From positions 1-64,000 of the forward strand of contig WGMU01000090.1 in NCBI GenBank assembly GCA_016124895.1: a DNA stretch of 64,000 nucleotides, in the 5' to 3' direction. This DNA comes from a bacterium. Its GTDB lineage: Bacteria > Planctomycetota > Planctomycetia > Planctomycetales > Planctomycetaceae. This document shows positions 1 through 64,000 of the stretch, one piece after another. The translations under genes and the position numbers were made by a program. The notes under the pieces are model-generated. The model was given only the letters and a program-made list of their open reading frames with translations. It ran no database searches and had not been told where the DNA came from. Each line of letters begins with the position of its first letter. Position 1 is the stretch's first letter.

Positions 1-140
<140 letters not shown>

Positions 141-174
141 GTCTGACACGTTGGGTGATGTCCCATGATTGCGT

Positions 175-261
175 CTGCCGCCGCTTCGCGGCTCGGTTTT
201 CGTTTGTTCCGCAAACCTCGGGCTGACGCCCGAGGCTATATGCTGCCGCCGCTTCGCGGCT
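175..261. repeat. Short palindromes between two 19-bp direct repeats
   Basis: The 19-bp sequence CTGCCGCCGCTTCGCGGCT occurs exactly at 175-193 and 243-261. Each copy contains the mini-hairpin GCCGC-TTC-GCGGC. Between them lies a separate palindrome, CCTCGGGCTGACGCCCGAGG (216-235). The arrangement looks like a REP-type intergenic repeat cluster. It lies between the intron end and the 3' end of the convergent minus-strand gene and may act as a bidirectional transcription stop, though no clear T-run follows. Confidence 0.55.
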
Positions 262-269
262 GTCCTATC

Positions 270-812
270 TCACTGATCAAGCTGCTGGAGTAGCTCCGCG
301 CGACGATTGAGGTACTGATACTCCGCGATCTTGAATTCCTGGGCCTTGTTTCTCCTTGAATGCATCATGGCCAGGCTCCAAAGAATGAAGAGCAGCCCAA
401 ACCCGATAAAAACCCATTTTGCATCATGAAGTGGCCCCGACGAGACTATAAAAGTCCCAAAGCTGATCCCGAATACTCCAGGGATCATGCAGAAAACCCC
501 GTCCACGATCGCTCCACTTTCCGTGGGGATGTGCTCACCGCGGTTCTTCGTGCGAATGACGTAACTCCTTCGTTCCTGCTCCCATTCACGATCGAGCGCT
601 TCGACTGCGTTTTGCGCTTCGAGGCCGTCGACGCGGTTGTTGAGTTCTTGCGCCTGAACGGTCAGGCGTTCAACCGCTTCTGTGAACGTGATACTCGCAC
701 TGCGATTCACCGCGAGCTGCGTTGAGCAGTGGTTGCAGGTCACGAAGTTGGCGGACTCGGGAACTTCCAGCGGGGCTCCGCAGGAGTTGCAGACGAGTTT
801 TTCGAGCTTCAT
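270..812 (-). CDS. Zinc-ribbon, coiled-coil, two-TM hypothetical protein
   Basis: This 180-residue protein starts with a zinc-ribbon, CNSC and CNHC pairs at residues 8-11 and 26-29. A predicted helical, probably coiled-coil segment follows (about 40-85, rich in Glu, Gln and Leu). Two hydrophobic segments around 105-125 and 132-150 end in a basic stop-transfer stretch (HSRRNK). The expected topology is a cytoplasmic zinc ribbon anchored by a membrane hairpin. I do not recognise a specific family or function. It ends about 9 bases upstream of where the next minus-strand gene's stop-side neighbourhood begins and could be co-transcribed with the cytochrome gene to its right. A second zinc-ribbon/TM protein of similar size lies at 8224-8742. 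Confidence 0.75.
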   Translation of the reverse strand: MKLEKLVCNSCGAPLEVPESANFVTCNHCSTQLAVNRSASITFTEAVERLTVQAQELNNRVDGLEAQNAVEALDREWEQERRSYVIRTKNRGEHIPTESGAIVDGVFCMIPGVFGISFGTFIVSSGPLHDAKWVFIGFGLLFILWSLAMMHSRRNKAQEFKIAEYQYLNRRAELLQQLDQ

Positions 813-823
813 CGACGCGGCCC

Positions 824-3445
824 TCAGTCGACGTACACGAATTCGTTGGCGCTGAGCAGCATGTGGCAGACGTCAGTCAGTGCCTGTTTGCGGCAGGCCG
901 CCTTTACGTCGGGTTGGTCCCGCAGATCACTCGCCCGCTGGGCGAGATAGTGCGACGTCAGTTCGTCGAGATGGCCGTTTAGCAAAGCCTGCTCGTCGGC
1001 TGTTGCGGGGCGGGCAAATGCGGTCAGGACGGCGTGGTTAATCAGAGCATCGGGCCGCTCGGCGAGTACACGGCCCGCGAACGCTGTTGCAGCGCGGACC
1101 ATGGCGTCACTGTTGAGGATTGTCAGCGCCTGCGTCGAGACGGTCGACGTGGTCCGCTGCGTGCAGTTGACGGAAATCGTGGGCTGGTCGAAGACCTGCA
1201 GCATGGTTTCGGGGCGCAGTCGCAGAATCTGCACGTAGACCGAGCGGCGGTTCTGGTCGGGACCACCTGAGACGATGACTTCTCCATCTCCCTGTCGAGC
1301 GACCGGTTGCGACGAGCCGTGCATTCGCGAGTTCAACGTGTCGGAGACAGCCAGCACGCTGTCGCGGAGCGGTTCGGCTTCCAGTCGTCGCAGGTGCTGT
1401 CGCCAGAGCAGACGGTTGTCGGGATCGGCGGCGAGGCCGACGTCCCGATGATCGGCGTCGACGCGGGAACGCTGACGCCAGGTGCTCGATGTCAGAATCA
1501 GCCGGTGGATGTGCTTGATAGACCAGCCGCTGCGAACGAACTCCGTGGCCAGCCAGTCGAGCAGTTCCGGGTGCGAGGGCGGATCGCCGGAGACGCCGAA
1601 GTCGTCCGGCGTTGAAACGATTCCGCGGCCGAAGTGGTGCATCCAGATGCGGTTGACCATGACGCGGGACGTCAGCGGGTGCTCGGGCTGAGTCAGCCAG
1701 CGGGCGAACGCCAGTCGCCGACCGCTCGTTTTTTCAGAGAGCCGCTCGGACCACTCGAATGGCTGCGGCGTCTGCAGCGTCGAGATGACGCCGGGCTCGA
1801 TCGCTGGTCCCGGCACCAGCGGATCGCCGCGGAGCAGAACGTTGGTGACGGCTTCTCCGGGCGTATCGTACAGCGCGCGGACTTCGGCGAATGTCTGACG
1901 ACGCGATTCTTCGGCGGCGATCCTCGTGTTGAGATCGGCCGATCCGGTTTTGAACTCGTCGTATGTCGCGAGTGCTTCGTCGAGTTCCTTGCCCGCTGGC
2001 TTGAGCGTCTTTTCAAACTTGTCGGCGAGGTACTTCTGCACGGCGCTGCGTTTGTCTGCGGCGACCGTGAGGGCTGCTTTGACGTCGTCGCGGATTTCCT
2101 CGGGCAACTTTGCGAGACGTTCTTCGAACAACTGTTGCGTGAATGTTACTTTCAACGCGTTGAGTTCGTCCTTGAGCTTCTTCACCACTGCGTCGACTTC
2201 GGCGTTGTGCTTCGCGGCGGCGTCTTTCTGCTGCTTCGTCGCGATCGGCAGGCGGCGGTTCATCTGTGGGATCCAGTCGTCCGGGCGGTACGCCGGAGTC
2301 AGGATTGCTTCCATCCGGAAGTAGTCGGTCTGCGGGATCGGGTCGAACTTGTGGCTGTGGCAGCGGGCACACTGAATCGTCAAGCCCATCGTCGACGAGC
2401 AGACGATCTGCAGCGTGTCGAAGATCGTCGGATAGAAGTACTGAGCCGCCGCGTTCTTGATCGATTTGAAGTCCGGACGACTGGGATCGGCGGCGGTCCG
2501 CAGGTAGCCCGTCGCGATGATCCCCTCAACGACGTCTTCCGGCAGCGTGTCGAGCGTCGCTTCGGCGGTCCAGTAGCCGGTCAGTTCGTCGCCAGCGATC
2601 TGCTCCTGCAGAAAACGGTCATACGCTTTATCGCTGTTGAACGCGTTGATGACGTAATCGCGGTACCGCCAGGCGAGCGGCAGCGCGCGGTCCTCGTTGA
2701 GAATGCCAGCCGACTCGGCATAGCCCGCGACGTCGAGCCAGTGCCGCGCCCAGCGTTCGCCATACTGAGGGCTTGCCAGCAGGCGCTCGATCATCCGGCC
2801 GTAAGCGCCGGGAGCCTCGTCGCTGATGAACTGCTCGATCTGCTGCGGCGTCGGTGGCAGACCGGTCAGGTCGAACGACGCTCGCCGCAACAGCGTGTGA
2901 CGATCGGCCTCGGATGCCAGCGTCAGGTTCTTCTCTTCAAGACTCCGCAGCACGAAGGCATCGATCGGATTCTGAACACGGTCAGCGTTTTTGACGGTCG
3001 GAATCGCGGGACGCTTGGGCGGCTGGAACGACCAGAGTTCGGTCCCGGAGACATCGGCATCGTCGCCAACTGCCGCTGCGTTGCTGACTCCGTCGGCTCC
3101 GTCGTTGATCCACTTGCGAATGAGTCCCTTCTCGTCGTCGGTCAGTTTCTGCCCGACGGGCGGCATTTCGTCGGAGCTGACTTTTTCATACAGCAGGCTG
3201 AACTCGGCCGCGCGAATGCGGATCGCCGCGCCGGACTTTCCGCCACTCAGCAGAGCCGATGGCATTGTCAGATTGAGCCCAGCCTTCGGTTCAACGCCCG
3301 CGTGGCAGCGGATGCACTTCGCGCGGAAGATCGGCAGGATATCCTTTTCGTACGCCAGATCTGCCGGAACGTCCGCAGCGTGAGCGAATGGGGCGGAGAG
3401 ATAGAGGCCGGAAGTGAGGACGGCGGCGATCAATCGGATGTGCAT
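824..3445 (-). CDS. Exported Planctomycete cytochrome C / DUF1549 / DUF1553 protein
   Basis: The start is placed at the ATG at 3445 because it opens a good signal peptide ([18 protein letters not shown], cut near AHA). An upstream in-frame ATG at 3493 would bury it. The PSCyt1 heme motif CIRCH is at about residues 44-48. DUF1549 (PSCyt2) follows, with [14 protein letters not shown] near 185 and [16 protein letters not shown] second CxxCH, CARCH, is near 360. DUF1553 lies in the C-terminal third ([24 protein letters not shown]). The family is abundant in planctomycetes and thought to be extracytoplasmic electron-transfer or redox proteins, but the substrate is unknown. It normally sits next to a DUF1501 gene, and none is adjacent here. 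It is divergent from putA across about 200 bp. Confidence 0.92.
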
Positions 3446-3641
3446 AAGCGGACTCTCGTGAGGTATCACGGAAGCAGCAGTGGGAGCGGGCAAGAGTCTA
3501 GCAGCCGAGACCGAGATACTCCCACGCGATCTGATCCCCGATTGTAAAACTCATGCTCCGGATTCTCGTTCGGAGATAGTTCGTCTGTTATCTTCCACCC
3601 AGATCGGACCTGAACGCATCCTGAAGGGAGGCTGGAACAGC

Positions 3642-6600
3642 GTGGCGAAGAAGAAAGCTGCCGGAAAAAAGGCTGCGAAGAAGAAGGCGGCCAGCAAGAA
3701 ATCCGCAGCGAAACGGGTGGCTCCGAAGGATGCTGCGCGGAAGAAGTCGAGCAATACGAAAACCGCAAACGCGCCGGCACGCAGCAGGACTGCTGCTGAT
3801 GCGGACGAGCCTCCGGACGCGAAAGTCGAAGTCAGTGCGCCATCCGTGAGCGAACCGTCGCTGACTCCCGGGCAGGATGCGGCGCTTGTTGAGAGTGTCG
3901 AGGCCGAAACGCAGGAGATCGGTCGCTGGCTGCACTCGCACTCGCATCGCCGCAAGCCGTCGATCTTTGAGCGTCGCTGGTGGGACGACCGAATTCTTTC
4001 GTGGGCGATGGCGGATGAGTCCGTCAAAGTTCAGATGTTCCGCTTTGTTGACGTCCTGCCGATGCTCGGTCATCACGAGCAGGTTGCGCGGCATCTGCAG
4101 GAATATTTCGAGGAAGTCGACGAGCACCTGCCCAGTGCGGCGCGGCTGTTCGTCGAACACGCCGGTCCGAACACGGTGCTCGGGCGGGCTCTGGCCGTCA
4201 ACGCCCGCAGCAACGCCCGCCGTATGGCCGAACGTTTCATCGCGGGTCAGTCTTCGGACGAAGTGCTGCAGTCCGTCACAAAACTGCGCAAACAGGGCTT
4301 CGCATTCTCACTCGATCTGCTGGGCGAAGCGGTTGTCTCAGAACCGGAAGCGATTCGCTACAAGAATTCGTACATGGACCTGCTCAGCGAACTCGACGCG
4401 CCGGTCAACGGCTGGTCCGAGGAACCGCTGATCGATCACGACCATCTCGGGCCGATTCCGCGGCTCAATGTTTCATTGAAGCTGTCCGCTCTTTACAGCC
4501 AGTTCAAACCGATCGATCCGCTCGGCACGGCGGAAGCCGTCAAGAAGCGTCTGCGGCCGATCTTCCGCCGGGCACAGCGCAGCCAGGCGTACGTCCATAT
4601 CGACATGGAGCAGTACGCGTACAAAGACCTGACGCTGCACATCTTCCGGGAAATTCTGATGGAAGATGAATTCCGCCAGTGGCCCGATTGCGGCATCGTG
4701 ATTCAGGCATACCTGCCCGAGGCCGAACGTGACCTGCGGAAGCTGCGCGAGTGGGTGGCCGAACGCGGGACGCCGATCACGGTGCGGCTCGTCAAAGGAG
4801 CATACTGGGATTACGAAACAGTCATGGGCGAGCAGCACGGCTGGCCGGTGCCCGTCTATCAGCAGAAGTGGCAGTCCGACGACAACTATGAACGGCTGAG
4901 TCGCTTCCTGCTGGAGAACTACGAAGCGCTGCGCCCGGCGTTCGGCAGCCACAATCTGCGAAGCCTGTCGCACGCGATCGCCTGGGGCCGGAAGCTGAAC
5001 GTGCCGCAGCGGGCGTACGAAATCCAGATGCTCTACGGGATGGCTGAAGATCAGGCCCGGCTGTTTCACGAACTTGGACACCGCGTCCGCATCTACACGC
5101 CGTTCGGCGACGCGTTGCCCGGCATGGCGTATCTCGTGCGACGGCTGCTCGAAAACACATCAAACGATTCGTTCCTTCGGCACAGCATTGCTGAAGATAT
5201 TTCGTGGGAGAAACTCATGGCGAAACCGTCTGCCTCTGCCGTTGCTGACGAGGCTGGAAATGCGACCGACAAACCTGGCTCAGAAGCCGAATCCGCGACA
5301 TTGGCGTTCCAGAACGAGCCGCTGTCGGACTTCAGCCGCGAAGAGGTGCGTGCGGCGTTCCAGGAAGCACTCGACAAGGTGGTCGGCGACCTCGGCAATG
5401 AATACGGACTGATCATTGATGGCCGACGTATTGAAACGCGCGGGCAGCTTGTCAGTCGCAATCCGTCGCACAAGTCGCAGATTGTCGGCACGGTGTCGGC
5501 GGCGTCGCCGTCCGAGGCGCAGGACGCGATTGACGCAGCACGTCGAGCCTTCCCGGAGTGGTCGCGTCACGACACGCAGTACCGATCCGAGTTCCTGACG
5601 CTCACCGCGAAGGCGATGCGTGAGCGACGGTTCGAGCTGGCCGCGTGGGTCGTTTACGAATGCGGTAAGCCGTGGGCCGAAGCCGACGCGGACGTCGCCG
5701 AGGCGATCGACTTCTGCGAGTACTACGCCCATGCGGCGAATCTGCTGCTGGCTCCCCGTGAAGTCGACATCGCGGGCGAGGAGAACACGTACTTCTACCG
5801 GCCGCGAGGAGTCGCTGCCGTCATCGCTCCGTGGAACTTCCCACTGGCGATTCTGACCGGCATGACAGTTGCCGCACTGGCAACGGGCAACACAGTGGTG
5901 CTCAAGCCGGCCGAACAGTCGGCAGTTGTCGCGGCAAAACTGATGGAGATCTTCCTGGCGATTGGTCTGCCCGACGGGGTTGTCAATTATCTGCCGGGCG
6001 TCGGTGAAGAAATTGGACCGGAACTCGTCAACAGTCCGGAAGTCAACCTGATTGCGTTTACGGGCTCACGTGAAGTCGGCCTCGGCATTAACCGCTCGGC
6101 GGCCGAGACTGATCCGCGGCAGACGAGCGTCCGCAAGGTCATCGCCGAAATGGGAGGCAAGAATGCCATCATCATCGATGACGATGCGGACCTCGACGAA
6201 GCCGTGCTCGGGACTGTGCAAAGTGCGTTCGGCTACTCCGGTCAGAAATGCTCGGCCTGCTCACGCGTCATCGTCCTGCGTGATGTTTATCCGGCCTTCG
6301 TCAAACGTCTTGTCGCGGCAACTCGAAGCCTGAATGTCGGCCCGGCTGAACAACCTGGAGTGACAGTCGGCCCGGTCATCGACGAAGACGCTGTCGAGCG
6401 CATCAACCGCTACATCGAAATCGGCAAGGCAGAACACCGGCTGGTCTGCGAATACCCGCTGGAAGAATCACTGGCTTCCGAAGGTTACTTCGTCGCGCCG
6501 CACATCTTCGCGGACGTCGATCCGAGTTCCCGACTGGCTCAGGAGGAGATCTTCGGCCCGGTCATCACCGTGATTCCGGTCGGGAACCTCGACGAGGCGA

Positions 6601-6875
6601 TCGCAGTGGCCAACGGAACAGACTACGCCCTGACGGCAGGAGTCTTCAGTCGCTCGCCCGCCAACCTGCGCCGCTGTGCGACCGAACTGGCGGCCGGCAA
6701 CCTGTATCTGAACCGTGGCATCACGGGAGCCTTCGTCAATCGCCAGCCGTTCGGCGGATTCCGCATGTCCGGCATCGGCAGCAAAGCCGGCGGTCCGGAT
6801 TATCTGCTGCAGTTCGTGGTTCCCGTGAACGTGACCGAGAATACGCTGCGCCGAGGATTCGCTCCGGCGGAGTAG
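3642..6875 (+). CDS. putA: Bifunctional proline dehydrogenase / P5C dehydrogenase with H1-like N-terminal tail
   Basis: The enzyme oxidises proline to glutamate in two steps, using FAD in the first and NAD in the second. The start is the GTG at 3642, with AAGGGAGG about 10 bases upstream. The first 60 or so residues are a Lys/Ala-rich tail of AKKKAAGKKAAKKKA type. The proline dehydrogenase barrel follows (about 90-520), with RLVKGAYWDYE near 381, GSHNLRSL, and the C-terminal RRLLENTSNDSFLR near 500. The aldehyde dehydrogenase half (about 590-1077) has PWNFPLAI, FTGS near 806, AEMGG with the general-base Glu near 836, and GQKCSACSR with the catalytic Cys at 870. At 1077 residues it matches short PutA forms. 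No ribbon-helix-helix DNA-binding domain is visible; the basic tail sits in its place. Confidence 0.93.
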   Translation: MAKKKAAGKKAAKKKAASKKSAAKRVAPKDAARKKSSNTKTANAPARSRTAADADEPPDAKVEVSAPSVSEPSLTPGQDAALVESVEAETQEIGRWLHSHSHRRKPSIFERRWWDDRILSWAMADESVKVQMFRFVDVLPMLGHHEQVARHLQEYFEEVDEHLPSAARLFVEHAGPNTVLGRALAVNARSNARRMAERFIAGQSSDEVLQSVTKLRKQGFAFSLDLLGEAVVSEPEAIRYKNSYMDLLSELDAPVNGWSEEPLIDHDHLGPIPRLNVSLKLSALYSQFKPIDPLGTAEAVKKRLRPIFRRAQRSQAYVHIDMEQYAYKDLTLHIFREILMEDEFRQWPDCGIVIQAYLPEAERDLRKLREWVAERGTPITVRLVKGAYWDYETVMGEQHGWPVPVYQQKWQSDDNYERLSRFLLENYEALRPAFGSHNLRSLSHAIAWGRKLNVPQRAYEIQMLYGMAEDQARLFHELGHRVRIYTPFGDALPGMAYLVRRLLENTSNDSFLRHSIAEDISWEKLMAKPSASAVADEAGNATDKPGSEAESATLAFQNEPLSDFSREEVRAAFQEALDKVVGDLGNEYGLIIDGRRIETRGQLVSRNPSHKSQIVGTVSAASPSEAQDAIDAARRAFPEWSRHDTQYRSEFLTLTAKAMRERRFELAAWVVYECGKPWAEADADVAEAIDFCEYYAHAANLLLAPREVDIAGEENTYFYRPRGVAAVIAPWNFPLAILTGMTVAALATGNTVVLKPAEQSAVVAAKLMEIFLAIGLPDGVVNYLPGVGEEIGPELVNSPEVNLIAFTGSREVGLGINRSAAETDPRQTSVRKVIAEMGGKNAIIIDDDADLDEAVLGTVQSAFGYSGQKCSACSRVIVLRDVYPAFVKRLVAATRSLNVGPAEQPGVTVGPVIDEDAVERINRYIEIGKAEHRLVCEYPLEESLASEGYFVAPHIFADVDPSSRLAQEEIFGPVITVIPVGNLDEAIAVANGTDYALTAGVFSRSPANLRRCATELAAGNLYLNRGITGAFVNRQPFGGFRMSGIGSKAGGPDYLLQFVVPVNVTENTLRRGFAPAE

Positions 6876-7184
6876 CAATTGGCTGTTGGCTTTTGGTCCG
6901 TCGCCGGGAACGTCTCAATGTCGCTCCGTCCGGCCATCTATTCGCTGCGAATGGAACAACTTCCAATCACGAGAACTCACCCGCCAATCCACGGAACGCG
7001 TCCGAGAAAACTTTCTCCTTTTCAGAATGACTGCAGCGCAAAGACGCAGAGGCTCAAAGGGGCGCAAAGCCTTCGCGAATCTTTGCGACTTCGTGCCTTT
7101 GCGCTGCAATGACAGCCTGATTGTTTGAGTGTTTGTTTCGGACACCGTTTTGACCGCTGATCGCTAACCGCCAGAAGCTTCCCC
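6876..7184. other. Intergenic gap putA to carbonic anhydrase
   Basis: This 309-bp gap holds repeat copy A (7032-7108) and no supported gene. Short open frames across it are translations of the repeat. Confidence 0.7.
7032..7108. repeat. GCAAAG palindromic repeat, copy A
   Basis: This 77-bp element is bounded by a perfect 12-bp terminal inverted repeat, TGCAGCGCAAAG at 7032-7043 and CTTTGCGCTGCA at 7097-7108. The left arm repeats a GCAAAG/CAGAG-like unit roughly every 9-11 bases. It lies 76 bases upstream of the carbonic anhydrase ATG. It differs from copy B (10423-10499) at only a handful of positions, and similarity extends about 10 bases past both ends. Confidence 0.9.
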
Positions 7185-8087
7185 ATGGACATCATCTACC
7201 GCTACGACCCGTTTGCTCCGATCGAGATGCCGAAGATCCCCGACGTCGCGTCCGCGATGAGCCGGCTGGTCGAAGGCAATGACCGCTTCGTCGAGATCGT
7301 GACACAGATGCAGGCACGCACGCTGGGGCAGCACAAGGGGGAGCCGATGGTGATTCCGGTGAACCCGGTGACACTCGGCCTGCCGTTGTTTGAGGGAGTG
7401 ATGCCAACGCAGGCACCGTTTGCCGCGATTGTCGGCTGTGCCGATGCCCGCGTGCCGACGGAAGCGATCTTTGACGAATCGTTCAATAGCCTGTTCGTGC
7501 TGAGGATCGCTGGCAACGTGCTCGGCACGGAAGGTATTGGCTCACTGCACTACGCGCTGGCAAATCTCGGCGAAAGCCTGCGGACCGTGATGATTCTTGG
7601 TCACGCGAAGTGCGGAGCTGTCACGGCGGCCGTCGACGCGTACCTCTCGCCGGAAGCCTACGTCGACATCGCCTCGACGCACGGACTGCGGACGATCGTC
7701 GACGGCATCCAGATCGCCGTTCGCGGAGCTGCCCGGGCACTCACGATCCACGGCGGCAGCCAGATCGAATCAAGCCCCGACTACCGCTCACTGCTGGTTG
7801 CAACGTCGGTTTACGTCAATGCGGCGGTCTCGGCGCTGGAACTGCAGCGCGAATTCAACGGCTTCGTTGAGCACGCTCCGGCCGTCAACTTCAGCGTCTA
7901 CGACTTCGAGTCCCTGCGCATCCAGTGCCTGCCGACCGACGGCGAGAGTGTCAACGTTTCCCGCTATCTGCCCGCTCCGAACTCCGCTGACGACCTGTTT
8001 CAGTACGCCAGCGATGTCGCCAAAGCCTTCCTCACCCTCGACGAAGAAGCCCTCGACCGCAACTGCCGCCTGACGGTCAAGCTGTGA
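7185..8087 (+). CDS. Beta-class carbonic anhydrase
   Basis: The enzyme interconverts CO2 and bicarbonate, probably in the cytoplasm since no signal peptide is seen. The zinc ligands and dyad of the beta class are visible: Cys85, Asp87 and Arg89 in GCADAR, then His140 and Cys143 in GHAKCG. The typical core between them, LFVLRIAGNV and GSLHYAL, is intact. At 300 residues it is longer than the usual 200-230. The extra length is an N-terminal lead of about 80 residues and a C-terminal segment after about 230, ending in a helical stretch, so it belongs to an extended branch of the family. The preceding gap contains repeat copy A. Nothing in the neighbourhood ties it to a carboxysome or to cyanate use. 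Confidence 0.9.
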   Translation: MDIIYRYDPFAPIEMPKIPDVASAMSRLVEGNDRFVEIVTQMQARTLGQHKGEPMVIPVNPVTLGLPLFEGVMPTQAPFAAIVGCADARVPTEAIFDESFNSLFVLRIAGNVLGTEGIGSLHYALANLGESLRTVMILGHAKCGAVTAAVDAYLSPEAYVDIASTHGLRTIVDGIQIAVRGAARALTIHGGSQIESSPDYRSLLVATSVYVNAAVSALELQREFNGFVEHAPAVNFSVYDFESLRIQCLPTDGESVNVSRYLPAPNSADDLFQYASDVAKAFLTLDEEALDRNCRLTVKL

Positions 8088-8223
8088 AAGTCGGCTTGTT
8101 GCAGGCTCGCAAAGGCAGAGCCGGTTCGCTTGGTTGACTGAGGCCCTTGTCAATGTCCGGCCGGTGTAGACCCGCTCTACTTCACATAACCATAGAGGCC
8201 AGACAAGTCACAGACGTGAATCA

Positions 8224-8742
8224 TTAATGTTCGTCTAGCCATTTCGAACAGTCATGCGCGTAAAGCCATCCATAAACAAAGCCCAGCGACGCAAGGGAAA
8301 CAAAGACGACGATTTGCAATGTTACGTCGCCTTTGGAGCTTGGATTGTTTTGCTCCGCAACCTGGAGAGTGAATTCCTGATTACCGACAGTGAAATCTCC
8401 TTGATCCACCCATTCGGTTTTTGGTGACAGATTCTCAGCCACCACACTTCCGAGCACAAAACTCAGCAGCGAGAATCCGATTCCACACAAGATACCCCAT
8501 TTGAAACGAAAGGCCTTACTGTCGGCCTTAATGAAACTCGCGACGAGCCTGGACGGAATCGAACACGCAGCACGTACGAATCTCTTTGTCAATGGGACTT
8601 GTGGGCCAGATGTATCCGTTGGAACCAGAGTTCCAGGGACTTGGATGCGCTGTGAACAGACGCACTCAACTATTGCGCCAGCACGCTTATCGCTGACGTG
8701 AAACTGGCGGCTACATTTCGGGCACCAAAGTTCGATGGACAT
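8224..8742 (-). CDS. Zinc-ribbon membrane hypothetical protein
   Basis: This 172-residue protein begins with a small zinc-binding module (CPKC at residues 7-10, then CVC at 27-29), as found in many planctomycete MJ0042-like zinc-ribbon proteins. After a Pro/Thr linker come two hydrophobic segments, about 85-108 (GILCGIGFSLLSFVLGSVV) and about 142-162 (TLQIVVFVSLASLGFVYGWL). The polar loop between them (ENLSPKTEWVDQGDF) is likely on the far side of the membrane. The function is unknown. Codon use is less GC-biased than in the flanking enzymes, so it may be a lineage-specific or acquired gene. Confidence 0.65.
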   Translation of the reverse strand: MSIELWCPKCSRQFHVSDKRAGAIVECVCSQRIQVPGTLVPTDTSGPQVPLTKRFVRAACSIPSRLVASFIKADSKAFRFKWGILCGIGFSLLSFVLGSVVAENLSPKTEWVDQGDFTVGNQEFTLQVAEQNNPSSKGDVTLQIVVFVSLASLGFVYGWLYAHDCSKWLDEH

Positions 8743-9176
8743 TTCGGACTCGCCTCCACGAACTCAAAAAAGAGTCGTCGGTTGCTGGCCGACGTGTTGG
8801 AGAATCAGCGATTACGTCTGATAATCCCGCCAGTGAGACTCCATTCAGATTGGGGCACGTTTCCAGAATCTACGATCGTCCTCACGGTCAACAGCGTGAC
8901 TCGGTACTCAACTGAACGCCATGGGCGATCCCTCGCCAAAGTGGGCAATGAAAAGCCTGACATCACATTCGACCGGGTCGCAGAGCCGTTCAATACGGAA
9001 CGCATGATTGTCCCTTGAAAATTCAGCCTATCGTCTTAACCGTTGACTCTCAAGATACAACGGGGAGGTCGGCTGGATGCCAGCCAGCAGGCGAGTTCCT
9101 CTTTCTCCCCTCATGCACTACAGAGTCTGCTTACAAACACGGGATACCTGCGTCGAACGTAGCCCAAGCGAGGCAC
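8743..9176. other. Gene-free gap
   Basis: About 430 bp lie between the two minus-strand genes. A 106-codon plus-strand frame crosses it, but it overlaps the start of the zinc-ribbon gene, has no ribosome site and resembles no known family. I see no hairpin terminator or repeat-family copy here. Confidence 0.5.
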
Positions 9177-10271
9177 TCACACATTGAACAGGAAGTGGAC
9201 GATGTCGCCGTCCTGCATGATGTAGGACTTGCCTTCGACTCGCAGTTTGCCGGCGGCACGGATTTCTTTTTCGGACTTGTGTTCTTCCAGGTCGGCCAGC
9301 GAATAAATCTCAGCGCGGATGAAGCCGCGTTCGAAATCCGAGTGGATGACGCCGGCGGCCTGCGGGGCGGTGGCTCCGATCGGGATTGTCCAGGCACGGA
9401 CTTCTTTTTCACCGGCCGTGAAGTAGCTCTGCAGTCCCAGCGTGTGATAAGCGGCGCGGGCGACGGACCACAGAGCTGGTTCGTGCAGGCCGGCCGACTC
9501 CAGAAACTCGCGACGTTCGGCTTCGTCTTCGATCTCGACCAGATCAGCTTCCAGCTTCGCGCACACCGGGACGACATCGGCGCCAACGCTCGCGGCGTAC
9601 TCGCGAACCTTGCTCACCAGCGGGCCTTGGCCTTCGACGTCGTCCTCGTCGACGTTGGCGATGTACAGAACCGGTTTGGCCGTCATCAGTCCGTAACTGG
9701 TCACGATCTTCTGCTCGTCCGGCGTCAGTTCCAGACTGCGGAGCGGCTTCTCGGCGTTGACGTGTTCCAGACACTTCTGGATGACGGCGACGCGGGCTTT
9801 GGCGTCCTTGTCGCCGCTGCGTGCCGTGCGCTCGGCTTTGGGCAGCGTGTTTTCGAGCGTCTGCATGTCGGCCAGCAGCAACTCTGTCTCGATGATTTCG
9901 ATGTCGGAGAGCGGATCGATTCTGCCGCCGACGTGTGTGACGTCATCGTCCTCGAAGCAGCGGACAACCTGCAGAATCGCGTCGACTTCGCGAATGTGGC
10001 TGAGGAACTTGTTGCCCAGTCCTTCGCCAACGCTGGCGCCCTTGACGATGCCGGCAATGTCGACCAGCTTCAGAATCGCCGGGATGATTTTCTGCGGAAC
10101 GATGTATTCCGTAATCCGCTTCAGTCGGCCGTCGGGCACGCTGACGATGCCCTCGTTCGGCTCGATCGTGCAGAACGGATAGTTGGCGCTCTGAGCTCCG
10201 TGCGAGCAGGTCAGAGCGTTGAAGAGCGTGCTTTTGCCCACATTCGGCAGGCCGACGATTCCGGCTTCCAT
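9177..10271 (-). CDS. ychF: Redox-responsive ATPase YchF (Obg-like)
   Basis: This is a ribosome-associated P-loop NTPase of the Obg family that prefers ATP. The P-loop GLPNVGKST is at residues 7-15. The switch segment follows (FCTIEPNEG, then LVDIAG near 70). NVDE stands where GTP-specific relatives have NKxD, which is the YchF hallmark. A coiled helical insert lies around 120-200, and a C-terminal TGS domain runs from about 280 to 364 ([25 protein letters not shown], ending [10 protein letters not shown]). The length of 364 is normal. It is transcribed away from acnA, and the shared gap contains repeat copy B. It is a single-copy housekeeping gene in most bacteria. Confidence 0.97.
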
Positions 10272-10641
10272 TGTCTGGATCCATCGAAGTTTGTGGATGA
10301 ACGACTGGTCGCGCTGAGTAAGTCACTCGGCGGAGCGGTCCTATATCGGATGAGCCGGTCTGAGCAAAGCAGGGGAACGGTTGTCTTACTCCGAGGAATG
10401 CGTTTGATCCTTTCAGACTGACTGCAGCGCAAAGACGCCGAGGCTCAGAGGAACGCAAAGCCTTCGCGAATCTTTGCGACTTCGTGCCTTTGCGCTGCAA
10501 TGCCAGGCAGATTGTCCTGGCATATTCCGGCGAGCCCAGACGTGGCCTGAGCGGTGGTTCGTTGAGGAAAACCGGGCAGGCCCTAAACTGCGGGCTGCGC
10601 TCGGATTTCCTCAACTTCAGCCCACCTTACGGAACGGAAAT
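10272..10641. other. Divergent gap ychF / acnA
   Basis: This 370-bp gap contains repeat copy B (10423-10499) and a separate inverted repeat: GTTGAGGAAA at 10561-10570 and TTTCCTCAAC at 10606-10615, an exact 10-bp arm. The second would lie in the acnA leader RNA, 27 bases before the start codon. No gene is supported, and I could not pick a convincing promoter. Confidence 0.6.
10423..10499. repeat. GCAAAG palindromic repeat, copy B
   Basis: This 77-bp element has the same exact 12-bp terminal inverted repeat as copy A (TGCAGCGCAAAG at 10423-10434, CTTTGCGCTGCA at 10488-10499) and the same length. The right half is identical to copy A over about 40 bases. It lies 142 bases upstream of the acnA ATG, between divergent genes. 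Confidence 0.9.
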
Positions 10642-13398
10642 ATGTCGACGTCCAACGCTTTTGGTGCTCGATCCACGCTGGCCACTTCGGGCGGAGACAT
10701 TGCGTACTATAGTCTGCCGAAGCTGGCGGACGCCGGGCTGGGGAACATCGATTGCCTGCCGTACTCGATCCGCGTGCTGCTGGAAGCTCTGCTGAGAAAC
10801 GTCGACGGCTTTGTCGTCAACGAGGAGGACGTCGCGAATCTGGCGAAGTGGGATGCAGCAAAAGTCGCTCAGGTCGAACTGCCGTTCAAGCCGGGCCGCG
10901 TCGTGCTGCAGGACTTTACCGGCGTGCCGGCCGTCGTCGATCTGGCGGCACTGCGGGCGGCGATGGTTCGCATGGGTGGCGATCCGAAGAAGATCAATCC
11001 GCTGGTGCAGTGCGACCTGGCCATCGCCCACTCGGTGCAGGTCGACCAGTTTGCGTCGGACACGGCTCTGCAGTTCAACGTTGACAAGGAATTCGAGCGG
11101 AACCAGGAGCGGTATCAGTTTCTTCGCTGGGGGCAGCAGGCCTTCAATAATTTCCGAGTCGTGCCGCCGGCGACGGGCATCGTGCATCAGGTCAATCTTG
11201 AGTACCTGGCAAACGTCGTACTGACAAAGGACGGTGTCGCTTATCCGGACAGTCTGGTCGGGACAGACAGTCACACGACGATGATCAACGGGCTGGGCGT
11301 AGTCGGCTGGGGCGTCGGGGGGATCGAGGCCGAAGCGGTGATGCTCGGGCAGCCGATTTACATGCTGACTCCAGAGGTCGTCGGTTTCCGGCTCGATGGA
11401 ACTCTCGCCGAAGGGGCGACCGCGACGGACCTCGTGCTGACCGTCACGCAGATGCTGCGTGCTCACGGCGTTGTCGGGAAGTTTGTCGAGTTCTTCGGAC
11501 CGGGGCTCGACAAGTTGAGCCTCGCAGATCGCGCGACACTGGCGAACATGGCTCCCGAATATGGCGCGACGATGGGCTTCTGTCCGGTCGACGCGGAGAC
11601 GCTGAACTATCTCCGCAAGACAGGACGGCCGGCGGACCTGATCGATCTCGTCGAGCGTTACACGAAGGCGCAGGGACTGTTCCATTCGGCGGATTCCCCC
11701 GAGCCGATTTTTACCAGTACACTGAAGCTCGACATGAGCACTGTCGAGCCGTCGCTGGCCGGGCCGAAGCGGCCGCAGGACCGCATTCTGCTCTCGGCGA
11801 TGAAGAGCCAGTGGGAGCAGGATCTGCAGAATACGTTCGGCAAGGTGACCAACGCCGCCGACTCGACCAGTGCCAGCATGTCCGCCGAAGGCGCCCCGGT
11901 AAACACGGCTGAGCGAGCGTCGTCAACAGACCGGGGCCTTGATGGCGTAAAGACCGAACTGAATGGCGAATCCTTCCGCCTGAAACACGGCTCTGTGGTG
12001 ATTGCGGCGATCACGAGTTGTACCAACACCAGCAACCCGTCAGTGATGATTGGTGCCGGCCTTGTCGCTCGTAATGCCGCGGCAAAAGGGCTGACTCGCA
12101 AGCCGTGGGTCAAGTCGAGTCTTGCGCCAGGAAGCCGGGTTGTCACCGACTATCTGGAACGAGCCGGCCTCGACACGGAACTGGAGAAGCTCGGATTCCA
12201 CACAGTCGGCTATGGCTGCACAACGTGCATCGGCAACAGCGGGCCACTGCCGGACGCGATCGCTCAATCTGTAACGGACGGCGATCTGGTCGTCTCCGCT
12301 GTGCTGTCGGGAAACCGCAATTTTGAGGGCCGGATCAATCAGCACGTCAAAGCGAACTACCTTGCCAGTCCGCCGCTGGTCGTTGCGTACTCGATCGCCG
12401 GCACGACGGACATTGATCTGATCAATGAGCCACTCGGACAGGACAGCAATGGCAACGACGTCTTTCTGAAGGATATCTGGCCGAGCCAGCAGGAAGTTGC
12501 CGAGACAGTCGCGTCGTCCATGAGCCCCGAGCAGTACATCGATGAATACGGCAAAGCGTCGCAGGGGCCACCGCAGTGGCAGGCCATCGCAGGCGCGACC
12601 GGCGATCTTTACGACTGGGATTCGGCCAGCACTTACGTCCAGGAGCCACCGTTCTTCGTCGACATGCCGGCTGAACCCGCGCCGATCTCGTCGATCGAAG
12701 GGGCTCGCTGTCTGGTCTCCGTGGGTGATTCGACAACGACGGATCACATCAGCCCGGCGGGTTCGATCAAGCCGTCATCGCCGGCCGGCCGTTTCCTGCA
12801 GGAGAACGGCGTCGATATCGCGGACTTCAACAGCTACGGCAGCCGCCGCGGGAACGATCGCGTCATGACACGCGGCACGTTTGCCAACATCCGGCTGCGA
12901 AACCTGCTCGCTCCCGGAACGGAAGGCGGCGTCACCATCTATCACCCGACCGGCGAGCAGATGTCGATTTACGACGCGTCGGTCAAGTACAGGGAAAGCG
13001 GGACGCCGCTGGTCGCTCTGGCTGGAGCCGAATACGGCACCGGGTCGTCGCGCGACTGGGCCGCGAAGGGGACGTATCTGCTCGGCATCCGAGCCGTCAT
13101 CGCGACATCGTTCGAGCGAATCCACCGGTCGAATCTGGTCGGGATGGGTGTTCTGCCGCTGCAGTTCCGCGAGGGCGAAAGCCGCGAATCGCTGGAACTC
13201 GACGGCGCCGAGGAATTCGAGATTGCTCTGTCCGACGACCTGAAGCCGCAGCAGGCGGTCGAAGTGATTGCCCGCAAGGCAGACGGCTCGATGGTCCACT
13301 TCGTGACAACCTGCCGCATCGATACACCGGTCGAAGTCGAGTACTACCGCAACGGCGGCATCCTGCACACCGTGTTGCGACAGCTTGCGAAGTCCTGA
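10642..13398 (+). CDS. acnA: Aconitate hydratase A
   Basis: The enzyme isomerises citrate to isocitrate in the TCA cycle using a [4Fe-4S] cluster. The start is the ATG at 10642; upstream in-frame codons only translate the leader repeat. Cluster ligands are Cys460 in [10 protein letters not shown] and Cys526/Cys529 in [14 protein letters not shown]. Substrate-site motifs include [19 protein letters not shown] (residues about 205-225) and the swivel-domain [16 protein letters not shown] near 795. At 918 residues it fits the AcnA/IRP1 branch. A Ser/Ala/Thr-rich linker of about 40 residues (about 410-445) just before the first cluster Cys is longer than I would expect. It follows the repeat-rich leader and stands alone as a transcription unit. 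Confidence 0.97.
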
Positions 13399-13407
13399 CC
13401 GGGACTG

Positions 13408-13496
13408 TGACGCAAAGACGCCAAGTCGCAGAGTTACGCAAAGGGTTCTGTGATCGTCGTCTTTGCGATCCGTTGCGTTTCTGCGACTTTGCGTCA
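13408..13496. repeat. GCAAAG palindromic repeat, copy C
   Basis: This 89-bp variant has an exact 10-bp terminal inverted repeat, TGACGCAAAG at 13408-13417 and CTTTGCGTCA at 13487-13496. The inner arm contains further ACGCAAAG and CTTTGCGAT units. It begins 10 bases after the acnA stop and ends 25 bases before the next ATG, filling the whole gap. Confidence 0.88.
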
Positions 13497-13521
13497 GAAC
13501 TGCTCTGCTTAAGGCGTCACG

Positions 13522-14940
13522 ATGCTGCGATTTGCCGTGCGGAATCTGCTCAGTCGCCGGGCAAGGTCGCTGCTCTCGCTGGCCGGTCTGACGGTCGCGA
13601 TCGCTGGCATGGTCGGATTGTTTTCGATCGCCGTCGGTATCGACGCGATGGTCACGGACACGTTCAATCGGATTCCCGGCATGATCGTCATGCAGAAGGG
13701 CGCACCGATTCCATTGTTTTCGCGAGTGCCGCGTGCCTGGGCGAAAGAGATTGAAAAGCTGCCGGGCGTCAACGTCGTCAGTGCCGAAATCTGGGTTCGA
13801 GCGAACGTGATTAACGGCAAGGAAATCGTGAGCCCGCCCCGCTTCTTTTTCGGAGCCGACATTCGTACTCATCAGAAGATGCTGCACTGCATTTATAAAG
13901 ACGCGATTGTCGAGGGACGGTATCTCGACGAGTCCGATCTCGGTACCGGAGACGCCTGCATCAGCCGGCAGATCGCTGAAGAGTTCAACGTCGGCCTCGG
14001 CGACCTGCTGATCGTGAACGGAGAGAAGCTGAAGGTCGTCGGCATCTACTTCTGCGGCTCGCTGCTGCTGGATATGGCGATCGTCGTTGATCAGGATTTC
14101 GTGCGGCAGATTTCACGGTTCGATCCCTACACAGTCTGCTCGTTCTACGTGGAACCGACCGGCGAGATTCCAAATGACGAAATCGTTGCCTGGATGCAGG
14201 ACCTGTTCCGCGATCGGTCTTTGTCCGCGTGGACGCCGACGTCGTTGATCTTTGGCAGCGGATTTTCCAGCGGTTCGTCAACGAGTGGTACGAGCGAGAC
14301 TCCGAGCGGCAACCCGCTGGTCGATCTCTTCCGATCAGCAGATCGAGCGATTAAAGCAGCCGGGAATTCAGTGACGGTCCCAGAGTCGCCGGACGACGCG
14401 TCGTCAGACTCCGTTGCGTCAGCGAAGCAGCAGTCGACGGACCTGGCAAAAGGCAGTGGTCCGCCCGTACCAATGGCGGACGACGACGGCCCACTCGAAA
14501 TCCGCTCGGCGTCTGACTGGGCGCAGCAGTTCGAGAAGTTTACCGCGGACCTCGATCTGTTTCTCACGCTGATCACCAGCGTTGGTCTGATGATCGCCGT
14601 GCTGAGCATTGTCAACACGATGCTGATGAGTGTGTCCGAGCGGATCATCGAGTTCGGAGTCCTCAAGGCGAACGGCTGGTCGCGCGGCGACGTGATGAAG
14701 CTGATTACGTTTGAGAGTGCCGTGCTGGGCTTTGGAGGTGGCATCTGCGGCAGCGCGATCGGCTGGGTGTCGACGCAGGTCGTCAACCACAAATGGCCCG
14801 AACAGATTCACCTGCTGGCGAGTCCCGGTCTGCTTGCCTTCAGTCTGATCTTCGCGACGCTGCTGGGCATCGGCGGCGGCCTTTACCCGGCGCTCTGGGC
14901 GACACGAATGATGCCAATGGACGCGATTCGCCGCGGTTAA
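13522..14940 (+). CDS. FtsX/MacB-like ABC transporter permease
   Basis: This 472-residue membrane protein has the topology of MacB/LolE-type permeases. There is one N-terminal TM segment (about 18-40, SLLSLAGLTVAIAGMVGLFS) and a large extracytoplasmic domain (about 45-345). Three C-terminal TM segments form the FtsX domain (about 352-375, 395-420, 435-460), ending with the typical GGLYPALWATRMMPMDAIRRG-type tail. A low-complexity Ser/Asp/Pro-rich stretch at about 245-320 interrupts the outer domain. Such permeases need a cytoplasmic ATPase, and none is encoded next to it or elsewhere in the window. The substrate cannot be inferred; lipoprotein release or peptide/antibiotic efflux are the usual roles. 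Confidence 0.87.
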   Translation: MLRFAVRNLLSRRARSLLSLAGLTVAIAGMVGLFSIAVGIDAMVTDTFNRIPGMIVMQKGAPIPLFSRVPRAWAKEIEKLPGVNVVSAEIWVRANVINGKEIVSPPRFFFGADIRTHQKMLHCIYKDAIVEGRYLDESDLGTGDACISRQIAEEFNVGLGDLLIVNGEKLKVVGIYFCGSLLLDMAIVVDQDFVRQISRFDPYTVCSFYVEPTGEIPNDEIVAWMQDLFRDRSLSAWTPTSLIFGSGFSSGSSTSGTSETPSGNPLVDLFRSADRAIKAAGNSVTVPESPDDASSDSVASAKQQSTDLAKGSGPPVPMADDDGPLEIRSASDWAQQFEKFTADLDLFLTLITSVGLMIAVLSIVNTMLMSVSERIIEFGVLKANGWSRGDVMKLITFESAVLGFGGGICGSAIGWVSTQVVNHKWPEQIHLLASPGLLAFSLIFATLLGIGGGLYPALWATRMMPMDAIRRG

Positions 14941-15114
14941 ATCTCCTGGCTGCTGAGTTCCTTGTGATCGCGGTAGTTCCCGAGTCTTGCGGGGTTTTCA
15001 GATGATTCTGGCCAGGAATCCGCTTCGGACACCGTCAGACCTTTCGAGAGTGCTTGGGTTCGCTGGTGATGACAGGCCAGATTCCCACTGCAGCTCGAAA
15101 GCGAGGGAAAGTCC

Positions 15115-17817
15115 ATGCCCCAAAAGTACTCGCGAATTCAGCTCTGGCCACGTGGCCGCTGGTCGGCAGGTATCTGTCGATTGATCTGTTGCCTGAAGAA
15201 GAATGCAGAGGTTTGTTGGGATGGGAAGACGAAGTGGGAACGGGTTCTCCTCGCAATCCTTCTGAGCGTCGTCCTGGCGAATTTTCCCGGTTCGATGGCG
15301 GTTGTGGCGCAGGATGAACTTGCAACCAGTGAGCCTCAATCGCTCCCCGATAATCTCTGGACAGACCCAATCGACGGGCTGCAGTTCCGGCTGCGGATCG
15401 ACAAAGAAGTCTGGCAGTCGTGGGAGCTGCCGTTTTTCTGGCTGGACGTTCGCAATATGACCAACCGGAGTTTGACCGGTGAGCAGTTGCGAAGCCTGCT
15501 GCCGTTCAATCGGCACGGCAACCATCTGCAGATCGTCCAGAAGCCTGGTGAGATCGTTTCCGGGGGCGATACAGGCGGTGTCCGCTTGACTTCCTTCGAG
15601 CTTGATTCGCTCTATCTACAGCCGGGCGATGCGTTCGAGATCGGCCAGCCGGGGCTGCGTGACTTGGCGGGTGGCGGCGAAATTTCAGCGCGGCTCGATT
15701 TGAAGTCGCTGGGAATTCACCAGCGGGGGTCGGGACTTGAGCCGGACACGGCGACACTCAGTCTTTGTTTCAGAGGTCCGACCGGGCCGGAATTTCTCGG
15801 GAGCCCGATTCGCGTGGTCGTTCTGCCGCCGGGCGTGCGAGCAATTCAGGAGATGGATGATTTCCTGACGGCGTACGATTCTAAGGGAGTGAGCGTCGAA
15901 GCGGGGTTTGTTCCCGAAGCCACTCGGTTGGTCGATGGAGAAGAACTGCGAGCGACATTTATCGTTCGGGTCGTTGGCAATCAGGCGTTCTCTTATGACT
16001 TCGGCGGCGACTATCGCGGGTCGAACCGACACAACCGGTTTAAGATTGACGTGCATGATTCAGACGGAAAGCTGCTGCCGGATCCGGCTGAGGGTCGTCC
16101 CGACTTCGGTGGACTCGGAACGGGCATCCGCGTTTATCCCGGCCGACTCTCGGCGCAGCCGATTGATCTGACGAAGTACCGCACGTTTCCGGGACCGGGC
16201 CAGTACATCGTCACGGCGCGATTCACGCTGGAGAATATCTTCATGATGGGCGGCCGGCGTATTTCGATTCCCGTCGAATCAAAGTTTCGGCTGACGATCC
16301 TGTCGCGCACGGAAGAGAACGTCGGTGCCGCGCTGGAACGCTGGTTTGCCCGCTGTCGGAAAACGACCGGCGAGGATCTCAACGCGACCATCGATCGGCT
16401 GTGTGCGTTCGGTGGCGCGTCTGCGGTGACCGGGCTGCACGATCTCGTGCTGACTGGTTCGGACGAGCGGAAACTGGCCGCCGTGCGCGGGCTGGGGCTC
16501 ATCGCTGCGCCTCAGTCGTTGCGGGTGCTGCTTGAACTGGAGACACAGCCGGAGTTGCGCATCACAGCGCTGCAGTCGCTCGGAGCCTTCTCCGACAACG
16601 CTGCTGTCGAACGCGTTGCTGCGGCGCTGCAGGATCGTGAACTCGACGTTCGCGTTGCCGCAGCCGGGGCGCTGGGGCGGATGAATTCGGGCGCTGCTGT
16701 GCGGGCTCTGCTGGATCGCGTGCGCGAAAGGCCGATCGACATTGGGCCGGGAACAGGCTCGACGGACGCAATCGTTGCCGAACAACAGGCCCTGCTGGCA
16801 GCTCTCGGTGCGACCGGAGCGGCATCGGCGTTGCCAGTCATTCGCTCGGCGCTGGACGCCGTTGATGACCGGGTGCGTCGGGCCGGCGTGGCGGCGATCA
16901 TTCAGTCCTCAAACGCCGAAGCGTCTGCTGTGCTGCCGGAGTATGCCGAAGATGACGATCTCGATTTCCGTGAGTTCGTCATCAGACAACTGACGGAAAC
17001 GCTGCGGCAGCCGATCGAGCCTCAGTGGCTGGTCCCGGTGATTCAGTCACGCAACGGGAAGAGCACAATCGGCGACGCCCCGTGGCTGCTGCGTCTGTAC
17101 GCGGATGATCTGGCGGCACCGACGCTGGTGAGTTGTCTCGACTTCGACAATCCGCGCATTCGCAGCTACTACAACCTGGTGATCATCCAGCAGCAACTGG
17201 CGTGTCGGTCCGGTCTGGCGATTGACTGGATCAGCGATCTGAATCGTGACGGAACTCCGGAAGAGATCGCGAAGAATTGCGACACGCTCGCGCGGCTGCG
17301 TTCGTGGGTCGAACACTACGCGAAGCAGCCGTGGCGCGAGCCGCCTGAGCCCTGGCGACTGACGGGACCGCGCGAAGCAGCGACATGGGGGCCGGCGATT
17401 GGCAATGTTCGTATTCGGGCTCGAACGAATAACTCCGTCTGGCCGGAAGGGCTGCCACAGGTGCTGAACGTGGACGTGTCGAATCCGATGTCCGGGTCCG
17501 TGGTCATGGACTCGCATCCGGCAATCGTCGAAGTCGAAGTGGACGGCGAGTGGTACACGCATGACTCTGATGTTGACGATCGCGTCCGCGGCGAGTGGCA
17601 CGCGTACAAAGGCCACCGGTACCACTCTTACCAGTTGACGCCGCACTGGCAGCGTGTGAGTGACGGTGAGCCGCTGATTCTGAAACCCGGCCCGCACACG
17701 GCACGCACCCGGCTGACGGTTCCGCCCGAGACTAGTCGAGCGTCGCTGGCGACCAGCCTGCCGGTGAAGTTCCGCGTCGCGTCGTCTGCCAAGACTTCCG
17801 ATCGCGAAAGTCGTTGA
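15115..17817 (+). CDS. Exported HEAT-repeat protein, function unknown
   Basis: This 900-residue protein has a long N-terminal lead and then a hydrophobic segment (about 45-66, LLAILLSVVLANFPGS) that would act as a signal or anchor. The ATG at 15115 has GAGGG six bases upstream, so I kept it although the lead is unusually long. Residues about 75-400 look like beta-rich domains (VDGEELRATFIVRVVG, PGQYIVTARFTL). Residues about 420-640 are HEAT/PBS-lyase-type helical repeats (RITALQSLGAFSDNAAVERV, VRVAAAGALGRM). A last beta-rich part (about 760-880) contains GEWYTHDSD and TRLTVPPE. Such proteins are common planctomycete envelope components and scaffold protein contacts; the partner is unknown. 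The stop at 17815-17817 is 152 bases before the GntP start. Confidence 0.75.
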   Translation: MPQKYSRIQLWPRGRWSAGICRLICCLKKNAEVCWDGKTKWERVLLAILLSVVLANFPGSMAVVAQDELATSEPQSLPDNLWTDPIDGLQFRLRIDKEVWQSWELPFFWLDVRNMTNRSLTGEQLRSLLPFNRHGNHLQIVQKPGEIVSGGDTGGVRLTSFELDSLYLQPGDAFEIGQPGLRDLAGGGEISARLDLKSLGIHQRGSGLEPDTATLSLCFRGPTGPEFLGSPIRVVVLPPGVRAIQEMDDFLTAYDSKGVSVEAGFVPEATRLVDGEELRATFIVRVVGNQAFSYDFGGDYRGSNRHNRFKIDVHDSDGKLLPDPAEGRPDFGGLGTGIRVYPGRLSAQPIDLTKYRTFPGPGQYIVTARFTLENIFMMGGRRISIPVESKFRLTILSRTEENVGAALERWFARCRKTTGEDLNATIDRLCAFGGASAVTGLHDLVLTGSDERKLAAVRGLGLIAAPQSLRVLLELETQPELRITALQSLGAFSDNAAVERVAAALQDRELDVRVAAAGALGRMNSGAAVRALLDRVRERPIDIGPGTGSTDAIVAEQQALLAALGATGAASALPVIRSALDAVDDRVRRAGVAAIIQSSNAEASAVLPEYAEDDDLDFREFVIRQLTETLRQPIEPQWLVPVIQSRNGKSTIGDAPWLLRLYADDLAAPTLVSCLDFDNPRIRSYYNLVIIQQQLACRSGLAIDWISDLNRDGTPEEIAKNCDTLARLRSWVEHYAKQPWREPPEPWRLTGPREAATWGPAIGNVRIRARTNNSVWPEGLPQVLNVDVSNPMSGSVVMDSHPAIVEVEVDGEWYTHDSDVDDRVRGEWHAYKGHRYHSYQLTPHWQRVSDGEPLILKPGPHTARTRLTVPPETSRASLATSLPVKFRVASSAKTSDRESR

Positions 17818-17969
17818 TCGCTCCGCAATCGAAACGTCAGTGCCACTCGTTCTGCAACCGTCACGCGTGGTCGTTTGCTGTTGTGGCGAGGCCCGGTCAG
17901 ACTCAGTGCTCGCGCACGACCGCAGTGCGGTCAGCGACTGACTTCAGATCGACCTCGGGAACGCTGCTC

Positions 17970-19361
17970 ATGGACTCTGCCGCCGTCTGGACGATTCTGA
18001 CGATCTGCACCGGAATGCTGGTCGTCATCGGAGGCATCCTCGCCCTGCGGCTGCACGCCTTTCTGGCTCTCACGCTGGGAGCACTCGTCGTCGCCGCGAT
18101 GACGCCAACTGACGATGGTGGGACGATCGCCTCGCGCGTTGCCAGCGGCTTTGGTTCGACGGCGGGAAAGATCGGCATTCTGATTGCGATGGCGTCGATC
18201 ATCGGCAAATGCCTGCTCGACAGCGGAGCTGCGGACCGGGTCGTGCGGACGATGCTCGGTTGGTTTGGCGAGAAGTTTGCGCCGGCCTCGTTCGTGCTCA
18301 GCGGGTTTCTGCTCGGCGTGCCCGTGTTTTTCGACACGGTGTTCTATCTGATGATCCCGCTTGGTAAGGCCATGCAGGTCCGTACGGGTCGGAACTATCT
18401 GCTGTTTGTGTTGACGATTGTGGCTGGAGCAACAATGGCACATTCGCTCGTGCCGCCGACGCCGGGGCCGCTGGTTGTTGCAGAAGAACTGGGAATCGAC
18501 ATCGGCACGATGATTCTCGCGGGGTCGATCGTCGGCTTCTTTACGGCCGGGTTTGGCTACCTCTACGCGTCGTTGTTTGCCAATCGTCTCTGGCAACTGC
18601 CGCTGCGTGAGTCTGCTGACTTTTCGTTGAAGGATCTCGAAGAGCTGGCCAATCGCGACGAGTCCGAGCTGCCGCCGTTCTGGCTGTCCGTCCTGCCGAT
18701 TCTGCTGCCCGTTGTGCTGATCGCCGGTTACACGATCGTCAAGGTGGTCTGCGAGGCGCAGAAGATTGAACTCTCACCGGCGATGAACACGACGCTGGCG
18801 ACGCTCGGAGATAAGAACATCGCGCTGATTATTTCGGCGGTGATTGCGATGCTGACTCTGTGGCGAACGCGATCGCTCTCGCGGCACGAACTTGCTGACG
18901 CTGTCGCTTCGTCACTGGCCAGCGGAGGGATCATCATCCTGATCACGTCGGCTGGTGGAGCGTTCGGCAAGGTGCTGCAGGAGACCGGGATTGCTGGCTT
19001 GATCAAGGATTTGCCGGAAGCGTCACCGGCGATGATCATCACGCTGGCGTTTCTGATCACGACCGCTATCCGGACCGCTCAGGGATCCGCGACCGTGGCG
19101 ATGATGACCGCTGTTGGAATTCTCTCCGGCCTGGCGACGTCGGGCTCGCTGCCGTTTCACCCGGTGTATCTTGCTCTGGCGATCGGCTGCGGGTCGAAAC
19201 CGATCGCCTGGATGAACGATTCCGGCTTCTGGGTCATCACTCGAATGAGCGGCATGACCGAAGGCGAGGGGCTGAAGTTTGTGACGCCGATGACGACGCT
19301 GATGGGTGTTGTGGGGCTCGTCATAACGATCATCGGAGCGACGCTGTTTCCGCTGATGTGA
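17970..19361 (+). CDS. GntP-family gluconate/sugar-acid:H+ symporter
   Basis: This is a polytopic inner-membrane permease of 463 residues with about 12 hydrophobic segments. The start is the ATG at 17970 (MDSAAVWTILTICTGMLVV); upstream in-frame residues are not membrane-like. Family features include GKIGILIAMASIIGKCLLDSG, VPVFFDTVFYLMIPLGKA, AHSLVPPTPGPL near 155, and the late SAGGAFGKVLQETGIA, RTAQGSATVAMMTA and KPIAWMNDSGFW blocks. GntP permeases import gluconate, idonate, related sugar acids or sometimes short-chain organic acids; the substrate here is not determined. The MFS permease follows after an 82-bp gap with a strong inverted repeat. Confidence 0.92.
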   Translation: MDSAAVWTILTICTGMLVVIGGILALRLHAFLALTLGALVVAAMTPTDDGGTIASRVASGFGSTAGKIGILIAMASIIGKCLLDSGAADRVVRTMLGWFGEKFAPASFVLSGFLLGVPVFFDTVFYLMIPLGKAMQVRTGRNYLLFVLTIVAGATMAHSLVPPTPGPLVVAEELGIDIGTMILAGSIVGFFTAGFGYLYASLFANRLWQLPLRESADFSLKDLEELANRDESELPPFWLSVLPILLPVVLIAGYTIVKVVCEAQKIELSPAMNTTLATLGDKNIALIISAVIAMLTLWRTRSLSRHELADAVASSLASGGIIILITSAGGAFGKVLQETGIAGLIKDLPEASPAMIITLAFLITTAIRTAQGSATVAMMTAVGILSGLATSGSLPFHPVYLALAIGCGSKPIAWMNDSGFWVITRMSGMTEGEGLKFVTPMTTLMGVVGLVITIIGATLFPLM

Positions 19362-19374
19362 CGGATTTGATTTT

Positions 19375-19428
19375 CAGGCCGCGTGAAATGCGGCGTTTCC
19401 TCATTCGTCCGCCGCGTTGCGCGGCCTG
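19375..19428. repeat. Inverted repeat between two permease genes
   Basis: CAGGCCGCG (19375-19383) and CGCGGCCTG (19420-19428) are exact complements. A second inner pair, GCGGCG and CGCCGC, gives a 54-bp cruciform-capable element between the GntP stop and the MFS start. There is no T-run, so a terminator role is doubtful. Confidence 0.6.
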
Positions 19429-19443
19429 TTGCGGGGTACCGCG

Positions 19444-21228
19444 ATGATTGACCAGAAGGCGACGAGAATCCGGTACCTGATCGTGACGGCGGCGACAGTG
19501 ATGTCCTTTCTGCTGTACCTCGATCGCTTCTGCGTGTCGTTCGCTATCGACTACATGCGGCAGGATCTCAACCTGACGCAGACGCAGGCGGCGCGGTTTC
19601 TCAGCCTGTTCTTCTGGTCGTACGCCCTCGCTCAGGTGCCGGCCGGGTGGCTCAGTGACCGATACGGCGCGCGAATCATGCTGGTGGTCTACATCCTGAC
19701 GTGGTCGGCTTTTACTGCCGTCATCGGTGGCGCGACGACGTTTTTCATTCTGATGGTCGGACGGCTGTTCTGTGGCCTGGGTCAGGCCGGCGCGTATCCG
19801 ACGGCGGCGTCGATTGTGGGACGCTGGATGCCGGTTGCGGCTCGAGGCAGTGCGAGTGCCGTTGTTGCGATGGGCGGGCGCATTGGCGGTGCGGCGGCAT
19901 TTGCTCTGACGTCGCAACTGATCGTCATGCTCGTGCCAGTGGGGACGCCCGTTGAGATCTCGCCAAAGGAAGTGCTCGTTACCTCAGAGATGATCGAACG
20001 ACTGCAGGCCGAACCGGTCGAGGGGTTCGGCGATGTCGGTAAGGCGCGAGTGCTGCGTCAGTATCTCACAAGTGATCAACTCACGACGCTCGATGCAGCA
20101 ACATTTGAGGTCAAAGGCGAGGGTGATGACACGAAGCGTGTTTATTCGGGAGTGACGAATGAGACGCTCGCCGGGATCGCAAATCGCCTGATCGAGCAGC
20201 CGTCGATTTACGACGAAAAGCTGATGGGTAACTACAAGCTGCCAAATGAGGCGCTCGAGACGCTCAAACGAAGTCAGACCGGAGAGTCGCTTTCGCCAGC
20301 CGAGCGGACCCGGTTTCACCGGTTTCTGGTCGAGGGTACGTTTCCCAACGCGATCTCTCGCCTGTACGGCAAGGGCTGGCGACCGATTCTGTATATCTAC
20401 GGATCGGTGGGGATTCTGGTGGCCGGACTCTTCTGGCTGGTGTTCTACAACCGACCGGAACTGCATCCGTGGTCGAATGAAGCCGAGCACCGCATGATCC
20501 TGCAGGGCCGGGAAGAACTGGCTCAGCTCGAAGGAAAGAAGCTCGAAGCTGCGCCGGTCTGGCCGCTCATGAAGAGCATGAATATGTGGTACAACTGCAT
20601 TGCGCAGTGGGGAACCAACGTCGGCTGGCTGTTTCTGGTGACCTGGCTGCCACGTTATCTGATGGAAGTTCACGATGTTCCAATCATTCAGCGTGGCTAT
20701 ATGACAATGACGCCTGTTCTGATCGGGATGGTCGGGATGCTGTCCGGCGGCCGGGCGACTGACATTGTTGCGGCGAAGCTGGGGATCAAGTGGGGCCGAC
20801 GCCTGCCGATTGGAACGTCACGCGCCGTGGCGATGACTGCTTACCTGTGCTGCATCGGGATCACGACGCTGCTGCCGCTGGATTCAACGTTAAACAGGCC
20901 GTGGGTGTTTGTCGGGCTGCTTTCGGTTGTGGCGTTTGCCACCGATTTCGGGACTCCCTCGAGCTGGGCGTTCGCGCAGGACATTGGCGGTCGGCAGGTC
21001 GGTGCGGTGCTGGGCTGGGGAAACATGTGGGGTAATCTGGGAGCCGCCGTTTCTCCCGAGATTTACAACTTTTTCCTGGGCGAAACACCGACTCTTCGCG
21101 AATGGAACATCATGTTCGGCGTGTGTGCAGCGGGGTTTCTTCTTTCCGGTGTATGCGGCATGATGATGGACGCGTCGACGCCGATTGAAGGTGTTGAAGT
21201 GTCTGATTCAAAAGCGGAAGAGCCATAG
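19444..21228 (+). CDS. MFS permease (ACS/hexuronate-like) with large periplasmic insert
   Basis: The start is the ATG at 19444 ([14 protein letters not shown]). The first TM helices carry the family signature [14 protein letters not shown] and the loop 2-3 motif [31 protein letters not shown] covers helix 4. The protein resembles the anion:cation symporter group (hexuronate, phthalate, sugar phosphates). At 594 residues it is about 150 longer than usual. The extra part is a soluble stretch of about 140 residues (roughly 165-310, rich in Glu, Leu and Arg) between hydrophobic segments 5 and 6, expected on the periplasmic side. The second half has normal helices ([35 protein letters not shown]). 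With the GntP, DUF1501 and FucU-like genes it suggests sugar or sugar-acid uptake. Confidence 0.9.
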
Positions 21229-21235
21229 AGGAGCC

Positions 21236-21293
21236 TCACACGAAGACACAAAGGCACGAAGTCTTCAGTCAGACTGGTTGTGCGTTCGTGTGA
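21236..21293. repeat. CACGAAG-type inverted repeat upstream of DUF1501 gene
   Basis: TCACACGAA (21236-21244) and TTCGTGTGA (21285-21293) are exact complements bounding 58 bp. The left arm has a periodic CACGAAGA-CACAAAGG-CACGAAG pattern. This is the same architecture as the GCAAAG family but a different sequence. It lies 35 bases before the GTG start at 21329. Confidence 0.7.
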
Positions 21294-21328
21294 GAACAGA
21301 TTCATTGCCGAAGTCAAAGAGGCCTGGT

Positions 21329-22657
21329 GTGAGTAACCTGAATCGTCGTGATTTTCTCGCGTCTGCTGCGGCAGGATCGACTGCGGCAGCGCTGGTTGCC
21401 TCCGGGCAACTCATGTTCGCGAATGAGGACGAGCCGAAGAAGTCGCCGCTGGATGGATTGCCGAAAGGCAAGGCCGAGCACTGTGTGATGGTCTGGCTGG
21501 GCGGAGGAGCCTGCCATATCGATACGTGGGATCCAAAACGCAAGGGCGATGCGACGGGCAAGGACAAGCAGCCGGGTTCGTACTACGACCCGATTCCAAC
21601 AGCGATCGATGGCGTGCAGGTATGCGAGCATCTGCCGCAGTGCGCGGACATTCTCGATCGCTTCAATCCGATCCGCTCGACACATCACGAAGTCATTGAT
21701 GAGCACGCCGCCGCGACCAACCGGATGCACACCGGTCGGCCGACGAGCGGCACGATCGTGTATCCATCGGTGGGTTCGATTGTCGCTCACGAACGCGGCC
21801 CGGCTGGCGAGGCCGCTCCGGCTTACGTGCTGATCGGTTACCCGAACGTGACTCGCGGGCCAGGTTTTCTCGGAGCACAGGCGGGCTTCGTCTACCTGAC
21901 CGATACCAGTGAAGGGCCAAACGGACTGAGTCGCTTTGACCAGATCACGGACGAGCGACAGGCTCGCCGCGAACGACTGCTGAGTCGGGTTCGCGAGGTC
22001 TATCGCGAGAAGACGAAAGGCGATCGCCGCATCGCCGATTACGACGCGACGGTACAGGAAGCGCTGCGGCTGTCCGGACCGGAGTTCATGACGGCATTTG
22101 AACTCGAACGTGAACCGGCTGACCTGCGCAACCGCTACGGCGGCGAGTTCGGTCAGCGTTGTCTGCTGAGCCGGCGCCTGATCGAACGTGGCGTCCGGTT
22201 CATCGAAGTCTCTCACAACCTGAACTTCGTCAACGGCACCGGCTGGGACACGCACAACGAAGGACAGCTCAACCAGCACCTGCTGATTAAAGAGCTGGAC
22301 ACCGCGCTGTCGTCGCTGGTGCTCGATCTTGAAGAGAAGAAGCTGCTGGATAAAACGCTGATTGTTGTCGCGACCGAGTTCGGTCGTCCGGCGAAGTTCG
22401 ACGGCGGTGGCGGACGCGGCCATCAGTCGAAGGCATTCAGCACGGTGCTGGCCGGCGGCGGACTGCAGACCGGCAAGGTGATCGGCACGACCGACGAGCT
22501 GGGTATGGCCATCGTCGACCACCCCGTTTCGGTGCCGGATCTGCACGCGACGATGCACTGGGCACTCGGGATCGACCCGACGAAAATTCTGTATGCGGGC
22601 GAACGGCCCGTCCCGATCACCGATGGCGGCATGCCGATCCGCGAGCTGTTCGTTTAG
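21329..22657 (+). CDS. Tat-exported DUF1501 protein
   Basis: This 442-residue protein belongs to the planctomycete DUF1501 (sulfatase-fold) family. The start is the GTG at 21329, preceded by AAAGAGG, and gives a classic twin-arginine signal ([22 protein letters not shown]). Conserved features include [19 protein letters not shown] near 50, [18 protein letters not shown] near 120, [13 protein letters not shown] near 305, [19 protein letters not shown] near 350 and the final [10 protein letters not shown]. The His and Asp residues in these blocks probably bind a metal, as in alkaline-phosphatase-fold enzymes. The substrate is unknown. The usual partner, a DUF1549/DUF1553 cytochrome, is not adjacent; the only one in the window is about 18 kb away. 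Confidence 0.93.
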
Positions 22658-22667
22658 CAGGATTCTT

Positions 22668-22754
22668 TGACGCAAAGCCGCGGAGATTCGCAGAGAGGAT
22701 ACGTCCGACTGGGATTTCTTTGCGATCCTTTTGCGTCTTCTCGACTTTGCGTCA
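22668..22754. repeat. GCAAAG palindromic repeat, copy D
   Basis: This 87-bp element has exact termini TGACGCAAAG (22668-22677) and CTTTGCGTCA (22745-22754), the same as copy C. It starts 11 bases after the DUF1501 stop and ends 20 bases before the ATG of the FucU-like gene. Confidence 0.88.
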
Positions 22755-22774
22755 GCTTTGATCTGGAGTTCTCA

Positions 22775-23227
22775 ATGCTGTACCACAAGCTGATTCACCC
22801 TGAGATTAACGCCATCATTGGCCGCGCCGGACACCACTCGAAGATCCTCATCGCGGACGGAAACTATCCGGCGTCGAGTACGCTGGGGCCGAATGCGGAG
22901 CTGATCAGTCTGAATCTGATGCCGGGCGTCGTGAGCGCGACGCAGGTGCTCGAAGCGCTGGTCTCGGCGATCCCGATTGAAGTCGCCAATACGATGGGCA
23001 TTCCCGCCGACGATCCGTACGCGGGGGAGGGAGATCCGCCGATCTGGGATGAGTACCGCCGCATCTTCGCGGAAAACAACGTCAGCGTGGAGCTGCAGCC
23101 GATTCAGAAGTGGGACTTCTATGACGCGGTTGCGTCCCGCGATCTGGTGCTCACAATTCAGACGGCCGAACAGGCGTTGTGGGCCAATCTGTTGCTTTCG
23201 GTTGGCGTGCGGAAGCCTGGCGAGTAG
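22775..23227 (+). CDS. RbsD/FucU-family sugar mutarotase
   Basis: This 150-residue cytoplasmic protein matches the RbsD/FucU family, which interconverts anomers of ribose or fucose so that imported sugar enters catabolism quickly. The start is the ATG at 22775; longer in-frame starts run back into repeat copy D. The active-site region GRAGHHSKILIADGNYP (about residues 16-32) contains the catalytic His20 and Asp28 candidates. The C-terminal aromatic-rich strands (QKWDFYDAVASRDLVLTIQT) follow. FucU-like rather than RbsD-like length and motif suggest a fucose-type substrate, but this is not certain. The last 77 bases overlap the 3' end of the convergent glycosyltransferase gene. Confidence 0.88.
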   Translation: MLYHKLIHPEINAIIGRAGHHSKILIADGNYPASSTLGPNAELISLNLMPGVVSATQVLEALVSAIPIEVANTMGIPADDPYAGEGDPPIWDEYRRIFAENNVSVELQPIQKWDFYDAVASRDLVLTIQTAEQALWANLLLSVGVRKPGE

Positions 23228-24413
23228 ACGCGGCTTTCTGCGACCGGTGACCGTGCGGAATTGAGATGTCCGTGTCGCCTGGCCGCTGCCAGGTCACCTG
23301 GAACCGCCCACGGAATGCGTCCCACAGAGCGATGACGGTCGTCGCGTTCAGCGTGACAAACATCAGTTGCAGACCGAACAGCAGCGACGGTCGACCGATT
23401 CGCTGACAGACCCAGCCGACCAGCGCCGAGACGTAAAAGCCAGCGTGCAGCAGCCCCAGCACGCGATACAGCGGCTGATCGAACAGGACGACGTTGCAGA
23501 CCGCGAGAGCCGCCAGCAGCAGCGGCGACATCAGCCGCAGGATTTTGTGCGAGAGATATTCGAACCAGATCGGGTTACGCCAGGGCAGCAGCCATGCGGG
23601 ATACTGAACGATCAACTGGGCGGCGCCGGCAATCGTGCGTCGTTTACGGATGGCTTCGTGACTCAGTGATTGTGACGGCTGGTCCCAGGCAACGGACTGC
23701 GGTTCAAACACGCACAGCGCATGCTGCGAAACGGCGAGCATCGGAATGACAACGTCATCGAGCAGCGTCGTTTCCGGAATCGGGCGAAACAGGGACTTGC
23801 GGATCGCGTACAACGCTCCGGTTGCTCCCGGCACGCCGCGGAAGTGGGACTCGGCTTTGCGGATCAGCTTTTCGTAGTGCCAGTAAGCGCCGATGCCTCG
23901 CCGCGCCGTCGACGTGGTCGCTTCCCGCTGAAACATCAGTTCGCCGGAGACAACGCCCACCCGTTCGTCGGCAAAGTTGGCGAGCAGTTGCGGAATGGCC
24001 TGATCCGAGAGCGTCTGCCGCGCATCGCACAGGACGACGATCTCGTTCTGACACTGCGGAATCAGTTCGTTGAGGATCGCCGGCTTACCGCGACGTGCCG
24101 AAAACTCGAACACGCGGATGCGGTCATCTCCGATCTGTCGAACGAGATGTCCGGTCCGGTCCGTTGAGCCGTCGGAACCGACCAGGATCTCAGCGATCTG
24201 TGCTGCCTGCGGTGAGTGAAGCAGTGTCGTCAGCTTTTCAACAATGCGACCGGCTTCGTTGTGGCATGCGATGACAACCGAGACGCGACTGTGCAGCGGC
24301 GACTTCAGCCGTCGCAATGGTCGCAGTTTTGCGAGCAGTCGGATCACGCATGGATAGCCGGCATAGAGATACGCCACGCCGAGCAGGCAGAACCAGAACA
24401 GGAATTCGCTCAC
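23151..24413 (-). CDS. Membrane glycosyltransferase, family 2
   Basis: This 420-residue processive-type GT2 enzyme starts with a GTG at 24413, whose bases overlap the upstream gene's TGA (GTGA), implying translational coupling. An N-terminal TM segment (about 1-22) precedes the GT-A domain: VSVVIACHNEAGRI near 45, the nucleotide-binding VGSDGSTDRT near 78, VLCDARQ as the DxD-equivalent near 127, and the acceptor/catalytic segment LLDDVVIPM near 217. The QxxRW-like position reads RKRRT, a weaker match. Three C-terminal hydrophobic segments follow (about 295-375). It probably adds or polymerises a sugar on a lipid carrier at the inner membrane as the terminal gene of the glycan cluster. The C-terminal 25 residues are basic and variable. 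Confidence 0.88.
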   Translation of the reverse strand: MSEFLFWFCLLGVAYLYAGYPCVIRLLAKLRPLRRLKSPLHSRVSVVIACHNEAGRIVEKLTTLLHSPQAAQIAEILVGSDGSTDRTGHLVRQIGDDRIRVFEFSARRGKPAILNELIPQCQNEIVVLCDARQTLSDQAIPQLLANFADERVGVVSGELMFQREATTSTARRGIGAYWHYEKLIRKAESHFRGVPGATGALYAIRKSLFRPIPETTLLDDVVIPMLAVSQHALCVFEPQSVAWDQPSQSLSHEAIRKRRTIAGAAQLIVQYPAWLLPWRNPIWFEYLSHKILRLMSPLLLAALAVCNVVLFDQPLYRVLGLLHAGFYVSALVGWVCQRIGRPSLLFGLQLMFVTLNATTVIALWDAFRGRFQVTWQRPGDTDISIPHGHRSQKAASTRQASARQPKATDWPTTPVRPSEL

Positions 24414-25936
24414 GGGGCACCTCCCGTTCCGACAGGAGTCAGCGGCGATGCCGTCTCGTATTCGACCATTTCGTCAGTCGAAGGCGGGGATGGCTGAGCG
24501 ACCGCTGCAGGAAAGCCGCAAACCGCGTTGAGTATGTCGGCCAGTTCACGGGTCAGTTGACGGCGTTCGAACCGGGTGGCTGACCATTTGCTGTTGTCGT
24601 TCACGGTGTCGAAGCAATCTGCGACAGAGCCAAAGTCGTTGAGTGGCAATCCCGCGAGACATTCGGTTTCAACGCGACGCTGCAGATAAGCGGCGATTCC
24701 GGCGACGTCACCTGGCACAAACGAAGCGGCAAACGGACAGTCGGAGAGGATTTCACTGACTTCGCCCGGCGGTACCACGGAGAGAATCGGCCGCTGCAGG
24801 GCCAGGTACTCGAACGTCTTGGCCGGAACGACGCGTTCTGCCTCGCTAACGTCAGACAGCAGCAGACACTGAGCGTCGGCGGAGCGCATGATCTCAATCG
24901 CTCGTGCATGGTCGACGTAACCTTCACGAAGCAGACGGCACGGCGTCCCATTGAGGCGATCGAGAATCGCGTCCTGCTCAGCCGTGCGGCGGCCAGCGAC
25001 GACCAGTTCGATCCGCTCAGCAATTTCTGGTGTCGTCTCTGTCAGATGGAGCAGGACAGCGACGATTGGCTCAATCGACGTCAGATTCCACAGTGTCCCG
25101 ACATAAGCCAGTCGCAGTCGGTCGCGCGTCGACTCGTCGTGCTGCGATGATGCAGATCTCATCGAATCAGCACAGTCAGCGGCGTCGAAGCCGTTGTAGA
25201 TCGGAACTACTGTCGCCGAACTGTTTGCCGCCCGTGCGATTTTCCGAAGGGAGTCGGCGCTGCGTCGCGTGGTCGCGGCGACCGCGCTGGTCTGGCGCAG
25301 AACGCGTCGCTGCATTCGCCCCTGCAGCCAGTGCGAGACGCCTGACTTCTGGCGGTTTTCCTGATAGCGGTTACTGATGCCCCATTCGTCGCGGTAGTCG
25401 ATGACCAATGGCAGGCCGGACCGACGGCTCAGTTCCGCCCCGATCACGAAGGCCGAGAACGGTGGTGCCGTCACGAAAATCGCATCGTGCTGTTGTTCGG
25501 CGAGGAGTCGCAGACCCGTCCTGATCGCGGTGGGGTACCACAGAATCTGAGCGTCCGGCTGCAGAATTGCATTCCCGATGTTGCGAATGGTGTGTTTCAG
25601 CCATCCTGTCGAGAGGCTCAGAAGTCCGGAGCGTTTCTGACCGGCAGTGTTCGCTCCGGCTGAGACGACATTCTTCAGTGCGTACCCCGGTTCGAACGTT
25701 CGCGCACGACGAACGAGTGTCTGCTCAGGAATCTCGCTCAGCAACGTTTCGTCAAACACTGGCACCGATGGATTTGCGACGGTCAGTACCGAGCATTCCC
25801 AGCCGAACTCGGGCAGATACTTCACGAATTTCGTGACTCGCTGCACACCGGCTCCGCCCGCCGGTGGAAACACGTAGGCGACCACCAGCGCTCGTCTCGA
25901 TCGTTGTTCGGCAGATGATTCCAGCATCGTGATCAA
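24410..25936 (-). CDS. Glycosyltransferase family 4 (group 1)
   Basis: This GT-B fold enzyme has the N-terminal Rossmann start ALVVAYVFPPAGGAGVQR near residue 16. Its sugar-nucleotide half has LAYVGTLWNLTSIEPIV near 275 and, in the E-x7-E region, SEAERVVPAKTFEYLALQRPILSVV near 375. The frame can start at a TTG at 25936, overlapping the upstream stop as TTGA, or at an ATG at 25927 (MLESSAEQ); the second is equally plausible. At 508 residues it is longer than usual GT4 enzymes, with extra C-terminal residues after about 450. It is co-directional and coupled with GT2 downstream and the next GT4 upstream. It probably transfers a sugar onto a growing envelope or extracellular glycan. Confidence 0.88.
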   Translation of the reverse strand: MITMLESSAEQRSRRALVVAYVFPPAGGAGVQRVTKFVKYLPEFGWECSVLTVANPSVPVFDETLLSEIPEQTLVRRARTFEPGYALKNVVSAGANTAGQKRSGLLSLSTGWLKHTIRNIGNAILQPDAQILWYPTAIRTGLRLLAEQQHDAIFVTAPPFSAFVIGAELSRRSGLPLVIDYRDEWGISNRYQENRQKSGVSHWLQGRMQRRVLRQTSAVAATTRRSADSLRKIARAANSSATVVPIYNGFDAADCADSMRSASSQHDESTRDRLRLAYVGTLWNLTSIEPIVAVLLHLTETTPEIAERIELVVAGRRTAEQDAILDRLNGTPCRLLREGYVDHARAIEIMRSADAQCLLLSDVSEAERVVPAKTFEYLALQRPILSVVPPGEVSEILSDCPFAASFVPGDVAGIAAYLQRRVETECLAGLPLNDFGSVADCFDTVNDNSKWSATRFERRQLTRELADILNAVCGFPAAVAQPSPPSTDEMVEYETASPLTPVGTGGAP

Positions 25937-27132
25937 TGGGTTGAGGACAGGATGAGTTCGGACTGTGAAGTTCGTTCGGCCTGCGTCGCGTTGCTGTCAA
26001 ATTGACGCATCAGGCTCAGACACCGTGCCGCTGCCGCGTCCCACGATTCCGGTTGATAGGTCCTCGCTCCATCCTGGAACGAGGAATCCAGAATCTGGAG
26101 CAGCGCATGTTGCAGCGCGTCAACATCTCCGCAGGGAACAACGCGTGAATACTCGTCGGCGGCAATCTCACACACGCTGCCGGCATTGGTTGAAACAAAC
26201 GGAATGCCGCACGCCAGCGATTCCCGCAGAACGTTTGGCAGACCTTCGGAGTCGCTCGCCAGGACGGTGGCATCCGCAGCTCTATACCAGGCTGCCAGGC
26301 CGTCGCGTGCAACGGGGCCGACAAACTTAACGGCTTGTTCGAGCCGATTCTGGCGGACGGACGCCTTCAGCGACTCTTCCAGCGGGCCGGAACCAACGAG
26401 TGCCAGTTGCGCGTCGGGAAGCTGACAGCGGACCTTGTGAAATGCTGCGAGCAGAATATCGAGGCGTTTGATCGTGACCATGCGACCGACCCAGAGAAAC
26501 AGTGGCGCCGACGTATCAAGACCGAGAGAACGGCGTGCGTCGTCGCGATTGCCTGGCGAAAAGTGGTCGAGGTCGATGCCCTGACGTGACGTGTGCGTCC
26601 GCTCGGGATCGCCGCCGAGTTCGATGACACGCTGCCGCAGTCCGTCGCAAACTGTGAAGACAAGGTCCATTCGCCGCAGTACGCTGGCAATCGCCTCTCG
26701 TCGCTTTGCGTTTTCTGTGAGCAGCAGAACGTCCGAGCCGCCGATTGCGACCGCCGCGCGCGCTCCACAGGATCGCGCTGCCCGCAAGGCAGCTTCGCCA
26801 TCCGGATGAGCCCAGTAACTGATCACCCAGTCCGGCCGGAATTCCGCGACGACCTGGCTGACGTGACTGCGGATCGAGTGCCACATCCAGGAGCCGTAAT
26901 GGTGTCTCTGGATCCGCGGGGGATACCAGTAAATCGGTCGACTGGACAGAACTCGTTCGTCGTTCTCGGCCTCGCGCGAGCCTGGGATTGTCAACATTTC
27001 CAGCCATGAGACCGGTGCAACGACGCGAACCTCACAGCTCTGCGCCAGTGCGTGACACAGATCCCGGCTGTAGGTGCCGCGTGTCGGTGCCGTCCGGCTT
27101 GGATAGACAGAGCTGAGATAGAGGATGCGCAT
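25933..27132 (-). CDS. Glycosyltransferase family 4
   Basis: The start is placed at the ATG at 27132 (MRILYLSSVYPSRTAP), which begins directly with the GT-B N-terminal strand. The upstream in-frame extension of 40 residues overlaps the neighbouring gene and is not conserved-looking. Motifs include GSDVLLL near 140, FLWVGRMVTIKRLDILLAAF near 210, and the donor-binding EGLPNVLRESLACGIPFVSTN near 300, with the two Glu of the E-x7-E pattern. The length of 399 is normal. It lies 25 bases downstream of the epimerase gene and overlaps the next GT4 by 4 bases, so it belongs to one transcription unit for glycan assembly. The acceptor and sugar are unknown. Confidence 0.9.
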   Translation of the reverse strand: MRILYLSSVYPSRTAPTRGTYSRDLCHALAQSCEVRVVAPVSWLEMLTIPGSREAENDERVLSSRPIYWYPPRIQRHHYGSWMWHSIRSHVSQVVAEFRPDWVISYWAHPDGEAALRAARSCGARAAVAIGGSDVLLLTENAKRREAIASVLRRMDLVFTVCDGLRQRVIELGGDPERTHTSRQGIDLDHFSPGNRDDARRSLGLDTSAPLFLWVGRMVTIKRLDILLAAFHKVRCQLPDAQLALVGSGPLEESLKASVRQNRLEQAVKFVGPVARDGLAAWYRAADATVLASDSEGLPNVLRESLACGIPFVSTNAGSVCEIAADEYSRVVPCGDVDALQHALLQILDSSFQDGARTYQPESWDAAAARCLSLMRQFDSNATQAERTSQSELILSSTH

Positions 27133-27157
27133 TGGTGATTCGTTTCGGGCCGGCCGG

Positions 27158-28192
27158 TTAGCGAGTGCTGCTTGACGTCGTACTCTGCAGGGTTCGTTGA
27201 AACGCTTCGTCGAGACTGATTCGCGGCGTCCAGTCGAGCAGTCGTCGAGCACGCTCGTTTGAATACCTCAACGGCTTCCACATTGCGTTAACGCGATGCC
27301 GTGTCAGCACAGCGGGAATCTGATCGTCCGAAGTCCGGCTGTACCATTCGTTAAAGCGGGCCAGCCAGAGTATCGCCCAGCGGGGAACGCCGATCGTTCG
27401 CAGCCTGTGTCCGCTGCGACGGTAACGCCGGATGACGTCGCAGCCTGTCGGCAGGTCATCATCGATGAGGTTGACTGTTTCGCCGTCGATTCCGTTGGCC
27501 TGTCCCGCCTGTACGATCGCCGCGGCACAGTTATCAACGTACGTGAGAGGCACCTGCTGATGTCCGCCCATGCGAAGCAGCAGAGAGCCCAGCGGTAGAG
27601 CGATACGATGGCTCAGGACGCCGCGCTCGTCTCCGTAAATGACTCCGGGCCGGATGACGACCAGCGGCAGTCCGCGGTCGGCAGAGATCGTGCGAGCGAC
27701 TTCTTCCTGCAGCGTTTTACTGTAGGTGTAGCCGTCGCGGCGTGCCGGGAATTCGTCCAGCGGACAAGTCTCGTCGAGCACGCTGCCGCAACGAAGCTTC
27801 TGCGGGCCATACACACCGAGCGAACTGACAAGGACAGCTCGTCCGACCTTCTGATCAGCAGCAACAGCGAACAGCGTCCGTGTCGGCACGACGGTATTGC
27901 TGACAAGACTGCTGACTGAGCCTGTCAGTGAAGCGGCAGCGTGAAAGATACAGTCAATGCCGTCGGTGATCTCGCGGCAGAAACCTGCGTCCGCCAGGTT
28001 GCCGGGCAGGATTTCAATCTGTCGCGACGCAAGCGACCACCCGTCGCCAAAGAATTCAATCAATGACTGAATGTCGCTTGCGGGCCGCACGGCACAGCGG
28101 ACAGACCAGCCACCGCGAACCAGTTCGCGCAGAATGCGACGACCGAGAAAGCCGGTCGCTCCCGTGAGGAGTGCTCGCCTGGGAATGCTCAT
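27158..28192 (-). CDS. NAD-dependent epimerase/dehydratase (extended SDR)
   Basis: The start is the ATG at 28192 (MSIPRRALLTGATGFLGRR), overlapping the TGA of the upstream oxidoreductase gene as ATGA. The NAD-binding GATGFLG motif is at residues 9-15. The active-site YTYSK (YxxxK) is at about 150-154 after the expected Ser/Thr segment (VLVSSLGVYGP). The C-terminal half has the substrate loop typical of NDP-sugar 4-epimerases and dehydratases. At 344 residues it fits the family. It presumably makes or modifies a nucleotide sugar for the neighbouring glycosyltransferases, but some SDRs of this type act on steroid-like or dihydroflavonol-like substrates, so the exact reaction is open. Confidence 0.87.
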   Translation of the reverse strand: MSIPRRALLTGATGFLGRRILRELVRGGWSVRCAVRPASDIQSLIEFFGDGWSLASRQIEILPGNLADAGFCREITDGIDCIFHAAASLTGSVSSLVSNTVVPTRTLFAVAADQKVGRAVLVSSLGVYGPQKLRCGSVLDETCPLDEFPARRDGYTYSKTLQEEVARTISADRGLPLVVIRPGVIYGDERGVLSHRIALPLGSLLLRMGGHQQVPLTYVDNCAAAIVQAGQANGIDGETVNLIDDDLPTGCDVIRRYRRSGHRLRTIGVPRWAILWLARFNEWYSRTSDDQIPAVLTRHRVNAMWKPLRYSNERARRLLDWTPRISLDEAFQRTLQSTTSSSTR

Positions 28193-29379
28193 GACGGCCT
28201 CCCGACAGGACTGTGAGAACTGCGGCACGCATCAGCGACCAGTTCGCCGGTCTCGCGAATCAGATTCAGCACGACGCGGCCGTCATCTCCGTCGTCTGCC
28301 GAGTTTGAGAGGTAATCGTTCTGGCGGCAGGTGGCGAAGACTTCGTCCATAATTGCGGTGACACGCAGCGACTCGCGGTCAGAAACAGGAGCTGCTTCAC
28401 CAGCATCGATCGCCGCATAGAACCGCTGAAACAGTTCATACATTCCGGCGAAGTAGTGGAACTCAGCCCGCCAGAATCGAGCCGTGTTTCGCGCGAGATT
28501 GCGGAGTGAGGTGACGACATCGCGAATCGGCGCTTCGAGTTTCGCAAAGGCTCCGGGGAACCGCTCTCCACGATCGATACGGCAGAGCTGCGTATCGAGA
28601 TCGACTTCGAGGCTGCCTTGTGTGCCAAAAACTCGCGTCACACGGCGGCATGGTCGCGTACTGCTCGTAAAAGTCAGTGTGCCGGTGACGGACCGACCGC
28701 GCAGGTTCAGCCGCAGTTCGGTCGGCAGATCGTGCTCGATGTTTCGGGAAAACCATTCGGCCTGGATGGCGGGGCTCTCGTCCGTCAGAAATTCGGTGAT
28801 TCGATACAGCGGATGCGACATCGTGTTTTGAAACAGGCCGCCGGGCAGACGCCGCACCCAGTGATTGTGGTCCTGCAGCACCTGCCGGCCGAACGGCCCC
28901 TGCAGCGGATAGGCGAGGTACGAATCGACGTGCTGCACGTCTCCGATGGTGCCAGAGCTGACGAGTTCGACGCACTGCCGCCAGGCGGGATCGAACAACT
29001 GGTCGTGGCCGAGGCAGACGAGTCGGTTGTTCTTCTGAGCCGTCGCCACGATGCGGCGTGCTTCAGCCAGATCGACTGCGAACGGCTTCTCGACATAAAC
29101 GTGAACGCCCGCCTGCAGGGCTCGGCACGCGAGGGATGCGTGCGTATGGACCGGCGTCGTCACGTGCAGGATGTCGGGCGCAGCCTCGCCCAGCATCTGA
29201 TCGAAATCAGTAAACTGAGTCGGCACGTCAAAGCGTTCGGCTGCCTGCCGTGCAAGCAGTGGTTCAAGGTCGCAGACAGCGACCAGCTCGGCGCACGATA
29301 TCCGCCGAATCTGCTGCAGATGCGCGTCGGCGATCTGCCCGCAGCCAACGAGTGCCACTCTGTAGCGTTGATGACTCAT
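28189..29379 (-). CDS. Gfo/Idh/MocA-family oxidoreductase
   Basis: This 396-residue NAD(P)-dependent sugar oxidoreductase has the N-terminal Rossmann motif VALVGCGQIADAHL at about residues 8-21. The family-defining EKPFAVD is near 97 (Lys catalytic), followed by a C-terminal alpha/beta domain with MSHPLYRITEFL near 190, supplying the His of the active site. In glycan clusters such enzymes oxidise or reduce UDP- or NDP-linked sugars (WlbA type). Cluster position between a GT4 and an epimerase supports an NDP-sugar substrate over free-sugar catabolism. It is 11 bases downstream of the GT4 gene and overlaps the epimerase gene by 4 bases. Confidence 0.88.
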   Translation of the reverse strand: MSHQRYRVALVGCGQIADAHLQQIRRISCAELVAVCDLEPLLARQAAERFDVPTQFTDFDQMLGEAAPDILHVTTPVHTHASLACRALQAGVHVYVEKPFAVDLAEARRIVATAQKNNRLVCLGHDQLFDPAWRQCVELVSSGTIGDVQHVDSYLAYPLQGPFGRQVLQDHNHWVRRLPGGLFQNTMSHPLYRITEFLTDESPAIQAEWFSRNIEHDLPTELRLNLRGRSVTGTLTFTSSTRPCRRVTRVFGTQGSLEVDLDTQLCRIDRGERFPGAFAKLEAPIRDVVTSLRNLARNTARFWRAEFHYFAGMYELFQRFYAAIDAGEAAPVSDRESLRVTAIMDEVFATCRQNDYLSNSADDGDDGRVVLNLIRETGELVADACRSSHSPVGRPS

Positions 29380-29390
29380 GAGAACGTTAG

Positions 29391-30581
29391 TTATCTGGTC
29401 CAGCGCCCCTTGCCGCGGAGCAGGTCGATGTAAAGGTCTTCGTACTGCCGCACCATCGTGCGCACATTGAAGTGCTGTTCGACCCGTTGCCGGGCAAGGT
29501 GCCCGATGACCGGCCAGGCATCGCGGTCGGCCAGCATGTCCCGCATGGCCAGAGCCAGCTTCTCGGGGCTGCGCGGGTCAACAAGCCGTCCCGTGCCGCC
29601 CTCGACGACGATCTCTGGATTCCCGCCGACGTTCGTGGTCACAACCGGCAGTCCAACTGCCATCGCCTCGAGAATCGTCAGCGAGATGCCTTCGGTTGTT
29701 GATGACGACACAAAGAAGCCTGCCTGTGCGAGCAGTTCCGGAATGTCATTGCGCTCGCCAAGAAACTCGACGTGCGGTTCGAGTCGCAGGTTGCGGGCCA
29801 GAGCTTCGAGCTTCGGTCGCTCGGCACCATCGCCGGCGATCTGCAGCCGGAAGTCCGGATACTCCTTGACCAGAATCCAGACGGCGCGAAGCAGTGTCTC
29901 GAAATCTTTTTCTTTCGAGAGTCGTGCAACGCTGATCGCTGTCGGACGTGATGCCGACCCGCGAAAGTCAAAGCGACCGACGTCGATACCATTCCAGATG
30001 GCAGTGATTCTTTCTGCAGCGCGGGGATCATCAAGGCGGCACAGACGAGCGGCATCTTCAGAGACGCCGATCACGCGGTCGGTCCAGCAGTTCGCCAGCC
30101 GAAACTGACAGCGAGCCTTCCAGGATCTTCCACAGCCGCGTCCATGCTGGGAATTCACAATGACCGGCACGCCAGCCAGATGGGCCGCCGTCGCTGCGTA
30201 AAAGTGGGCCAGCGTATTATGCGTATGCACAACGTCGAACTGTGCGGCGCGAAATCGCCGCACGAGATTCCACAGTCGGCCCAGCTTTCCGGCCGATTCG
30301 TCAGCCACCGACGAAACGGTGAAACCGAGCGACCGAAGTTCTCGGGCGGGAGTTCCCGTTCCGTCGAGGGCAACGAACTCGCAGTCGAATCGTTCCGTAT
30401 TCCGCTGTCGCCCGAACTCAACCAGCAGCCGTTCGAGTCCACCAGTCAACAGCGTCATGCTGACGTGACAGACCCGCACCCGTCGCTCCGGTGCGGTCGA
30501 GCCGTTGCTTTCCGGTCGTCGTGAGGTGATGTGCGTGCGATCTGCAGTCACTTCTGCAGTGTCCAGGCCTGCCATCTTCAA
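29391..30581 (-). CDS. Glycosyltransferase family 4 (first gene of glycan cluster)
   Basis: This 396-residue GT-B enzyme starts at the ATG at 30581, with a 35-residue polar lead before VRVCHVSMTLLTGGLERLL. The acceptor domain includes VVHTHNTLAHFYAATAAHL near 115. The donor domain has AISVARLSKEKDFETLL near 215 and EGISLTILEAMAVGLPVVTTN near 300 with the E-x7-E glutamates. It is similar in layout to wall and exopolysaccharide glycosyltransferases. As the most upstream gene of the minus-strand run (30581 to 23151) it is expected to follow the promoter, which should lie in the 444-bp gap to its right. Confidence 0.9.
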   Translation of the reverse strand: MKMAGLDTAEVTADRTHITSRRPESNGSTAPERRVRVCHVSMTLLTGGLERLLVEFGRQRNTERFDCEFVALDGTGTPARELRSLGFTVSSVADESAGKLGRLWNLVRRFRAAQFDVVHTHNTLAHFYAATAAHLAGVPVIVNSQHGRGCGRSWKARCQFRLANCWTDRVIGVSEDAARLCRLDDPRAAERITAIWNGIDVGRFDFRGSASRPTAISVARLSKEKDFETLLRAVWILVKEYPDFRLQIAGDGAERPKLEALARNLRLEPHVEFLGERNDIPELLAQAGFFVSSSTTEGISLTILEAMAVGLPVVTTNVGGNPEIVVEGGTGRLVDPRSPEKLALAMRDMLADRDAWPVIGHLARQRVEQHFNVRTMVRQYEDLYIDLLRGKGRWTR

Positions 30582-31025
30582 GTCGCTCCTGAAGAGTCAT
30601 TTGAGCCGCTGCGGCTGAGGCAATCGCAGCGAAACTCAACCACTCTGCGCAGGCACTGCCGCGCTGCGCATCGGTTCTCTGCAGCGAGTCTAGGTCAGGA
30701 ATTCCGCTCTGACCGGAGATTCCGGCGAGACAGCCGCAGACGCATGGCCGGAAGCCGAAGCTGTCTACGACGGTCATCCTGACAGGAACGAATGGACGCG
30801 TGATTCCAATTGTGACGCTTTGCAGAGCAAGACTGCTGCTGGTCAGTGGCGATATCAGTGAGGCGGGTCCGGGCAGCAGTGATATGAGTTTTCGCTCAAT
30901 GTCAGTATCTGCATCGCGGATCCAGCATCCTTCGCCGCACGCAGCGTCCATTTGAATCCCGCAATTTCTTCGCGGGAAGTTCTGCCCGGTGGCTGTTTCA
31001 TCGGATTTCCATCAACGCAGCCCGC
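30582..31025. other. Leader region of the glycan cluster
   Basis: This 444-bp gap lies between the 3' end of the AraC/XylR-type gene and the first glycosyltransferase, both on the minus strand. It holds a small hairpin (TCCCGC at 30957-30962 with GCGGGA at 30972-30977) that could end the regulator transcript. It also holds a 12-mer, TTTTCGCTCAAT (30889-30900), that recurs in the gap upstream of the regulator. No gene is supported. Confidence 0.45.
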
Positions 31026-32186
31026 TCACTTCCGTGACGACGCAGAACGGCGACGGTGTTCTGTGGGAGGGATTCCGACCGCATTGCGGAAGGCGACGGA
31101 GAGATACTCGACATGACGGTATCCCGTGCGGGCAGCAATGGCGGACAGTGGTAGATCGGTTTCGACAAGCAGGCGTTTGATGCGGTCAATGCGCAGGCGG
31201 GTGATTTCCGCATGCGGCGAGCGGCCGAGGAGTTTGTTGAAGCGGGATTCGAGAACTCGGCGCGAGACACTCGTTTGTCTCACGACGTCGCTGACGTTGA
31301 TGCCCGAGCAGGCGTTCTCGCGGATAAAGTGCAGGGCGGCGGCGATGTCAGGGTCGTCGACGGCCAGCGTGTCTGTGGACAGGCGGGTTTCGATGCCCAG
31401 CGGCGGGATGAGGAACGCCTCGTCGGGTGGTGGCGTGCCGGACATCAACTGGTCGAGCAGCGATGCGGCGGTGTAGCCGGTCTTGTGAGCGTCCGGGGCG
31501 ATGCTGCTCAGCGGCGGATCGCAGAGATTGCACAGCAGCGAATCGTCATCGACGCCGAGCACCGCCAGCTTTTCGGGAACGGCGATGTCGATGCCGCGGC
31601 ACACGTCGAGTAACTGCTGCGCTTTGATGTCGTAGCAGGCCAGCACTCCGGTCGGTTTCGGCAGACGTCGGACCCACGCGGCCATCCGCTTCTGCTCAGA
31701 CTGCCAGGCATAGTCGGGACTGTTCCGCGGGACGGACTGAAACACGTGGCACTTGCAGCCGTGCTCCGTGGCGATCCGCTCGAAGTGCTCGCGTCGCCAT
31801 TCCGACCAGTTGAAGTCCGGCTCTCCGCAGTAGGCGAGCGAGCGGAAGCCGCGTTCGAGGAGATGCCCGACCGCCAGCCGCGCAATCTCGGCATCGTCGG
31901 TTTCGACCCACGGAATGTCGGGGACACGGCGAGCGGCGCTGACGTCAACAGTCGGCACGTTGTGTTCGCGGATGGTCGCTGCGATTTCGTCGGTCTCAAT
32001 CCTCGCGATGATGCCGTCAATGCGACTGTGAGTGAGCCAGTCGGGCGGTCTCGCTCCGCGTTCCTGCTCGGGCAGATAGATTGACCAGGAATCGTGCGTC
32101 CGCGTGTAGGAGACGATGCCTTCCAGCAGCCCGCGCGCGTACGCGTTCGACGTTTCAATCAGCAGAGCGACCGAGCGGCGGCGCAT
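31026..32186 (-). CDS. XylR-type AraC-family transcriptional regulator
   Basis: This 386-residue protein combines an N-terminal LacI/periplasmic-binding-like sensor (about 5-270; RSVALLIETSNAYARGLLEG, VGHLLERGFRSLAYCG, LGVDDDSLLCNLCDPPLSSI) with a C-terminal AraC DNA-binding domain (about 285-385). Both helix-turn-helix units are recognisable: GINVSDVVRQTSVSRRVLESRF, and PLSAIAARTGYRHVEYLSVA, which ends the second. This architecture is that of XylR, which activates sugar-use operons when the sensor binds a monosaccharide. It is divergent from the Gfo/Idh/MocA and ThuA-heme genes at 32622-38323, which are the most likely targets. The effector is unknown. Confidence 0.92.
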   Translation of the reverse strand: MRRRSVALLIETSNAYARGLLEGIVSYTRTHDSWSIYLPEQERGARPPDWLTHSRIDGIIARIETDEIAATIREHNVPTVDVSAARRVPDIPWVETDDAEIARLAVGHLLERGFRSLAYCGEPDFNWSEWRREHFERIATEHGCKCHVFQSVPRNSPDYAWQSEQKRMAAWVRRLPKPTGVLACYDIKAQQLLDVCRGIDIAVPEKLAVLGVDDDSLLCNLCDPPLSSIAPDAHKTGYTAASLLDQLMSGTPPPDEAFLIPPLGIETRLSTDTLAVDDPDIAAALHFIRENACSGINVSDVVRQTSVSRRVLESRFNKLLGRSPHAEITRLRIDRIKRLLVETDLPLSAIAARTGYRHVEYLSVAFRNAVGIPPTEHRRRSASSRK

Positions 32187-32621
32187 CGTAAATCCTCAGC
32201 AAAGCAGAGCGGGACACGTGCCGGGACACCTCGAATGCGCTGGAGTTGACTGACGAAACTGCGAGGCCGGACGTCGACTCGCAGTGAAACATCGGCGGTG
32301 AAATATCTCAAGTGATTTTCGCTCAATCTCATGGATGATTGCCGATGAGAGGCGCAGAATTCCCGCCAGCGATGGACGACTCGGACGATTCTCAACTGGT
32401 TCCCATGCTCCGCGTGGGAACACAGCTCTGGACGCTCCGCGTCCTCGCAGCGAAATCGACGCGGAGCGTCGCGAGAGGCGCTCCCAACCAGAGCGTGGGA
32501 ACGAGAGCTGGTCATTGAGACGCAATTTCTGGCGGTCGCCAGGCTGCTGTTTGATCGCGGGCCGCGTGGCTTTGCGAGTCTTTGTTCAACAACTCAATTT
32601 CTGTTATGGAGGATTTTCTGC
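32187..32621. other. Divergent regulatory gap with hairpin repeat
   Basis: This 435-bp gap between the XylR-type regulator and the Gfo/Idh/MocA gene should hold both promoters. It contains the 12-mer TTTTCGCTCAAT (32316-32327), followed at once by CTCAT ... ATGAG (32329-32350), and the hairpin repeat at 32398-32512. No gene is supported. Confidence 0.5.
32398..32512. repeat. Compound hairpin repeat (GTTCCCA-N-TGGGAAC type)
   Basis: An inner pair GACGCTCCGCGTC (32431-32443) and GACGCGGAGCGTC (32458-32470) are exact 13-bp complements. To the left lies the palindrome GTTCCCATGCTCCGCGTGGGAAC with its own arms. To the right CCAGAGCGTGGGAACGAGAG repeats the same theme. The element resembles dispersed TTCCCACGC repeats frequent in environmental bacterial genomes (established only by my recollection of such sequences). 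Confidence 0.7.
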
Positions 32622-33743
32622 ATGTCAGGCAAACCTGCTCGCGTGGCGATGGTCGGACTGGGGTTCGGAGCGGAGTTCATTCCGATTTATCAGGCGCATC
32701 CGGATGCTGAAGTCGTCGCACTCTGCCGCCGCAACCAAGCCGAAGTCAACAAGTGCGGTGATCAGTTCGGTATCGGCAAGCGGTATACGAAGTACGAGGA
32801 CGTACTTGCGGATCCGGACATCGACTACGTTCACATCAACAGTCCGATTCCCGATCACGCCTGGATGTCGCTGGCCGCTCTGGACGCCGGCAAGCACGTC
32901 ATGTGTACCGTCCCAATGGCGACGACGGTCGAAGAGTGCCGTCAGATCGTCGAGAAGGTCAAAGAGACGGGCCTCAAGTACATGATGGCCGAAACAGTCG
33001 TTTACAGCCGCGAATTCCTCTTCATCAAGGACCTGTACGAGAAGGGCGAACTCGGGAAAATCCAGCACCTCGCCGCATCACACCCGCAGGACATGGATGG
33101 CTGGCCGAGCTACTGGGAGAAGATGATTCCGATGCACTACGCGACGCACGTCGTCAGCCCGTGCCTGGGACTCGTTGACGGCCTCGCCGAGTACGTGAGC
33201 TGCTTCGGTTCGGGCACCGTGCGAGACGACATCGCTGTGAAGTCGGGCAACTCGTTTGCTGTCGAGACGTGCCATATCAAGATCAAGGATACCGACCTGA
33301 CGGCTCACATCTGGCGGTTCCTGTACGACGTTGCTCGCCAGTACCGCGAGAGTTTCGACGTCTACGGTACGAAGAAGAGTTTCGAGTGGACGCTCATCGA
33401 ACACGAACCGCACGTTATCCATACGGCCAAGAAACCCGAACCGGAGATTCCGGAGAAGGTCGAGGTTCCCGACTTTGCTCACCTGCTGCCCGAGCCGATC
33501 CGTCGCTTCACGCAGCCGGCTGAGATTCACGACAGCGAACACCTTTCGTTCATTCAGGGCGGCGGCCACGGTGGCTCGCATCCGCACCTGGTCAACGAAT
33601 TCGTCAGTGCTCTGCGTGACGACCGCGATCCGTGGCCGAATGCCGTCACCAGTGCCAACTGGACCTGCGTTGGCATCTGTGCTCACGAGTCCGCAAAGAA
33701 GGGCGGCGAAATCGTCCGCCTGCCCGACTTCACGCTGGGCTAA
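32622..33743 (+). CDS. Gfo/Idh/MocA-family oxidoreductase
   Basis: This 373-residue enzyme starts at the ATG at 32622, with GGAGG eight to twelve bases upstream (TATGGAGGATTTTCTGC). The Rossmann start is VAMVGLGFGAEFIPIY near residue 8. The EKP of the family is replaced by TVPMATT near 97, so the catalytic Lys position is altered. The C-terminal domain includes HYATHVVSPCLGLVDG near 175 with His residues and GGGHGGSHPHLVNEFV near 310, a block seen in planctomycete sugar dehydrogenases. It likely acts on a free or linked monosaccharide. It is the first gene of the plus-strand unit opposite the XylR-type regulator; repeat copy E separates it from the next gene. Confidence 0.87.
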   Translation: MSGKPARVAMVGLGFGAEFIPIYQAHPDAEVVALCRRNQAEVNKCGDQFGIGKRYTKYEDVLADPDIDYVHINSPIPDHAWMSLAALDAGKHVMCTVPMATTVEECRQIVEKVKETGLKYMMAETVVYSREFLFIKDLYEKGELGKIQHLAASHPQDMDGWPSYWEKMIPMHYATHVVSPCLGLVDGLAEYVSCFGSGTVRDDIAVKSGNSFAVETCHIKIKDTDLTAHIWRFLYDVARQYRESFDVYGTKKSFEWTLIEHEPHVIHTAKKPEPEIPEKVEVPDFAHLLPEPIRRFTQPAEIHDSEHLSFIQGGGHGGSHPHLVNEFVSALRDDRDPWPNAVTSANWTCVGICAHESAKKGGEIVRLPDFTLG

Positions 33744-33755
33744 GCCGTTCTGACT

Positions 33756-33841
33756 GCAGCGCAAAGTCGCTGAGACGCAAAGGATCGCAAAGATCGTTGA
33801 GAATTCTCTGCGATCTTTGCGTCATGGCGTCTTTGCGCTGC
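33756..33841. repeat. GCAAAG palindromic repeat, copy E
   Basis: This 86-bp element has exact termini GCAGCGCAAAG (33756-33766) and CTTTGCGCTGC (33831-33841). The inner arms contain GATCGCAAAGATCG and CGATCTTTGCGTC, another perfectly complementary core. It starts 12 bases after the Gfo/Idh/MocA stop and ends 63 bases before the next ATG. Confidence 0.9.
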
Positions 33842-33904
33842 CTCCCGTTCCAGCGTATTGCAGACCTGTTTCGAGTTCCGTTCGACTTTCTGGCGAGTTC
33901 TGTC

Positions 33905-36900
33905 ATGCCGATGTTCAATCGAATTCTCGTTCTGGCACTGATTCTGTTCTCACCGTGTGTTCTGGAAGCCGCAGACCTCAAGCTGCTGTTTCTGGGCGAC
34001 AACGGGCATCACCGGCCGGCGAAGCTGGCCGAACTGCTGGTGCCAGTGCTTGAGAAGCACGGTATCGAAATTCGTTATACCGATGACGCCGAGACGGCGC
34101 TGTCGTCCGACACGCTCAAGCAGTTCGACGGGTTGATCGTCTACGCGAATATCGACGTCATTTCAGACAGCCAGGCGAAGGCATTGCTTGATTATGTTGC
34201 GAGCGGTCACGGATTTATTCCGCTCCACTGCGCGTCGTACTGCTTCCGCAACAATGACGACGTTGTCGCGCTGATTGGTGCTCAGTTCCAGCGGCACGGG
34301 ATGGGCGTGTTCCGAGTTCACCCGACCGAAGCCGCGGCGACGATTCTGATCATGCGGGGGTACGGTGGCTTCGAGAGCTGGGACGAGACTTACGTCCATA
34401 CGAAGCACAACGAAGAAAACCGCACAGTGCTCGAACACCGGCTCGAAGGTGACGAGCACGAACCGTGGACGTGGACGAAAACGTACGGCAAAGGTCGGGT
34501 CTTTTACACCGCATGGGGCCACGACGAGCGAACGTGGTCGAATCCGGGTTTTCAGAATCTCGTCGAACGCGGTATCCGCTGGGCTTGCGGCGACGATCCC
34601 GCGAAGGCCGGTCCGTACGTCGATCCGGACTACTTTGACGTCCCGGCGATGACGCAGATTGCCAAAGACGTCAAGCCGTTCGAGTACCTGGAAGTCGGGC
34701 CGAAGATTCCCAACTACACGCCGAGCGACCGCTGGGGCGTTCAGGGCAAGCCGATGACGCAGATGCAGAAGCCTCTGCCGGCTGAGGAATCGCTGAAGCA
34801 CTACAGCGTTCCTCAAGGCTTCGAGCTGAAACTCTTCGCCGACGAAACGCAGCTCGCGTCGAAGCCCATCTCGATGAACTGGGATGAGCGCGGCAGGCTG
34901 TGGCTGTGTGAGACCGTCGACTACCCGAACGAACTCGCGAAAGACAACCGCGGGCACGACAAGGTTGAAATCGCGGAGGACACCGACGGCGATGGCAAGG
35001 CCGACAAATTCACGGTGTTCGCTGAGCATCTCAGCATCCCGACAGCGATCCTGCCGTTCGGCGACGCCTGCATCGTGCAGAACGGAACCGAGACGCTGTA
35101 CCTCGCCGACACGAACGGCGACGGCAAGTCGGACGTCCACGAAGTACTGATCTCGAACTGGGAACTCGGCGATACGCACGGCGGCGTCAGTAACTTCCGG
35201 CTCGGCATCGACAACTGGGTCTACGCGATGCAGGGCTACAACAACTCGACGCCAATGATTGACGGCAAGCCGCAGCAGTCATTCCGCATGGGCTTCTGGA
35301 GGTTCCGGCTCGAAGACGGAAAGAACGGCGTGCCGCACGTTGCGGAGATTGAGTTCCTTCGTTCGACGGACAACAACACCTGGGGCTTGGGTATCAGCGA
35401 GGAAGGCCTGATCTTCGGCTCGACGGCGAATCACAACCCGAGCTGCTTCATGCCGATTGCCAACCGCTACTACGAACGCGTTCGCGGCTGGGGTCCGGAA
35501 GTGCTGCACACGATCGCTGACACGTACAGGTTCAAACCGGTCACTGACAAGATTCGTCAGGTCGACCAGCACGGCGGCTACACGGCCGGCTGCGGACACG
35601 CTCTGTATACGGCTCGCAATTACCCGCAGCAGTGGTGGAACCGCACGGCGTTCGTCTGCGGCCCGACCGGCAAGCTGGTCGGAACCTTCGTGCTGAAACG
35701 CGACGGTGCCGGGTATCGCTCGACGAGCCCGATGAATCTGGTGGCCAGCGACGACGAGTGGGCGGCGCCGATCATGGCCGAGGTCGGGCCCGACGGGAAT
35801 GTCTGGATCCTCGACTGGTACAACTTCGTCGTGCAGCACAACCCGACGCCTCAGGGTTTTGAAACGGGCAAGGGCAACGCATACGAGAGCGACCTGCGCG
35901 ACAAGCGGCATGGCCGCATTTACCGACTCGTTTATCGAGGGGACGCCGCAACGGCGAACGCAGCCTACCGGCCGGTGAAGCTGCACAAAGCCAGTGCGGA
36001 AGGACTGGTCGCCGCGCTGCAGGATCCCACACTGGTTGTTCGGCAGAATGCTCAACGGTTGCTGGTTCAGCGTGGGAAAATGGATGTCGTTCCGGCGCTG
36101 ATCAAACTGGTGGCGGACCAGTCAGTCGATGCGATCGGGTTGAATGTCGGAGCGATTCATGCCATCTGGACACTGCACGGTCTGGGGCAGATTGATGAAG
36201 CACACTATCCGGTTCTGAATGCTGTCACCAAAGCACTAATGCATCCGTCGGCTGGAGTCCGCCGGAATGCAATCCAGACTCTGCCACAAACGAACGCAGC
36301 AACGCGACTGCTGTACCTGACCGGTGTCCTGAAGGACCGCGACGCTCAGGTTCGTCTGGCGGCGATTCTCGCTCTGGCCGATCAGCCCGAACATCCCAAA
36401 GCCGGCAGCGTGATTGCCGATCTGGTTCGCGACGCTGACTACTCCAGCGACCGCTGGATTGCCGACTCGCTGACGAGTGCCGCGGCCATGCACGCGGTGC
36501 CGTTCCTCGCGTCTCTGGCGGACGCCGGAGCAGGGCAGGGCGGGGGGCTCGGCGGAACGGCGCTGCCGACGGCGGATATCGTGGCCGAGCATATCGCTCG
36601 CAGCCGACCGACCGCCGATGCCGTGATCACTCTGGTGGCTTCCCTGGAGAAGGCCGATCCGCAACTGACTCAGACGGTGCTTGCCGGCCTGAACCGCGGC
36701 TGGCCGCGGGATCATTCGATTTCTCTGTCTGCCGAGCAGGATCAGACGCTGGTCGCTCTGTTGAATTCCGTTCCGGATGCGGCCAAGGGGCTGCTGGTGC
36801 GGCTGAGTTCTCAGTGGGGCAGCAAAGAACTGAAGAAGCACGTCGGCGAGATTGTCAAAGCTCTGTTCAAGACCGCCGAAGACGACGATGCGAAGCTCGA

Positions 36901-38323
36901 CGACCGTCTGGCGGCGGTGTCGCAGATTGTCGAACTGCAGAGCGACGATGACGATGTCGTTTCAGAGTTGCTGGATCTGGTCACGCCGCAGGCGGCTCCG
37001 GAGTTTTCCACCGGGCTGCTGAGCCGGCTGACGGGCAGCAACGCGGAAGGGCTCGGCATGGAACTGGTCGCTCGCTCGAAGACGATGTCGCCGAGCATTC
37101 GTCAGGCGGCGCTGCGGACGCTGCTGGCCCGGCCGCAGACGACCAAGGACTTTCTGACCGGTGTCGAATCCGGCATGGTGCAACTGGCCGACCTGTCGCT
37201 CGATCAGAAGCAGGCTCTGGGGCGGCATCCGAACCGCGAGATTCGCGAGCGGGCGCTGAAGCTGCTGTCGATGGGCGGCGGGCTGCCGAATGCTGACCGG
37301 CAGAAGGTCGTCGAGGAACTGCTGCCGCTCACGAAGGTCACCGGCAATGTCGAGGCCGGGCTGGCGATGTTCAAGAAGCACTGCATGAAGTGTCACAAGC
37401 ACGGCGAGATCGGCGAGAAGATCGGTCCGAACCTGACCGGCATGGCCGTGCATCCGAAGGCCGAGTTGCTGGTTCACATGATGGACCCCAGTCGCAGCGT
37501 GGAGGGCAACTTCCGCCTTTACACCGTCATTCTGGCTGACGGCCTGATCCTCAACGGGATGCTGGCCAGCGAAACGCGGACTTCGATCGAACTGATCGAC
37601 GCCGAAGCCAAACGGCATTCGATTCAGCGTGAGGATATCGACGAACTCGTCGCGTCCAGTAAGTCGCTGATGCCCGAAGGCTTCGAGAAGCAGATGTCGA
37701 AAGAGGAGCTGACGAACCTGCTGGAATTCCTGACGGACAAAGGCCCGTACCTGCCGCTGGATGTGCAGAAGGTCGCGACCTACAGCAGCGGCCGGGGGAT
37801 GTTCTTCAACCCGGACAACCGCGAGGAGCAGGTTCTGTTCGATGACTGGAAGCCGAAAGTCTTCCACGACGTGCCGTTCGTCGTCGTCGACCCGGACGGC
37901 GGCAAGGTTCGCAATGTGATTTATCTCTACGGTCCGAACGGCGGTGTCGCGCCGTCAATGCCTCGCGACGTAAAGATGCCGATCAACTCAGCGGCGAAAG
38001 CGATTCACCTGCTGAGCGGCATCAGCGGCTGGGGCTTCCCGTTCCATCGCGAGAAGTCCCTGACGGTGACCGTCCGGCTGCACTACGCCGATGGAAAGAC
38101 CGAGGACCACGAACTGCGGAACGGTGTCCACTTCGCCGACTACATCCGCCACGTTGACGTCCCCGAGTCCGAATTCGCTTTCGGCCTTCAACGGGGCCGC
38201 CAGTGCCGTTACCTCGTCGTGAAGCCAAACCGCGAGGAAGTGATCAAAGAGATCGAATTCGTCAAAGGAGACGACATCGCCTCCCCGATCATCTTCGCCG
38301 TGACGGTCGAAACGCTGCGTTAG
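33905..38323 (+). CDS. Exported ThuA / dehydrogenase-propeller / HEAT / heme-binding protein
   Basis: This 1472-residue protein starts at the ATG at 33905, which opens a clean signal peptide (MPMFNRILVLALILFSPCVL). The frame is open further upstream, but only through repeat copy E. In order: a ThuA-like domain (about 25-245; LLFLGDNGHH, GHGFIPLHCASYCF, FYTAWGHDERTWSNPGFQ); a membrane-bound dehydrogenase-type beta-propeller (about 295-670) with two EF-hand-like loops, DTDGDGKADKF and DTNGDGKSDVHE; HEAT repeats (about 690-1080); a single cytochrome-type CMKCH at 1160-1164; and a C-terminal beta domain (about 1290-1472). The arrangement is typical of planctomycetes and Verrucomicrobia and suggests extracytoplasmic sugar oxidation with electron passage to heme. 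The substrate is not established. Confidence 0.9.
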   Translation: MPMFNRILVLALILFSPCVLEAADLKLLFLGDNGHHRPAKLAELLVPVLEKHGIEIRYTDDAETALSSDTLKQFDGLIVYANIDVISDSQAKALLDYVASGHGFIPLHCASYCFRNNDDVVALIGAQFQRHGMGVFRVHPTEAAATILIMRGYGGFESWDETYVHTKHNEENRTVLEHRLEGDEHEPWTWTKTYGKGRVFYTAWGHDERTWSNPGFQNLVERGIRWACGDDPAKAGPYVDPDYFDVPAMTQIAKDVKPFEYLEVGPKIPNYTPSDRWGVQGKPMTQMQKPLPAEESLKHYSVPQGFELKLFADETQLASKPISMNWDERGRLWLCETVDYPNELAKDNRGHDKVEIAEDTDGDGKADKFTVFAEHLSIPTAILPFGDACIVQNGTETLYLADTNGDGKSDVHEVLISNWELGDTHGGVSNFRLGIDNWVYAMQGYNNSTPMIDGKPQQSFRMGFWRFRLEDGKNGVPHVAEIEFLRSTDNNTWGLGISEEGLIFGSTANHNPSCFMPIANRYYERVRGWGPEVLHTIADTYRFKPVTDKIRQVDQHGGYTAGCGHALYTARNYPQQWWNRTAFVCGPTGKLVGTFVLKRDGAGYRSTSPMNLVASDDEWAAPIMAEVGPDGNVWILDWYNFVVQHNPTPQGFETGKGNAYESDLRDKRHGRIYRLVYRGDAATANAAYRPVKLHKASAEGLVAALQDPTLVVRQNAQRLLVQRGKMDVVPALIKLVADQSVDAIGLNVGAIHAIWTLHGLGQIDEAHYPVLNAVTKALMHPSAGVRRNAIQTLPQTNAATRLLYLTGVLKDRDAQVRLAAILALADQPEHPKAGSVIADLVRDADYSSDRWIADSLTSAAAMHAVPFLASLADAGAGQGGGLGGTALPTADIVAEHIARSRPTADAVITLVASLEKADPQLTQTVLAGLNRGWPRDHSISLSAEQDQTLVALLNSVPDAAKGLLVRLSSQWGSKELKKHVGEIVKALFKTAEDDDAKLDDRLAAVSQIVELQSDDDDVVSELLDLVTPQAAPEFSTGLLSRLTGSNAEGLGMELVARSKTMSPSIRQAALRTLLARPQTTKDFLTGVESGMVQLADLSLDQKQALGRHPNREIRERALKLLSMGGGLPNADRQKVVEELLPLTKVTGNVEAGLAMFKKHCMKCHKHGEIGEKIGPNLTGMAVHPKAELLVHMMDPSRSVEGNFRLYTVILADGLILNGMLASETRTSIELIDAEAKRHSIQREDIDELVASSKSLMPEGFEKQMSKEELTNLLEFLTDKGPYLPLDVQKVATYSSGRGMFFNPDNREEQVLFDDWKPKVFHDVPFVVVDPDGGKVRNVIYLYGPNGGVAPSMPRDVKMPINSAAKAIHLLSGISGWGFPFHREKSLTVTVRLHYADGKTEDHELRNGVHFADYIRHVDVPESEFAFGLQRGRQCRYLVVKPNREEVIKEIEFVKGDDIASPIIFAVTVETLR

Positions 38324-38341
38324 CAGGCTGCCGAGTAGCGA

Positions 38342-38423
38342 GTAGGCCGGACCGAGTGCGGCGAATTCCGACAGACTGACACGTGACTGGCCTGCGGAAC
38401 TCGCTGCGCTTGTTCCGGCCTAC
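38342..38423. repeat. Inverted repeat with GTAGGCCGGA arms
   Basis: GTAGGCCGGA (38342-38351) and TCCGGCCTAC (38414-38423) are exact complements in the gap before the DUF1592-type gene. The interior contains related GGAACTCGCTGCGC and CCGAGTGCGGCGAATTCC segments. It looks like a member of a dispersed GTAGGxCGGA repeat type. Confidence 0.65.
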
Positions 38424-38515
38424 GGCAGCAGCGGTGGATCCGGCGGCTGGTCTGCAGATCTGCCGGCAGCAGGGAGTTAGGATGAGACGGGCTCGTGGGA
38501 CGCTGAAATTCGCTT

Positions 38516-40441
38516 GTGAGTGGGAACGCTGTGTCTGGTCGAAAACTTTCGAATGGAACCTGGTTCGTCGGCGTGCTGGCCCTGAGTGTTGGTCTGGCAG
38601 GCTCGCCAGGACTGTGGGCGGACGAAAGGTCCACGGCGGCGAAGCCGACGGCGTTTGCCTCGCGGATCGCTCCGTTTCTGCAGAAGCACTGCGTGTCCTG
38701 TCACGGGGACGATTCGCCGGAAGGTGGGCTGTCGTTTTCGAAGTATCGGGATTCGGCGAATATCCAGTCGGACTACGAACTGTGGGAGCACGTTGTCCGG
38801 CTGCTGAACGAGCGGCAGATGCCGCCAGCGGATGAGCCGCAACCGTCGGCCAAAGAAACGGTGGAGGTGGTTTCGGCGATTCGTGATGAGCTGGCGAAGT
38901 TCGATTGCTCGGAGTCGCAGCATCCGGGACGCGTGACGATCCGGCGGCTCAACAAGGCTGAGTACAACAACACAATCCGCGATCTGCTGGGGCTCGACTT
39001 CCAACCGGCGGACGATTTCCCGTCGGACGATGTCGGCGAAGGCTTCGACAATATCGGCGATGTGCTGACCATCCCGCCGATTCTAATGGAGAAGTACCTG
39101 GCGGCGGCGGAAGAGATCGCGACCCGGGCACTCGCGGACAAGTCGGCTCGCAAGCGAATCCTCGCCCATACGCCGGCCGACGAGAGCAAGCGTATCGAGA
39201 CGGCGATTCGCAATGTGCGCGAGTTTGCCGAGCGGGCGTATCGACGGCCGATCGATGGCGAGGAAGCACAGCGGCTGTTTGCGATCATGCGGTTTGCGTT
39301 CGAGCAGGGGGCTCCGGAAGACGAAATCTTCAGCACCGTCGTCCAGGCGATTCTGGTCTCACCGCATTTCCTGTTTCGTGTCGAACGCGACCCGTCGCGC
39401 GATGATAAAAACGGCATCCGGGAACTCGATGACTTTGAAGTCGCGACGCGGCTGTCCTACTTCCTGTGGAGCAGCATGCCGGATGATGAACTCTTCGACC
39501 TGGCGCAAGCCGGCCGGTTGACGCAGCAGGAAACGCTGCTCGCTCAGACAAAGCGGATGCTCGCCGACCCGAAGTCGCGGGCACTGGTCGAGAACTTCGC
39601 CGGACAGTGGCTGCAGTTGCGGGATGTTTCGCATCTCGCTCCCGATCCGAAAACGTTTCCCGAGTTTGATGATGAACTGCGGGCCGCGATGCTCGGCGAA
39701 ACGCAGCAGTTCTTTGCGACGCTGATCCGCGAAGATCGCAGCGTGCTCGAACTGCTCGACGCAGATTATTCGTTCGTCAACGAGAGGCTGGCGGAGCATT
39801 ACGGCATTGAAGGAATTTCCGGCAGCGGGTTTCAGCGTGTGTCGCTCGACAATCGCCGCCGTGGCGTGCTGACTCACGCCAGCATTCTGATGCTGACCTC
39901 GAATCCGACGCGCACGTCACCGGTCAAACGTGGCAAGTGGATCCTCGACAACGTGCTCGGTGAACCGCCGCCGGCACCGCCCGCAAACGTCCCGCCGCTG
40001 GATGAAAACGCCGAGACGCTCGGATCGCTGCGTGAGCGCATGGAGCAGCATCGAACGAACGAAGCGTGTGCCGTGTGCCATCGCCGGATGGATGCGCTGG
40101 GCTTCGGTCTCGAAAACTTCGACGCCATTGGAAAGTGGCGCGATCGTGATGGTCGCTACGAGATTGATCCATCGGGGACTCTGCCAGGAGATCGCGTCTT
40201 TTCCGGGCCGGCCGGATTGATGACAATTCTGGCGACGGAAAAGAAGGATGCGTTTCGCCGCTGTCTGACGAAAAAACTGCTGACTTACGCTCTCGGTCGC
40301 GGTCTGGTTTCGTATGATCGTTGTACGATCGAAAGCATTCTGCGGCAGCTTGATGAGAATGATAATCACTTCAGTGCCCTGGTGGCCGGCATCGTCACCA
40401 GCGATCCGTTTCTGATGCGGGAAGTTCGAAGGGACCGATAA
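38516..40441 (+). CDS. Exported cytochrome with DUF1587/1595/1592/1588/1585
   Basis: This 641-residue protein starts at a GTG at 38516 (a second GTG lies at 38531) and has a signal peptide ending near LWADE. A PSCyt-type heme motif CVSCH is near residue 60. DUF1587 follows (about 140-205; RRLNKAEYNNTIRDLLGLD), then DUF1595 (about 230-295; FAERAYRRPIDGEE), DUF1592 (about 300-430; TRLSYFLWSSMPDDELFDLA), DUF1588 (about 440-545; RRGVLTHASILMLTSNPTRT and CAVCHRRMDALGFGLENFD), and DUF1585 (about 570-640; LTKKLLTYALGRGL). The family is a planctomycete-type extracytoplasmic redox protein of unknown substrate. Its stop overlaps the next start in TAATG, so it is coupled to the DUF1552 gene, its standard partner. 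Confidence 0.94.
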   Translation: MSGNAVSGRKLSNGTWFVGVLALSVGLAGSPGLWADERSTAAKPTAFASRIAPFLQKHCVSCHGDDSPEGGLSFSKYRDSANIQSDYELWEHVVRLLNERQMPPADEPQPSAKETVEVVSAIRDELAKFDCSESQHPGRVTIRRLNKAEYNNTIRDLLGLDFQPADDFPSDDVGEGFDNIGDVLTIPPILMEKYLAAAEEIATRALADKSARKRILAHTPADESKRIETAIRNVREFAERAYRRPIDGEEAQRLFAIMRFAFEQGAPEDEIFSTVVQAILVSPHFLFRVERDPSRDDKNGIRELDDFEVATRLSYFLWSSMPDDELFDLAQAGRLTQQETLLAQTKRMLADPKSRALVENFAGQWLQLRDVSHLAPDPKTFPEFDDELRAAMLGETQQFFATLIREDRSVLELLDADYSFVNERLAEHYGIEGISGSGFQRVSLDNRRRGVLTHASILMLTSNPTRTSPVKRGKWILDNVLGEPPPAPPANVPPLDENAETLGSLRERMEQHRTNEACAVCHRRMDALGFGLENFDAIGKWRDRDGRYEIDPSGTLPGDRVFSGPAGLMTILATEKKDAFRRCLTKKLLTYALGRGLVSYDRCTIESILRQLDENDNHFSALVAGIVTSDPFLMREVRRDR

Positions 40442-41814
40442 TGATGACTCGACATTCCATTTCGCGACGAACGGTGCTGCGAGGTCTGGGCGTTTCGCTC
40501 GGCCTGCCGCTGCTGGAATCGATGGCTTCGACCTCTGTCTTTGGAGCTGGCCCAGCGGCTGCACTGACTGGCGGCGCGACGGCTACGGCACCGCGGCGCA
40601 TGGCCTTCATCTTTGTGCCGAACGGGGTCAACCTGGCCGAGTGGACGCCGAAGACCGAAGGCTTTGAGTTCGAGCTGCCGTACATTCTGGAACCGCTCCG
40701 CAGCGTGCAGAACGAACTGCTGGTGCTCAGCGGTCTGACGCACGACAAAGGCCGCGCGAACGGCGACGGCCCCGGTGATCACGCTCGCAGTGCCTCCGTC
40801 TTTCTGACGGGGGCTCAGCCGCGCAAAACCGCCGGAGCGAATATCCGCTCGGGTATCTCGGTCGACCAGGTCGGCGCGAATGTGATCGGACGGCAGACGC
40901 GGTTCGCTTCGCTGGAACTCGGATGTGAACGTGGGCGCGGAGCCGGCAACTGCGACTCGGGATACAGTTGCGCTTACTCGTCGAACATTTCATGGGCGTC
41001 CGAGACGACGCCGGTCGGCAAGGAAACAAATCCGCGGTCAGCGTTCGAACGTCTGTTCGCTGGCGGCAGCAAGTCGGAAGTCGACGAGGGGCAGGCTCGC
41101 CGCGAAGCACTCAGGAAGAGCATCCTCGATTACGTGTCCGAAGACGCGCAGCGGCTGCAGCGGCGGCTCGGTCAGACTGATCAGCGGAAGCTCGACGAGT
41201 ACCTGACCGGCGTGCGAGAGATCGAGCAGCGGCTCGAACGTACCGACAGCGAGCCAGTCGAAGCGACAGTTGACTACCCCGTTCCGGCAGGCATCCCAAA
41301 CGACTATGCCGAGCACATGCGGCTGATGTGCGACATGATGGTTCTCGCATTTCAGACGGACTCGACGCGCATCGCGACGTGCATGTTTGCCGACGCCGGC
41401 AGCAACCGGAATTACCGCCAGATCGGCGTCGGCGACGGGCACCACGATCTGTCACACCATCAGAACGACGCGAAGAAGCTGGCGAAGATTCGAGAGATCA
41501 ATCGCTACCACGTCATGCAGCTCGCGTACTTCCTCGAACGGCTGAAGTCCGTGCAGGACGGCGAAAGTTCGCTGCTGGACAACTCGATGATCGTTTACGG
41601 CAGCGGGCTCAGCGACGGCAACCGGCACAACAACGAGAACCTGCCGGTGCTGCTGGCCGGCCGCGGCGGCGGAACGATTGACACGGGTCGGCACCTGCGG
41701 CATCCGGAAGAAACGCCACTGTGCAATCTCTTCCTGTCAATGCTTGACCGCATCGGGGCTCCGGTCGACTTCGTGGGCGACAGCACGGGCCGGCTGAGCG
41801 GACTGCAGGTGTGA
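40441..41814 (+). CDS. Tat-exported DUF1552 protein
   Basis: This 457-residue protein opens with a twin-arginine signal (SRRTVLRGLGVSLGLPLLES), so it is folded before export, probably with a bound metal or cofactor. Conserved DUF1552 blocks include MAFIFVPNGVNLAEWTP near 55, GDHARSASVFLTGAQP near 110, DMMVLAFQTDSTRIATCMFA near 300, DLSHHQNDAKKLAKI near 335 and SMIVYGSGLSDGNRHNNENL near 385. The start shares a base with the stop of the DUF1592-type cytochrome (TAATG). The two families are almost always encoded together in planctomycetes and probably form one complex, with the cytochrome taking electrons. The substrate is unknown. Confidence 0.94.
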   Translation: MMTRHSISRRTVLRGLGVSLGLPLLESMASTSVFGAGPAAALTGGATATAPRRMAFIFVPNGVNLAEWTPKTEGFEFELPYILEPLRSVQNELLVLSGLTHDKGRANGDGPGDHARSASVFLTGAQPRKTAGANIRSGISVDQVGANVIGRQTRFASLELGCERGRGAGNCDSGYSCAYSSNISWASETTPVGKETNPRSAFERLFAGGSKSEVDEGQARREALRKSILDYVSEDAQRLQRRLGQTDQRKLDEYLTGVREIEQRLERTDSEPVEATVDYPVPAGIPNDYAEHMRLMCDMMVLAFQTDSTRIATCMFADAGSNRNYRQIGVGDGHHDLSHHQNDAKKLAKIREINRYHVMQLAYFLERLKSVQDGESSLLDNSMIVYGSGLSDGNRHNNENLPVLLAGRGGGTIDTGRHLRHPEETPLCNLFLSMLDRIGAPVDFVGDSTGRLSGLQV

Positions 41815-41817
41815 GCT

Positions 41818-44271
41818 GTGACGGAAACTGACTGCTCGAAATTCAGTGCGTTGATTCAGCCCAAAGGCGCAAAGTCGCAAAGCAACGCGAAGTCTTTGCG
41901 AACCTTTACGTTTTCGCGTCTTTGCGCTGCAGTCCGCTTCGTTGTGACAGCGCTCCTGTTCCTGGCTTTCTCCTCTGGCACGGTATGCGTTTGCGCGCAG
42001 GATTCCAGCACGCCGCTCGACGACGTGGCGTCGCAGTTGTCGAATCCCGACATCGAGAAGCGACGCGACGCGGCTTACGAACTGGCTCGACGCGGTGTGA
42101 TGGCAGAGCCGGCAACGGAAGCCCTCATCAAGGCGCTGGCTGATCGTGACGAGCAGGTCTGGTTTCAGTCGGTCATGGCGCTGTCGCGAATTGGAGCTGG
42201 AGCGAAGGCTGCGGTGCCGGCGCTGATCCGGTCGCTCGAAACGCGTGATGCTCAGCGCCGTTACCGAGCAGCGTACGCGCTGGGAAAAATCGGGCCGGCG
42301 GCACTGAGCGAACTGCAGGATGCCCTGCTGCACGAATCGTCGTCAATTCGAGCCGGAGCGGCACAGGCACTTGGCTGGATGGGCGAAGCTGCCACGCCAG
42401 CCGTGTCACAGCTTGTCGAACGGCTCGGTGACGAACGTGACTTCGTGCGTGACGCGGCTACCGAGTCACTCGGGAAGATCGGTCCGGCCGCTGAGGACGC
42501 GCTGGTGGACGCTGCCCGGAGTGATGTTCCCGAACGCCGCGCCGTCGCGATTGTCGCGCTGGCGAAGATGCCGCTGCAGAGTGACGCGGCGATCGCAGTC
42601 CTGCAGAACACCGCGCGAGATGAATCGCCCGAAGTCCGCGCGGCGGTCGTGACTGCGCTCGCGAAATCGTGGGCCATGAACGAGGTGCGTCTGGCCGCGG
42701 TGGTTGATGCGCTGTCCCACGACGCGGTCGAAGTTCGAGACGCCGGGATCGCTGGAATGCTGCATCTCGGACGGGACGGGCAGGGGGCGTTGCCGGAACT
42801 GGTTCGTCTGCTGAAAAGCGATCGCGCTGAAGTCTGCTCGGCGGCGGCACTCGCTCTGTCGTCGCTGGGTTCGCGGGCTCAGTCGGCCGTCCCGGATCTG
42901 ATCGCCGCGCTGCCACACGAAGTGGAGGGCGACAATGCGATCACGCGAGCGATCAGTCGCATCGGTGCCGCTGCTGTGCCGGCGCTGCTCGCCGCGACGA
43001 CCGACGATTCCGTGCCAACGGACAAAGTGTCCGCCGCCCTGGCGGGCATCGGACCTGCGGCGGTGTCGCCTCTCGTGACGGCTCTGCAGAGCGACGACGA
43101 ACGAGTCCGAGTTGGTGCGGCGCGAGCACTCAGTGGAATGCAGCCAACGCCGCCCGACGCGATCACACCGCTCACTACAGCGCTGAGCGACACAAATGCG
43201 AGCGTGCGCGCTGCAGCGGCGACGGGGCTCGGGCAGGCGGGCAGACAGGCAGTGTCGGCGATTGAACTGTTGACGGCAGCGACTCGTGACGATGATGCCA
43301 CCGTCCGTGCCAGCGCGTTCGGGGCTCTGGTCGAGATCGGCGTCGAGAGACAGCAGCTCGAACCGGTCCTGCTGCAGGCGTTGGCCGATCCGTCGCCCGT
43401 TGTTCGCAGCCGCGGGATCGAGACGCTCGCAAAACTGCCTGAACTTGCCGATGCAACGAGCGACTCACTGCTGGTCTCACTGGACGATGTCGACGCAACA
43501 GTGCGTCGCAGCGCGGCGGTGACTCTGGCGAAGTATGCCGAGTCGGAGCAGCGACGTCCGATCGCCGTGAGGGCGATCGAGCCGCTGACGAAACGGCTGG
43601 GTGACTCGAACGCCGCCGTGCGCGAGCAGTCCGCCGCGACGCTCGGCACTCTGGGAGCTGATGCAGCACCGGCAGCCGAAGCGGTCGGTCGGCTGCTGAG
43701 TGATCCGGAACCGTCCGTCGTGCGCGCTGCTGTCGCGACGCTCGGCCAGATCGGCGAACCCGCGGCAGCCAGCGTACCGGAGATCTGGAAGCTGCTGCGG
43801 CACGAGCAGACCGACATTCGTGCCGCCGCTCTGGCCACGCTCGGGCGAGTGGAAAAGAAGAGCGATGTCGTCATCCCGATCCTGATCGACGCTTTGAAAG
43901 ACAACGACTGGGCCGTCCGCCGCTCCGCCGCCGGAGCCCTGGGCAAAATCGGCCCCGCCGCGAAGTCTGCCGTGCCGGCGTTGTTTGGAATGCTGAGCAG
44001 CGAAGAAGACGGCGAATTCGTCCGCGAGTCCCTGCGGGAAATCGATGCTGCCGGAGCCGACGCGGTGCCGGTGCTGCTGGACGGCCTGAAATCCGAAGAC
44101 CGCCGCCTGCGCTTTTATGCCCTGTTCCTGCTGAGCAAAGCTGGCCCCGAAGCCAAAGACGCCCTCCCGGTCCTGCGCGAAATGCTCAAAACAGAAGAAG
44201 GCCGCACTCGAGGCTTCCTCGAACGCACGATCGCAAAGATCGAAGGCACGGAAGAGTCCACACCGAAGTGA
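41818..44271 (+). CDS. Exported HEAT-repeat protein (N-terminus uncertain)
   Basis: Nearly all of this 817-residue protein is HEAT/PBS-lyase-like repeats of about 31-39 residues (for example AVPALIRSLETRDAQRRYRA, ALGKIGPAAKSAVPALFGML), forming a long superhelix for protein contacts. A hydrophobic stretch at about residues 41-58 (FVVTALLFLAFSSGTVCV), then CAQD, looks like a signal peptide. The frame opens at a GTG at 41818 right after the DUF1552 stop, but residues 13-38 are a translation of repeat copy F. The true start may therefore be inside or after the repeat, for instance the GTG at 41944. The conserved mature part is certain; the start is not. The partner is unknown. Confidence 0.75.
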   Translation: MTETDCSKFSALIQPKGAKSQSNAKSLRTFTFSRLCAAVRFVVTALLFLAFSSGTVCVCAQDSSTPLDDVASQLSNPDIEKRRDAAYELARRGVMAEPATEALIKALADRDEQVWFQSVMALSRIGAGAKAAVPALIRSLETRDAQRRYRAAYALGKIGPAALSELQDALLHESSSIRAGAAQALGWMGEAATPAVSQLVERLGDERDFVRDAATESLGKIGPAAEDALVDAARSDVPERRAVAIVALAKMPLQSDAAIAVLQNTARDESPEVRAAVVTALAKSWAMNEVRLAAVVDALSHDAVEVRDAGIAGMLHLGRDGQGALPELVRLLKSDRAEVCSAAALALSSLGSRAQSAVPDLIAALPHEVEGDNAITRAISRIGAAAVPALLAATTDDSVPTDKVSAALAGIGPAAVSPLVTALQSDDERVRVGAARALSGMQPTPPDAITPLTTALSDTNASVRAAAATGLGQAGRQAVSAIELLTAATRDDDATVRASAFGALVEIGVERQQLEPVLLQALADPSPVVRSRGIETLAKLPELADATSDSLLVSLDDVDATVRRSAAVTLAKYAESEQRRPIAVRAIEPLTKRLGDSNAAVREQSAATLGTLGADAAPAAEAVGRLLSDPEPSVVRAAVATLGQIGEPAAASVPEIWKLLRHEQTDIRAAALATLGRVEKKSDVVIPILIDALKDNDWAVRRSAAGALGKIGPAAKSAVPALFGMLSSEEDGEFVRESLREIDAAGADAVPVLLDGLKSEDRRLRFYALFLLSKAGPEAKDALPVLREMLKTEEGRTRGFLERTIAKIEGTEESTPK
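41855..41931. repeat. GCAAAG palindromic repeat, copy F, inside a 5' coding frame
   Basis: This 77-bp element is the same length as copies A, B and G. Its termini are TTCAGCCCAAAG (41855-41866, 10 of 12 matching the family end) and CTTTGCGCTGCA (41920-41931, exact). Inner units GCGCAAAGTCGCAAAG and GTCTTTGCG are intact. It keeps the HEAT-protein frame open through its whole length. Confidence 0.82.
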
Positions 44272-44320
44272 CCTCGCTCCATCCAAAGTTTCACATTCGT
44301 CGTCCTTGGCGATCGACTCT

Positions 44321-44360
44321 GCGGCGTTACTGTTTTATGCCTGATTCAGGCATTCGCCGC
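44321..44360. terminator. Nested palindrome downstream of HEAT gene
   Basis: ATGCCTGATTCAGGCAT (44337-44353) is a 17-bp palindrome with 8-bp arms about one central base. It is enclosed by GCGGCG (44321-44326) and CGCCGC (44355-44360). It may stop transcription of the HEAT gene or be an operator for the next gene, which starts 97 bases later. There is no T-run. Confidence 0.35.
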
Positions 44361-44456
44361 GTTCATAGATGATATTGATGGGCGGACAACTCGTATCAGT
44401 CGATCTTCGGTTTCGACTATGGATACAGACAAGCTATTTGAAAAGGAGAGCTGGCA

Positions 44457-45623
44457 GTGGCAGACTGCAAACCTAACGCTGAACTGACAAAACTCGCAGC
44501 TGGTTTGACGCGATCTTCGAACATTTACTCGGACGCGCTTGGGCAACTTGCGAAGCACACGTCAAGCATTGATGCAGTTTCCAAGGCCGTTTCGGCCCAA
44601 TTCGATATTGAGCATGGTCTCCTCCGATCGACCGAAGCAGCGCTAAAGCAAATGCGTCTTCTCGACCCGATCTCTCCCAGTATTCAATCCATCGTGTCGG
44701 CAAACGCAAGCTTTACGCGAATGGCCGAACGGCTTGCAAGCATCGAGAATTCTCAAAGTGCGGCGATCAGAAAGATATTTGATGATCACGCGAGAATTCA
44801 AAAAGCGATCGAAGGGATTGGGTTGTCTGGTTCGGTCACTGCGGCGTTCTCTCGGATTGACCCTACGCGTATGTTGTCTGCGTCGCTTGCTGCACAAGCA
44901 AAACTGGCCAACTTCGACAATCTCGTTTTTGGACGTTTGGCCGGCTTGGACGCAGCGTTCAGCCAAGCCATTTCGACGAACTTGGGAAACCTCACTCGCT
45001 CATATCAATCCCTCATTAACGTTGCTGCGACACGTGAGTCGCTCGCATCACGCTTACCGCTGATTACGACATACGTTCCCGTCGAGTACTACCGGGAAGT
45101 CGAGGTCATCGAGACCATTACCGTTGAAGAAGAAGTCGAGGGTGAACACAGTGAGGGACTGATCAGTACGGCGATCGCTGAATCACTGCCGTCAGTTGAC
45201 GACCTTCTTGCCGCGTTTGACAAGCGGCTTATTCGTCTGCTCCATGGTGCGCGTCAGTCTCTTTGCAGTGACAATCCCGATCGTGCAAGGCATGTGACGA
45301 CATCCATGCGCGAGTTATTCACGCAAGTCTTGCACGCGCTTGCTCCAGATGAAGACATTCGGATGTGGACATCGAATGATGACTTCTTTCACGAAAACCG
45401 GCCTACTCGCCGCGCACGATTGCTATACATCTGCCGGCACATCGACTGCGATCCGCTATCACGATTCGTACAAGACGATGTACGTGCTGCACTTTCCTTC
45501 GTTGAATCTTTGAACGCAGGCACCCACGTAGTCGAATCCCGACTGTCAACGGTTCAGCTTTCGTCCATCATTTCACGCATGGAATCCTTGCTCGTATTCC
45601 TCCTGCAGCTACAGAACCAATAG
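44457..45623 (+). CDS. Accessory protein, possibly pPIWI-associating nuclease-like
   Basis: This 388-residue soluble protein starts at a GTG at 44457 with AAAAGGAGAG about ten bases upstream. Residues about 1-210 are mostly amphipathic helices (probably coiled or repeated: SIDAVSKAVSAQF, SIENSQSAAIRKIFDDHAR). A hinge near 205-225 (TTYVPVEYYREVEVIETIT) is strand-rich. The C-terminal domain (about 250-388) has DRARHVTTSMRELFTQVLH, LAPDEDIRMWT, RPTRRARLLYICRHID and a final VESLNAGTHVVESRLS block. That domain recalls, from memory of family sequences, the predicted pPIWI-associating nuclease group found in defence neighbourhoods; this needs a profile search. The gene is visibly AT-richer than its neighbours and stands alone, which suggests acquisition. 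Confidence 0.5.
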   Translation: MADCKPNAELTKLAAGLTRSSNIYSDALGQLAKHTSSIDAVSKAVSAQFDIEHGLLRSTEAALKQMRLLDPISPSIQSIVSANASFTRMAERLASIENSQSAAIRKIFDDHARIQKAIEGIGLSGSVTAAFSRIDPTRMLSASLAAQAKLANFDNLVFGRLAGLDAAFSQAISTNLGNLTRSYQSLINVAATRESLASRLPLITTYVPVEYYREVEVIETITVEEEVEGEHSEGLISTAIAESLPSVDDLLAAFDKRLIRLLHGARQSLCSDNPDRARHVTTSMRELFTQVLHALAPDEDIRMWTSNDDFFHENRPTRRARLLYICRHIDCDPLSRFVQDDVRAALSFVESLNAGTHVVESRLSTVQLSSIISRMESLLVFLLQLQNQ

Positions 45624-46105
45624 GCAAGTAGGACCGGTTCCTGCCGGCCAGTGTCGAGTGCGAGAGTTCCGGCGGTGAGAACCGACACTGCGCTGGCTGG
45701 AGGTGGGCTTTGCCTTGCCTGGACCACTCTGCGGTCGCTGGCTGCGGACGCTCGGAGTGATCGTTGTCTGGGAGATGGTGAACGTCTTGCCCAGGGCGTT
45801 CACCTGGTCGACGTCGCGGTCGTTGAGGCCAATCGTTCCCCCGTGGAATCGACACAGTCAGAACGTCTGCCGTAATCGGAACCGTACGACATCGAAAGAC
45901 GCAGCGTCGCGGCCTGCGGAAGGCAATCGAGGCTGCGGCCGATCTAGTCTTGGGCTGGCCGGATTGTCGAAGTGACGAGGCTTCGGACTCGTCGAGATTC
46001 CGGCACAGCGTTGCTCCAGGCGTGCGTCCAGGCACTGGCGTCTCGCTGGTCTGCCGCGTCAGATCAAATCCCTGCTCCCGGCTCGTCATTCCAAGGAAAA
46101 TCGTC
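45624..46105. other. Gene-free gap
   Basis: The 482 bp between the accessory gene and the methyltransferase-like gene contain several short open frames on both strands. None has a ribosome site, a recognisable domain or a hydrophobic profile. A short repeated theme, AACGTCTTGCCCAGGGCGTT, forms an imperfect inverted repeat around 45781-45800. The stretch may hold decayed sequence; nothing is assigned. Confidence 0.4.
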
Positions 46106-46747
46106 ATGTCTGCTGCTGCAGGTTCAGAGTCATCGACCGCCCGAGCCAACTGGTTGACGCTGAGAGAAGTCGGGTGCAACATCGTTCTGGCGCTGCTGTT
46201 TCTGCAGTTTGCGGCGATGCAGGTGCGGTCGCTGATGGACGTTGTCCGGCTGAGCACGGCTCTGGTGCTGTTCAAGGTCTCGCTGGATGTCTTTTTCTAT
46301 TTGACGCGGCGGCTGCCCAAAGGCGTCAGCTTCTCGCCGTACGACTGGTGTGTGGCTGTCACGGGGACTTTTGCCATCCTGCTGTTTCGGCCGACCAGCG
46401 GGAACGATGTTCTGCTGGGCACGGCGCTGCAGATCGGTGGGCTGGTTCTGCAGAGCGGGGCGATGCTCTCGCTGCGGCGCAGCATCGGGATTGTCCCAGC
46501 CAACCGCGGCATTCAGACCGGCGGGCTGTACCGATTCGTGCGGCATCCGATGTATCTGAGCTATGTTGTCGCGTTTCTCGGCTACGTGATCAATCACCCG
46601 TCGACGTTTAATCTGACCGTCTACGCGTCCGCGGTCCTGCTGTGGTGCCTGCGGATTTTCGCCGAAGAGCGGTTTCTGCTGCAGGACGCCGGCTATCGCG
46701 AGTTCGCTGGTCGCGTCCGATATCGACTGCTGCCGGGCATTTTCTGA
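46106..46747 (+). CDS. Isoprenylcysteine carboxyl methyltransferase-like membrane protein
   Basis: This 213-residue protein starts at the ATG at 46106, after AAGGAAAA; longer in-frame starts give non-membrane residues. Five or so hydrophobic segments span about 22-45, 55-75, 88-105, 115-135 and 160-185. The C-terminal half has the ICMT/PEMT signature: GIQTGGLYRFVRHPMYLSYV at about residues 132-151, then FAEERFLLQDAGYREFAGRV near 180-200, which bind S-adenosylmethionine. Bacterial members methylate small or lipid-like substrates in the inner membrane, and true prenylated proteins are not expected here, so the substrate is unknown. It is transcribed alone, convergent to the amidohydrolase-like gene. 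Confidence 0.85.
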   Translation: MSAAAGSESSTARANWLTLREVGCNIVLALLFLQFAAMQVRSLMDVVRLSTALVLFKVSLDVFFYLTRRLPKGVSFSPYDWCVAVTGTFAILLFRPTSGNDVLLGTALQIGGLVLQSGAMLSLRRSIGIVPANRGIQTGGLYRFVRHPMYLSYVVAFLGYVINHPSTFNLTVYASAVLLWCLRIFAEERFLLQDAGYREFAGRVRYRLLPGIF

Positions 46748-46777
46748 GACGCTCGCGCCGAACGGGCCAGTGACCGT

Positions 46778-48094
46778 TCACTTCGACTCACGAAGCTGCT
46801 CGTACTTCTTCCGGTACTTTCTGTAGAGCTGCACGTGGCGGCTGGAGAGGTCGACAGTGCGGCCCTGGACCCATGCGGCGGTGACGTTCGACGCTGTTTC
46901 CAGCGGGTCGCCCGTCGTGACGATCAACGTGGCGTCTTTGCCAGGCTCCAGTGAGCCGACTCGTTTCGAGACGCCGAGGATCTCGGCGGGTGACAGCGTG
47001 ATCGCTCGCAGCGCGATGTCGTGCGGCAGCCCATAAGCAACCGACACGGCGGCGTGATACGGCAGATTGCGGGCATTCCAGGTACGAGACGTCTCGCCAC
47101 CGGAAATGCAGAAGCGGATGCCGGCCTCGTGCAGACGGCTCGCCAGCGAGTAGCCGGCATCGAAGTCGTCGCTGCGGCGGCGTGGTAATCGATACGCCGC
47201 GCCGATGATGACCGGAACGTCGTGCTTCTTCAGCAGCTCAGCACACAACGGTGCGTCATAGCCGCCGTGAATGATCAGCCGTAGCTTCTGCTCGACGGCG
47301 AACGACACGGCTGACTGAATCACGGCGAGCGAATCCGCGTGAACAAGCAGCGGCACCTTGCGGGACAGGACTGGTTGCAGCGCTTCGAGTCGCAGGTCGG
47401 TCGGCTGCGTTTCCGGGGATTGCTTCCGCGCCTCTGTGTAGGCGCGGGCTTCGCCAAGCAGCTTGCGCAGCCGCGCGACGGCGTCCGATTCGGTGGCGGT
47501 CTGCCCCTTTTCGAGTTCCTTCGGCACGGACGGCCAGTTGACGACCATTGCGGCGCCGGGCTTCAGCGTCAGATCCTCACAGGTCCAGCCATCAAGTTGC
47601 AGCACGGCGGCCTGACCGGCGATCAGTCCGCTCGACGGTTCGGTCAGCGCGAGCAGTACGCCATTCACTCGCGTCACCGGGATCAGTTCGCTGTCCGGAT
47701 TTACGGAGACGTGTGCTTTGACATTGGGATTCAACGAGCCGACTTCTGAACGGTCGTCGGACGCGCGTACGGCGCTGACCTCTGTCAGGCCGAGCTGCGA
47801 GTGCGCCTCGAACAGCCCCGGATAGACGTGTTTGCCGTTGCAGTCGACCTGCTTTGCTTCAACGGGGATCTCGACGGACTCGGCTGTTCCAACAGCGACG
47901 ATGCGGCCTTTGTCGAACAGAACGACGCCGTTTTCAATCGGCGGTTGTGAGATCGGGAAGACAGTACCGCCGGTCAGAGCGATCGGTTGTGTCTGTGGAA
48001 CGCCGGGGATTTCGTCAGAGGCGTCGGTGTGTGCCACACCAGAGAAGAGTGCGATCACAAAGCAGAAGAGCGGAAGTATCCGTATGGATTTCAT
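46778..48094 (-). CDS. Exported amidohydrolase-like protein with degraded metal site
   Basis: This 438-residue protein starts at the ATG at 48094 (MKSIRILPLFCFVIALFSGV signal peptide); the frame is open further right only through repeat copy G. The fold is the composite-domain amidohydrolase of the imidazolonepropionase/dipeptidase group: ALTGGTVFPISQ near 30, then GKHVYPGLFEAHSQLGLTE near 75, and C-terminal GSLEPGKDATLIVTTGDPL near 390. The metal-binding HxH of the first strand is replaced by EAHSQ, and the late catalytic Asp position reads CISGGETS. Normal hydrolase activity is therefore doubtful. It follows the two-domain amidohydrolase gene on the same strand with a 367-bp gap. Confidence 0.82.
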   Translation of the reverse strand: MKSIRILPLFCFVIALFSGVAHTDASDEIPGVPQTQPIALTGGTVFPISQPPIENGVVLFDKGRIVAVGTAESVEIPVEAKQVDCNGKHVYPGLFEAHSQLGLTEVSAVRASDDRSEVGSLNPNVKAHVSVNPDSELIPVTRVNGVLLALTEPSSGLIAGQAAVLQLDGWTCEDLTLKPGAAMVVNWPSVPKELEKGQTATESDAVARLRKLLGEARAYTEARKQSPETQPTDLRLEALQPVLSRKVPLLVHADSLAVIQSAVSFAVEQKLRLIIHGGYDAPLCAELLKKHDVPVIIGAAYRLPRRRSDDFDAGYSLASRLHEAGIRFCISGGETSRTWNARNLPYHAAVSVAYGLPHDIALRAITLSPAEILGVSKRVGSLEPGKDATLIVTTGDPLETASNVTAAWVQGRTVDLSSRHVQLYRKYRKKYEQLRESK

Positions 48095-48461
48095 TGAAAT
48101 GTGCCCGAAACACCAATCTGTACTTCTCGATATCATCAACCAGACATTGCAGCGCAAAGACGCGAAGTCACAAAGATTCGCAAAGCCTTTGCGTTCCTTT
48201 GAGCCTCGGCGCCTTTGCACTGCCGTCATCCCGTCAAAGGCGAAATTGCTTCGGACACGTTCCATAGTTGGGCCAAATGTGCCGATTGAACGAAGAGGGT
48301 AGTCCATCAGCGAGTGGGTCTTAGTCCAGGAAGCACGAAACGGTGAACCGGACGCTGGCGCGTGCCGGCTGATGTCGGAGAGGTGACCAGGTGAACTTGA
48401 ACCGGAGGGCTTGCGCCCTGCCGCTAACTTGAGATGTGGTGATTTAATTCTGAGAGACTGC
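48095..48461. other. Gap between amidohydrolase genes
   Basis: This 367-bp gap contains repeat copy G (48148-48224), 53 bases upstream of the minus-strand start at 48094. No gene is supported. Confidence 0.6.
48148..48224. repeat. GCAAAG palindromic repeat, copy G
   Basis: This 77-bp element starts with TGCAGCGCAAAG (48148-48159, exact) and ends with CTTTGCACTGCC (48213-48224, 10 of 12 matching). The inner CAAAGATTCGCAAAGCCTTTGCG is itself palindromic. Relative to the downstream minus-strand gene it sits in the 5' leader, as for the plus-strand copies. Confidence 0.85.
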
Positions 48462-51400
48462 TCACTCATGGCCGTGCCCTTCGTGATCGTGGCCGTGGCA
48501 GAACTCGTCTTCGCGCGGCCAGAGGCTGGCCGGGTCGACGTCTTCCTCGCCGGGCTTCAGCATCGGCTCACCGGAAGCGAGGATCTTCTGAATCAGCGTG
48601 GTGCGGATGTTCTGGTTCTCGGTCCGCAGTGCGGCGTCGTTCTCACGACAGAAGTAGAGGCGGCCGTCAATCCAGGTCTGCTCGCAGCGGGACATGGTCG
48701 AGAGTGGCGAGCCGGACCAGACGACGAGGTCCGCGTCTTTGCCGGGTTCGATCGACCCGACATAGCGGTCGATACGAAGCTGCTTCGCCGGATTGAGCGT
48801 CACGAACTTCAACGCTTCTTCCGGTTTGACGCCGCCGTACTTGACCGCTTTGGCCGCTTCGTGATTGAGATGCCTGGCGAGTTCGCGGTCGTCTGAGTTG
48901 AAAGAAACGACGACGCCCGCGTTGTGCATCAGTGCTCCGGCGTAGGGGATCGCGTCGTAGACCTCGAACTTGTAGGCCCACCAGTCAGCGAAGGCCGAGC
49001 CCATCGCGCCGTGCTTCGCCATCGCGTCGGCGACCTTGTAGCCCTCCAGAATGTGCTGGAACGTGCCGATGCGGATCCCGAACTCGTCGCAGATGCGGAT
49101 CAGCGCGAGGATTTCGTCCTGTCGATAACTGTGGCAGTGAATCCAGCGCTTGCCGTCGAGAATTTCGACGATGGCGTCCAGTTCGAGGTCTCGGCGCGGC
49201 GGTAGTCCCTGCGGATTGGCGTCCCACCGATCGCGACGCTGGCGGTACTCGATCGCGGCCCGAAACTCGTCACGAAAGATCTGCTCGACGCCCATTCGCG
49301 TCTGCGGATAACGTGTTGTGAAGTGGTCGCCCCAGTTGCTCTGCTTGACGTTCTCACCGAGCGCGAACTTGATGCCTGGCGGCGCGCGTTTGAACTTCAT
49401 GTCGCCGCCGAGCGAACCCCAGCGCAGTTTGACAACCTGATTCTGGCCGCCGATCGGATTCGCAGAGCCGTGCAGGATGTTCGACGAAGTGACTCCGCCG
49501 GCAAGCTGCCGGTAGATGTTGATATCGTCGCAGTCGATGAAGTCTCCGATGCAGACTTCGGCCGTGATGGCCTGCCCGCTTTCGTTGATGCCGCCGTCGG
49601 TCGCGAAATGCGAATGGCAGTCAATCAGCCCCGGCGAGATGTGCATCCCCGCAACATCGATCACGCGGGCGTCGTTCGGCACTTTCAGTTGGCGTCCGAC
49701 CTTCCAGATCCTGCCGTCGCGGATCAGCACGACCGCATTCCTGAGAATTCCCTGCGGCCCGCCGGTCCAGACAGTTGCTCCACGCAGCGCGATCAGGCCG
49801 ACTTGTTCCGGTGCCTCGCTGACGCCGAAGGCTCCCAGCGGATAGTTTATCGCGAACGAGGCGGCGATGTTCTCTGACGACGGCTCGAGCTTCTTCTCTC
49901 CGTCCGCAGGTTTGTCGTCCGGAGTTTTGCTGCCGTCGGTCTCGTCGTGTTTCGATGAGTCAGCCTGAGAAGCATCGGCTTCCGGTTTGCTGTCCGCGTC
50001 TGAGTCTGCAGACGAGTTTTTCCGACGCAGCGATACCTGCGACCGGAATCCGTCCGGCCAGACGATTTGCCCGAGTGCCTTGTTGCCGTTCCGCGCGACA
50101 ACAGCGGTCAGGCGGGCGATGCCATCAGCTCCGAATCCGTCCGAGCGGAACGTCAGACTCAGACGCGTTTCGTTCAATGCGGCAAGGCCGATCTTGATCG
50201 GCTTGCCGGCGTCTTCTGCAGCGCCGTTCGATCCGTTGCGAATACTGCCCGAAAGCTTGTTGTCATCGCTGTTCTTCAGTGTCAGCCGCAGCGACTTTGA
50301 CAGTGGTGCGCTGGAGTCGGCCGGGCTGATGAGCCACTCGCCGGCGACGTTGCGCTGCGGTGGCGTCTGCCATTCAAACCGCTCGCCAGCGATCCAGGTC
50401 TCGACGGTCTTCGCTTCTGTGTCGAATATCGGCCTGTCGGTGATGACGAGGCTGGCCACGCGACCGGGTTCGACCGTTCCGAGTTGCTCAGCGACACCCA
50501 GCAGCGCGGCCGGTGTTGTGGTCAGAGCGCGAAGTGCTGCGTCGGCCGACAGTCCGCGAGAGACGGCTTTGCGGATCTGCGGCAGGAAGCCGCCTTTGTC
50601 TTTCAGGCCGCTCGAACAGAACGCGAACGTGACGCCTGCGTCGGCCAGACGTTTCGGATTTTCCGGGGCGAGGTCCCAGTGCAGCAGGGCTTCGGTGGTG
50701 ACGTCGAGTGCCGATTCCAGCGTCGCGACGTGCGGCGCTTTCGGAAAGTTCACGGGCAGAATGACGGCACGGCCGGTCCGGCGAATTGCGTCGAGACGTC
50801 GGTACTCGTTGCCGCTGCCATGCACGATCAGGTGCAGACCGAACTCGCGTGCAAACTGATCAGCCCGCAGGAAGAACAGTTCGTTGGACGTGTCGACGAT
50901 CAGCGGCGTGCGCTGCGTCACAACGTCGTTCAGCGCGGCGAGGTCGTTATTGAGTTCCGGGCGGCTGAGCGTCGGATCCGCTGCGGCTGAGCGCCAGGCA
51001 CGCTGATACCAGTCAGCGTCGAAGAACGTCTGGCGGGCGAGCGCGACAGCGCCCATCGGTGAGTTGGGATAGTTCCGCGAGCCGTTGCGTGACGCGGTCA
51101 GGTGTGCGTGCTGCGTTGCGTCCGCTCGAATGACGGCGTGTTCAACGCGATGGTCCGACGTGAGCACAACTGCGCCGAAACCTTTGAGGATGCCTCCGGA
51201 CGGAGCAGCCAGTCGTGCGGTGACTCCCTGCTTGCGAAGTGTCTGATTCAACGCGGCGTCAGGCCGGAAGTCAGCGGCGACTCGTCGAGCCGGTCGGATT
51301 TGCGGATTCCAGGAGCGGGCGGCCGTCTGCGACGAGCCTTCATCGACGGGCTGCTCAGTAAAGGCATCAATCAATCCGGCGTAGACGAACCGGCCGGAGA

Positions 51401-51668
51401 GATCGATCACCCGAGCGCCAGCGGGGATCTCAAGCGACTGGCCCACTGCTTCGATCCGGTCACGTCGGATGAGGATCGTTGCGGCGTCGAGCACCTCGCC
51501 TGGTCGCACCGTGACGCGAGCCCCGGTCAGTGCCCATAGCTCTGGCACGTTCTGGCGAAGCCCCTGTGGCTGATCCGACGAGCGATCATCGGCGGAGACA
51601 GGATTTCCGGGTCCAGGCAATGCCAGCAGTGGCCCGAGACAGACGACAAGGACTCGAAGAATTCTCAT
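48462..51668 (-). CDS. Exported tandem amidohydrolase, first domain inactive-like, His-rich tail
   Basis: This 1068-residue protein has a signal peptide (MRILRVLVVCLGPLLALP). Domain one (about 45-430) has ALTGARVTVRPG and GRFVYAGLIDAFTEQP where HxH is expected, so it lacks the metal site. A Ser/Asp/Lys-rich linker of about 60 residues follows a beta segment (about 440-600). Domain two (about 625-1030) is intact-looking: ISPGLIDCHSHFATDGG with HSH near 690, WIHCHSYRQDEI near 835, VVSFNSDDRELARHLN with the Asp near 925, and GSIEPGKDADLVVWSG near 995. The last residues, CHGHDHEGHGHE, form a His-rich metal-binding tail. It probably hydrolyses a cyclic amide, peptide or similar bond in the periplasm; the substrate is unknown. 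DUF1080 lies upstream on the same strand. Confidence 0.87.
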   Translation of the reverse strand: MRILRVLVVCLGPLLALPGPGNPVSADDRSSDQPQGLRQNVPELWALTGARVTVRPGEVLDAATILIRRDRIEAVGQSLEIPAGARVIDLSGRFVYAGLIDAFTEQPVDEGSSQTAARSWNPQIRPARRVAADFRPDAALNQTLRKQGVTARLAAPSGGILKGFGAVVLTSDHRVEHAVIRADATQHAHLTASRNGSRNYPNSPMGAVALARQTFFDADWYQRAWRSAAADPTLSRPELNNDLAALNDVVTQRTPLIVDTSNELFFLRADQFAREFGLHLIVHGSGNEYRRLDAIRRTGRAVILPVNFPKAPHVATLESALDVTTEALLHWDLAPENPKRLADAGVTFAFCSSGLKDKGGFLPQIRKAVSRGLSADAALRALTTTPAALLGVAEQLGTVEPGRVASLVITDRPIFDTEAKTVETWIAGERFEWQTPPQRNVAGEWLISPADSSAPLSKSLRLTLKNSDDNKLSGSIRNGSNGAAEDAGKPIKIGLAALNETRLSLTFRSDGFGADGIARLTAVVARNGNKALGQIVWPDGFRSQVSLRRKNSSADSDADSKPEADASQADSSKHDETDGSKTPDDKPADGEKKLEPSSENIAASFAINYPLGAFGVSEAPEQVGLIALRGATVWTGGPQGILRNAVVLIRDGRIWKVGRQLKVPNDARVIDVAGMHISPGLIDCHSHFATDGGINESGQAITAEVCIGDFIDCDDINIYRQLAGGVTSSNILHGSANPIGGQNQVVKLRWGSLGGDMKFKRAPPGIKFALGENVKQSNWGDHFTTRYPQTRMGVEQIFRDEFRAAIEYRQRRDRWDANPQGLPPRRDLELDAIVEILDGKRWIHCHSYRQDEILALIRICDEFGIRIGTFQHILEGYKVADAMAKHGAMGSAFADWWAYKFEVYDAIPYAGALMHNAGVVVSFNSDDRELARHLNHEAAKAVKYGGVKPEEALKFVTLNPAKQLRIDRYVGSIEPGKDADLVVWSGSPLSTMSRCEQTWIDGRLYFCRENDAALRTENQNIRTTLIQKILASGEPMLKPGEEDVDPASLWPREDEFCHGHDHEGHGHE

Positions 51669-51815
51669 GAAAGCGACTCGTCAGTCGAGGTTCAGCAAGG
51701 CAGTCCGACGCGCAGACGAATCTACCGTTGGATGCCTTCAAACAGCGAGCCGCGAACGGGCTCCGAAGAGTTCACTCGCGGCGTCGGGATCGTCTGTCAG
51801 TAAAGTCAGGCGGTT

Positions 51816-52604
51816 CTACTCGATCGGTTTCTCGTTGCCCTTGCCATCGCGCAGGAATGGGTCGCGGACCTGCTTGCCTTCGTCGGCGCCGATCTCGCGA
51901 ATCCAGATGTTTCGGAACCGCGTCGGGTTGCCGTGATCCTGCAGGCGAATAGGCAGTCGATCAGCGTGCCTGCTGTATTTTGGCGGCCGATCGAAAGGCG
52001 TGTCACCCTTCAGTTCAAAGTGGTTCTGGATCAGCACGCCGTTGTGCAGAGCCGTGATGTACGCGGGCGACTTGAGCGAGCCGTCTTCATTGAACCGCGG
52101 CGCCGTCCAGATGATGTCGTACACATTCCACTCGCCTGGCGGACGCATCGCGTTGACCTGCGGTGGTGTCTGCTTGTAGATCGCTCCGGCCTGACCGTCG
52201 AAGTACGTGCTGTTCTCGTAGGAATCGAGAACCTGAAGCTCGTAGGTGTCCATCAGGAAAACGCCGCTGTTGCCGCGTCCCTGCCCGCTGCCGGTTGCTG
52301 GTACGGGAGCCGACCATTCGATGTGCAACTGGCAGTCGCCGAACGCCTGCTTTGTCTTGATGTTGCCCTTGCCGGCAATCATGGCACCGTCTTCGATCTT
52401 CCAGTTCTCCGCGCCGTCCCATTCGGACAGGTCTTTGCCATCGAACAGAACGACCGCGTCACTCGGAGGCCCGCCGTTTTCACCCGGCGTCACAATGGCC
52501 GGTTCCTTCCATTCAATTCCGTTGAGATACTCATCCGCGGCCACATGACCGAGGGTGATGACAAAAACAAGAGCAGTCGCTGAGCCGGCAAAGCGATGGG
52601 ACAT
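51816..52604 (-). CDS. Exported DUF1080 (3-keto-disaccharide hydrolase-like) protein
   Basis: This 262-residue secreted protein starts at the ATG at 52604 (MSHRFAGSATALVFVITLGH signal). The jelly-roll DUF1080 domain fills most of it: AVVLFDGKDLSEWDG near 50, FGDCQLHIEWSAP near 90, GNSGVFLMDTYELQVLDSYE near 115, RPPGEWNVYDIIWTAPRF near 160, and the closing RFRNIWIREIG near 230. Some DUF1080 members hydrolyse 3-keto-glycosides, which would fit with the Gfo/Idh/MocA oxidoreductases in this window that can make keto sugars. It is on the same strand as the amidohydrolase genes, 147 bases upstream. Confidence 0.92.
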   Translation of the reverse strand: MSHRFAGSATALVFVITLGHVAADEYLNGIEWKEPAIVTPGENGGPPSDAVVLFDGKDLSEWDGAENWKIEDGAMIAGKGNIKTKQAFGDCQLHIEWSAPVPATGSGQGRGNSGVFLMDTYELQVLDSYENSTYFDGQAGAIYKQTPPQVNAMRPPGEWNVYDIIWTAPRFNEDGSLKSPAYITALHNGVLIQNHFELKGDTPFDRPPKYSRHADRLPIRLQDHGNPTRFRNIWIREIGADEGKQVRDPFLRDGKGNEKPIE

Positions 52605-52766
52605 TTTCACGAGCGGGGTCTCCGATGGGGTGATGATACGCGGGAATCCGAACGCGAGTCGTCCCGCGCGATCGATGCGCGATACGATAGGCGACTGCTT
52701 TCGGGAATGCACAGTAGTGGCGAAGTTGCGAGACGGGCTTCGATCATCAGGCACAAAGACCTCGAA

Positions 52767-53519
52767 ATGGCACTCGCAATGGCAGAGGAGACGGAATCTG
52801 TGCCGGACCGACGACGACATCGCGGGCCGCATCCGGAGGACCGGAATCTGTTCGCCCCGGAACGGTTACCGGATTTGTGCGCGGCGGTGAGGGATCTGAG
52901 CTGGCTGCTGTCTCACGGTTACGCGACGGCCTCGGCCCTGAAACTGGTCGGCGATCGATACTCGCTGGTAGCGCGGCAGCGGCTGGCGGTGGCTCGCTGT
53001 GCCTGCAGTGATTCGGATCGGACGCGGCGGCATACGCATCAGGTTTCGCCGAAACAGGTCCGCGGTCAGACGGTGCTCATTGACGGCTACAACGTGCTGA
53101 CGTCGATCGAAGCTGCGCTGTCCGGCGGCGTCCTGCTGCTCGGTCGTGACGGCTGCATCCGCGATATGGCGAGTATGCACGGCAGTTATCGCAAAGTGGC
53201 CGAGACCGTTCCGGCGATCGAACTCGCGGGCCGCCTGCTGGCCGAATGGCAACCCGCTCACTGCCTCTGGCTGCTCGATCAGCCGGTCTCGAACAGCGGC
53301 CGGTTGAAAATCCTGCTGCAGGACATCGCCGCCAGCAACCGCTGGTCCTGGCAGATTGACCTGGTTCCCGATCCGGACGCTGTTCTGAAAAGCAGAGATG
53401 AAATCGTCGCGACCGCCGACAGCGGCATCCTCAACAGGGCGGCGCGTTGGCTCAATCTTGCCCGAGAAGTGATTGAGCAACTGCCCCAGGTCGAATGGCT
53501 GATCCGATTGGAATCGTAA
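52767..53519 (+). CDS. DUF434 / DUF5616 conserved protein
   Basis: This 250-residue protein has no signal peptide or TM segment. The start is set at the ATG at 52767 (MALAMAEETES), though 52779 or an upstream ATG are possible. The N-terminal half matches DUF434: DLSWLLSHGYATASALKLVG near 45 and YSLVARQRLAVARCACSDS near 65. The C-terminal half has QTVLIDGYNVLTSIEAALSG near 105, GRDGCIRDMASMHGSYRKV near 130 and WLLDQPVSNSGRLK near 175. The second half has a spacing of Asp residues (IDGYN, LLDQPVS, ATADSGIL) similar to PIN/NYN-like nucleases; that link is my inference. The family is found in bacteria and archaea without a known function. Confidence 0.85.
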   Translation: MALAMAEETESVPDRRRHRGPHPEDRNLFAPERLPDLCAAVRDLSWLLSHGYATASALKLVGDRYSLVARQRLAVARCACSDSDRTRRHTHQVSPKQVRGQTVLIDGYNVLTSIEAALSGGVLLLGRDGCIRDMASMHGSYRKVAETVPAIELAGRLLAEWQPAHCLWLLDQPVSNSGRLKILLQDIAASNRWSWQIDLVPDPDAVLKSRDEIVATADSGILNRAARWLNLAREVIEQLPQVEWLIRLES

Positions 53520-53895
53520 CTGGACGGCGTCACTTGCGGTTGCCGTACAAGCACGAAGCACGAGCAAGCGAGTGAATCATTGACGTCAAACACACTCGCT
53601 TGCGCTTCGTGCTTGTATCCTCGCAGATTTCGCCAAAGTGGCGCTGTCCGAGTAAGAACCGTGGACTGCGCCAGTCTGACGGGAGCCGGTCTGCAGTTCG
53701 CCGCACGGGCCGGTCGACTTGCTGTGCTGTTCGCGCAGCGGCAGGATGACTCGTTCGCGGCGGGCTCGAGCCCGTCTGATTGTCTGTCGGAAGCGGGGGT
53801 TGCGTCGTCCTGCGCTCCCGGCTTCGGACAGGCCGGCTCGATGTGTCTCGCCTCCTCGTCAGTTGGGGGCTTCATTCCTGAGATGGCAGATCAAT
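53520..53895. other. Gap with large cruciform repeat
   Basis: This 376-bp gap carries the inverted repeat at 53546-53617. Open frames continue from here into the amidohydrolase gene, but they lack signal-peptide character until the ATG at 53896. No separate gene is supported. Confidence 0.5.
53546..53617. repeat. Long near-perfect inverted repeat
   Basis: The outer arms TACAAGCACGAAGC (53546-53559) and GCTTCGTGCTTGTA (53604-53617) match exactly over 14 bp. The inner arms GCAAGCGAGTG (53564-53574) and CACTCGCTTGC (53593-53603) match exactly over 11 bp. Only the four bases ACGA on the left interrupt them. The loop is 18 bases. It is a mobile-repeat-like element or a strong bidirectional hairpin. 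Confidence 0.85.
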
Positions 53896-55752
53896 ATGAG
53901 CAGCCTTTGGATGAGTCGTCGGGCACTGAACTTCGACCGTGCGGCAATCGGCCAGGCTGCTGGCACGCGTCTCCTGGCGACCGCTCTGCTGTGCGGACTC
54001 GTCAGTTCCTGGGATTGTGCAATGGCTCAGACCAGGCAGTCGGGGAAACCGGACCAGCCGGCCGATCTCGTCGTGCTTGACGCGAAGGTCGTCACACTGG
54101 ACGGCGATGGTTCGGTTGTCGAAGCGCTGGCGGTGCGTGATGGGCGCGTCCTCGCGGTCGGAAGCTCGGAGCAGATCCGGCGGCTGGCGGGGCCTGCGAC
54201 GAAAGAGCTCGCGCTCGACGGGCGGACGGTGATTCCGGGTCTGATTGAATCGCACTGTCATGCGCTGGGCGTCGCGTTGTCAGAGCTGAAGTCGCCGTAC
54301 GAAGAGATGCGCAGCATTCCTCAACTGCAGGCATGGATTCGGAAACGGGCCAGTGAGCTGCCGGAAGGTCGCTGGGTCGAGGCACCGCGGACGGACGTCA
54401 TGCGACTTGACGAGATGCGGTTTCCAACGCGGGAGGAGATGGACGCGGGGTCGACGACGCATCCGGTTGTGCTGACGTCGGTACGCAAGCATCTGTTGAA
54501 CTCGGCGGCCTGGCGGGCGATTGGTGTCAACCAGGACAGCGACGAGGTTCCCGGAGCGAAGATTGTCCGCGACAAACGCGGGCGGCCGTGGCTGCTGGCG
54601 GGAGGTTCGCAACTCCTGCGCGACGAGACGCCGGTGCCGGAAGTGTCTGAGGACGAAAAGCTGGCGGCGGTCAAACGCGTCCATGGGATTTATTCGAGCG
54701 TTGGCATTACGAGCATCTTCGAGCGGGCTCTGAACGCCGAGGGCTGGAAGACTTACGAAACGCTGAAGCGCCGCGGCGATCTGAATGTTCGAGTAACGGC
54801 GACGATCCGGCAGCAGTTTCGTTCGGGCGAGCAGGTGACCGAGTTCTCGAAGAAGCTCGGAATGAAAACGGGTGACGGCGACGACTGGCTGCGCGTCGGG
54901 CCACTGAAGATTACCGTTGATGGCGGCATTCACTGGGGCACGACGCGACTGCGGGAACCGTTCGGGCCGCAGCGGATCGAGTTCTACAAGATCGGGACGC
55001 TGGTCGATCCGGATTACCGTGGCGACCTGAGTTACTCGGTCGAGCAGATGCGCGAGATCTTCGACGTCGGCCATCGGCTGGGCTGGCAGATGTGCTGTCA
55101 CGTGACCGGGGACGCGGGTGTCGACGCCGTGCTCGACGCGCTGGAAGCGGTCAACCGGACGCAGCCGATCTCCGATCGACGGTTCTCGCTGACGCACGCG
55201 TACTTTCCGGCAAAGGATTCAATTGAGCGTTGTCGCCGGCTGGGCGTCGGCGTCGATACGCAGCCGTATCTGTATTTCCGCGATGCCCGGTTCATCGATC
55301 AGATCTACGGGCCGAGCTGGGCAGAGCGGTTCATTGGGCTGGCCGACTGGTACCACGGTGGCGTTCCGGTCGCGATCAACAGCGACCATATGAGTGGCCT
55401 CGATCCAGACCATTCGATGAACTCGTTCAACCCGTTTCTGCAGCTCGCGATCGCGGTCACTCGACGCGACACATACGGCAACGTTTATGGAGAACGGCAG
55501 AAGCTGTCGCGACTGGAAGCCTTGCGCTGCATGACGACTCATGCGGCCTGGCTGAGCTTTGATGAAGACGTCAAGGGCTCGATCGAGCCCGGCAAGCTGG
55601 CCGATTTCGTGGTGCTCGACCGCGACTACTTCACGTGTCCGGAAGAGGAGATCGCGCAGATTCGGCCGCGGCTGACCGTCGTCAACGGACGCGTGACTTA
55701 CGAATCGGAGTCGGCTGTTGCGAGTCAGGCCGCGCGAGGCAACAGCGAATAA
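53896..55752 (+). CDS. Exported YtcJ-type amidohydrolase
   Basis: This 618-residue protein starts at the ATG at 53896 and has a signal-like segment (TRLLATALLCGLVSSWDCAM, about 24-43). It belongs to amidohydrolase family 3 (YtcJ, formamidase-like). Family motifs include VDAKVVTLDGDG-type opening (VVLDAKVVTLDGDG near 60), GRTVIPGLIESHCHALG with the HxH at about 118-120, LRVGPLKITVDGGIHWGTT near 335, CCHVTGDAGVDAVLDAL near 400 and FSLTHAYFPAKDSIERC near 430. Closing motifs are SIEPGKLADFVVLDRDYFT near 565. Metal ligands appear intact, unlike in the gene at 46778. The substrate is unknown; the family acts on N-acyl or formamide bonds. Confidence 0.9.
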   Translation: MSSLWMSRRALNFDRAAIGQAAGTRLLATALLCGLVSSWDCAMAQTRQSGKPDQPADLVVLDAKVVTLDGDGSVVEALAVRDGRVLAVGSSEQIRRLAGPATKELALDGRTVIPGLIESHCHALGVALSELKSPYEEMRSIPQLQAWIRKRASELPEGRWVEAPRTDVMRLDEMRFPTREEMDAGSTTHPVVLTSVRKHLLNSAAWRAIGVNQDSDEVPGAKIVRDKRGRPWLLAGGSQLLRDETPVPEVSEDEKLAAVKRVHGIYSSVGITSIFERALNAEGWKTYETLKRRGDLNVRVTATIRQQFRSGEQVTEFSKKLGMKTGDGDDWLRVGPLKITVDGGIHWGTTRLREPFGPQRIEFYKIGTLVDPDYRGDLSYSVEQMREIFDVGHRLGWQMCCHVTGDAGVDAVLDALEAVNRTQPISDRRFSLTHAYFPAKDSIERCRRLGVGVDTQPYLYFRDARFIDQIYGPSWAERFIGLADWYHGGVPVAINSDHMSGLDPDHSMNSFNPFLQLAIAVTRRDTYGNVYGERQKLSRLEALRCMTTHAAWLSFDEDVKGSIEPGKLADFVVLDRDYFTCPEEEIAQIRPRLTVVNGRVTYESESAVASQAARGNSE

Positions 55753-55904
55753 TACGAGACTGGCGATGCTTGTGAGTCGTGAGTCACCCTGCGAGGAGTT
55801 GAGTTCTCCTGAAAGGAAAATCCGCTGGCTGGTGGATCTTTGGTGAGAATTACGGTTCACTCGGAACGCGTGAATTTGCTGGTATTTCTTCTGGAGACGG
55901 TGCG

Positions 55905-57293
55905 ATGCGAATGGCAGTGCGCAAGTTGACGGTGCTCTCAGTGCTGGTGGCCGGGACTCTGTCCGTCGATGCGGCCGGCGCAGCGGACTGGGCTCGATTC
56001 CGGGGACCGAACGGCAGCGGAGTCAGTGCGGATGAGGCTCCCATTCCAGCGGAATGGAGTGACTCGAAGAATCTGCAGTGGAAGGCTGAGCTGCCGGGAC
56101 CGGGAGCGTCGAGCCCGATCGTCGTCGGCGACCGGGTCTTTGTGACGTCGTGGTCAGGGTACGCAGACGGCTCCGACGGCGGCTCGCTGGATTCGCTGGA
56201 ACGCCACCTCGTCTGTCTCGATCGTAAGACCGGCAAACAGCTCTGGATGTCGAGCGTCGCCGCGAAGCTGCCGGAAGAATCATACCGCGGCATGTTTGCC
56301 GAAAATGGGTATGCGAGTCATACGCCGGTATCCGATGGCGGGATCGTTGTCGCGTTTTTCGGGAAGTCCGGTGTGTACGCGTACGACCTTGAAGGCAAGG
56401 AACTGTGGAACGCCGACGCGGGTGAGGCGCTCGATCAGCGTGGCTGGGGTTCGGCATCGAGCCCGATTCTTTATCAGGACAAAGTGATCGTTACGGCGTC
56501 GATCGAGAGTCACTCCGTCATCGCGTTTGATACGAAGACCGGGAAGAAGATCTGGAAGCAGGAAGCTGACGGCTTCGGCAGCACCTGGGGAACGCCGGTT
56601 GTTGTCGGCAGTGGCGACGATGCGGAACTGGTCATCGGCGTGCCGTATGAGGTCTGGGCCTTGAATCCTGAGAACGGCAAACTGAAGTGGTATTGCGAAG
56701 CGATGGCGTCGAGCTCGATGTGTTCAAGCGTCGTCGCGCAGAACGGCGTGATCTACGGTGTCGAGTCCGGGCCTGGCGGTGGCGGTTCGATCGCGATCAA
56801 AGCGGGTGGCAAAGGCGACATCTCGAAGTCCGCAACGCTGTGGACCGGCGGCGATCGATCACGGATCGACACGCCCGTCGTCTATGACGGGTTGCTGTAT
56901 TACGTCAGCAATGGTGTCGTGAGTTGCCTCGATGCAAAGACCGGCGACCGCGTTTATCAGGGGCGACTGAGTGATGGCGCGGCGGGCGGCCGCGAGGGCG
57001 GCGATCGTCCCGAAAGAGGCCGCGGTGGATTTGGTGGCGGTCGCGGAGGCTTTGGCGGTGGCCGGGGCGGCGGGCAGGATTACTCGTCGCCGATCATCGC
57101 TGACGGCAAGCTGATCTTTGCGCGTCGATCGGGCGATGTCTTCGTCGTCAAAACTGGTCGCAAGTTCGAGCAGCTTGCTGTGAACCGCTTCGATTCATCG
57201 GCCGGGGATTTCAACGCGACACCTGCCGTCAGTGATGGGCAGCTCTTCATTCGGTCGAGTAAAACGCTGTACTGCGTCAGTGCGACGAAGTAA
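55905..57293 (+). CDS. Exported PQQ-like beta-propeller protein with Gly/Arg insert
   Basis: This 462-residue protein has a signal peptide (MRMAVRKLTVLSVLVAGTLS). Its repeated beta-propeller blades are of the PQQ/BamB type: ADWARFRGPNGSGVS near 27, VCLDRKTGKQLWMSS near 105, VYAYDLEGKELWNAD near 160, VIAFDTKTGKKIWKQEADG near 205 and VSCLDAKTGDRVYQGRLSDG near 345. A low-complexity stretch rich in Gly and Arg (about 365-392, with FGGGRGG repeated) is inserted between late blades. No PQQ-ligand set of a true quinoprotein dehydrogenase is evident, so it is probably a structural or binding protein in the envelope. A terminator-like hairpin follows. Confidence 0.88.
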   Translation: MRMAVRKLTVLSVLVAGTLSVDAAGAADWARFRGPNGSGVSADEAPIPAEWSDSKNLQWKAELPGPGASSPIVVGDRVFVTSWSGYADGSDGGSLDSLERHLVCLDRKTGKQLWMSSVAAKLPEESYRGMFAENGYASHTPVSDGGIVVAFFGKSGVYAYDLEGKELWNADAGEALDQRGWGSASSPILYQDKVIVTASIESHSVIAFDTKTGKKIWKQEADGFGSTWGTPVVVGSGDDAELVIGVPYEVWALNPENGKLKWYCEAMASSSMCSSVVAQNGVIYGVESGPGGGGSIAIKAGGKGDISKSATLWTGGDRSRIDTPVVYDGLLYYVSNGVVSCLDAKTGDRVYQGRLSDGAAGGREGGDRPERGRGGFGGGRGGFGGGRGGGQDYSSPIIADGKLIFARRSGDVFVVKTGRKFEQLAVNRFDSSAGDFNATPAVSDGQLFIRSSKTLYCVSATK

Positions 57294-57312
57294 CGCCATC
57301 GTGGTTTCACCA

Positions 57313-57357
57313 CAGGCGGCGGTTTCAGCGCGAATGCAGAAGCCGCCACCTGTTTTT
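57313..57357 (+). terminator. Rho-independent terminator
   Basis: CAGGCGGCGGTTT (57313-57325) pairs with AAGCCGCCACCTG (57340-57352) with two mismatches, and TTTTT (57353-57357) follows. It begins 20 bases after the propeller gene stop. Confidence 0.7.
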
Positions 57358-57568
57358 GCCGGCTGCCTTCCCGACCGGTGAACGAGATCTGTTTGGTCGC
57401 GTTTCTGATGTTGTGGGGCCGGGTGATTTCCGGGAGTTCGTCGCTGCGAACGTCGTACGATTTTCTGGAGTTGGATTCCTTGCCAGTCCGTGAGTTTCCT
57501 CGCGGCGACGGAACTCCGCTGAACGAGCGGAACTCAGCCCGTACAACCTCGTGACAACTGACGTCCGG

Positions 57569-58255
57569 TCACCAGACGCTGATCTCGGTGATCGCGACGT
57601 CGCCGGAGAAACAGACGTCGACATCGTCGCCGGGCGTCCGGGGCCGGTTGTGATAGTTGCCGGTGTAGCGAATGCCGGTCTCGTGCTCGTCGAAGTTCAT
57701 CAGCAGGTGCAGCGGATTCAGTGGGCTGCGCCGCAGCTCGGGAACGCGATCGATCCCGTACAGGTCGGGCAGGTTGACGTTCCAGAATCGGCCCGGCGTC
57801 AGTGTCTCTTCGAGCAGTTTCGCGAGTGACTGTTCGGTCAGTTGAGCGGCTCGATTCCAGTCCCATTCGGTGCCACTCTGTTTGTACTGGCTGAGGGCGA
57901 TGCCGGGTTTCGCGTGCAGAGCGGCCTCGCGGACGGCGGCCACCGTGCCGGACATGAAAACGTCGACGCCCAGGTTTCCGCCCGCGTTGATTCCCGAGAG
58001 GATCCAGTCGGCGTCTGGAACCAGTTTCCACAGAGCGACTCGGACGCAGTCGGCCGGCGTCCCGCTGATCGCCCAGCGTCCCGGTCCCAGCTCGTTGATC
58101 GAAATCGCTCCCTCAGATGTCACGCGATGCCCGCAGCCGGAATGCACCTGATCCGGCGCGACAACGAAGACCTCGCCAAACTGAGCTGCTACTTCAGCCA
58201 GTGCGGCAATTCCCGGAGCATCGATTCCGTCGTCGTTGGTCAGCAGAAACTTCAT
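57569..58255 (-). CDS. surE: 5'-nucleotidase / exopolyphosphatase SurE
   Basis: SurE is a metal-dependent phosphatase of nucleoside 5'-monophosphates in the stationary phase and stress response. The ATG at 58255 opens MKFLLTNDDGIDAPGI, with the catalytic NDDG at residues 7-10. Further family blocks are VVAPDQVHSGCGHRVT near 32, ISGTPADCVRVAL near 64 and LSGINAGGNLGVDVFMSGTV near 84, which supply the Ser and Asn metal ligands. The C-terminal GDVAITEISVW is typical. At 228 residues it is a little short of the 250 or so usual, but all core motifs are present. It is convergent to the propeller gene across the terminator. Confidence 0.96.
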   Translation of the reverse strand: MKFLLTNDDGIDAPGIAALAEVAAQFGEVFVVAPDQVHSGCGHRVTSEGAISINELGPGRWAISGTPADCVRVALWKLVPDADWILSGINAGGNLGVDVFMSGTVAAVREAALHAKPGIALSQYKQSGTEWDWNRAAQLTEQSLAKLLEETLTPGRFWNVNLPDLYGIDRVPELRRSPLNPLHLLMNFDEHETGIRYTGNYHNRPRTPGDDVDVCFSGDVAITEISVW

Positions 58256-58602
58256 TCGCGAGCAGGTCCATCAATCGGCGAGTGTCAACGGTGTCAACAA
58301 TGCACACAGTCCGCTGATGATAGACGCTCAGAACCGTTACGACAGCGTGACCTGCTGCGGCCGCTGCAGGGCCGGCTCTTCCAGGCCGTCACAATGCAGT
58401 ACGACGTGGCGACCGGCGATCCAACCCAGCAGTCAACGGCGACTTCCGCCTATGGCCCGGACGGCATCCGTATTCGGGCGATCAACGAAGTCGCGACGGA
58501 CGATGGATGCCTGTCCGGTCACGTGGGGTTTGTGGCCGGTGGATGAGCGTCCGGCGGACCGGTCACGATGGGACGCGACGCGAGATGTTCGCGCAGACTC
58601 GA
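58256..58602. other. Gap surE to acyltransferase
   Basis: This 347-bp gap separates two minus-strand genes. A possible 50-codon plus-strand frame (about 58394-58546) has no ribosome site and no recognisable relatives, so it is not called. No repeat-family copy is seen. Confidence 0.4.
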
Positions 58603-59946
58603 TTACGTCAGGCCGAGACGGCGCGTATGTGCGACGGGCGGTTGAGTGTCTGGAATCGGTGTCGTCTGTTTCGCGGTACTGCTGCCGGAAGGCGCGTTCA
58701 TGAAGCGTTTTTCGACGGTCCGGTGAAAGACAATCGCCGGCGGGATGGACAGCAGCAGACAGGTCGGGACGACCAGCATCGCGACGTCGGCATCAGCTCG
58801 GAAACCGGACGCGGCGAAGAGTGACGACACAACGACGACCAGCAGGTAGTGCGTCAAATACACGCTGTACGACATCCGCCCGCAAGCGGCCAGCGGCTGC
58901 AGACAGCGGAGTTCCGCAATCGGCCGGTCCAGACGCCGGAAGACGATCAGTGCGATGCCGAAGAGGCTCGAAATAAAAAGGTACTCATCGAGGTGCCGCT
59001 GAAATCCTTCCGGCTGCGTCCGGCGATCGAGAAAGGCGTAAACGGCGAACAGAGCCAGCGTTCCGCAGGCGGCCCAGCGGCCGCGTCGCGTTCCGTAGCT
59101 CAGCGAGTGATAGACAAGGATCCCCGACGCGAACATCAGCCAGTGGCCATCAAAGAAGAAGCCGTGCAGCTCGATGCCGTGATACCGGCAGATGTGCCGG
59201 ACAGCGAACGTCGTGGCTGTCACCACTGCCGTCAGCGTGAAGAATCGTGTCGCTGAGGCAGCCAGAATCAGGCCGGTCACCAGATAAAACTGTTCCTCGT
59301 AACACAGCGTCCAGGTATTGGGCATCAGGTACGAGGTGTTCTCGCTGCCTGCGAGTCGGTGCAGCCACGACTCTGAAGCCGTCAGGTTGCCGATCCAGCT
59401 CGCCAGTGGAAACTCAGAGAGTTTCGGAAGCTGCTCGCATGCCGACTCGACGGACTCGATCGCACTGAATACCAGCGTGAAGCACACTGCAATGCCAAGC
59501 ATGATCCACAGCGGCGGATAGATGCGGCGGATGCGGCGGACCACGTAGCTCCGCAGCGAATGCGGCTTGCGGCGCAGCGAGTCGATGCTGGCAGCGATGC
59601 AGTAACCGCTGATCACAAAGAACATCGGCACGCCGACCCACAGCCAGCCGATCAGCTTGATCGCCCAGCTTCCAGCGGACCAGGTGCTGCGGTCGTGCAT
59701 TTGCCAGAGATGATCGGCATAGAACGTCGAGTGGTACCCGGCGAGCATCAGGCAGGCGATACCGCGCCAGATATCGAAGCTTTGATAACGAACACTGGCC
59801 GGCCGCGGCGGGAGATTCGTTGCGATCGACGGAGTGGGCTGCGCGGCGGCCCTGACCGTCGCGGTTGGTTTTCGAATGCCTGCGTCTGTTTCCACCGGAT
59901 GTTCGCCTGCAGTCATTGGATGGGGCCTCGCCTTCGAACCGTTCAT
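58603..59946 (-). CDS. Acyltransferase family 3 membrane protein
   Basis: This polytopic acyltransferase is taken from the ATG at 59946 (447 residues); an in-frame ATG at 60036 adds 30 residues, and the true start could be either. After a polar lead comes YQSFDIWRGIACLMLAGYHS near residue 55, which carries the R/H catalytic pair of the family. PMFFVISGYCIAASID follows near 105. About ten hydrophobic segments run to about residue 420. Such enzymes transfer acetyl or other acyl groups onto sugars or lipids in the inner membrane; exopolysaccharide or O-antigen modification is common. The acceptor is unknown. The nearest sugar gene is the Gfo/Idh/MocA gene upstream on the same strand. Confidence 0.87.
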   Translation of the reverse strand: MNGSKARPHPMTAGEHPVETDAGIRKPTATVRAAAQPTPSIATNLPPRPASVRYQSFDIWRGIACLMLAGYHSTFYADHLWQMHDRSTWSAGSWAIKLIGWLWVGVPMFFVISGYCIAASIDSLRRKPHSLRSYVVRRIRRIYPPLWIMLGIAVCFTLVFSAIESVESACEQLPKLSEFPLASWIGNLTASESWLHRLAGSENTSYLMPNTWTLCYEEQFYLVTGLILAASATRFFTLTAVVTATTFAVRHICRYHGIELHGFFFDGHWLMFASGILVYHSLSYGTRRGRWAACGTLALFAVYAFLDRRTQPEGFQRHLDEYLFISSLFGIALIVFRRLDRPIAELRCLQPLAACGRMSYSVYLTHYLLVVVVSSLFAASGFRADADVAMLVVPTCLLLSIPPAIVFHRTVEKRFMNAPSGSSTAKQTTPIPDTQPPVAHTRRLGLT

Positions 59947-60274
59947 CGGCGCGACTGGAGACAGATCGGTGCGACAGTGCTGACTTGCCAGACCGTTACT
60001 ACCGAGATTGATGATACTCACGGTGCGACATTGCATTTCGGCCTGTCACGACCATCTGCGGCGCGTCGAGGCAACGCTCTGCCTGGAAATATGCGCCTCA
60101 CTTCTGGCGGACCGGGCAGGAAGCTGCAGTTCTGGTACAGGAAACCTGCGGCGACGGATCGAAATGTCACAACGCACCGGCTGGCCGTGGCCCTGCTGGC
60201 GCGAGCGTCGGAGTCGGACTTCATCCGGAATGCTTGTCGTGCTGCTCGCAGCCGTCCGCTTATCGCCGAACAGT

Positions 60275-61267
60275 TTACGAGACGGCGGCAGCGCTTCGAT
60301 CCAGTTCGTCCATCCACTTCTGAATCTGAATCGCGTCGAAGTAAGTGGCTCCGACCGGAACCGGCTGCAGTCCACGGACGATTCGACAGAAGCAGCGCAG
60401 CTCTTCAGCCATCATGCCGCTGGCTCCCGTCGGATTCGCACGGATTTCCAGAGCCAGCGGCCATTCCGCCTGCCTGCTCCAGAGTTCGATCGGCCGCGGA
60501 TTTGGATTGATCCTTGCGGCCCAGCCATCGCCGAACACTTCCATCCGGTCAAAACCTCGCGGTGGCATTCCTTCCGGCGTGAGGTACGACGCCGCAAACG
60601 ACGCGACGGGGCCGTCATCCCAGATCAGACGTGCGGAAGCGAGGTCGATCGCCCCTGACGGCGTTCGATGATAGTGAGCACTGAACTTCGACGGTTCCGC
60701 CCGGTTGACCAGCGCCTGCGTGGCGTACAGGTCATGCACCATCGCCGCGTGCAGTGGGTTCTCGCCAGCGAAGTCTGCGACGATGCTCGCTGGCCGGTGC
60801 CGGACGCAGTCGATATACGAGATCGGCCCGCGGTGCCGGGCCTCGTCACGAAGTTGCTGGAATTCGCTGTTAAACAGGACGATGTGTCCGACCATCAGAT
60901 TCGTCGAGTCGGCAGCGATCAGCGGCTGCAGGCTCAACGCCTCATTGAGGTCTTCAGAAATCGGCTTTTCCAGGAGCACTGTTTTGCCGGCTTCCAGCAG
61001 ACGCCGCGTCACGTCAACATGCGAGGCCGTCGTGCAGGCAACGATCCACGCCTCGGCGCCGGATTCGGCAACAGCGCGATCGAGGTCGGTCCAGCCGGGC
61101 ACGCCAGGCAGCGCGGCCTCAAATTCCCTCAGGCTGTCCTGACGTCGCGCGACGACGCCGACGAGTTCCGCCTCGCTCAGTCCAGCCAGAGTCAGTGAAT
61201 GGAGTCTGCCAAACCGACCGAGGCCGATCACGCCCGTCCTCACAGGTTCAAAGTTTCTGTCGCTCAC
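60275..61267 (-). CDS. Gfo/Idh/MocA-family oxidoreductase
   Basis: This 330-residue NAD(P)-dependent enzyme has the Rossmann motif TGVIGLGRFGRLHSLTL near residue 12 and VLLEKPISEDLNEAL near 95, with the catalytic Lys of EKP. The C-terminal sheet domain contains MVHDLYATQALV near 178, supplying the active-site His. Unlike the copy at 32622, the EKP is intact. No signal peptide is visible, so it is cytoplasmic. It is divergent from the esterase gene, whose start lies 47 bases away, so the two may share a promoter region. The substrate could be an inositol or a free or nucleotide-linked sugar. Confidence 0.9.
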   Translation of the reverse strand: MSDRNFEPVRTGVIGLGRFGRLHSLTLAGLSEAELVGVVARRQDSLREFEAALPGVPGWTDLDRAVAESGAEAWIVACTTASHVDVTRRLLEAGKTVLLEKPISEDLNEALSLQPLIAADSTNLMVGHIVLFNSEFQQLRDEARHRGPISYIDCVRHRPASIVADFAGENPLHAAMVHDLYATQALVNRAEPSKFSAHYHRTPSGAIDLASARLIWDDGPVASFAASYLTPEGMPPRGFDRMEVFGDGWAARINPNPRPIELWSRQAEWPLALEIRANPTGASGMMAEELRCFCRIVRGLQPVPVGATYFDAIQIQKWMDELDRSAAAVS

Positions 61268-61314
61268 TGAGTCTGCTCCGTTGAAATCTCGATGCCAGCA
61301 AAACTGGAAGCGCT

Positions 61315-62178
61315 ATGAGACACTGCTTACGTGTGAAGATTGTTCTTGGTCTGCTGGTTCATGTTGCGTCCGCGGCCGGCCAGACGGGCTCTCCTTCGGC
61401 AGCCGCCACAGAACCACCGCGGATTGAGGACTGCGTCTTTACGGCCTCAGTCGATGGGACCGAGCAGAAATACGTGCTTGTCTATCCGTCCGGGGTTGAT
61501 GAGTCAAAGCCGATGACGCTGCTCGTTGCCCTCCACGGGCACGGTTCGGATCGCTGGCAGTTTGTCCGTCAGTCGCGCGGTGAATGCAAAGGAACGCGCG
61601 ACGTCGCAGTCCAGCACAGCCTGCTGCTCGTTTCACCGGACTACCGGGCCACGACGTCCTGGATGGGGCCGAAGGCGGAAGCGGACCTGCTGCAGATTCT
61701 CAAGCTGCTCAAAGAGCGGTTTCGCATTCGTCAGACCATCGTTGCCGGGGGTTCAATGGGCGGGACGGGAGCGTTGACGTTTACGGCGCGGCATCCGGAC
61801 CTCGTCGACGGTGTCGTTGCTCTGAACGGAACTGCGAACCTGGTGACCTATGAGCGGTTTGGCGACGCGATCTCAGCGTCGTTTGGCGGGTCAAGAGACG
61901 CTGTTCCCGACGAGTACCGTCAGCGGAGCGCCGAGTTCTTCCCCGATCGATTCACGATGCCGATCGCCGCGACGACCGGCGGAGCGGACACGGTCGTACC
62001 GCCCGACAGCGTTCTGCGGCTGCTCGACACGATTCGCCCGACGAACTCAAACGTCCTGAGCATTCACCGGCCGCAGGGCGGACACAGCACGAGCTACGAG
62101 GATACGATTGCGGCCCTTGAGTTTGTTGTCACTCGGCTCAAATCCGCACGGGCGAGCGGCGATAACAGCGTCAGGTAG
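61315..62178 (+). CDS. Exported alpha/beta-hydrolase (esterase)
   Basis: This 287-residue protein has a short signal peptide (MRHCLRVKIVLGLLVHVASA) and an alpha/beta-hydrolase fold. The oxyanion loop is VALHGHGSDRWQF near 69. The nucleophile elbow GGSMGG holds Ser147. Asp225 in GGADTVV and His257 in GGHST complete a plausible triad. The layout resembles polyhydroxybutyrate depolymerase and feruloyl/acetylxylan esterase-like proteins. It probably acts on ester bonds of extracellular polymers or sugars in the periplasm. It is close to the divergent Gfo/Idh/MocA gene. A long inverted repeat lies just downstream. Confidence 0.85.
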   Translation: MRHCLRVKIVLGLLVHVASAAGQTGSPSAAATEPPRIEDCVFTASVDGTEQKYVLVYPSGVDESKPMTLLVALHGHGSDRWQFVRQSRGECKGTRDVAVQHSLLLVSPDYRATTSWMGPKAEADLLQILKLLKERFRIRQTIVAGGSMGGTGALTFTARHPDLVDGVVALNGTANLVTYERFGDAISASFGGSRDAVPDEYRQRSAEFFPDRFTMPIAATTGGADTVVPPDSVLRLLDTIRPTNSNVLSIHRPQGGHSTSYEDTIAALEFVVTRLKSARASGDNSVR

Positions 62179-62203
62179 CACGACTGTGCTATGTCGTTTT
62201 TCC

Positions 62204-62265
62204 GTAGCTGAATTCGCAAGAATTCAGACACACACGGACGGCTGAATTGTTGCGAATCCAGCTAC
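62204..62265. repeat. Long inverted repeat after esterase gene
   Basis: The left arm at 62204-62227 and right arm at 62242-62265 are complementary at 22 of 24 positions (GTAGCTG, ATTCGCAA and AATTCAG blocks on the left). The loop is 14 bases. The stem could stop transcription between the esterase and the HAD gene, or be a dispersed repeat copy. No T-run follows. Confidence 0.8.
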
Positions 62266-62308
62266 TTAGCGCTGACGCCGCGCCGCCCGTTTCATCTTCG
62301 AGGTCTCG

Positions 62309-63064
62309 ATGAGTTTCCGTTCGACCGGGAAGTACGATCTGGTCATCTGCGATATCGACGGCTGCCTGTGTCCCGAGTCGCAGGCTCCGATTAACGGGCC
62401 GGCACTCTCGCGAATCGCCGAGCACAACCGATGGGCTCTTCAGCGCGAAGATCGGCCGCTGGTGACGCTGTGCAGCGGCCGGCCCATTGGCTTTGTCGAG
62501 GCGATGGCCCGCTTCATTCACAACACGCGAATCCCATGCGTCGGGGAGAACGGCGTCTGGCTGTGGCGGCCGGACGTCAACGCCTTTGACCTCGACCCGA
62601 CGATCACAGCCGAGCATCTTGAGATTGTCCACGAAGCATCGGCACTGCTACGGTCCCGGTACGCGGCAGAGGGCGTCATCCTGCAGCCTGGCAAAACGGC
62701 GGCGGTCAGTCTTTATCATGCGGATACTGACTATCTCCACTCGATCACGCCGGCGGTCGAAGACGAACTGCTCGGACGCGGCTGGCCGTTTCGAGTCACG
62801 ATGACGTGGCTCTATATCAACATCGATCTGCAACACGTCAGCAAGGCAACTGGAATCGACCGTTTGTTTCAGCAGACCGGCATCGATCCGGCAAGAACGG
62901 CGGGCATCGGCGACACACTCAGCGACCAGTTCATTGCCGACCGTGTTGCGTTCTTTGCGTGCCCGGCGAATGCGAAGGCCGAGATCAGAAAGTCGGCCAG
63001 CTACATTTCACCGTTTGAGGAAATCGACGGCGTGCTTGATATTCTGCGGCACCTGACGGACTGA
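62309..63064 (+). CDS. HAD-superfamily IIB phosphatase (MPGP/sucrose-phosphatase-like)
   Basis: This 251-residue cytoplasmic HAD phosphatase has motif I ICDIDGCL with nucleophile Asp15 and acid Asp17. Motif II is TLCSGRP near 52, with Ser, followed by a C2B-type cap (about 85-185). Motif IV is GIGDTLSDQF near 197, with the metal-binding Asp. The cap type and length match the Cof/SPP/MPGP branch that dephosphorylates sugar phosphates such as mannosyl-3-phosphoglycerate or sucrose-6-phosphate. There is no neighbouring synthase to settle the substrate. The ATG at 62309 is preceded by CTTCGAGGTC with a modest GAGG. Confidence 0.87.
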   Translation: MSFRSTGKYDLVICDIDGCLCPESQAPINGPALSRIAEHNRWALQREDRPLVTLCSGRPIGFVEAMARFIHNTRIPCVGENGVWLWRPDVNAFDLDPTITAEHLEIVHEASALLRSRYAAEGVILQPGKTAAVSLYHADTDYLHSITPAVEDELLGRGWPFRVTMTWLYINIDLQHVSKATGIDRLFQQTGIDPARTAGIGDTLSDQFIADRVAFFACPANAKAEIRKSASYISPFEEIDGVLDILRHLTD

Positions 63065-63136
63065 CAGGCTGCCCGTTTGCGGGACACTGAGCCAGCAGGA
63101 CCGACAGTCGACGTCAACAGGCAGCCCGAGGTGCGT

Positions 63137-64000
63137 ATGGCGGTTCAGAAATCAGCAATGACTCTCCGCGATTCACTTGATCCTTCGCGGTGGTCGATCG
63201 AGTCTGCCGACCTCGAATTCTTTGAACGCCGACTCGCCGACTTCGTACCGCCGGACGCCTTCGATGCTCACGCGCACTGGTATGACCTGCGGCACCTCAT
63301 TCCCAATGATGATTCCATCGAACCATTCGACAATCCCGAAGTCGGCCACGCTGCGATGACCGCGAGTATGCGTCGCTGGATGGGCGACTGTGTGATCAGC
63401 CACGGATTGTACTTTGGCTTTCCAACACGAAACCTCGACTGCATGGCAGCGAACCGGTTTCTCGCTGATCAACTCGCGGCTCATTCAGGTTGCCGCGGTC
63501 TGATGTTGATTCGTCCGGATGACGATCCGGCGGTTGTTGAGCGGACGCTGATTGACGGCGGTTTTTCCGGATTCAAGGTGTATCACGTTTTCGCCAAACG
63601 CGAGGACACGTTTAATGCGGATCAGAGCGAGTTTCTGCCCGACTGGGCCTGGGAGATTGCTCACCAGCGTGGATTGTGGATCACGATGCACATGGTTTTG
63701 CCTCGGGCGCTCAGCGATCCACGCAACCTCAAATACATCCGCAACCGCTGCCTCAGATGGCCGCACGCGAATCTGGTTCTCGCACACGCGGCACGCGGCT
63801 TCAATGCGTCGCACACCGTCAACGCAATCGACGGTCTGCGCGGCATCGACAATGTCTACTTTGATACGTCGGCCGTCTGTGAGTCTGCCGCGTTCGAAGC
63901 CATTATCCGCGTGACAGGGACGACGCGGCTGATGTACGGCAGCGATTTTCCGATCTCCGATCTGCGGGGCAGGGCAGTGTCGGTCGGTGACGGGTTTGTC
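63137..64000 (+). CDS. Amidohydrolase family 2 protein (3' end outside window)
   Basis: An open frame runs from the ATG at 63137 (a GTG at 63131 is also possible) to the end of the window, 288 codons with no stop, so the gene is truncated by the edge. It encodes a TIM-barrel metal hydrolase of the amidohydrolase-2 (Amidohydro_2, decarboxylase/lactonase-like) type. FDAHAHW carries the metal-binding His45 and His47. ITMHMVLP near 178, LVLAHAARG near 217 and YGSDFP near 268, with the catalytic Asp, follow in the usual order. No signal peptide is seen, so the enzyme is cytoplasmic. Members act on lactones, carboxylates or ring-opened amides; the substrate is unknown. Confidence 0.87.
   Translation, partial: MAVQKSAMTLRDSLDPSRWSIESADLEFFERRLADFVPPDAFDAHAHWYDLRHLIPNDDSIEPFDNPEVGHAAMTASMRRWMGDCVISHGLYFGFPTRNLDCMAANRFLADQLAAHSGCRGLMLIRPDDDPAVVERTLIDGGFSGFKVYHVFAKREDTFNADQSEFLPDWAWEIAHQRGLWITMHMVLPRALSDPRNLKYIRNRCLRWPHANLVLAHAARGFNASHTVNAIDGLRGIDNVYFDTSAVCESAAFEAIIRVTGTTRLMYGSDFPISDLRGRAVSVGDGFV

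Follow-up and report, generated by a model that had tools for sequence, protein, structure and literature searches.

What is a solitary gene of foreign composition doing amid the housekeeping genes of a planctomycete, and could it be an instrument of defence? The question is raised by positions 44457-45623 of contig WGMU01000090.1, the first 64,000 nucleotides of which form the window, that is, the whole stretch of DNA analysed here. An earlier note, made from the letters alone, had proposed a defence or toxin unit, possibly of a single protein, carrying a nuclease domain. We argue that the gene probably encodes a portable cell-shutdown effector, because close relatives sit as the last gene on many unrelated anti-phage systems; as no defence gene adjoins the copy in the window, its own role in defence is inferred from these relatives.

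A foreign-looking gene without companions

The reading frame is intact, with 388 codons between a GTG start and a TAG stop. Its immediate surroundings are as follows:

44321..44360, no strand: nested palindrome, 8+1+8 nt within 6-nt arms (sequence reading)
44444..44448, + strand: AGGAG ribosome-binding-like motif, 8 bases upstream of the GTG (direct reading)
44457..45623, + strand: stand-alone pP_pnuc_1 gene, 388 aa (reading frame with ribosome-binding motif, PF18165 match, GC outlier, 42% identity to a lone Neorhodopirellula gene)

By composition the gene looks foreign. Its GC content is 0.521, against 0.612 +/- 0.014 for the 33 other long reading frames of the window (z -6.7), and its GC3 is 0.54 as compared with 0.72 in the other long frames, which bears out the difference from its neighbours that had first drawn attention to it. 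It is also truly alone, as had been claimed: it begins 185 bp after the HEAT-repeat gene upstream has ended, the downstream PEMT/ICMT methyltransferase gene is more than 320 bp off, and no credible small partner frame adjoins it. Ten flanking genes were checked, and all are of kinds ordinary in planctomycetes (PSD/DUF1552, HEAT, amidohydrolases), with no known defence gene among them; in an attempted empty-site comparison, they proved not to be conserved themselves in relatives. The palindrome that had been noticed ahead of the gene does exist, but there is nothing unusual about it. Because the genome has a single copy of it and shuffled sequences fold about as well (z -1.0), it carries no weight; a mobile-element end or repeat is ruled out on the same grounds, and it is probably incidental, or the terminator of the upstream gene. 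An Rfam search gave no credible match.

The domain family PF18165, to which the protein belongs, is rare and patchy in Planctomycetota, sparse rather than vertically inherited. It is present in three of 99 genomes of relatives and in four of 392 genomes of Planctomycetota, both counts including the window's own genome, and is absent from the only congener examined (a genome 84% complete). The wide distribution with vertical inheritance that the earlier note had set against its own proposal is thus not observed. The nearest relative, L019, is likewise a lone gene, from Neorhodopirellula pilleata, with no defence genes among its neighbours. Identity to it is 42% over 381 aa, reaching 67% in the C-terminal domain and 28% in the N-terminal part, and the gene tree pairs the two with full support, apart from the operonic group described below, other placements being uncertain. 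The MAG taxonomy of relatives was not used; L019, L023 and L030 carry no MAG label. A 399-aa relative from another planctomycete family (L045, genome G083, 7914-9113) has the same layout, with a helical-looking N-terminus, an acidic linker and a C-terminal domain. No relative was found by tblastn in phage records.

The C-terminal domain, its name and its N-terminal companion

Along the gene, the protein divides into three parts, with the invariant residues in the last:

44457..45071, + strand: helical N-terminal region, residues 1-205, presumed sensory or regulatory (AF2, low confidence)
45072..45185, + strand: acidic linker, residues 206-243, net charge -10 (charge count)
45186..45620, + strand: C-terminal HEPN-like domain, residues 244-388, with PF18165 over 258-381 (PF18165, AF2, VIA-align)
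45309..45314, + strand: codons of invariant R285-E286 (22/22 domains)
45408..45410, + strand: codon of invariant R318, in a PTRR motif (22/22 domains)
45525..45527, + strand: codon of invariant H357, at the predicted place of the HEPN catalytic His (22/22 domains; model)

The likeness of the C-terminal domain to the predicted pPIWI-associating nucleases, previously a matter of impression, is confirmed by the Pfam profile search that the earlier note had called for: the domain belongs to PF18165 (pP_pnuc_1, Predicted pPIWI-associating nuclease; E 6.8e-29), with 100.6 bits against a curated cut-off of 26.3 and profile positions 9-132 of 133 covered. The association in the name does not carry over. 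No gene of the Piwi family (PF02171) was matched in the window's genome, while a control genome was matched in the same search, and a Piwi gene is present in only one of 11 relative-bearing records, more than 100 kb from the relative; a pPIWI-RE search for a pAgo partner found nothing, but its control gave no match either. The sole offer of PADLOC is Aga_Nuclease, a pAgo-associated model (E 4.6e-12), which covers the protein partially, over the common domain, and which is matched at full length by another architecture, pP_pnuc_1 followed by pP_pnuc_2 (L014, L035). The name therefore describes another branch of the family. A literature search on PF18165 found no experimental work and no activity data on any member.

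What, then, is this domain? The HEPN superfamily combines a four-to-five-helix fold with a catalytic Rx4-6H motif and metal-independent endoRNase activity, and there are grounds for placing the domain close to it. Predicted alone, it yields a confident AF2 model (pLDDT 91.7, pTM 0.86), which answers the earlier call for a structure prediction. Aligned with the PDB by VIA-align, this model finds HEPN entries in 23 of its 25 best alignments (Z 6.9-8.7 over about 115 residues), among them sacsin 3o10, HepT 6m6w, the AbiA HEPN region 8oz7 and the Parep1-family 2q00; the other two are a de novo design and 3mfn (Z 9.0), a structure without a named function. Foldseek gave no HEPN match to the model at E <0.001, and helical bundles reach middling Z by chance, so that the structural match is support rather than proof: the predicted four-to-five-helix HEPN fold is a likeness of shape only. 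HEPN sequence profiles did not match the protein, a sequence search of solved structures gave no significant match, and the viral structure library gave nothing convincing.

Absence of conserved nuclease residues had also been named as counter-evidence; polar residues turn out to be invariant. R285, E286, L292, R318 and H357 are identical in 22 of 22 divergent domains drawn from four architectures. The model puts H357 at the close of the penultimate helix, a place taken in HEPN RNases by the His of Rx4-6H (in HepT the motif positions are presumably R102 and H107, as read from PDB titles). The segment reads LNAGTH as against the canonical RNxxxH: the His and the Asn after the Arg position are kept, and the Arg is replaced by Leu. 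The catalytic motif is thus incomplete, with R285 and R318 invariant instead. Because the Arg is missing, catalysis is not assured and we call the domain HEPN-like rather than a canonical HEPN RNase; this likeness makes RNA a likelier target than DNA. In HEPN families that have the His and lack the motif Arg, other conserved basic residues may substitute and the proteins are possibly active, and 2q00 similarly keeps the His without the Arg (PMC3710099).

The N-terminal region is all-helical in the low-confidence AF2 prediction, and residues 1-205 match no Pfam family. Its profile is weakly similar to that of the N-termini of operonic relatives (hhalign probability 74, E 2.7e-5), and the acidic stretch is present in relatives too. 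A whole-protein Foldseek search was discarded as meaningless, given the low confidence of this region. In alphaproteobacterial plasmid relatives (L008, L009, L011, L012) the N-terminus differs from that of the window's protein, being a helical stretch of repeats rich in Asn and Arg; in L009 it weakly resembles part of ZorA.

A gene exchanged between defence operons

Full-length relatives (about 385 aa) occur as the last, a late or an inner gene of at least six unrelated types of defence operon:

SIR2-HerA with SbcCD: L020, L034
Type I RM (HsdR-HsdM-HsdS): L021, L031
HsdR + SIR2-HerA: L023
PglZ with helicases: L024, L030
HEC-05/GmrSD: L025, L026, L030
Hachiman HamB: L027
QatA/QatC/TatD: L028, L029

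Across ten of these loci the DNA of the pP_pnuc_1 gene is 83-92% identical. For 40 pairs with differing genes immediately upstream, homology boundaries were taken from BLAST alignments: in 39 of them the alignment starts no more than 30 bp from the ATG, and the lone exception is an alignment of upstream operon DNA common to both. Identity that starts at the start codon between differing operons makes of this gene a gene-sized, exchangeable add-on. Downstream, the common DNA ends near the stop codon or runs on, either into a DUF2188 gene lying closely 3' (seven loci: L020, L025, L027, L028, L030, L033, L034) or into a 461-aa orphan (three loci). In L020 the DUF2188 protein (8466-8699, 77 aa, PF09954 E 2.3e-23) is encoded where DNA conservation continues from the pP_pnuc_1 gene; such a protein may be a partner or antitoxin. 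The orphan (L023:8451-9836, L024:8451-9836, L026:3998-5383) starts about 10 bp past the gene, behind differing upstream systems, and in L023 it matches nothing in Pfam or PADLOC. L029 has neither gene. The relatives are under purifying selection, with Ka/Ks of 0.05-0.3, lower in the C-terminal domain.

Plasmids carry further relatives that are more distant, in which the N-terminus is a different one or pP_pnuc_2 follows at the C-terminus; their neighbours are RM, ABC-three-component (ABC-3C), CBASS, RT and ubiquitin-like genes. At one such plasmid locus, L014:2147-4284, multiubiquitin and ThiF-type genes adjoin a two-domain Aga_Nuclease gene; no Piwi gene was found on that plasmid. The single-protein unit suggested earlier therefore describes this locus and its nearest relative, but not the many relatives that sit within defence operons.

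A probable portable effector and its rivals

Taken at its word, the Pfam name, with the PADLOC match beside it, would make the protein the DNA nuclease of a pAgo (pPIWI) defence system. No Piwi gene, neighbouring or distant, was found in this genome to go with it, the single Piwi gene among the records of relatives is remote, the matching model covers only the common domain, and the predicted fold is HEPN-like, not that of a DNase; we hold this reading to be highly improbable. The DUF2188 gene, closely 3' in L020, L025, L028, L030, L034 and their kin, suggests rather a toxin paired with a small antitoxin. DUF2188 is absent from the window's whole genome, the window offers no partner frame, and elsewhere the 461-aa gene, or neither, takes its place, all of which makes such a pair quite unlikely here. 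An orphan gene, domesticated or in decay and without a part in defence at present, would account for the lone position amid housekeeping genes. It accords poorly with an intact frame, with the 67% identity of the C-terminal domain to that of L019, with purifying selection among relatives and with foreign composition, and we regard it as very unlikely.

There is more to be said for a HEPN-like domain that is not catalytic and whose binding of RNA or of a partner protein would regulate or inhibit a neighbouring defence system or translation. Replacement of the motif Arg by Leu or Phe favours it, and RNA binding is the supposed role of HEPN families without the motif, MtlR for example (PMC3710099). 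Strict conservation of Arg, Glu, Arg and His in 22 divergent domains exceeds the needs of mere binding, and the argument that Arg-less families with the His and other basic residues may be active applies here as well (PMC3710099). We consider this reading rather unlikely.

The reading we prefer is a horizontally acquired, single-gene anti-phage effector combining N-terminal sensing, RNA cutting by the HEPN-like domain and abortive infection; in this full form we give it even chances. A conserved, effector-like domain, a fast N-terminus, an interchangeable place in operons and stand-alone copies together fit a portable abortive-infection effector. The fast-evolving helical N-terminus would sense, or be released by, an infection signal, upon which the C-terminal domain would cut RNA and arrest the cell. 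In other bacteria, where such a gene lies at the 3' end of unrelated defence operons or close to it, it would provide a second line of defence, and the copy in the window would work alone, with no operon. More tentatively, and below even chances, the family as a whole may be a system-agnostic module, moving with start-codon precision onto the ends of unrelated defence operons as a common RNA-cutting backup and also surviving alone with its own N-terminal sensing. A near-identical gene, homologous from its start codon and exchanged among at least six unrelated defence systems, suggests that defence operons have interchangeable effector parts in common. The Pfam family PF18165 gains a predicted fold and a candidate active site open to testing, and the 'pPIWI' of its name is shown to mislead.

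Known HEPN RNases include toxins as well as add-ons of RM and CRISPR loci. With pP_pnuc_1 the protein shares its C-terminal domain over nearly the full profile, and it differs in having no Piwi partner and none of the pP_pnuc_2 that the two-domain Aga_Nuclease form carries. HepT and other HEPN toxins, like the HEPN domain of AbiA, resemble it in predicted fold and in the modelled position of the motif His; it differs from them in lacking an MNT antitoxin, an RT domain and the motif Arg. The Parep1/8 HEPN-T family (PDB 2q00) comes near in fold (Z 8.5) and in an R-less motif with the His kept, but it is archaeal and of other context, the likeness being one of structure. PrrC, the HEPN anticodon nuclease of a type I RM locus, differs in its ABC ATPase part and N-terminus, whereas the window's family is joined to many other systems and the window copy stands alone; what the two have in common is a HEPN-like effector accompanying RM genes, as in L021 and L031, and the logic of a second line of defence.
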